From a virus, in IMG/VR virus record IMGVR_UViG_3300008266_006764, positions 1 through 25,095 of that record: 25,095 bases of DNA. The stretch is one strand, 5' to 3'. Shown here in pieces: positions 1 to 25,095 of this stretch. The notes under the pieces were generated by a model that was not told where the DNA came from, ran no database searches, and saw nothing but the letters and a program-made list of their open reading frames with translations. Numbering within the stretch: position 1 is the first letter of the stretch; each line of letters begins with the position of its first letter. Position numbers and translations under genes: made by a program.

Positions 1-842
1 TGACGGACACCGCCAGCCTCGTGAACCATCCGGCGATCGTGCAGCTCCGCGCGATGAACGGCTCCGGCTCCAGCGTCGTGCAGGTGCCCGTCGTGTCGTG
101 GGGCGCCGACGCCATGGCGGCGGTCGCTGAGAACGCTTCGGTGTCCAACACCTCGCTCACCAGCACCAACGCGAACGTCACGATCGCTCGTCAGGCGCTC
201 CGCCGCCAGATCAGCGACCTCGCGCAGCTGACCGCGACCGGCATCCCGATGGACGTGACGGTTGACAACCTCGCGTCCGACATGGTGCTGGCGTACAACA
301 AGCGCGTCACGACCATGCTTACCGCGCTGTCCTCCGGGTTCTCCACCTCGGTCGGCTCGACGGGCGTGGACCTCTCGGTGAGCGTCTTTTACAACGCTAT
401 CTTCGCCCTCCAGCTCCAGGCGAACGACGGCCAGTTCGTCGCGGTCCTCCACAACCAGCAGATCAACGATCTGATGAGCTCGCTTCGCTCCGAGACCGGC
501 CCCGGCCAGTACCTCCAGACCTCTCAGTCTGGGGTCGAAGCAAAGCCCCCAGGTCTGAAGGGAACCCTGTTCGGCGTCGATCTCTTCGGCTCCAACACCG
601 TCCCCACCGCGAACGCCGGCGCCGACTACCTCGGCATGATGTTCACGCGCGGCGCGATCGGCGTTGCGACGGGCACCGCCGCTCCGGTGATCGGCTCCAC
701 CACGACCGTGCCGCAGAGCCCGATCGTTGTCGAGTTTGAGCGTGACGCGTCGAACGGCTCCACGATCATCGTCGGCTCCGCCTTCGTCGGCGTGGCCGAG
801 CTCGATGACCTGCGCGGCGTCGGCGTCCTGTCCGACTTCTAA
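1..842 (+). CDS. Major capsid protein, 5' partial
   Basis: The frame is open to the left edge (first whole codon at base 3), so the N-terminal part lies outside the window. The first in-window start candidate, a GTG at 21, sits mid-protein and should not be used. The visible 280 residues are Ala/Ser/Thr/Val-rich with few Lys and no Cys, and include a stretch on N-x-x-Q-I-N-D-L (about residues 150-157 of the visible part) followed by G-x-L-F-G-V-D-L-F, a pattern typical of the P-domain of HK97-fold capsid proteins. Its place directly before connector and tail genes supports a shell subunit that assembles the icosahedral head. A strong hairpin follows the stop. Family membership is inferred from pattern and order; a different abundant head protein is less likely. 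Confidence 0.8.
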   Translation, partial: TDTASLVNHPAIVQLRAMNGSGSSVVQVPVVSWGADAMAAVAENASVSNTSLTSTNANVTIARQALRRQISDLAQLTATGIPMDVTVDNLASDMVLAYNKRVTTMLTALSSGFSTSVGSTGVDLSVSVFYNAIFALQLQANDGQFVAVLHNQQINDLMSSLRSETGPGQYLQTSQSGVEAKPPGLKGTLFGVDLFGSNTVPTANAGADYLGMMFTRGAIGVATGTAAPVIGSTTTVPQSPIVVEFERDASNGSTIIVGSAFVGVAELDDLRGVGVLSDF

Positions 843-854
843 GTCGAGCAGTAC

Positions 855-895
855 AAGCGCCCGTCTCGGTGGTTAGTCTACCGGGGCGGGCGCTT
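855..895 (+). terminator. Hairpin after the capsid gene
   Basis: A perfect 9-bp stem (AAGCGCCCG at 855-863 with CGGGCGCTT at 887-895) encloses a second short stem (CGGT 867-870 with ACCG 880-883). It begins 12 bases after the capsid stop. No T-tract follows, so it may protect the 3' end of the capsid mRNA or act as a partial terminator rather than a strong intrinsic one. Confidence 0.5.
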
Positions 896-925
896 CTGCG
901 TTCGCCTCACGAAGAAGGAGACAAG

Positions 926-1591
926 ATGGCAGCGACTTTCGGCACCAGCGGGACCGGCAACTTCGCCGCGCAGCCCGCCTCTCGACCGCAGGCAATGAAG
1001 GAGCTCGTGCGCCTCGAGCCGCGTCCGGCATGGTGGTACATCCACCATCCTGCGCGGTGGACGTTCCGCGAGGGCGAGTGGGTGCCGTGGCTGTCGGTGC
1101 TGGCTGCTGACCCGGGCGTGTCCAACGTGGACAAGGACGGCAGCACGGACGCCGCCGAGGTGGCGAAGCGCCGCCGGGGATGGACCGTGATCCCGTGGGA
1201 GGCCGAGGCGGGCGGGTACTGCGTGGCCTACGATGGCGTGGCCGGTCTGGTCCACCTGTCGAAGTGGGAGATTCCTAAGGTCGTGGCGGGACAGACCCGA
1301 ATTCAGTCCGACGAGGAGGGCTATTGGGCGTTCTGCAAGTCTCTCGTCGGGACGTACATCGACCTGCCAGATCCTGACTTCATCGGCGTGCAGATCGAGC
1401 GCCAGCAGAAGAAGGTGGATGAGTGGCGAGAGAAGGCGCCGAGCTCTCCGTTCCACCGCGATGCGCTCGCCGTCGAAGAGGCGCTGCTCGAGTCGATGAT
1501 CTCCGCGAAGGAGCGCCTCTACAATCCTCCTGCTCCGGGTGAGGAGCCCGAGCCCGCGCCGAAGCCGAAGGTGCGTCGAGGCCGCGCATGA
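926..1591 (+). CDS. Hypothetical head-region protein, 221 aa
   Basis: I chose the ATG at 926 because GAAGAAGGAG lies just upstream; an in-frame GTG at 869 falls inside the preceding hairpin. The protein has a Trp-rich middle (P-A-W-W-Y, W-T-F-R-E-G-E-W-V-P-W), an acidic, Glu/Lys-rich helical C-terminal half and a Pro/Glu then Arg/Lys tail (E-P-E-P-A-P-K-P-K-V-R-R-G-R). I do not recognise a family. Its position between capsid and connector genes suggests a head or head-completion role, but that is inference only. Its stop overlaps the next start by 4 bases (ATGA), so the two are probably translated together. Confidence 0.75.
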   Translation: MAATFGTSGTGNFAAQPASRPQAMKELVRLEPRPAWWYIHHPARWTFREGEWVPWLSVLAADPGVSNVDKDGSTDAAEVAKRRRGWTVIPWEAEAGGYCVAYDGVAGLVHLSKWEIPKVVAGQTRIQSDEEGYWAFCKSLVGTYIDLPDPDFIGVQIERQQKKVDEWREKAPSSPFHRDALAVEEALLESMISAKERLYNPPAPGEEPEPAPKPKVRRGRA

Positions 1592-1737
1592 GCGGCGAGC
1601 GCGCAGGCTACCGCGAGGCGATGGAGCGCATGGCGCGTCAGCTGCGAGACGGCGGCATGCCCGCCGACAAGGCGCGGCAGACGGCGCAGGATGCGGCGAA
1701 GCGTCAGGATCAGCGGGAACGCGATAAGGGCCGGTAA
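1588..1737 (+). CDS. Small basic/acidic helical protein, 49 aa
   Basis: A 49-codon frame starts with an ATG that overlaps the previous stop (ATGA at 1588-1591) and ends at TAA 1735-1737, 14 bases before the next gene. The product is highly charged, with no hydrophobic segment and a run of Gln/Arg/Asp/Lys, and would be almost fully helical. Coupled start, third-position GC bias and tight fit between two real genes argue that it is translated. Function unknown; the opposite-strand frame across this area is a shadow. Confidence 0.55.
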   Translation: MSGERAGYREAMERMARQLRDGGMPADKARQTAQDAAKRQDQRERDKGR

Positions 1738-1751
1738 GCACGGAGGTCGGG

Positions 1752-2510
1752 ATGTCGCTCGCGGAGACTGTCTACACTGCGCGGTTCCGCTCGACGGAGA
1801 CGATCGAGCGTGGACGCACGCAGGTACTGACCTGCCCGACTTCCCGTGCCGGCGCGACGGCTACCCCGACTGCCGGCACGTTCTCGCTCTACCGTCCCGA
1901 TGGATCGGCGCTGGTGTCTGCACAGGCGGTGACCATCCCGCCGGCCTCGGTGGCGCAGTACACGCTCTCGGGCGCTACGACGAGCGCGGAGGCGCTCGGA
2001 GAGGGCTGGTTGTGTGAGTGGTCTTTGACCATGCCTGACGGGGTGTCCCACACCTTCCGCAACGACGCCGCGCTCTGCCGCAGAACCCTCTATGTATGCA
2101 TCAGTCAAGACGACCTGACGATGAGGCACTCGGACCTTCCGGCGCTGCTCGGAGCCGCGACCTCGTACCAGCCGTACATCGACGAGGCTTTCTTCAGCAT
2201 TTGCAGCCGCCTCGTAGCAGCGGGGCGTAGACCGTACCTCGTGATCCAGCCGAGCGCGCTTCGGGACTGCATGCTGCATCTGGCATTGCATCTAATTTTC
2301 CTCGATTATTCCACAAGCGCCGGGGATGGCGGGCGGTGGCAGGCGTTGGCCGAGCATTACCGCGTGCAGTACGAGGCGGCGTGGGGACAACTCCGCTTCA
2401 CGTACGATGAAGCCGACGAGAACACGGTCGATCCGAGCAAGAAGAAGTCTGCGTCAAGCCAAATTTGGACCAACGGACGCGGATACTCTGCTACGGCATG
2501 GTGGCGCTGA
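1752..2510 (+). CDS. Putative head-tail connector / adaptor, 252 aa
   Basis: A good ribosome site (GGAGG at 1742-1746) precedes the ATG. The first 110 residues look like beta-rich sequence (F-S-L-Y-R-P-D-G-S around 43-51). From about residue 118 the protein turns helical: D-D-L-T-M-R-H-S-D-L-P-A-L, then Y-I-D-E-A-F-F-S-I and an L-R-D-C-M-L-H-L-A-L-H-L-I-F helix, a layout seen in phage adaptor proteins of the gp6/DUF1320 kind. Such proteins ring the portal and join head to tail. Position between capsid and tail terminator fits. Unusually, the adaptor-like part seems to carry an extra N-terminal beta domain. Call rests on layout and order, not on a diagnostic motif. Confidence 0.5.
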   Translation: MSLAETVYTARFRSTETIERGRTQVLTCPTSRAGATATPTAGTFSLYRPDGSALVSAQAVTIPPASVAQYTLSGATTSAEALGEGWLCEWSLTMPDGVSHTFRNDAALCRRTLYVCISQDDLTMRHSDLPALLGAATSYQPYIDEAFFSICSRLVAAGRRPYLVIQPSALRDCMLHLALHLIFLDYSTSAGDGGRWQALAEHYRVQYEAAWGQLRFTYDEADENTVDPSKKKSASSQIWTNGRGYSATAWWR

Positions 2511-2953
2511 TGGCGGCTAAGACGATCCGGCAGCTGCGCGAGGACGTGACGACGCGCCTCCTCACGCTGACGGGGTGGAAGGAGAGTCGGGTAGCTCCCG
2601 ACAACTTCGGGCGAGACGCTGATAGCATCGCCCATAAGGCATTCTCGGTCGCGCCCACGGAGACGACGGACCTCCGGCAGTACCGAGGGCGGCCCGCTGA
2701 GGGCACGCTGGTCGAGACTGCGCTCGAGGTGCGGTACTCGTGGCGCCTCGCGCCGAAGTCGATGAGCGACACCTACGACGACGCCCTCGATGGAGAGCAG
2801 GCGCTCGTGAACAAGCTCATGGCCTACGATGCGACGTGGCCGCTGTCCTACAAGTTCCAGCTCGTGAGCCTGACTCGCACGACGAATGACGCCGGGGAGT
2901 GGGTACAGGGCACTATCAGCTTCCGAGTCGTGCAGACCCTCCCGCTTCAATGA
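2510..2953 (+). CDS. Putative tail terminator / tail completion protein, 147 aa
   Basis: The ATG at 2510 shares a base with the previous stop (TGATG), the usual coupled junction in this operon; an in-frame ATG at 2498 would add four residues. An N-terminal helix (R-Q-L-R-E-D-V-T-T-R-L) is followed by alternating strands and helix, with V-R-Y-S-W-R-L and a final strand F-R-V-V-Q-T-L. Size, the N-terminal helix and the position directly before the tail tube gene match tail terminator proteins (lambda gpU-like), which cap the tube and join it to the connector. No diagnostic motif is visible, so the role is inferred mainly from gene order. Confidence 0.5.
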   Translation: MAAKTIRQLREDVTTRLLTLTGWKESRVAPDNFGRDADSIAHKAFSVAPTETTDLRQYRGRPAEGTLVETALEVRYSWRLAPKSMSDTYDDALDGEQALVNKLMAYDATWPLSYKFQLVSLTRTTNDAGEWVQGTISFRVVQTLPLQ

Positions 2954-2959
2954 TATGAT
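2951..2959 (+). promoter_or_regulatory. Candidate extended -10 promoter for the tail tube gene
   Basis: TGATATGAT matches the extended -10 form TGnTATAAT with one mismatch and lies 21 bases before the tail tube ATG, overlapping the previous stop. No good -35 is present at 17 bp (TGCAGA, weak). Together with the terminator-like hairpin after the gene, this could give a separate abundant tube transcript. Confidence 0.35.
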
Positions 2960-2980
2960 CCTGCTCCAGTGAGGTAGACC

Positions 2981-3481
2981 ATGCCCATTTCGTCCATCGT
3001 CAAGAACTTCCGCGACGGCACGATCACGCTCGCCTCTGGCGGTGGATCTCCGATCACGCTGACGGTTCAGTACGAGAACGGCGACTTCTCGCTGACTGGT
3101 GCGAATAGCGGCGCTGGATCCTACGAGATCACGAAGTATCTCGATCGCGGGGATCTGGGCAGTCTGCGTCGCACAGTGCGGTCGTTCCCTACCGGGTCGT
3201 TCTCGGCGCATCTCACGGATCTGAGCGATGCCACCCAGAACACGCTCTGGGACGCTGTAAACCAGACCGGATCCTTCTCTGCTGCCGTGTCCACGCTCGG
3301 GGCGAATGCGGACGTATACACGCTCACCATCACCTTGAGCATCGAGGGCACGACGATGGGGGAGGCGGCAGACCATACGCTCGTCATGAACAACTGCCGT
3401 TGTTCCATTGATCTCTCCGAGGGCGACCCCGACTCCTTCTCCCTGTCGTTCGAAGTTCTGGGCGCCATCACGGCGACTTGA
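2981..3481 (+). CDS. Major tail tube protein, 166 aa
   Basis: Starts after GAGGTAGACC and ends before a terminator-like hairpin. The sequence is beta-rich, with few Lys, many Ser/Thr/Gly, and strands such as I-T-L-T-V-Q-Y and Y-T-L-T-I-T-L-S-I-E-G-T, ending in S-F-S-L-S-F-E-V-L-G-A-I. Size and composition match siphovirus tube subunits, which stack as hexameric rings around the tape measure. Position between the tail terminator and the chaperone pair is the canonical slot. Own promoter candidate and downstream hairpin fit a highly expressed structural gene. Confidence 0.75.
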   Translation: MPISSIVKNFRDGTITLASGGGSPITLTVQYENGDFSLTGANSGAGSYEITKYLDRGDLGSLRRTVRSFPTGSFSAHLTDLSDATQNTLWDAVNQTGSFSAAVSTLGANADVYTLTITLSIEGTTMGEAADHTLVMNNCRCSIDLSEGDPDSFSLSFEVLGAITAT

Positions 3482-3500
3482 TCGCGCTGTGATCGAGGAT

Positions 3501-3537
3501 GCCCGTCGTGCTACGGTACGGCGGGCGCTTCGTTTTT
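3501..3537 (+). terminator. Terminator-like hairpin after the tail tube gene
   Basis: GCCCGTCGT (3501-3509) pairs with ACGGCGGGC (3518-3526), nine pairs including one G-U, with an 8-nt loop. Five Ts follow at 3533-3537, six bases after the stem. It lies between the tube stop and the chaperone ribosome site, so it may reduce chaperone expression relative to tube protein. Confidence 0.55.
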
Positions 3538-3555
3538 GCGCCAAGGAGAAGGACA

Positions 3556-3915
3556 ATGGACGTACAGATCAAGGGACGCACGATCACGCTGGCAGCGCCA
3601 GCCTCGCACGCCGCACGGACAAAGGCGCTCGTGGCGCTGGCTCAAGACGGATGGATCGGTCTGGGCGCGGCGCTGGGCGTGTGCTGGGCGGGTCGCCCCG
3701 GCCTCAAGGCTACGCTCGCAGGCTGCAAGTGGGACGGGCTGGCCTATGGCGCTGCTGTGCGCGACGAGCTCCACGCCGCAGGTGTACCGGAGTCCGAGGT
3801 CAGCGATGCCGCGACGAAGGCGGTGCAGCTGCTCGTGGACTCCTACCCGCGCGAGGAGGCGGTGCAGGCACACGCGGATTTTTCCGAGGGCCGGACGGAG
3901 GGCTCGACGCCGTAG
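3556..3915 (+). CDS. Tail assembly chaperone, short (G-type) product, 119 aa
   Basis: The ATG follows AAGGAGAAGGAC. This is the zero-frame product, ending at TAG 3913-3915. It opens with a strand-rich start (V-Q-I-K-G-R-T-I-T-L) and continues as an Ala-rich helical protein, as in lambda gpG-type chaperones, which coat the tape measure during tail assembly and do not stay in the tail. Its position between tube and tape measure genes is the canonical one. The stop lies 30 bases after a T5 run where a -1 shift would give the longer form. Confidence 0.7.
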   Translation: MDVQIKGRTITLAAPASHAARTKALVALAQDGWIGLGAALGVCWAGRPGLKATLAGCKWDGLAYGAAVRDELHAAGVPESEVSDAATKAVQLLVDSYPREEAVQAHADFSEGRTEGSTP

Positions 3916-4109
3916 CGCTCGAGATCGGCCTCACGTACTGCGGAGATCCTGGCGCCTTCTACAGCTGGAGCGTGGACCAGCAGGAGCGCGTGCTGGGCTG
4001 GTGGCGCGCGAAGCACACGCCGCCGAAGCCGAAGCGAGGCCGAATGGCGCCGCGCGAGGGTGATACAGTGAGCACGTCAGGCGCCGCCTTCTGGGGCCTC
4101 GGAGGTTGA
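3556..4109 (+). CDS. Tail assembly chaperone, frameshifted (GT-type) product, about 184 aa
   Basis: A -1 shift at the T5 run (3879-3883) joins the first 109 codons to a frame that stays open to TGA 4107-4109. The added part reads about G-L-D-A-V-A-L-E-I-G-L, then P-G-A-F-Y-S-W-S-V-D-Q-Q-E-R-V-L-G-W-W, matching the familiar second-frame chaperone pattern (small helix, Gly-x-Pro, aromatic, Trp-x-x-x-D-x, then a helix with Ala/Trp). The second frame has no start codon before this conserved region: its first ATG is at 4044, well past it. Shift direction and position are as in lambda G/GT. The exact slip codon is not certain. Confidence 0.65.
3877..3923 (+). promoter_or_regulatory. Candidate -1 ribosomal frameshift signal
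   Basis: In the zero frame the codons are GAT TTT TCC (3877-3885). The P-site TTT can re-pair perfectly one base back. The A-site codon would change from TCC to TTC, so this is not a perfect two-tRNA slippery heptamer. A short stem (CTCGA 3903-3907 with TCGAG 3919-3923) spans the zero-frame stop and might help pausing. Confidence 0.5.
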
Positions 4110-4793
4110 GTGCCGGGTACACGCCGATACGTGAAGGAGCGCGCGAGTGTCGAGATCAGCGGCGATCTCGACGCCGCCATCCAGCGCCTCGTGCGTGACG
4201 TGGCGGGCGATGTCGTGGATGCCGTGGAGAGCATCGTCTCCACGACCGCCGAGGAGACGCGAGACAAGTGGTACACGCTCGTGTCCAAGCGCAGCGGCAG
4301 ATCAGGAGAGGGCACGGACTACCGACTCGAGATCAAGGGTGACGTGATCCGAGGTGTCGTCTTCAACGACGCGAAGCAGTTCGCAAAGCGCTCCACCAAC
4401 GTCGATTTTCAAGGGAACCTACTCCCCGGCGAGACGAAGAAGAGCGACACGCAGCGAGCGACCGAGGAGTACTACGCGTACTTTGTACACACGCCCTCGC
4501 CTTTGTCCCTGTCTGTCCGCGCGGTACCGCTGGCAGAGTACCGAGAGCTCATGCGCTACTTCCGGCGCACCGGGGCGCTCCCGCCTAACTACGTCGCTCG
4601 CGCCTACCGCGATCGCCTCGGGCGTCGGCGGCCTGTCGGCGTCGGTAAGATCGTGAACAACCCGAAGGCGGGCGACGGAAAGCGCGTGTGGCAGACTCTT
4701 GTCGTGCAGGGCCACAAGGCGATCGTGAAGGATCAAGCGCTCGCGCTGGATAGAGCGCTGACCGCGACCGGCAAGAAGCTGGCAAAGGGGTAG
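4110..4793 (+). CDS. Putative tail protein of unknown role, 227 aa
   Basis: A GTG start directly follows the chaperone stop, with GGAGG at 4101-4105. The N-terminal half is helical (D-L-D-A-A-I-Q-R-L-V-R-D-V), followed by a T-T-A-E-E-T-R-D-K-W helix, a Gly/Ser-rich basic turn, and I-R-G-V-V-F-N-D with Y-Y-A-Y-F-V-H. That order loosely recalls HK97 gp10-like tail completion proteins (helix, basic loop, strand pair), but these normally sit before the tube gene. Placement between chaperone and tape measure is unusual. The gene is certainly coding; the function is open. Confidence 0.7.
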   Translation: MPGTRRYVKERASVEISGDLDAAIQRLVRDVAGDVVDAVESIVSTTAEETRDKWYTLVSKRSGRSGEGTDYRLEIKGDVIRGVVFNDAKQFAKRSTNVDFQGNLLPGETKKSDTQRATEEYYAYFVHTPSPLSLSVRAVPLAEYRELMRYFRRTGALPPNYVARAYRDRLGRRRPVGVGKIVNNPKAGDGKRVWQTLVVQGHKAIVKDQALALDRALTATGKKLAKG

Positions 4794-4796
4794 ATC

Positions 4797-6674
4797 ATGG
4801 CGACCGCAGAGCTAACCGTCACAGCGAACCTCGCCGGCCTGCGTCAGCAGCTGGAGACCATCCCGGGCATCACCGCCGAGCAGGCGAAGCTCATGGTGGC
4901 CGAGCTCAACAAAAGCCTCAAAGCGTCCGAGACGGCGGCGAAGCGAGCAGCTGGCGAAACAAAGCGCGCGATGCAGGACACGCAGCGCGCCGCCGAGAAG
5001 GCATCGGCTGCGACCGCCGACGTAGGCGACAAGTTCGGCAAGGTCGGGAGCTCGGCCGGCAAGGTCGCGGGCGTGCTCGATCTCCTCGTGCCCGGCCTCG
5101 GCGGCGCTGCTCGCGGTGTCGCTGACGTAGCGGACGGAATGGAGGTGGCCGCGCAGGGCGGCGACAAGCTGGCGATCGGCCTCGGCGTCGTAGGCGCCGC
5201 AATGGGCGCAGTAGCGCTCGCAACGCAGTACTACGCTGAGCAGCTGGCAGCGGTCGAGGCAGTGAATGCGAAGGCGGCGCAGGCGGCTACTGAAGCGGTC
5301 GCGCGCACAAAGGCGCTCAAGGATGTCGAGGAGGAGCTCGCCCTCCAGACGGCGATCGCCACTGGCGCGATCACTGAGGAGGAGGGCGCGATCATCTCGC
5401 GCACGGCTGCGGTGCGTAGCGCGTATGACGCGCAGCGCCAGTACCTCGAGGCGCAGGTAGCGACCACGAAGGCGGCGCTAAGCGCCGACGGCGCAACCAC
5501 TGACGCATACGGGACGTACCTTGATGCCGAGAAGGCGCTCGCGGCGTTCACCGAGCGCGAAGGCGAGGCGGTCGCGCGCGCGCAGGAGCTGGAGCAGGCA
5601 AAGATCCGAGAGGCCTCGGCACAGCGCGCCAGCGCGCGCGCGCGCGAGAAGGCGGCAGAGGCCGCGAAGCGCCTGGCAGAAGAAGAGGCGAAGTTCGAGG
5701 CCGCGAGCGCAGCACGCTCGGACCTCGGCAAGCTGACGCTCGACTACGCGGCCGGCCTCGAGAAGCTGACCGCCGCGCAGGCTGTCGGTCTGACCGAGGA
5801 GCAGAAGGCGATCGCAGCCGGCAAGGAGCGCCTCGCGCAGCTGGACGACCTCGCCCTCCGCACGCGCTACTTGGCGCTCAGCACGGAGGAGGAGGCGCGT
5901 GTCGATGCCGAGGCGGCGCAGGCGCGTGTAGCGATCCGGCAGGACGTGCAGGCGCAGATCGACGCGATCGAGGCCGCCGCCGCCGAGAAGCGTCAAGCGA
6001 TCCGAGACGAGGATCTCGCAGCTGAGACTGCCGCAGCCGAGGAGCGCGCCACGCTACTGACGGATGCGCTCGGTCAGGGCTTCGACACGGTGCGCGGGCT
6101 TCTCGAGGAGGGCGCCGCAGCGAGCGCCGATAAGGTGGCCGCGCTCCAGCAGCAGCTCGAGCAGGGCGCGGAGAGCCTGTCGCAAGCCGAGCGCGAAGCG
6201 CTCAAGGACCGCGTGGAGGCGCAGCGCGCCGCAGCGATCCGAGCGTTTGAGGTGGCGAAGGCGGGCAAGCTGGCCGAGGCGATCATCAACACGGCTACGG
6301 CGGTGACCGCAAACCTCGCCAATCCGGTAGCCGCTGGCATTGTGGCCGCGATCGGTGCGGCGCAGGTGGCGACGATCAGCGCCGAGCAGCCTGCATTCCA
6401 CAGCGGCGGCATGGTGGGCGGGCCGGATCAGGTAGGCGCTCGCCTCGTAGCAGGCGAGGGCGTGCTGTCCCGTCAGGGCGTGTCGAGCATCGGAGGACCG
6501 GAGGCCGTGCGCGCCGCGAACGCTGGCGTGTCGCAGGCGCCTGTCGTCGTGGCAGTCAACCAGTACAGGCACGAGGTCTTCCGTCCGTTTATTCGTGATC
6601 ACCTGAGACTCGGGGGCGGGCTTGCCGACGCGATAAGGGGTCAGCGCACGATCGGAATGAGGGAGGCTCTGTAG
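4797..6674 (+). CDS. Tail tape measure protein, 625 aa
   Basis: Long Ala/Glu/Lys/Arg-rich coiled-coil segments (about 20-80, 150-350, 360-500) flank a hydrophobic Gly/Ala region at about 90-150 (V-L-D-L-L-V-P-G-L-G-G, then G-L-G-V-V-G-A-A-M-G-A-V) and a second one near 495-525. The C-terminus has the typical tape-measure ending: F-H-S-G-G-M-V-G-G, then A-G-E-G-V-L-S-R-Q-G. It follows the chaperones and is the longest helical protein in the operon. Tape measures set tail length and help DNA entry; at roughly 0.15 nm per residue this one implies a tail a little under 100 nm, an estimate only. No peptidase domain is seen. Confidence 0.88.
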   Translation: MATAELTVTANLAGLRQQLETIPGITAEQAKLMVAELNKSLKASETAAKRAAGETKRAMQDTQRAAEKASAATADVGDKFGKVGSSAGKVAGVLDLLVPGLGGAARGVADVADGMEVAAQGGDKLAIGLGVVGAAMGAVALATQYYAEQLAAVEAVNAKAAQAATEAVARTKALKDVEEELALQTAIATGAITEEEGAIISRTAAVRSAYDAQRQYLEAQVATTKAALSADGATTDAYGTYLDAEKALAAFTEREGEAVARAQELEQAKIREASAQRASARAREKAAEAAKRLAEEEAKFEAASAARSDLGKLTLDYAAGLEKLTAAQAVGLTEEQKAIAAGKERLAQLDDLALRTRYLALSTEEEARVDAEAAQARVAIRQDVQAQIDAIEAAAAEKRQAIRDEDLAAETAAAEERATLLTDALGQGFDTVRGLLEEGAAASADKVAALQQQLEQGAESLSQAEREALKDRVEAQRAAAIRAFEVAKAGKLAEAIINTATAVTANLANPVAAGIVAAIGAAQVATISAEQPAFHSGGMVGGPDQVGARLVAGEGVLSRQGVSSIGGPEAVRAANAGVSQAPVVVAVNQYRHEVFRPFIRDHLRLGGGLADAIRGQRTIGMREAL

Positions 6675-6675
6675 C

Positions 6676-9600
6676 ATGGCCACCGCAATCACCCGCTCCT
6701 ACCTGCGCGGCCTCCTGCTGCCAGATCCGCGTCTCACCTACGACGCGTACTCGTCTACGCTGAGCACTGCCACGCAGGCGGGTCCAGTGCCCGGAGAGGC
6801 TGTCGCAGCACAAGATACCTACGCCACGCTCGCGGCTGTCGGCACGCAGAGCGCAGGCGGCAGTCTACAGGTGCAGGCGATCCGCGCCGGCATGCCGGGG
6901 CTCGATAGCGCCGGCATCACCTGGCGCAACACGGGCGACCCGCTCTACCGAGGGCTCGATGTACCGGCGATCGTCAGCGGCTTCGGCAACGTCGCCTATA
7001 CGACAACGGCGGGCCTGTACCGAGATGCCTACGTGTTCGCGGCTTCGACCGATACCCTCCTCGTCGTGTACGAAAACACGGTGCAGGGCAGCGTCCGATG
7101 CTCGTACCGCACTGATACCGCATCGACGTGGACCGATGTGCAGGTGTTCAGCCACTTTGGCGTGACGGGTAGTGTCTACACTACGGGCGCCCGAGCATGT
7201 GGCCTCGAGCTCCCGAGCGGGCGCCTGCTGGTGTTCTACGCGGTCGAGGACGCGAGCGCCTCGACGGTCAACGTGGGCATGTCCTACAGCGACACTGATG
7301 GCGCGACGTGGACGCGCGGACAGACCGGGTGCCTTGAGGCTGCGATTAGCACGACGAGCCAGAGCATCCGGCGCATGCGCGCCGCGTACCTCGCCGGGCA
7401 GATCGTGCTGATGGTCGATGTCGTGGACACGAGCACCGCCTACTCGCAGCGGATGGCGCAGTACGCGAGCGCGGACCTCGGTGCGTCCTTCCAGCTCGTT
7501 GATCAGTACAGCGGCGCGGACCTGGACAATCACGGCGGGTTCCCCGACGTGGCAGCACAGGGTGACGTGTACGTGCTGACGTACATCCGGCGCGAGAACC
7601 ACGCGACCTATGGGCTCCTCAACAGGCCGTGGAGTCGCACGCTGGCGAACGCATACGCGAAGTTCTCGGCAGCGGTCGAGGCGCGCATGCAGGACGCTTC
7701 CAATCCGATGTCATGGGCGACGGGCACGACGACGTGGGCCGACGCAGACATGGCGCTGTGTGCTGCGGAGGGCGGGCGCCTCTACGCTGTCGGGCGCGAT
7801 GCCGTGGCAGGTGGCCTCGATGCGCTCGCGGTGCGCTCGACGGATGACGTGGGCGCGACATGGTACGGGCTTGGGTCGAGCTCGCACCCGACAACGAAGG
7901 CGATGCTCTGGCGCGGCGAGAGCGTGGCAGTCCACCCGCGCTATCTGTCGGCAGCGTGGCAGCGTGGCCGGATGATCGTGGCGCACCAGCACAACAGCGT
8001 GACGGCGCTCGCGGAGTCCTCGATCTCGATCATGGCCGCAGGCGGGTGGGCAACGGTCAACCTGCCGTCTCTGTCCGGCGCTCCGACGCACGCGCGTCAG
8101 GTGGCGTGGGAGCGGACGTGGCTCCCCTACGATCTGCCGCAGACAATGGACGCAGTGAGCTGGGCCTTCACAAGCACGGGCGCCCCTACTGTCGCCTTCG
8201 ACACCGCCGGGATGAATGTCACGGGTGGCGTAGGCGACTCCGCGACGTGGACAGGATCGCCCACGGGCACGCTCCAGCAGGGCGTGATCGCGGAAGGCTG
8301 GGTGGATGTCAACAACGGGCAGAGTACGATCCGCGTCCGTGCGGGTGTGGGCGGTCCTGCGTCGTTTGAAGCCTCGGTCGTTGCGACGCCGACGACGATC
8401 TCGCTCCTCGACGTGACAGGTGCCGTCACGATCGCGACGGTCAACACCGCCGCCGCCGCCTCGGGCGTGTGGCTGCGGATCGCGGTCGGGCGTGTGGCGA
8501 CCTCGGGCACGGGTCAGTGTGTCGCCTGGTACGCGTTGGGAGCTCGAGGCGATGCCGAGGATCGCGCGTGGGTGCAGGTAGGCGCATCGACTGCGCTGGT
8601 GCAGGGCGCGTCTACGACGCACCGCGTGCAGTTCACCTCGGGCGTCGGCGCGGGCGTCATCGTCAACAGCGTGTGGCGATGGATGTCCTACGTGTCGGGC
8701 GCCTACGCTGGCACGGCGCAAACCGGGATCTACAATGTGCCCGCGAACCCGGGCGACCTCTTGGCGCGTGACCTCGCTGCTGAGCCTGTCTACGTCGCGG
8801 GCGGCGTCAGCGTGTACGGCACGGATGGACCAGCCTACCGCTCGGACGCTTGGACGATCGACGCGGCCTATCGCTACCCGATCCGCGCAATCCATGCCGA
8901 GGAGGAGCCAAGTCCTCGTCGGGCGTGGCGCTCCACGACGACGGCGAGCGAGCAAATCATCGCGTGGGAGCTGGACGGGACGCTGACGAGTCCGTTCCTG
9001 GGCCCGGCGCGCGTGCTGTACCTCGGCGGGATCAACTTCCGTACGGCGTATTGGGAGGGCCGAGACGGCGCGAGCGTGTGGCAGTCAATCGCCACCATCG
9101 ACGCCGCGAATGGGCAGACGGGCCTCGGCTTTGTCCTCGATCACAACATCGTCACCGCTGCTACGCCGTTCGGCGGGGGGTACATCGATCGCACGATCAC
9201 GGCGAACGAGCTTGCCGGCGCCTACTGGTCCTCTTCGGGAGGTACGCGCGTGCGACCGATCGCCGTCAACACTCCGGGGGTCTGGCCCAGCTTGACGACG
9301 GGGGACGGTACGAAGGTTCGCATGACCATCACTCCGCAGGCGGGCGACCCAACGAACGGCAACGACGGCGCGATCATCATGCCGAGCGTGACCGTCATCG
9401 CTGCGGAGAGCGCGAGCCCGAGCACGGAGTACAACGCATACCGTCTCCGCATCCCTGCCCAGACGACGAGCGAGGGCTATTTCGCGATCGGCGTGTGCGT
9501 CATGGGCTACTTCCACGTATTCGGAACGCAGTACAGCGCGAACCGATCGCAGAGCATGTCACCCGCCTACGAGCTCGTGGAGGGCCGTGGCGGTGCTCGC

Positions 9601-9990
9601 CGGGCTACCCGCCTCGGTCCTGCGCGTCGGGCGGTAGAGGTGTCGTGGGATGAGGGCGTCGACGCGAAGCAGATCGCAGGCAACGACGCCAACTACGTGC
9701 GCCTCCACGCGAGCGGGCCGGGTATCGCCTCGGTCGCTGACGTGGCGCCCTCGATGCTGGGCGTGCTGGAGCAGCTGGACGGCGCAGTGACGCCGATCGT
9801 GTACCTGCCGCGAGTCGTCCCGATGACAGGCGGCACGACGGTACGGACCATCGTAGAGCCTCCGCTGATGCTGTACGGGCGCATCCGTAGCGAGTCGCTA
9901 CAGGTGGATACCGTGCAGGGTGACGAGTACGACACGACGACGGGCGAGGTCTACCGCTTGGCGCGCGTGCGGATCGAAGAGGAGCTGTGA
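6676..9990 (+). CDS. Large tail protein with sialidase-type Asp-box propeller, 1104 aa
   Basis: The ATG is one base after the tape measure stop, with GGGAGG just upstream. Four Asp-box-like motifs lie at residues about 145-152 (R-T-D-T-A-S-T-W), 205-212 (S-D-T-D-G-A-T-W), 265-272 (S-A-D-L-G-A-S-F) and 388-396 (S-T-D-D-V-G-A-T-W), the first three about 60 residues apart, as in six- or seven-bladed sialidase/BNR propellers. From about 480 a beta-rich region follows (concanavalin-like appearance, unproven), and the C-terminal 120 residues resemble a tail-anchoring domain. Its slot right after the tape measure is that of distal tail proteins. Likely role: binding, possibly cleaving, surface glycans. 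Asp-boxes are structural and do not prove enzyme activity. Confidence 0.6.
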   Translation: MATAITRSYLRGLLLPDPRLTYDAYSSTLSTATQAGPVPGEAVAAQDTYATLAAVGTQSAGGSLQVQAIRAGMPGLDSAGITWRNTGDPLYRGLDVPAIVSGFGNVAYTTTAGLYRDAYVFAASTDTLLVVYENTVQGSVRCSYRTDTASTWTDVQVFSHFGVTGSVYTTGARACGLELPSGRLLVFYAVEDASASTVNVGMSYSDTDGATWTRGQTGCLEAAISTTSQSIRRMRAAYLAGQIVLMVDVVDTSTAYSQRMAQYASADLGASFQLVDQYSGADLDNHGGFPDVAAQGDVYVLTYIRRENHATYGLLNRPWSRTLANAYAKFSAAVEARMQDASNPMSWATGTTTWADADMALCAAEGGRLYAVGRDAVAGGLDALAVRSTDDVGATWYGLGSSSHPTTKAMLWRGESVAVHPRYLSAAWQRGRMIVAHQHNSVTALAESSISIMAAGGWATVNLPSLSGAPTHARQVAWERTWLPYDLPQTMDAVSWAFTSTGAPTVAFDTAGMNVTGGVGDSATWTGSPTGTLQQGVIAEGWVDVNNGQSTIRVRAGVGGPASFEASVVATPTTISLLDVTGAVTIATVNTAAAASGVWLRIAVGRVATSGTGQCVAWYALGARGDAEDRAWVQVGASTALVQGASTTHRVQFTSGVGAGVIVNSVWRWMSYVSGAYAGTAQTGIYNVPANPGDLLARDLAAEPVYVAGGVSVYGTDGPAYRSDAWTIDAAYRYPIRAIHAEEEPSPRRAWRSTTTASEQIIAWELDGTLTSPFLGPARVLYLGGINFRTAYWEGRDGASVWQSIATIDAANGQTGLGFVLDHNIVTAATPFGGGYIDRTITANELAGAYWSSSGGTRVRPIAVNTPGVWPSLTTGDGTKVRMTITPQAGDPTNGNDGAIIMPSVTVIAAESASPSTEYNAYRLRIPAQTTSEGYFAIGVCVMGYFHVFGTQYSANRSQSMSPAYELVEGRGGARRATRLGPARRAVEVSWDEGVDAKQIAGNDANYVRLHASGPGIASVADVAPSMLGVLEQLDGAVTPIVYLPRVVPMTGGTTVRTIVEPPLMLYGRIRSESLQVDTVQGDEYDTTTGEVYRLARVRIEEEL

Positions 9991-11828
9991 GCGTGGATAT
10001 CTACTGGCTCCTTGACCTTGAGTTTGCCGGGCATGTGCTGCGCTTGAGCACGACCGATCTCGACGTGTCGAGCGATGACGGCGTGCTTCACTACGATGGC
10101 GGGCTCGCGGAGGTCGCGCTGTCGGAGGCCGTGGAGATCCTCGATAGCCAGCTGACCGAGGCGAGCGTTTCGATCTCGGCGGTCCTGCCCGTGGACGTGC
10201 CGACGCTGATCGCGCGCGGTCATCGCCTCGAGGGCGCTACGGGCACGCTCGCGCTCTGGCGGGAGGGACAGACCTACGAGCAGCGCCGCGTGCGCCTGAT
10301 CGGACGCGTGCAAGATCCCGAGTACGGCAGTCGCTACGAGCCGATCGACTTCACGCTCGCGGACGAGGTGTGGCAGACGGACATCGAGACGCCGCCGCTT
10401 GGCCTCGAGGTGACGGGTGCTACGTGGCCGGACAGCCTGCAGGACACGTACTTCGCGGGCTGGGCCGTAAAGCCTGACCTGTTCAGCTCGCTGCTAAGCG
10501 AGGATCTGAACCTGCCATACCCTGTCGTCTTCGGGAAGCCGGGGCGCACGTCAGGGCTGAGCGATCCTGCGTGGGAGGGATCCATCGCCGTCCACATCTC
10601 GCGCGATCGTGGGAGCGTCGGCGTGGCGGCTACACCCGGTCCTGCGATCGTCATCGCCGGGCACCGCGTCAACGCCGAGAGCGTGTACCTGTACACAGAG
10701 TCCATCAGCAACGCGACGTGGAACTTCCACAAGAGCGGTTTCCCGTTCGGCTTCCCGAGCGACAACGGCTTCCTTGTGGAGCACTGGACGGACGCGCGCG
10801 GGAACGTCGTGGCGGTCGTGCCTGGAGTGTCGCGCGGAGACACGACAGGAGCGGCGTCGGCGCTGGTAAACGGCGTGTCGGTGTGCACGCTCGGCAGCGA
10901 CTACATGAACAGCGAGCTCGGAGACGACTCCTACCGAGACTATGACGACGGCAATGGAAGCAAGGTCTACGTCCCGATTTACGTGGGATGGTACGACCGC
11001 ACGCGCTCGGATGAGGGCGGCGGTCTGATCGGTGACGACGGCGAGCTCGTGCGCGGCGCGGGTGACGTGCTGACGTACCTGCTGCGTCAGACGGGCATGC
11101 AGGTAGACGTAGGGCGCTGCGCCGCTGCTGCCAGCCTGCTCAACGACTTCAAGATCGACTGCGCGATCGACGCGCGCGTGAACATCTGGGAATGGCTCTC
11201 GGCCAACCTCCTGCCGATCCTGCCGTGCTCGATCGCCACCGGACCCGAGGGCCTCTACCCGGTCGTGTGGCGATACGACGCGACGGCGCGGGATGCACGC
11301 TGGGAGATCGACGTAGACGCGGATCCAACGATCTCGCGGGCGGGACGCGTGAAGATCGACTCGAGCAAGGTCGCCAACAAGTTCCGGATCGACTTCTGTC
11401 GCAACCGCCGTACCGACGAGCCGATGCAGTACCGAGGACTCGACGCGACCTACGATGCCGACGAGCCCAGCGTCCGAGGCTCGTACCTGTGTGCGGTGTC
11501 GCAGGCGCGCTACCGGACGACGCGCGACTCTGGTATCCGTGAGCAGCAGATCGACACGTCGATCGTGTGGGATGTGGCGACCGCAGACGCGATCCTCGCG
11601 GTACAGGCGCGGGCCTATGCCTTGGCACGCCGCACGGTGTCGTATGTCGTGGGTGGCGAGCGCTGGGATGCGATCGAGCGCGGCGACATCGTGACGGTCA
11701 CGGACTCGGAGATCGGCCTCGACGCACAGGTGGCGATGGTCCGAGAGGTCCAGTGGGATAGCTCTGGCAGCGTCGGCCTGAGCCTGCTGATCATCGAGGA
11801 TCCCGCCCGCGATATACGGTCCGCGTAA
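9987..11828 (+). CDS. Putative tail hub / baseplate protein, 613 aa
   Basis: A GTG overlaps the previous stop (GTGA at 9987-9990), with GAAGAGGAGCT upstream. The first 130 residues are strand-rich and contain W-R-E-G-Q and V-R-L-I-G-R-V-Q-D-P, like hub domain I of tail-associated proteins. The C-terminal 100 residues (Y-A-L-A-R-R-T-V-S-Y-V-V, then E-R-G-D-I-V-T-V-T-D-S-E-I-G) match the closing strand-rich domain found in hub proteins of siphoviruses and gene transfer agents. Hubs form the trimeric ring at the tail tip that anchors fibres. The middle (about 200-330) is rich in Asp, Gly and Tyr and not recognised. No lytic domain is visible. Confidence 0.55.
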   Translation: MSVDIYWLLDLEFAGHVLRLSTTDLDVSSDDGVLHYDGGLAEVALSEAVEILDSQLTEASVSISAVLPVDVPTLIARGHRLEGATGTLALWREGQTYEQRRVRLIGRVQDPEYGSRYEPIDFTLADEVWQTDIETPPLGLEVTGATWPDSLQDTYFAGWAVKPDLFSSLLSEDLNLPYPVVFGKPGRTSGLSDPAWEGSIAVHISRDRGSVGVAATPGPAIVIAGHRVNAESVYLYTESISNATWNFHKSGFPFGFPSDNGFLVEHWTDARGNVVAVVPGVSRGDTTGAASALVNGVSVCTLGSDYMNSELGDDSYRDYDDGNGSKVYVPIYVGWYDRTRSDEGGGLIGDDGELVRGAGDVLTYLLRQTGMQVDVGRCAAAASLLNDFKIDCAIDARVNIWEWLSANLLPILPCSIATGPEGLYPVVWRYDATARDARWEIDVDADPTISRAGRVKIDSSKVANKFRIDFCRNRRTDEPMQYRGLDATYDADEPSVRGSYLCAVSQARYRTTRDSGIREQQIDTSIVWDVATADAILAVQARAYALARRTVSYVVGGERWDAIERGDIVTVTDSEIGLDAQVAMVREVQWDSSGSVGLSLLIIEDPARDIRSA

Positions 11829-12327
11829 TGCCAGCAGCGCGCCGCCCACTCCTCCCGCCGAAAGCCAACATGAACGCTCGCGTCGGCGTGCGGGTCAACG
11901 CGGCAGGCGGCGGTACGACCGAGTACCTACGCCGGGCTGTGCGGTTCCTGGCGGGGAGCGGGATCACGCTGGCTCTCGTGGACGACAGCGCCAACGAAGA
12001 GGCCGAGCTGACGATCACGAGCACAGGCGGCGGCGGGTCGGCGCCGACGACGCAGGTAATGTCTTACCGGCTGTTCACGGCCGGCGTAGGCGCCGCGTCC
12101 ACACGATCGCCGTAGACCCGACGACGACGGCAGCGACCGTCAATCTGCCGGCTGCGTCCACGGTCACCGGGCAGCTGTTCGTCGTGAAGCACGTCAATAG
12201 CAGCGCCAACACGGTGACGATCGACGCGAGCGGCAGCGAGACGATCGACGGTAATCTCACGCTGCTCCTCACGGCGTACAACTCCGCGACAGTGCAGAGT
12301 ACTGGCTCTGCGTGGGTGATCCTATGA
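11828..12327 (+). pseudogene. Tail fibre-type gene split by an apparent 1-base deletion
   Basis: The ATG overlaps the hub stop (TAATG). The first frame runs to TAG 12113-12115 and contains A-G-S-G-I-T-L-A-L-V-D-D-S-A, a common fibre motif. Immediately before the stop the meaningful sequence moves to the -1 frame: T-I-A-V-D-P-T-T-T-A-A-T-V-N-L-P-A-A, then T-V-T-I-D-A-S-G-S-E-T-I, ending at TGA 12325-12327, which is coupled (ATGA) to the next gene. This second part has no start codon. One added base near 12098-12103 restores a single frame of about 166 codons. It could be a real lesion, an assembly error or, less likely, recoding; no slippery heptamer is visible. Confidence 0.65.
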
Positions 12328-12593
12328 GCTACCTCGTACCTCCGACGACGACGGCAGCACGCGCGCCGCTCGTCACTGACGACGCAGGCGACGGCTACCG
12401 GATCGGCTGGATCTGGGTCGATACTGCCGCTCGTGCTGTGTACATGCTCGCGGACGCGGCGGTAGGCGCTGCCGTGTGGCGCCATGTCGGCGCCGCGCTG
12501 CTTCTCTCCTACGCCAGCACTGCTACCGACATCGACTACCAAAAGGCCGGCGCTGTCGCAGCGTTCGCGCCTGCCGACTTCCGGGTGAACTGA
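12324..12593 (+). CDS. Small fibre-associated protein, 89 aa
   Basis: The ATG overlaps the stop of the split gene (ATGA at 12324-12327), so I preferred it over the upstream GTG at 12312. The sequence A-P-L-V-T-D-D-A-G-D-G-Y-R-I-G-W-I-W-V-D followed by A-V-Y-M-L-A-D-A-A-V-G-A-A-V-W is a repeat unit often seen in phage tail fibres and fibre-like surface proteins. The remainder (D-I-D-Y-Q-K-A-G-A-V-A) is short and unremarkable. Probably a virion component near the tail tip; exact role unknown. Confidence 0.65.
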   Translation: MSYLVPPTTTAARAPLVTDDAGDGYRIGWIWVDTAARAVYMLADAAVGAAVWRHVGAALLLSYASTATDIDYQKAGAVAAFAPADFRVN

Positions 12594-12595
12594 CC

Positions 12596-13567
12596 ATGCC
12601 AAACCCAACGCTCAACTGGCGCTATGTCGGAGTGCAGACCTTCACGGCGGGATCTTTGCCGGGCACGCTCGACGCGCTGTACACGCTCGGCATCGCGACG
12701 ACGTATGCAGACGGATCCGCGCGTGCGCCTGGTACGGGTAGCGCGTGGACGTGGGCGCGTGAGCAGACGAGCGGCACGACGGTCGCCGTCTACGGCAACC
12801 CGCCGACGAACGCGCTCGGCATGCGCTACATCCTCGCCGGATCGACCTCGGCGGTCGCGTATACGGTGCTGACGCCAGACACCGCGACGGCTACCGGGCA
12901 GCTCGTCGGCGCCATGCAGAAGGGCGCGGGGGCGTTCACGACGTGGGGCTCCGCTACGCCGTTCACGAACGGCGGTTTCAGCGGCTACTGGCGAGCCGCA
13001 CGCCCACACGCGACGGTCGCATACGACAGCATCTCTCTATGGGAGTCGCAAGAGGGCTGCATGGTGCAGCTGGCGCAGGCGAGCACGGGCAGCACGTCGA
13101 TCAACGGGTTCGGCGCGCTGTTCGACCCGGTCGGCAGCACGGCCAATCAGGCCGAGAGCGACGGGCGCCTCTACAGCATGTTCACCGCCGGGTCGCTGAG
13201 CGTGACGAGCACTACGATTTTCAACACTGCCGGCGATGGGTCATCGTTCGGCCAGCACGTCGCGACGGTCAATGGATCACACGCCGGCTTCTTCACACCG
13301 GGCGCGAACACGATCCGCACGAGCTTGCGGTTCGGGGCGTTCACTCCGTCGAGCACGCTCACGACCGCCGATAGCGAGCCGGTCGGGATCCCGCTGGCGA
13401 TCACGGATCTGGTCACGGGCAACTTTCGCGGCGCCTCGCGTCAGTGGTACGTGACCAAGGACCAGTTTTCCCGCGTGACCGTCATCGTGGCGCCCAACAC
13501 GATCGGCTACACGGTCGCAGCGACGACGAACACGACGGCAGGCGATGCCGTTATGGTGAGGTACTGA
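12596..13567 (+). CDS. Putative virion structural protein, 323 aa
   Basis: The ATG at 12596 lies two bases after the previous stop; the frame is open further upstream but overlaps the prior gene. The protein is beta-rich, with high Thr/Ser/Gly/Ala, few charged residues and no membrane helix, typical of fibre or decoration proteins. It contains I-N-G-F-G-A-L-F-D-P-V and ends with strand-like V-T-V-I-V-A-P-N-T-I-G-Y-T-V. I do not recognise a family. Genomic context (fibre genes on both sides) suggests a tail-tip or receptor-contact part. Confidence 0.7.
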   Translation: MPNPTLNWRYVGVQTFTAGSLPGTLDALYTLGIATTYADGSARAPGTGSAWTWAREQTSGTTVAVYGNPPTNALGMRYILAGSTSAVAYTVLTPDTATATGQLVGAMQKGAGAFTTWGSATPFTNGGFSGYWRAARPHATVAYDSISLWESQEGCMVQLAQASTGSTSINGFGALFDPVGSTANQAESDGRLYSMFTAGSLSVTSTTIFNTAGDGSSFGQHVATVNGSHAGFFTPGANTIRTSLRFGAFTPSSTLTTADSEPVGIPLAITDLVTGNFRGASRQWYVTKDQFSRVTVIVAPNTIGYTVAATTNTTAGDAVMVRY

Positions 13568-13568
13568 C

Positions 13569-13754
13569 ATGCTCGACTACTTGAGTGCGGTGTGCGCCGC
13601 GAACCCTGACATTGCCACGCTCATGGTGCCGCAGCGCGTACACGACGAGGCGGGCGTGGACATCGTAGACGGTCGCGCGCTTGTCGTCTGGACAGAGGAG
13701 TACTGCGAGGGACTACGGGTGGACGGTAGCCTCGTCGTGCGCTTCTTCGCATAG
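13569..13754 (+). CDS. Small hypothetical protein, 61 aa
   Basis: The ATG is one base after the previous stop, with GAGGT at 13559-13563. The product is acidic, with a short helical start (L-D-Y-L-S-A-V-C-A-A-N) and strand-like C-terminal half (R-A-L-V-V-W-T-E-E-Y, S-L-V-V-R-F-F-A). No signal peptide, membrane segment or known motif. It is the last gene before the lysis cassette and may be a minor tail or accessory protein; function unknown. Confidence 0.6.
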   Translation: MLDYLSAVCAANPDIATLMVPQRVHDEAGVDIVDGRALVVWTEEYCEGLRVDGSLVVRFFA

Positions 13755-13763
13755 GGCGCCGCG

Positions 13764-13772
13764 TGCTATAAC
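13764..13772 (+). promoter_or_regulatory. Candidate extended -10 promoter for the lysis cassette
   Basis: TGCTATAAC fits the extended -10 form (TG, one base, TATAAT-like hexamer with one mismatch). It stands out in very GC-rich sequence and lies in the short gap before the putative holin. The -35 position at 17 bp has only weak similarity (TTCTTC). It would start a lysis transcript separate from the tail operon. Confidence 0.4.
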
Positions 13773-13788
13773 GGCGCGAGAGGTGGCC

Positions 13789-14022
13789 ATGACAGACGGC
13801 GACTCCAGCGCTCTCGCGTCATTGTTTGCGCAACACATGAAGCAGACCTCGATCGACCGCCGCGAGCAGACTGCCGAGTTTACGCGCGGGCTGGATGGCC
13901 TCCGCAGCGACATCCGCATCCTCGGCGCCCTCGCCCTCCTCGGCATCCTGGCGCTCGCCGGGATCCAAGTGACTACTGATCACGTCACCTTTACGCCGCC
14001 CGTGGCGCAGGCGGCAGAATGA
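13789..14022 (+). CDS. Putative holin or lysis-associated membrane protein, 77 aa
   Basis: The ATG follows GAGAGGTGGCC. A charged, helical N-terminal 42 residues is followed by one clear membrane helix (about 43-61, I-R-I-L-G-A-L-A-L-L-G-I-L-A-L-A-G-I) and a short polar tail ending in Ala/Glu. Small size, a single helix and the 4-base overlap (ATGA) with the peptidase gene fit a holin or pinholin-like partner. An alternative is a membrane-tethered coiled coil such as haemolysin XhlA-type lysis proteins, which share the charged helix plus one C-terminal membrane span. Confidence 0.6.
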   Translation: MTDGDSSALASLFAQHMKQTSIDRREQTAEFTRGLDGLRSDIRILGALALLGILALAGIQVTTDHVTFTPPVAQAAE

Positions 14023-14489
14023 GCGACGTGTCCAAACACTTCTCGTGGGCTGAGCTGACCCGCACGGGCTCGACCGAGCTCCAGCAGATCAACCGGCACG
14101 AGGCCGAGCAGTGTCGTGCGGCGCTGACGGCGCTCGCTACGACGATCCTCGAGCCGATCCGCGCGAAGTTCGGCCCGTTGAAAGTGAATAGTGCCTTCAG
14201 GGGGCCGAGCGTGAACGCGAAGGTCGGCGGCAGTAAGACCTCGCAGCATCTACGCGGCGAAGCTGCTGACATCGTGGCGCCCTCGGTCACCGTCGAGGAG
14301 CTCCACCGCTGGATCATCGAGGAGTCGGGCCTGCCATATGGGCAGTGCATCCTGGAGAAGACTTCACCCGCGCGTCCGTTCTCGTGGGTGCATGTTTCGC
14401 TCGGGGAGCCGTGGCGCAAGGATACACTGTGTCGGCAGGCGCTCGTCTACGACGGCGCTGGTCACTACACGACGTGGGAGGCAAAATGA
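14019..14489 (+). CDS. Endolysin, M15A-type peptidase, 156 aa
   Basis: The start overlaps the holin candidate. The sequence opens with H-F-S-W-A-E-L-T-R-T, the typical N-terminus of phage M15A-like peptidases. The zinc site is complete: S-x-H77-L-R-G-E-A-A-D84 (H-x6-D) and W-V-H125-V-S. S59-A-F-R matches the usual S-x-x-R of the family. Members cut peptide cross-bridges in peptidoglycan. No signal peptide or separate wall-binding domain is seen, so it would depend on a holin. Unlike many phages, the lysis pair lies inside the fibre gene run. Confidence 0.85.
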   Translation: MSDVSKHFSWAELTRTGSTELQQINRHEAEQCRAALTALATTILEPIRAKFGPLKVNSAFRGPSVNAKVGGSKTSQHLRGEAADIVAPSVTVEELHRWIIEESGLPYGQCILEKTSPARPFSWVHVSLGEPWRKDTLCRQALVYDGAGHYTTWEAK

Positions 14490-14671
14490 AGATCGACGCT
14501 GCCGAAGCTGCCGAGATCGCCGTGGAAGCGGCGCAGCTGATCGCTCATCTACAGGGCGCGCTTCGCAAGGACGACGATGGCGTCGTGCGCCTTGATCCGG
14601 TCGAAGGGCGTAAGCTGGTGAAGCACCTGCTCAGCCTCACCAAGTCGATCTCCTTCGCCCTCCTCGACTGA
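14486..14671 (+). CDS. Small helical protein, 61 aa
   Basis: The ATG overlaps the endolysin stop (ATGA at 14486-14489) with GGGAGG at 14477-14482. The product is an Ala-rich amphipathic helix (A-E-A-A-E-I-A-V-E-A-A-Q-L-I), a short acidic loop and a second helix (R-K-L-V-K-H-L-L-S-L-T-K-S). There is no membrane span long enough for a holin or spanin. Coupling to the endolysin suggests a lysis or lysis-timing accessory, without further support. Confidence 0.6.
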   Translation: MKIDAAEAAEIAVEAAQLIAHLQGALRKDDDGVVRLDPVEGRKLVKHLLSLTKSISFALLD

Positions 14672-14679
14672 GGTAGACC

Positions 14680-15057
14680 ATGCCAACCCCGATCTATCGC
14701 ATCATCACGTCGGCCTCGGGCACGCTATCCAGCGCAGGCAGCAGCACGAAGGCGACGATCTCTCTGGGCGACTCGTTGAAGGTCGTGCGCCTCTACCGAG
14801 TCAAGGTGCTTCGGACGGCAGGGACGGCGACGACGTTCACCCCGCGTATCTACTCGGCCTCGGGTGGCACGGCAGGCGCGATCACGCAGGAGTTCGCAGG
14901 CAGCACGACGGCGATCGCGGACCTGTGCGACGTGGCGCTCGACGGCGTGTACTGCACGACGGACGCAGCAGGCGCGATCTATCTTGAGCCTGGACCCACG
15001 GGCGTGAGCACGGACAACGTGTTCTCATATCAGATCGTCTATGAGGTGCTCGCATGA
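14680..15057 (+). CDS. Putative minor tail / fibre protein, 125 aa
   Basis: Starts after TGAGGTAGACC, the same ribosome-site sequence as the tail tube gene. Beta-rich with high Thr/Ser/Gly; motifs such as V-K-V-L-R-T-A-G-T-A-T-T-F-T-P-R-I-Y and F-S-Y-Q-I-V-Y-E-V resemble small phage head- or fibre-decorating proteins that hold a galactose-binding-like fold, but I cannot name a family. The stop overlaps the next start by 4 bases (ATGA). Likely virion-associated by context. Confidence 0.65.
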   Translation: MPTPIYRIITSASGTLSSAGSSTKATISLGDSLKVVRLYRVKVLRTAGTATTFTPRIYSASGGTAGAITQEFAGSTTAIADLCDVALDGVYCTTDAAGAIYLEPGPTGVSTDNVFSYQIVYEVLA

Positions 15058-15938
15058 CCACACAGGCGAAGCCGACATCCACGCGGCAGGCTGGCGGCGC
15101 TACGATCACCGGGGTCTATGGCAACGGCGGCGATGGCGTCCTCTCGGTTGTCGGCACTTACACGCAGACGACGGAGCGCCACTGGCAGACGCTGACGATC
15201 CCGAGCGGCGGCATCTACAAGCCGAGCGGACATCGCACGATGGTTCGCGGCACCTGCACGATCGACGCGGGCGGCTCGTTCAACGACGACGGCAACAGCG
15301 GCGCCTCGGGCGGCGCTGCCATCGCGGCGCGTCAGTGGCTCGGTGGAGCGGCGGGCGCGGGTGGCACCTCGCGCAACACGACGGGCAGCGGCAACCCGGG
15401 CGGGGGCTCGGGTGGCGGCAGCTCGCCTAACGATACCGGGGCTGCGCCTACGGGCGGCGCGGGTGGACAGGGCTCGGGCGCCTACCTCGGTGGCGCGGGC
15501 GGTGGAGCAGCTGCGCCTTCTCCGGTCGTGCGTGCTGCTGGTCACTGGTATCAGGGCCGGTACGGTGCCACGGCGTTCAACGGTGGCGGCGGCGGCGGGT
15601 CGGGTGGGTGCATCGTGAACACGGACGCGCCTGTCTCGGGTCGTGGCGGCGGCGGTGCTGGGATCGTGTGGCTGGCAGCTGCCACGCTGGCCAACAGCGG
15701 CACGATCAGCGCGAACGGCGGCGCAGGCGAGAACGCGAGCGGCACGGCTACCCTCGGCGGCGCAGGTGGCGGCGGCGGCGGCGCTGGTGGCATCGTCTGG
15801 CTGATCACCAACACGCCGGCTGGACAGTGCGGGACCGTCACTGCGAACGGCGGCACGGGTGGCACGGGCATCGGGTCCGGCACTACCGGATCGACCGGCA
15901 CCGCTGGCTCTGTCTGTCTCGTCAGCTTCGGAGGCTAA
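15054..15938 (+). CDS. Glycine-rich adhesin-like tail protein, 294 aa
   Basis: An N-terminal 70 residues with strand-like sequence (T-L-T-I-P-S-G-G-I-Y-K-P) leads to a region of about 200 residues dominated by Gly runs. Two clear internal repeats, about 197-225 and 239-268, share the pattern poly-Gly, G-I-V-W-L, about eight residues, G-T-[IV]-[ST]-A-N-G-G. Such Gly-rich blocks with short hydrophobic strands resemble polyglycine-II-type phage adhesins (T-even gp38-like) and related bacterial surface proteins. Likely role: receptor contact at the fibre tip. GC content is extreme because of GGC/GGT codons. Family link is by composition and repeat pattern only. Confidence 0.65.
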   Translation: MTTQAKPTSTRQAGGATITGVYGNGGDGVLSVVGTYTQTTERHWQTLTIPSGGIYKPSGHRTMVRGTCTIDAGGSFNDDGNSGASGGAAIAARQWLGGAAGAGGTSRNTTGSGNPGGGSGGGSSPNDTGAAPTGGAGGQGSGAYLGGAGGGAAAPSPVVRAAGHWYQGRYGATAFNGGGGGGSGGCIVNTDAPVSGRGGGGAGIVWLAAATLANSGTISANGGAGENASGTATLGGAGGGGGGAGGIVWLITNTPAGQCGTVTANGGTGGTGIGSGTTGSTGTAGSVCLVSFGG

Positions 15939-15941
15939 GCC

Positions 15942-16139
15942 ATGCAGGATCTTCTGATCGTCCCGCCGACGTGGAGCGCCTCTGAGGCGACCGCGCTCGC
16001 CGTCTCCGAGTGCTGCGTGGCGTACCTCGTGGGCATCCCGCCCGTGTACGCCATGCAGGCCGACGCACAGGGATGGACTGTCCCGTGCGTCGTGACCGAG
16101 GATGCTGACGGGTCGATCAGCGCATGGCGGGCGGTCTAA
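15942..16139 (+). CDS. Small hypothetical protein, 65 aa
   Basis: A strong ribosome site (CGGAGG at 15929-15934) precedes the ATG. The product begins M-Q-D-L-L-I-V-P-P-T-W-S and ends A-D-G-S-I-S-A-W-R-A-V; it is neutral, lacks a membrane helix and has two adjacent Cys (E-C-C-V-A-Y). It sits between the Gly-rich adhesin and another fibre-type gene and overlaps the latter's start (TAATG). It may be a fibre chaperone or minor tail protein; nothing specific is recognisable. Confidence 0.6.
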   Translation: MQDLLIVPPTWSASEATALAVSECCVAYLVGIPPVYAMQADAQGWTVPCVVTEDADGSISAWRAV

Positions 16140-16480
16140 TGCCGGCGGTCAATCTCGCGATCCTGCCTGGGATCCCGTATGTGTATAGCGGGACGACGCC
16201 ATCCACGATCAACACATGCCAGCTGGTCACGCTGCCGCCTGTGTCCGGCGTCAACATCGTGATCCACAATCGGGACAAGGCCTCGAAGGCGCTACGCGTG
16301 TCCTTCGCCTCGGCGCTGACGCAAGACGGCGCGGCGCCGAGCCTGTTTTTCACCATCACCGACAGCATCCAGATCAAGACAGACACGAGCGCAGCGTCGG
16401 GCTTCCAGCTCGCCAGCACGCTCGCGCTGTTCTCGGACTCGGCGTCCGTGAACTACGAGATCCTGTTCATCCCGACGTGA
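16139..16480 (+). CDS. Small virion-associated protein, 113 aa
   Basis: I took the ATG that overlaps the preceding stop (TAATG at 16137-16141); an in-frame ATG at 16124 adds five residues. The protein is beta-rich and polar: V-N-I-V-I-H-N-R-D-K-A-S-K-A-L-R-V-S-F-A and a final Y-E-I-L-F-I-P-T. It resembles small single-domain decoration or fibre proteins by composition, but no family is evident. The stop is coupled to the next gene by a GTGA overlap. Confidence 0.65.
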   Translation: MPAVNLAILPGIPYVYSGTTPSTINTCQLVTLPPVSGVNIVIHNRDKASKALRVSFASALTQDGAAPSLFFTITDSIQIKTDTSAASGFQLASTLALFSDSASVNYEILFIPT

Positions 16481-17115
16481 CGTGTCCCGCGCCGGGTGAT
16501 GTGGTCGAGGTCGAGCCGGGTACGGCGGCGATCCTCCGCGACTGCGACATCCCTGCGGGCGTCACCTTCCGCACCTACTATGGAGATACGATGGAGCCAG
16601 TAGCCGAGCCCGAGATGCCGCCTACCGAGCCGGTCGAGGCTCCTACCTCTCCTGCGTCTGAGGCTCCGACGGACCTTCCGGTAGGCACTCCTGTTCTCCT
16701 GTCGGAGTCACAGGCGCAGGCTCTCTCGCCCTCCGACACGCTCGACGTGTCGCAGGTGCAGGCGCTCGCAGGCGGCGACCCGATGATCATGCTCGCCGTC
16801 CTGCTCGTCATGGTGCTTGGTGGCGGCGCCGGCTGGAAGTTCTGGACGCAGTATTCGGAACAGAAGCACCAGCAGGCGCTGGAGCGGCTGCGCCTCGAGC
16901 GTGACATGGCAGGACAGGGAGGCGCGTCACCGCCTCCATGTCAGACAGCGCACGCTGAGCTCGAGCGCAAACTGGCGGCGCTCGACAAGCGCCACAGCGA
17001 CCTTGCCAAGAAGGTCGGCCTGATGATCCGGGCCGACTCTCCTGGCGTTGAGGAGCTGGATGATCGACTCGTCAAGGTCGAGAAGCAGATCAAGGCGCTG
17101 GCGCGGGAGCGCTGA
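16477..17115 (+). CDS. Membrane-anchored Pro-rich / coiled-coil protein, 212 aa
   Basis: The GTG overlapping the previous stop (16477-16480) is my choice; an ATG at 16591 with GGAG upstream would give a shorter form starting M-E-P-V-A-E-P. After a 38-residue lead (C-P-A-P-G-D-V-V-E-V-E) comes a Pro/Glu-rich linker (40-75), a membrane helix (about 102-122, P-M-I-M-L-A-V-L-L-V-M-V-L-G-G-G), then basic, coiled-coil segments (128-145 and 160-212). As the last late gene with one membrane span and a long coil it could belong to lysis (spanin- or holin-like) or sit in the virion. Its last 26 bases overlap the leftward operon. Confidence 0.6.
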   Translation: MTCPAPGDVVEVEPGTAAILRDCDIPAGVTFRTYYGDTMEPVAEPEMPPTEPVEAPTSPASEAPTDLPVGTPVLLSESQAQALSPSDTLDVSQVQALAGGDPMIMLAVLLVMVLGGGAGWKFWTQYSEQKHQQALERLRLERDMAGQGGASPPPCQTAHAELERKLAALDKRHSDLAKKVGLMIRADSPGVEELDDRLVKVEKQIKALARER

Positions 17116-17293
17116 TCTCGACCTCGACCGTGTGGATGATCTGCTCGCAGGACACGCACCGCCTACGCCGGACGACGTAGACGGTAGCCTCCTGCGTCAC
17201 CCGCTTCGCCATGCGCCGCCGCGCGGGCGAGAGGTCCGCAGGGTGCATCGTCTGGATGACGTGCAGGACGCCACCGCATCGTGTGCATGTCAT
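17090..17293 (-). CDS. Stand-alone NrdR-like zinc ribbon protein, 67 aa
   Basis: Starts by a 4-base overlap with the upstream gene. M-T-C-T-R-C-G-G opens a CxxC knuckle and V-R-R-R-R-C-V-S-C-E-Q gives the second; R-R-R-x-C-x-x-C after a basic strand is the signature of the NrdR N-terminal ribbon, usually followed by T-T-x-E, here H-T-V-E-V-E. Full NrdR proteins (about 150 aa) have an ATP-cone after this; it is absent. Likely a small DNA- or RNA-binding protein. Ends inside the final codons of the convergent late gene. Confidence 0.65.
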   Translation of the reverse strand: MTCTRCGGVLHVIQTMHPADLSPARRRMAKRVTQEATVYVVRRRRCVSCEQIIHTVEVEISAPAPAP

Positions 17294-17655
17294 AGATCAC
17301 CATCGTCTTTGAGCAGCTCCCGAGCATAGACCGCCAGCTGCGCTCGCTCGTGGGGTTCCCCGAAGCACACGCTGTCGAGGAACATGCGGCGGGCCTCGCC
17401 GGCCTCGAGCTCCTGCATCCTCGCGCGCATGGCCGAGAGCTCCTGACCCAGCCGATCGGCTTCGGCACGCGCCCACGTATGAGCCTCGCGCATCTGCCGG
17501 TTCTCGGCGCGAACCGCCTCGAGCGCACGGAGGCCGTCGTCCATGACCTCGGCGGGTGTGATCACGGCGACACCGCCAGCCGCACGCCAAGCGAGTTTTC
17601 GAAGGGCAGACTGTGCGCGGTCGATCTGCGGGCAGGTATGACCGGGTGGCTTCAT
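17290..17655 (-). CDS. Coiled-coil early protein, 121 aa
   Basis: The ATG overlaps the upstream stop and has GGAGGCGGCGCC before it. The N-terminus (P-G-H-T-C-P-Q-I-D-R-A-Q) is followed by two helices with a long coil (L-E-A-V-R-A-E-N-R-Q-M-R, then A-D-R-L-G-Q-E-L-S-A-M-R-A-R-M-Q-E-L-E). H-T-C-P-x-I-D with a coil of this type occurs in small phage early proteins of unknown role. It may form a dimer; no catalytic motif is visible. Confidence 0.7.
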   Translation of the reverse strand: MKPPGHTCPQIDRAQSALRKLAWRAAGGVAVITPAEVMDDGLRALEAVRAENRQMREAHTWARAEADRLGQELSAMRARMQELEAGEARRMFLDSVCFGEPHERAQLAVYARELLKDDGDL

Positions 17656-17999
17656 GGCGCCGCCTCCAGCGCAGCGACGAGGGCTTCGGCTTCGCTATCC
17701 GCTATTGACTCGATGTAGCTACCGCCGCCTTCGTGCGGCACGTTCAGGCTCCAGTCCTCCTCGGACTCGTCCCACATGGCAAAGCACGTGGAGCAGTCGT
17801 AGGCTTCCCGCACCAGCGCCAGCACGCATCCGAGCGTGGCAGGATCGCGGAGATCCGGCACGTCCACGTCGCTGGACCAGCGCCATAGGAGCGAGGCATC
17901 CCACGTCCGGCCATGCATGTCGAGCATGCCGCGCATGGGGCGGAAGCCCTTGCACGCGACGAGGCGCTTCCCGAGCGCGGTCGCTTCTTCTTCGGTCAT
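17652..17999 (-). CDS. Hypothetical early protein, 115 aa
   Basis: Start chosen at 17999 because this ATG overlaps the upstream stop (ATGA), although the frame is open for 37 more codons. M-T-E-E-E-A-T-A-L-G-K-R-L begins a helical segment; then M-R-G-M-L-D, W-D-A-S-L-L-W-R-W, a Cys pair (C-S-T-C) and a very acidic C-terminal half (D-E-S-E-E-D-W). The ending has an Ala-rich helix (E-A-L-V-A-A-L-E-A-A-P). The acidic character and small size recall phage proteins that bind host factors, but nothing specific is recognised. Confidence 0.65.
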   Translation of the reverse strand: MTEEEATALGKRLVACKGFRPMRGMLDMHGRTWDASLLWRWSSDVDVPDLRDPATLGCVLALVREAYDCSTCFAMWDESEEDWSLNVPHEGGGSYIESIADSEAEALVAALEAAP

Positions 18000-18295
18000 G
18001 CCTTCTCCTCGCGGCGGTGTTCGCCGCGCTCGATCTCTTGCGCGATCCATCCCATAAGGACCATCTGCGGGTAAATGCGATCCTCCTGCAACGCGTCGCG
18101 CTTGATCCACGCCACCACGGCGGCGCGCTCCTCAACCATACTTCTGCGCGCGCCCTCCATGATCGCTTCGACTACGAACATCGCTTCCTCGTCTGGCACG
18201 CATGTGACGACGAGGTAGCCGTTCCACTTGACAGCGGAACGCTCATGGCAACCTTCACCGCACGCGCACGTTTGACGCTTCGGTACTTCGATCAT
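17996..18295 (-). CDS. Hypothetical early protein with Cys cluster, 99 aa
   Basis: Coupled to both neighbours by 4-base overlaps. The N-terminus contains C-A-C-G-E-G-C-H, a possible zinc or metal site, then strands (Y-L-V-V-T-C-V) and a long charged helix (M-V-E-E-R-A-A-V-V-A-W-I-K-R). The last 15 residues are Glu/Arg-rich. Helices with E-R-A-A-V-V-A-W are common in small phage proteins of unknown role. Soluble, no membrane part. Confidence 0.65.
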   Translation of the reverse strand: MIEVPKRQTCACGEGCHERSAVKWNGYLVVTCVPDEEAMFVVEAIMEGARRSMVEERAAVVAWIKRDALQEDRIYPQMVLMGWIAQEIERGEHRREEKA

Positions 18296-18549
18296 GCTGT
18301 AGCCTCCCAGCAGTACTCGACGGTACGCGCGAACTGTCCCGACGCTCGACGCCAGCGCCGCTCGTCCTCGTGACGCGCGACGATGCCGCGCTCCGATAGT
18401 CCGTGCATGACCGCACGCACTTTGCGCTCATCCCAGTTGAGCGAGCGACCGATCAGCGTCGAGGAGGCGGTGCCGCGCTCGGCGAGGAGCAGGAGCACAC
18501 GACCCTCCGCGATGTCTCGGCGCTCGTATGCACGCCGCTTTACCGCCAT
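18292..18549 (-). CDS. Winged-helix DNA-binding protein, 85 aa
   Basis: GAGGTG precedes the ATG. A basic N-terminal arm (K-R-R-A-Y-E-R-R) leads to a winged-helix pattern: L-L-L-L-A-E-R-G-T-A-S-S-T-L-I-G-R, then W-D-E-R-K-V-R-A-V-M-H-G-L (recognition helix) and R-G-I-V-A-R-H-E (wing). The size is right for a single wHTH domain. It probably regulates early transcription or acts in replication; target unknown. Overlaps both neighbours. Confidence 0.65.
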   Translation of the reverse strand: MAVKRRAYERRDIAEGRVLLLLAERGTASSTLIGRSLNWDERKVRAVMHGLSERGIVARHEDERRWRRASGQFARTVEYCWEATA

Positions 18550-19037
18550 CGGACACCTCGACGCTCCACGATCCGCACGCCATCGATGATCTCGCCAGCC
18601 TCCAGCGCCTTCTCGAGCGCGGTCTTACTCGCCTCGACGCGCACCCGCTGGTACGCAGCGGGCAGCTCGTGCGCCTCGACAGACACCTCGATGCTCTTGG
18701 ACGTGGCCAGCCACGCCGTAAACATCGGCGCCTTCACCTTCGGATCCTCGCCCAGCGCCTCACGCGCTGCGAGCAGTTCGGAGGCCAGCGCCTTCACGCG
18801 CTCGGCCTGCCCGTCGAGGTAGCGTCGGCGCCGAGCCAGCGTCTGCTCGAGGTCGCGCAAAGTCTGCGCCTCTGCGTCGAGGCGCTTTACGACCGCCCAA
18901 TAGGCGGTCAACTTGTCTTCACTCTGACCGAGCCACGCTGTGAGCGCCTCGGACATCGCTTCCACGTCCGCGCCCTCAGGGGCGTCAAGCATGGCGACCA
19001 GTGCGCCGGCATGCTGGAGGAGTTCGGGGCCGGTCAT
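18540..19037 (-). CDS. Siphovirus Gp157-family protein, 165 aa
   Basis: Shows the usual Gp157 layout: a short N-terminal segment; a helix with A-L-T-A-W-L and K-L-T-A-Y-W; a long Arg/Glu coil (residues about 50-95, L-E-Q-T-L-A-R-R-R-R-Y-L-D-G-Q-A-E-R-V); S-I-E-V-S-V-E; and a C-terminal strand pair ending G-V-R-I-V-E-R-R-G-V-R-W. Gp157 proteins are common in phage recombination/replication clusters, next to annealing proteins, and one was linked to phage resistance in streptococci; the biochemical role is not settled. Position two genes downstream of the ERF gene agrees. Confidence 0.75.
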   Translation of the reverse strand: MTGPELLQHAGALVAMLDAPEGADVEAMSEALTAWLGQSEDKLTAYWAVVKRLDAEAQTLRDLEQTLARRRRYLDGQAERVKALASELLAAREALGEDPKVKAPMFTAWLATSKSIEVSVEAHELPAAYQRVRVEASKTALEKALEAGEIIDGVRIVERRGVRWR

Positions 19038-19528
19038 GGCGCCGCCTTGTGTCGCTTCTTAGACGCGACTTGCCCGACGTAGCGAGCGACCGTCGATACA
19101 TCTACGTCGTAGTAGCGAGCAGCTCTATAGTTCGCGAGTCCGGGGCTGGTGCCTGTACGGATCATCTTCCGCGCGAACGACACTGCGGCAAACACGCTCT
19201 TGTCTCCGATGTAGTCATGGTCATACATGCGCGCCAACCCATCCCTATGGGCCTGTTCGTCCTCTTCTTCCTGCTTGCGCTTCAAGATTTCGGCCTCTAT
19301 GGCGAGATGTGCCGCTTCTTGCGCGCGCTTCCGGTAGGCTTCAAGCGAAGCCCGGCGTGTTTGCTTCTGCGCCTCTGACCGATTGACACGCGTTGCGTCA
19401 AGCTCTGCCTGCAACTCAGATAGTTCCTCGGCAGTGTAGTACCAACGACGCTCACGCAACTCGCCGACGCCGCGCTTCTTGCCGAGCGACATGAGGTGAC
19501 TGTTTTGTGTGGTGTATTCTCGATCCAT
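19034..19528 (-). CDS. Coiled-coil protein with C-terminal helix-turn-helix, 164 aa
   Basis: GAGGAGG precedes the ATG by 6 bases. Residues about 30-100 form a charged coil (A-E-E-L-S-E-L-Q-A-E-L, then A-I-E-A-E-I-L-K-R-K-Q-E-E-E). Toward the C-terminus Y-R-A-A-R-Y-Y-D-V-D-V-S-T-V-A-R-Y looks like a helix-turn-helix, followed by a basic tail (S-K-K-R-H-K). It likely binds DNA. It sits directly downstream of ERF with an 11-base gap, so it belongs to the recombination group. Family not recognised. Confidence 0.65.
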   Translation of the reverse strand: MDREYTTQNSHLMSLGKKRGVGELRERRWYYTAEELSELQAELDATRVNRSEAQKQTRRASLEAYRKRAQEAAHLAIEAEILKRKQEEEDEQAHRDGLARMYDHDYIGDKSVFAAVSFARKMIRTGTSPGLANYRAARYYDVDVSTVARYVGQVASKKRHKAAP

Positions 19529-19539
19529 ACGATGCCTCC

Positions 19540-20274
19540 TCAGTACGGGATCTCTTCGTCGGGACCGACGGGCATGGTGGGCTCAACGACCGCCATGCGC
19601 TCTTGCTTTCGGGGACCGCGCGGAGGCCAGATCACGCCGTCGCAGGACTTGTCGCGACACTTGTAGTCGGGAGCCTTCGGGTTCGTCTTCGGCTTCTCGG
19701 GCGTGCCACGGTTGTCCCACATCTTGTTTCCGCACTTCGGGCAGGGCGGGTCGCCGTCCTGTCCGCTGGCCGTCTGCGTGTACGTCGTCGCGCTGCCCGG
19801 GAAGGTCTTCTCGACCTGCGCCACAGCGCGCTCGAGCGCCGGGGAGGGCTTGGGCTCCTGATAGGCGGGGACGTGCGCCGAGGACATCGCGGCGGCGCCA
19901 TCGTCGTCCTCGGTGGAGAGGCCCACAACGGAGGACAGCGAGTACCTGCGGAGGTAGGTCAAAGCACTGCCCACGCTGGGGGCGTCGTGCTTCGCCATGC
20001 GCACGCCAGCGGTGGACTGCAGGTACTCGCCCGAGCTGTGGATGAGGAGCGTCGTCAGCGTGACCACGTCTCCCTCGAGGCCCGCGTGCTGTGACACGGC
20101 CAGCCCGTGCTTGGCCAGCGGGGCACGGGCGGCTTCCCAGCACGACGCGAGGTCCGCATAGCGGGACTTGAAGTGCGGGTTGACCGCCTCGCGCTTGACC
20201 GGCGCGAGGTCCGATTGGGCGGCGCACAGCGCCTTGGCCAGTTCACCGAGGGTCGAAGATGCGAAGACAGACAT
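19540..20274 (-). CDS. erf: ERF-family single-strand annealing protein, 244 aa
   Basis: Start at 20274 follows AGGAGTAAGT; a longer frame exists but lacks a site. The core has the ERF pattern: N-P-H-F-K-S-R-Y-A-D-L (32-42), an A-P-L-A-K-H-G-L helix, then G-S-A-L-T-Y-L-R-R-Y-S-L (102-113) and E-D-D-D-G (122-126). After a Pro-rich linker comes a four-Cys zinc ribbon (C178, C181, C206, C211) and an acidic end (D-E-E-I-P-Y). ERF proteins anneal single strands for phage recombination and circularisation. The ribbon and the SSB-like tail suggest extra DNA and protein contacts. First recognisable gene of the leftward operon. Confidence 0.85.
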   Translation of the reverse strand: MSVFASSTLGELAKALCAAQSDLAPVKREAVNPHFKSRYADLASCWEAARAPLAKHGLAVSQHAGLEGDVVTLTTLLIHSSGEYLQSTAGVRMAKHDAPSVGSALTYLRRYSLSSVVGLSTEDDDGAAAMSSAHVPAYQEPKPSPALERAVAQVEKTFPGSATTYTQTASGQDGDPPCPKCGNKMWDNRGTPEKPKTNPKAPDYKCRDKSCDGVIWPPRGPRKQERMAVVEPTMPVGPDEEIPY

Positions 20275-20276
20275 AC

Positions 20277-20393
20277 TTACTCCTGTGTTGCGGACGGGAT
20301 GGAACGAAGGGCTGGCTCGGGTTCGAGCCAACTGAGGATGGCGACGGCAAACGCCGCGCCGACGATGAGACTACCGATGATGTCGCGGATCAT
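20277..20393 (-). CDS. Very small membrane protein, 38 aa
   Basis: A 38-codon frame with a clear ribosome site (AGGAG, 6 bases upstream) and a stop two bases before the ERF start. The product has one hydrophobic span (about residues 5-22, I-I-G-S-L-I-V-G-A-A-F-A-V-A-I-L-S-W) and a short polar tail with E-P-E-P. It fills the gap between two genes exactly, so it is probably translated. Possibly a membrane effector such as an exclusion or lysis-control peptide; role unknown. Confidence 0.6.
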   Translation of the reverse strand: MIRDIIGSLIVGAAFAVAILSWLEPEPALRSIPSATQE

Positions 20394-20401
20394 AGATGCT
20401 C

Positions 20402-20875
20402 CTACAGGGATGAAAGGATGTTGGGATCAGTGACGAAGGCGACGACTTCGACGCCCTCGTGGATAGGCCACGCGGCCCAGTACGTGACGGGTGTGCGTCC
20501 ATAGACGGCATCGCGTGGGGCTACCTGCGCGAGATGCCGCCCGAGGTCATGGTGGGCGCCGATCTCGACGTGGTTCAGCGTCCTCGAAGCGCGCAGCGTC
20601 CAATCGCCACGGGCCTCGCGGTCCATGCGCAGGGCGAGGTCGATCAGGGCGTCGAGCTGCTCGGGAGTGATGTCGTCCTCCGTTGGCGTCGTGACCATGC
20701 GGACGTGAACGCCCCGGTCGTACCAGCTGACCACGTGCGGGGAGACTGACGCGCCCTCGGGGAAGGGCGCCGCTCCAAACAGCACGAGCCTGCCCGGGTG
20801 GACGATTGATCCAGTGGCGCGCAGGAGTGCCGACGCGTCGAGAGCGATGTTGAGGATGGGGTGCCAAGGTGTCAT
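20402..20875 (-). CDS. Hypothetical early protein, 157 aa, first leftward gene
   Basis: Starts at the ATG 6 bases after the candidate leftward -10; no ribosome site is visible, consistent with a leaderless message. Strand-rich N-terminal half (V-H-P-G-R-L-V-L-F-G, S-W-Y-D-R-G-V-H-V-R), an acidic loop (T-E-D-D-I-T-P-E-Q), a helix with L-D-A-L-I-D-L-A-L-R-M-D, and a His-rich stretch (H-V-E-I-G-A-H-H-D-L-G-R-H). I do not recognise it. Being first after the divergent control region, it should be an immediate-early product. Confidence 0.65.
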   Translation of the reverse strand: MTPWHPILNIALDASALLRATGSIVHPGRLVLFGAAPFPEGASVSPHVVSWYDRGVHVRMVTTPTEDDITPEQLDALIDLALRMDREARGDWTLRASRTLNHVEIGAHHDLGRHLAQVAPRDAVYGRTPVTYWAAWPIHEGVEVVAFVTDPNILSSL

Positions 20876-20952
20876 GCACTACATGTATGCGGTGCGGAGG
20901 TAGATCGTCAACGTGCGTTGACTTCTTTTTGTTTCCGAGGTACAGGTATGGC
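20876..20952. promoter_or_regulatory. Divergent control region with two candidate promoters
   Basis: Leftward: TTGACG (20911-20906 on the minus strand), 18 nt, TACATG (20887-20882), 6 nt, ATG at 20875. Rightward: TTGACT (20918-20923), 17 nt, TACAGG (20941-20946), 6 nt, ATG at 20953. The -10 hexamers are poor matches to the sigma-70 consensus but resemble each other, and both sit at leaderless spacing. On the right a GAGGT at 20937-20941 could serve as a weak ribosome site if transcription began earlier. Confidence 0.5.
20907..20922. promoter_or_regulatory. Operator-like inverted repeat between divergent genes
   Basis: GTCAACG-TG-CGTTGAC: perfect 7-bp arms with a 2-bp centre. Each arm contains the TTGAC of one of the two -35 candidates, so a dimeric repressor bound here would block both promoters. 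The adjacent Cro/CI-like protein is the obvious ligand. Confidence 0.6.
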
Positions 20953-21222
20953 ATGGAACCGAGAGACACCATTCTTCGCCTCGCGGCGGCCCATAACGTC
21001 AGTCGGCGCGCCGTCTTGCGCGGCTTCAACGACCATACTGGACGTGAGTCCCGTGCGCGCGTTCACTACTACTATAGCGGCGAGCGGTCGCCTGATCCCG
21101 AGGGCGCGGCGGTGCTGTGCGCGGTCCTCGGCTTGTCGGCGCCCGAGTGTCTCGAGCTCTACGAGGCGTGCGGCATCCCGACGCCCGATCCTGTCTGGGA
21201 GGCGGTACATGGACAGCGATAG
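20953..21222 (+). CDS. Cro/CI-like HTH regulator, 89 aa
   Basis: I start at M-E-P-R-D-T-I-L-R-L; an ATG at 20948 is in another frame. An N-terminal helix pair (I-L-R-L-A-A-A-H-N-V-S-R-R-A-V-L-R) carries the HTH-like pattern A-x4-S-R-R-x-V, then R-V-H-Y-Y-Y-S-G-E-R-S-P-D (the conserved turn of Xre-type domains) and A-A-V-L-C-A-V-L-G-L-S. Size is Cro-like; there is no cleavage or dimer domain of a lambda CI kind. It probably binds the inverted repeat just upstream and controls both divergent operons. Confidence 0.6.
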   Translation: MEPRDTILRLAAAHNVSRRAVLRGFNDHTGRESRARVHYYYSGERSPDPEGAAVLCAVLGLSAPECLELYEACGIPTPDPVWEAVHGQR

Positions 21223-21454
21223 CGATCTCCTACTCCTCGATCAGCGGTGGCACGCCATTAGGCTCGAGATCGACAAGTGGCGCGCACGCATGCGCGATCG
21301 GTACGCCGACGACCGCACGCAAGAGTGGTGGTGCAATCAGGTACACCTGGCGCGCTCCGAGGAGCGTCGGCGCGTCATCGAGTACCTCAGGGCACGCGGA
21401 CACCTGTCGCTTGCGGCGGGCATCCTCGCGGGCGATCACGAGGAGGAGCCATGA
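21209..21454 (+). CDS. Hypothetical early protein, 81 aa
   Basis: GGGAGG lies 8 bases before the ATG; the start overlaps the regulator by 14 bases. The frame is open far upstream, but that part has shadow-like Ser/Arg composition, so I kept this start. The product is an Arg/Glu/Asp-rich helical protein (W-H-A-I-R-L-E-I-D-K-W-R-A-R-M-R, then R-S-E-E-R-R-R-V-I-E-Y-L-R). No family recognised. The stop is coupled to the resolvase start (ATGA). Confidence 0.6.
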   Translation: MDSDSDLLLLDQRWHAIRLEIDKWRARMRDRYADDRTQEWWCNQVHLARSEERRRVIEYLRARGHLSLAAGILAGDHEEEP

Positions 21455-21921
21455 CGACCATCCTCGGCATTGACCCCGGCCTCGATGGGGCGCTCGTCGT
21501 GATCGCGCATGGGCGCGTCGTGGAGCAGTGCTGTACGCGTGACCTCTGCCCTGACGGCTACGTGCCTGAGCAGATGGACGGGCTGGTAGGCCAGTGGTGC
21601 GCCGATCACGGCGTCACCGTGGCCGTGCTGGAGCGCGTGGCGTCTCGGCCGGGGCAAGGTGTCGCGTCGATGTTCCGGATGGGGTACGGCGTCGGCCTAT
21701 GGCGCGGGATCCTCGCGGGGCGTGTGCCGCACGTCATCGAGCCTACGCCGCAGTCCTGGCAGCGGGTGATCCTGCGCGACATCCCCGGCGAGGGCAAAGC
21801 ACGATCGATCGCTCGAGCGGCGCAGCTGCCCGGGTTGGACCTGACGCCGGGGCGGCGCCGCAAAGCCCACGACGGCCTCGCGGACGCCGCGTGTCTGGCG
21901 CTGTATGGGGCGGCGCTCTAA
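21451..21921 (+). CDS. RuvC-like Holliday junction resolvase, 156 aa
   Basis: GGAGGAG precedes the ATG. The four acidic residues of the RuvC active site are in place: D8 (I-L-G-I-D-P-G-L), E61 (A-V-L-E-R-V), D141 and D145 (A-H-D-G-L-A-D-A-A). S65-R-P-G-Q-G and F75-R-M-G-Y-G match phage RuvC-like enzymes. Two metal ions would cut four-way or branched DNA made during replication and recombination and before packaging. Shorter than bacterial RuvC (about 170) but normal for phage. A good partner for the ERF protein in the opposite operon. Confidence 0.85.
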   Translation: MTTILGIDPGLDGALVVIAHGRVVEQCCTRDLCPDGYVPEQMDGLVGQWCADHGVTVAVLERVASRPGQGVASMFRMGYGVGLWRGILAGRVPHVIEPTPQSWQRVILRDIPGEGKARSIARAAQLPGLDLTPGRRRKAHDGLADAACLALYGAAL

Positions 21922-22014
21922 CTTTTTTCATCCTGCTCCTTGCACTCGATACATGGTGCGTTATTCAAGGTGTGTCGGGCGGCGATGAAGCCGACGACGA
22001 GAAGGAGCAACACC

Positions 22015-22224
22015 ATGAAGATCTTCCACGACATCGCCCCGGCCGAAGACACCTTCGCGGACGACGGCGGCTACCTCATGCGTGAGCATCAGCCGACGCT
22101 GCGCGGCTGCGAGACGATCTACGTCGTCTACGATCACGAAACGGCGATCGACTGCGGCTACTCGGACGAGTACCTCGCAGCGACCGAGGCGAACGGCTTC
22201 CGCAACTTCCGCGTGCGCGCATGA
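22015..22224 (+). CDS. Small hypothetical protein, 69 aa
   Basis: A clear ribosome site (GAAGGAG) precedes the ATG; a longer in-frame start at 21940 is not supported. The sequence is acidic with aromatic residues (M-K-I-F-H-D-I-A-P-A-E-D, Y-V-V-Y-D-H-E-T, C-G-Y-S-D-E-Y). No motif recognised; DNA mimicry is possible given the charge but unsupported. The 93-base gap before it shows no good promoter. Confidence 0.6.
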   Translation: MKIFHDIAPAEDTFADDGGYLMREHQPTLRGCETIYVVYDHETAIDCGYSDEYLAATEANGFRNFRVRA

Positions 22225-22442
22225 GTCACGGTGGACCTCGTGCCGGCGCTGGCCGGCCTCGGACGTGGACAACGAAGCCTGTCGCACGTACCCTCCGCAT
22301 GTCGGAGGAAGCGTGGGCTACCCTCGACGCGCTGACGATCGTGCTGGGGTCCAGCACGTCGCAGGCGGCAGCTGCCGCGATCATGATCGCCGCAGAGGAC
22401 ATCGGCTTGCGGCGTAAGCTGGCGGAGGCTGCCGAAGCGTAG
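22221..22442 (+). CDS. Putative ribbon-helix-helix DNA-binding protein, 73 aa
   Basis: The ATG overlaps the previous stop (ATGA). The basic start G-G-P-R-A-G-A-G-R-P-R is a short Gly/Arg motif common in phage DNA-binding and small terminase-like proteins. It is followed by a strand (V-A-R-T-L-R-M) and two helices (E-E-A-W-A-T-L-D-A-L-T-I-V-L, then S-Q-A-A-A-A-A-I-M-I-A-A-E), the ribbon-helix-helix layout. Being directly upstream of the three-way junction and primase, it could regulate or organise replication. Confidence 0.6.
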   Translation: MSHGGPRAGAGRPRTWTTKPVARTLRMSEEAWATLDALTIVLGSSTSQAAAAAIMIAAEDIGLRRKLAEAAEA

Positions 22443-22457
22443 TACTCTACTCACGTC

Positions 22458-22536
22458 CTCGTCGGACACCGGGTAGCTCCCGGTAAGCGAGGGGGGCGCG
22501 GAGATCCCGCGCCTCCCTCGCGTCTTCCCCGACGAG
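22458..22536 (+). ncRNA. Three-way-junction element before the primase (RNA or DNA)
   Basis: P1: CTCGTCGG (22458-22465) with CCGACGAG (22529-22536), 8 bp. P2: ACCGGG (22468-22473) with CCCGGT (22479-22484), loop TAGCT. P3: 22487-22501 with 22507-22521, 15 bp with one G-U, loop AGATC. Linkers are 2, 2 and 7 nt. It ends 15 nt before the primase ATG. All helices are nearly perfect, which is hard to get by chance even at this GC content. It could be an mRNA leader element, a small RNA or a DNA cruciform used in replication. Confidence 0.55.
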
Positions 22537-22551
22537 CGGCAGACGAGAGAC

Positions 22552-23400
22552 ATGGACATGCTGTACGAGGCGCTCAGGTGCGCCAGTGTCGGACTACGCG
22601 TCATTCCGCTCTACGAGGTCACAGATGACCTTGAGTGTACCTGCTGGCGCCGCGAGCAGTGCAAGCAGCCGGGTAAGCATCCTCGCGTGGATGTGTGGCA
22701 GGAGAAGGCCACGACCGACGAGGCGACCATCCGAGAATGGTGGGGGCAGTGGCCGAAGGCTGGCCTCGGCATGGCGACTGGTCGTGCGTCGGGCGTGTGG
22801 GTGCTCGACCTCGACGGAGAGGAGGCGATTGCCTGGTACGCGGAGAAGATCCGCGCGCACGGACGCGCTCCGACAAAGGGCGCGGTGACTGGGCGAGGGC
22901 GTCATCTGTACTGGGCATTCCCTCAGTCAGTCGAGATCCGCAACATGCAGAGCGTGGACAAGCAAAAGGTAGACGTTCGCGGAGACGGCGGGTTCGTCGT
23001 CATGCCGCCGACACGCCATTATTCGGGTCGTCACTACGAGTGGCGCGATCAGGTGCCCTATCAGATTGCGCCTGCCGTACCGCCTGACTGGCTTGTGGAG
23101 CTCGTCAAACATCGACCGCCTCCTACTCCTCCGAAGATCGTGACCATCCCGTCGAGGATACCGTGGACCGCGAAGGCTGCCGACGACGAGATGGCGCGGC
23201 GCCTGCGCCTTGAGCCTGCTGCTCGTCAGATGCTTGCGGAGCGCCTCGGCGTCGTCACGGAGCAGCACGCGCGCAAGGTCAAGTGTCCTCAGTGTGGCGA
23301 TCGGTCAGTATGGTGGATGATCCACGGCACCGGCTACGCGAAGTGCTCCCACCTCAACTCCTGCGGCTGGCTCGGGCCGCTTCACTCTCTCCTCGGATGA
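22552..23400 (+). CDS. Primase-polymerase (Prim-Pol) with zinc ribbon, 282 aa
   Basis: Matches the bifunctional Prim-Pol domain: C-x-C then C-K-Q-P-G-K-H-P-R (30-45), A-T-T-D-E-A-T-I-R-E-W-W (53-64), catalytic D86-L-D88 in V-W-V-L-D-L-D-G, R-G-R-H118-L-Y-W, and V-D141-V-R-G-D-G-G-F. Residues 245-271 form a zinc ribbon (C-P-Q-C, C265, C271). It would make primers for phage DNA replication together with the helicase that follows with a 4-base overlap. The ribosome site is weak (GAGAG). ATGs at 22552 and 22558 are both possible. Confidence 0.85.
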   Translation: MDMLYEALRCASVGLRVIPLYEVTDDLECTCWRREQCKQPGKHPRVDVWQEKATTDEATIREWWGQWPKAGLGMATGRASGVWVLDLDGEEAIAWYAEKIRAHGRAPTKGAVTGRGRHLYWAFPQSVEIRNMQSVDKQKVDVRGDGGFVVMPPTRHYSGRHYEWRDQVPYQIAPAVPPDWLVELVKHRPPPTPPKIVTIPSRIPWTAKAADDEMARRLRLEPAARQMLAERLGVVTEQHARKVKCPQCGDRSVWWMIHGTGYAKCSHLNSCGWLGPLHSLLG

Positions 23401-24653
23401 TCATCATGGACAACGAACAGATCCTCACGCGCGACCAGTTCCGTGCTGCTCTCGGCATCGCAGCCCCACCCGAGGAGGATCCGATTGATCTCGGGCTGGA
23501 GTACTCTCCTCCTCGTGTGGTCAATGGCGTCATCATTCCGCGCAAGCCGCGCACGACGCTCCGCAATCTGGACCGCATCCTCCGAGGCGATCCGATGTTT
23601 GCTGGCACGCTCCGATGGAACGAGCTCAAGCAAGCCGTCATGTGGCGCGGCGTGGCGTTGCAGGACCATCACATCACGGAGCTGCGCCTCGCCATTGTGG
23701 AGCGGCATGATGTCGAGTTTAACGAGAAGCCCACCTACGAAGGGCTGTCGCTGGTCGCGCGCGAGAACTCCTACCATCCCGTGCGCGACTGGCTGGACAC
23801 CCTGGAGTGGGACGGGATCGAGCGCCTCGACGGCTGGCTTCATCGCTGGTGCGGCGCCGACGACACCCGCCTCCACCGGGCCTACGGGCGCAAGACGCTG
23901 ATCGCGGCAGCGCGGCGCGTCTACGAACCCGGGTGCAAGGTGGACACGGTGCTGACGCTCCACGGCGGGCAGGGCGTCCGAAAGTCCACGCTCATCGAGA
24001 CGCTCGCGCACACGTCCGCATGGTTCTCCTGCGGGAAGATCGACTGGTCGAGCAAAGAGGGCGCGATCGTGCTGAACGGCGTGTGGCTCTACGAGATCGC
24101 GGAGCTTGCAGGGAAGCGCAAGGCCGAGCAGGAGACCGTGAAGGGCTTCATCACGACCGCCACGGACAAGTACCGGCCTCCCTACGGGCGCACGATCGCG
24201 GAGGTGCCGAGGTCGAGTGTCTTCTTCGCCTCGACCAACGAGGACACGCCGCTCCACGACCCGACAGGCAACCGCCGATGGTGGATCGTGCCTGTGCGCG
24301 CTTCAAGGATCGATCTCGTGAAGGAGGAGCACGAGCAGGTATGGGCTGAGGCTGTCCACGCGTATCGGCAGGACGAGCCGCACTACTTGGACGAAGAGCT
24401 GGAGGCGATGCGCGAGGCGTCCAACGAAGTATTTGAGGAGCAGGATCCGCTCCTTCCGCGCCTCGCTGAGTACGCTCGAGGACGCCAGTGGTTCACCGTC
24501 GGCGACTTCTGGGTGGCGGAAGACCTGCCGCTGAGTCAGCTGACGGGCGGCATCGCCACCCGGATCGGCCACATGATGAAGCGCCTCGGATCGCACGACC
24601 GGCACGAGCGGCACATTGGAGGCGTCAAGGTCCGAGGCTACCTGCTCCGGTAG
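23397..24653 (+). CDS. VirE-type replicative helicase/ATPase, 418 aa
   Basis: Starts by ATGA overlap with the primase gene. Residues 125-185 hold the family's helical lead (P-V-R-D-W-L-D-T-L-E-W-D-G). The ATP site reads G190-G-Q-G-V-R195-K196-S197-T198, where R195 replaces the usual Gly of Walker A; this variant should be checked. Walker B-like W-L-Y-E-I-A-E-L (230-237), K-G-F-I-T-T-A-T-D-K-Y-R-P-P-Y (249-263), sensor F-A-S-T-N (277-281) and the arginine finger T-G-N-R-R-W-W (290-296) agree with VirE/VapE-type proteins. It unwinds or loads DNA with the Prim-Pol. The origin candidate begins at its stop. Confidence 0.82.
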   Translation: MIIMDNEQILTRDQFRAALGIAAPPEEDPIDLGLEYSPPRVVNGVIIPRKPRTTLRNLDRILRGDPMFAGTLRWNELKQAVMWRGVALQDHHITELRLAIVERHDVEFNEKPTYEGLSLVARENSYHPVRDWLDTLEWDGIERLDGWLHRWCGADDTRLHRAYGRKTLIAAARRVYEPGCKVDTVLTLHGGQGVRKSTLIETLAHTSAWFSCGKIDWSSKEGAIVLNGVWLYEIAELAGKRKAEQETVKGFITTATDKYRPPYGRTIAEVPRSSVFFASTNEDTPLHDPTGNRRWWIVPVRASRIDLVKEEHEQVWAEAVHAYRQDEPHYLDEELEAMREASNEVFEEQDPLLPRLAEYARGRQWFTVGDFWVAEDLPLSQLTGGIATRIGHMMKRLGSHDRHERHIGGVKVRGYLLR

Positions 24654-24752
24654 CAGGCTCCTGCTGTCCCACCCTTCTGTCCCACCTTTCGGGAGCAGGG
24701 TGGGACAGGTAGGAGTACGGTAGAACCTGCTCTTTCGTCTATCTGTCCCACC

Positions 24753-24802
24753 TTTTTGTATGTTCTTCTATAAAGAGTACATGACATACATACATATAAG
24801 TA
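24753..24802. other. AT-rich core, candidate DNA unwinding element
   Basis: About three quarters A/T by hand count over 50 bases, in sequence otherwise around two thirds G/C. It contains TATAAA (24769), repeated ACAT units and CATATAAG, and lies inside the repeat array between family A copies. It could be where strands open, or it could hold promoter -10 elements without good -35 partners. Confidence 0.5.
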
Positions 24803-24872
24803 CGCAGACACGCTTTCGAGGTGGGAAGGGTGGGACAGCGACCGGAAGCGTGAACGTTCGAATGATCGAGAC

Positions 24873-24889
24873 AGCAGGTAGTACCTGCT
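24873..24889. repeat. 17-bp palindrome in the origin block
   Basis: AGCAGGTA-G-TACCTGCT: perfect 8-bp arms around one base, made of two family B units facing each other. A likely protein-binding site. Confidence 0.5.
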
Positions 24890-24901
24890 CAACCAACGGG
24901 A

Positions 24902-24949
24902 AGCCCGGACACTCCGGGCTGTCCCACCTTTCCGCCGAAGGTGGGACAG
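24902..24949 (+). terminator. Tandem hairpins before the last gene
   Basis: AGCCCGG (24902-24908) pairs with CCGGGCT (24914-24920), loop ACACT. Next, CTGTCCCACCTT (24919-24930) pairs perfectly with AAGGTGGGACAG (24938-24949), loop TCCGCCG; this second stem is one plus and one minus family A repeat. The stems share two bases, so they may exclude each other. No T-tract follows. Could act as attenuator, terminator or cruciform. Confidence 0.45.
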
Positions 24950-24972
24950 ACATCAACAGGCGAGGAGAAGAC

Positions 24973-25095
24973 ATGGCCGAGCGATACCGCATCCATCAGG
25001 TGATCCCTGCCGTCCCCGGCACCCGCATGCTCGTTCGCTACACCTCGGAGGGACCGAACCTCTACGAGTACGTCGAGCAACCTGTCATCCTGTTT
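24973..25095 (+). CDS. Small early protein, 3' partial
   Basis: GAGGAGAAGAC precedes the ATG; 41 codons are visible and the frame runs off the right edge. The sequence begins M-A-E-R-Y-R-I-H-Q-V-I-P-A-V-P-G, with strand-like content and Tyr/Glu (Y-E-Y-V-E-Q-P-V). No family can be assigned from this fragment. It is the first gene after the putative origin. Confidence 0.6.
   Translation, partial: MAERYRIHQVIPAVPGTRMLVRYTSEGPNLYEYVEQPVILF

Follow-up and report, generated by a model that had tools for sequence, protein, structure and literature searches.

The locus and its flanking genes

The window analysed here is a stretch of 25,095 nucleotides of viral DNA (IMG/VR record IMGVR_UViG_3300008266_006764), in which a Prim-Pol gene and, downstream of it in the same putative operon, a VapE-like helicase gene are preceded by a compact structured leader (Table 1). 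The original prediction placed three nested helices of 8, 6 and 15 bp, with 5-nt hairpin loops, at 22458-22536, and these match the DNA exactly in both sequence and fold. The 121-nt segment 22440-22560 folds at -69 kcal/mol, against -45.7 ± 4.0 kcal/mol for dinucleotide-shuffled controls (z = -5.83), and none of 200 shuffles was as good. While the helices were placed correctly, the functional unit is larger than that interval, extending from 22455 to 22551 and so taking in a further complementary strand at 22542-22551. Similarly, the helices do lie in the gap that they were said to fill, but this gap, from the stop codon at 22442 to the ATG at 22552, also holds a -10-like hexamer.

Several known identities were considered for the element. 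An Rfam 15 scan of the window returned no family at the gathering cut-off, and sub-threshold matches in the window and in L017 were far under gathering scores. A test of the element for tRNA-like identity was negative, an intrinsic terminator was ruled out as no T run follows P3, and a ROSE-like thermometer was rejected since its Rfam match was sub-threshold only and better on the wrong strand. The small gene upstream, previously called ribbon-helix-helix, has no Pfam or PHROGs match, and an RHH-specific regulator site was ruled out because no such gene immediately precedes the leader in L003.

Other features of the neighborhood were observed alongside. A terminator-like hairpin with a T-run lies at 21906-21930, just after a RuvC-like resolvase gene and upstream of a small ORF at 22015, and the intergenic stretch 21958-22009 is 81% identical to L006 5057-5109 and may be a further conserved promoter or leader preceding this ORF. 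A small gene family (MTEEEATALGKRLVACKGFRPMRGML...) is represented in the window at 17652-18110 (- strand), in L003 at 8795-9208, in L006 at about 3485-4203, where there are several copies, and in L083; in related phages it adjoins RHH-like MSHGGPR...GRP genes.

Table 1. Coordinates of the leader, its putative promoter and the adjacent genes in the window.
Feature	Position	Strand	Details
Small upstream gene	22221-22442	+	called ribbon-helix-helix originally; not a constant neighbor of the leader
-35 position, CTGGCG	22419-22424	+	weak in the window; TTGAC(G/C) in most relatives
-10-like hexamer, TACTCT (TANNNT)	22443-22448	+	ends 6 nt before the element
Presumed transcription start (+1)	22455	+	G of invariant GTCC, placed by -10 spacing
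Shared 5′ strand, GTCCTCGTCGG	22455-22465	+	forms P1 or P1′
P1 helix, CTCGTCGG/CCGACGAG	22458-22465 with 22529-22536		8 bp
P2 hairpin, ACCGGG-TAGCT-CCCGGT	22468-22484	+	6 bp (ACCGGG/CCCGGT, 22468-22473 with 22479-22484), loop TAGCT; palindromic loop in all relatives
P3 hairpin, GCGAGGGGGGCGCGG/CCGCGCCTCCCTCGC	22487-22521	+	15 bp (22487-22501 with 22507-22521), loop AGATC; 9-18 bp in relatives
3′ strand 1, CCGACGAG	22529-22536	+	P1 partner; closes the three-way junction (state A)
3′ strand 2, GACGAGAGAC	22542-22551	+	adjoins ATG; P1′ with 22455-22463 (state B); covers the ribosome-binding region
Prim-Pol gene	22552-23400	+	first gene after the leader; PF09250, E = 3.2e-37
VapE-like helicase gene	23397-24653	+	PF05272, E = 1.4e-72

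Relatives of the leader

The element is present in 28 IMG/VR viral records, representing 22 distinct sequences. A scan with the single Prim-Pol sequence gave no relatives, and the search had to go through the helicase and an alignment of three sequences: the helicase led to a record whose protein is 79% identical (L002/L006), a pattern built from the shared leader located L003, and a search with an alignment of three Prim-Pols gave 67 loci, about 20 of them with the element immediately ahead of Prim-Pol. Further members, before other genes, were located by pattern scans, from which L004, L005, L079, L081, L082, L086, L093 and most of L100-L133 were discarded as false matches by fold and context. 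From 11 members we built a covariance model (R1), which recovers the remaining members at E ≤ 1.3e-5 in 589 kb, the next matches being at E ≥ 0.2. Of the 23 records tested with it, 20 have a single copy each. In members, the element is in sense orientation and directly before a start codon. At the DNA level, neither the element nor the region around it gave a relative among GenBank phages and plasmids. The capsid of the window phage is only 32-34% like those of DSL-LC06 and HTVC112P, and the covariance model has no match in DSL-LC06.

Members were compared in a structural alignment made by hand (23 rows, 22 distinct sequences). As MAFFT misplaced the long P3 stems, this alignment and a fixed-length reduced version (A9) were used for counts.

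Putative promoter and conserved anatomy

The sequence pattern points to a sigma-70-type promoter directly upstream of the leader. The distance from the end of the -10 element (TANNNT) to GTCC is 6 nt in 19 of 21 sequences, the mean -10 score is 7.1 compared to 5.0 in shuffles (highest shuffle mean 5.5), and in most relatives TTGAC(G/C) lies 16-18 nt upstream of the -10; a strict consensus scan of the window called no promoter. From this placement and ordinary spacing we infer that +1 is the G of GTCC, which would make the leader 82-98 nt long and the shared strand its 5′ end.

In the hand alignment the order of parts after the promoter is GUCC, a 5-nt core, GG(G), AC, P2, 1-2 nt, P3 (9-18 bp), a pyrimidine-rich joint, strand 1, 4-7 nt, strand 2, GAC and the start codon, with the P2 and P3 hairpins kept in all members. 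The 5′ bases of the leader (GUCCUNGNNGG) are complementary to two alternative downstream strands. Pairing with strand 1 (P1) closes the three-way junction and gives state A, and pairing with strand 2 (P1′) gives state B.

Covariation of two competing folds

Both folds are kept by covariation among the relatives. In A9, 99.4% of state A cells are paired and 13 of 21 pairs have changed on both sides, with 45 double-change cells compared to 12.5 in shuffles that ignore kinship (0 of 500 reached this number). State B is nearly as complete, with 97.3% of cells paired, both sides changed in 13 of 22 pairs, and 47 double-change cells against 12.7 in shuffles of the same kind, again ignoring kinship (0 of 500). 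Sliding the partners by 1-3 columns lowers pairing to 44-60%. The compensatory changes for which the original prediction proposed to look are present in P1, P2 and P3. Kinship was handled by taking one representative per distinct 5′ core (n = 7: TCGTC, TCGCC, TCGCA, TTGTG, TAGCC, TTGCC and CCGTG). Both 3′ strands fully match each of these cores, and for either strand only the true assignment among 5040 permutations fits.

The two 3′ strands are near-copies of each other, so covariation of the strands alone could reflect repeated DNA motifs. In L012, L023 and L032, however, the strands differ from each other and each still pairs, which argues against simple repeats; where they differ, P1 pairs through G-U and P1′ is almost always Watson-Crick. 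Some members have lost the outer GUC/GAC pairs of P1′. Across members, P2 and P3 together contain 334 Watson-Crick pairs, 24 G-U pairs and no A-C pair. That all non-Watson-Crick pairs are G-U, with no A-C, points to selection on the mRNA-sense strand, and this pattern fits RNA, while single-stranded DNA of the sense strand would also be compatible.

Energy balance and folding order

The predicted ensemble free energies of the two states lie close together, with a median A-B difference of 0.3 kcal/mol and a median absolute difference of 2.4 kcal/mol, and state B is predicted to be favored in 12 of 23 sequences. In all sequences the ribosome-binding region is predicted to be more open in state A than in state B. 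Some members do not resemble a balanced switch, given that the predicted accessibility in L014 is near-equal in the two states (0.24 and 0.22), and that state A is favored by 6-8 kcal/mol in L027 and L083. When growing prefixes of the leader are folded, state A is obtained as long as the start region is still missing; with longer prefixes, B competes with A or replaces it in L006, L015, L023, L032 and L089, while the leader in the window remains mainly in state A. The ribosome-binding sequences are weak, making the leverage of occlusion uncertain.

The leader heads different replication operons

In seven records the leader precedes genes other than Prim-Pol (L083, L087, L089, L094, L103, L113 and L119, the last two being identical to L103). 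In the five distinct cases, the leader is followed by a small coiled-coil or 63-aa ORF and then by a methyltransferase-like gene, an HTH_36/DnaD-like initiator gene, or both. None of the five has a detectable Prim-Pol, although they may still be fragments (three are 27-30 kb long), and the leader is absent from the Prim-Pol/VapE phages L008, L009 and L031. The presence of the leader before unrelated first genes, in phages without detectable Prim-Pol, makes product-specific autoregulation by Prim-Pol unlikely, and we rejected that mechanism. Judged from these gene arrangements, the leader is a modular element that heads replication operons and not a primase-specific RNA.

Pairs of records illustrate these exchanges. 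Leader and core promoter elements are nearly the same in L023/L025 as in L089, and stand in front of a Prim-Pol operon in the former and a methyltransferase/initiator operon in the latter, as if the leader moves as a module. Comparison of L003 (11014-12486) with the window (23397-24653) shows near-identical leaders and homologous Prim-Pols followed by different helicases, the L003 record having no VapE match while the helicase of the window is VapE-like, which we read as a swap of replication helicases.

Palindromic loops of P2

Five P2 loop types occur (UAGCU, CUGAUCC, CUUGAUCA, CUAGCUA and AGUCAUGA), and despite their differing sequence all hold a palindrome of 4-6 nt (AGCT, GATC or CATG). 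A simple model puts the chance of this at about 5e-4, with few independent events behind the figure. The leaders at L087 9830 and L103 84 are near-identical except for a swap of the whole of P2, GCGGA-CTGATCC-TCCGC in one and GCGGG-AGTCATGA-CCCGC in the other, and both loops are palindromic. The palindromes, which we treat as a lead, could be explained by kissing dimers or by a DNA operator. It is conceivable, if unlikely, that two leader RNAs kiss through their self-complementary P2 loops and that dimerization tips the switch; in that case the phage would sense the number of its own early transcripts, and so of genome copies, without a protein, and adjust the synthesis of replication proteins.

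A proposed bistable leader and its alternatives

We propose that the element is probably a bistable 5′ mRNA leader of a phage replication operon that controls translation. Transcription would start at the G of GTCC, and strand 1 would pair with the 5′ end as it emerges, so that state A folds first and the start region is left open. Strand 2, over the ribosome-binding region before the start codon, would then displace strand 1, closing the start region in state B. The balance of A and B would set the amount of replication protein made, and could be tipped by a protein, a small molecule, loop-loop dimerization or folding kinetics alone. The idea that the structure may regulate primase translation thus survives in part: a translational 5′ leader is the best-supported of the options first offered, from the placement of the promoter, the alternative helix over the ribosome-binding site and the constant position before the start codon, but the link to the primase was too narrow, given the unrelated first genes. 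The other options offered then, a separate small RNA or a DNA origin, found no positive support here.

Translational riboswitches provide one parallel, in that they have a junction aptamer whose closing 5′ strand has an alternative partner downstream, in a pairing that hides the ribosome-binding site. Here too a conserved, covarying fold lies in the 5′ leader, and the three-way junction is closed by a 5′ strand with an alternative partner that hides the ribosome-binding region, as predicted by folding and supported by covariation. Unlike riboswitches, however, the leader has no Rfam riboswitch match, few invariant unpaired bases besides GGAC(A/G)C, and first genes that are not metabolic. The nearest functional parallel, by analogy, may be the leader of the MS2 maturation gene, a multi-branched 5′ fold that permits translation only before its cloverleaf forms and that has been compared with metastable toxin mRNAs (PMC6733600). 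Both are phage 5′ leaders in which the timing of folding would set access to the start site, with a transient open fold before a closed one (PMC6733600), although the element described here heads the early operon of a DNA phage.

Among the alternatives, we consider it unlikely that the leader is a put-like antitermination RNA, which would fold on the nascent transcript after an early promoter and let RNA polymerase read through terminators of the replication operon. RNAs of the HK022 put type suppress pausing and termination, and need no phage protein to do so. The putL element of HK022, found immediately downstream of PL, consists of two stem-loops in ~70 nt (PMC9378689). P2 and P3 are likewise neighboring hairpins, separated by 1-2 nt, at what would be the start of an early phage transcript, though inside a closing helix, in a leader that is independent of which first gene follows. 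The strand at the start codon that is complementary to the 5′ end, which the put description does not mention (PMC9378689), would be left unexplained. Additionally, the length and loop of P3 vary freely, and the early region of HK022 gave no sequence or covariance-model match. Rfam has no match in that region either, so that absence from Rfam is weak evidence of novelty, and the literature searched consisted of open-access papers.

A structure in single-stranded DNA, used by replication proteins as an origin or for priming, is improbable. In its favor, replication of the plasmid pRN1, and of some phages whose replication proteins are of the Prim-Pol type, requires a conserved, covarying stem-loop of ~100 nt with poorly conserved sequence (PMC4234260), and the present element is of similar size, is kept by covariation, lies beside a Prim-Pol gene and heads replication operons. 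The pRN1-type structures, however, are located 3′ of the Prim-Pol/SF3 replication gene, while the element is always 5′ of the start codon, between it and the presumed promoter +1 in every member. It also occurs in phages without detectable Prim-Pol, Prim-Pol/VapE phages occur without it, and strand 2 tracks the start codon. A passive, non-switching stabilizer of the mRNA, in which strong hairpins shield its 5′ end against ribonucleases, is doubtful to the same degree: the 5′ end is indeed paired and very stable hairpins lie at the presumed +1, but stability alone needs neither the start-codon strand nor the conserved GGAC(A/G)C joint, and the near balance of the two folds would be accidental. 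Double-stranded DNA operator repeats, with P2 as a palindromic operator and the GGCGAG-like strands as sites co-evolving with a repressor, are very improbable; they would account for the palindrome of at least 4 nt in all five P2 loop types and for the near-identity of the 3′ strands, but not for the G-U-only mismatches in P2 and P3 (24 to 0), the rewriting of P3 in length and sequence, or 3′ strands that differ and yet each pair (L012, L023, L032).

Implications

The translational leader proposed here looks like a previously undescribed RNA switch in a group of uncultured bacterial viruses. To our knowledge, regulatory RNAs supported by covariation have rarely been described for the replication operons of DNA phages, and this one is a compact leader with covariation for two competing folds at once, shuffled intact among operons with different replication genes. 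It offers a small, testable RNA switch, a covariance model with which to find more members, and possibly a new effector, be it a ligand, a host protein or RNA dimerization. Together these features point to a general device by which phages may time or dose their replication proteins.
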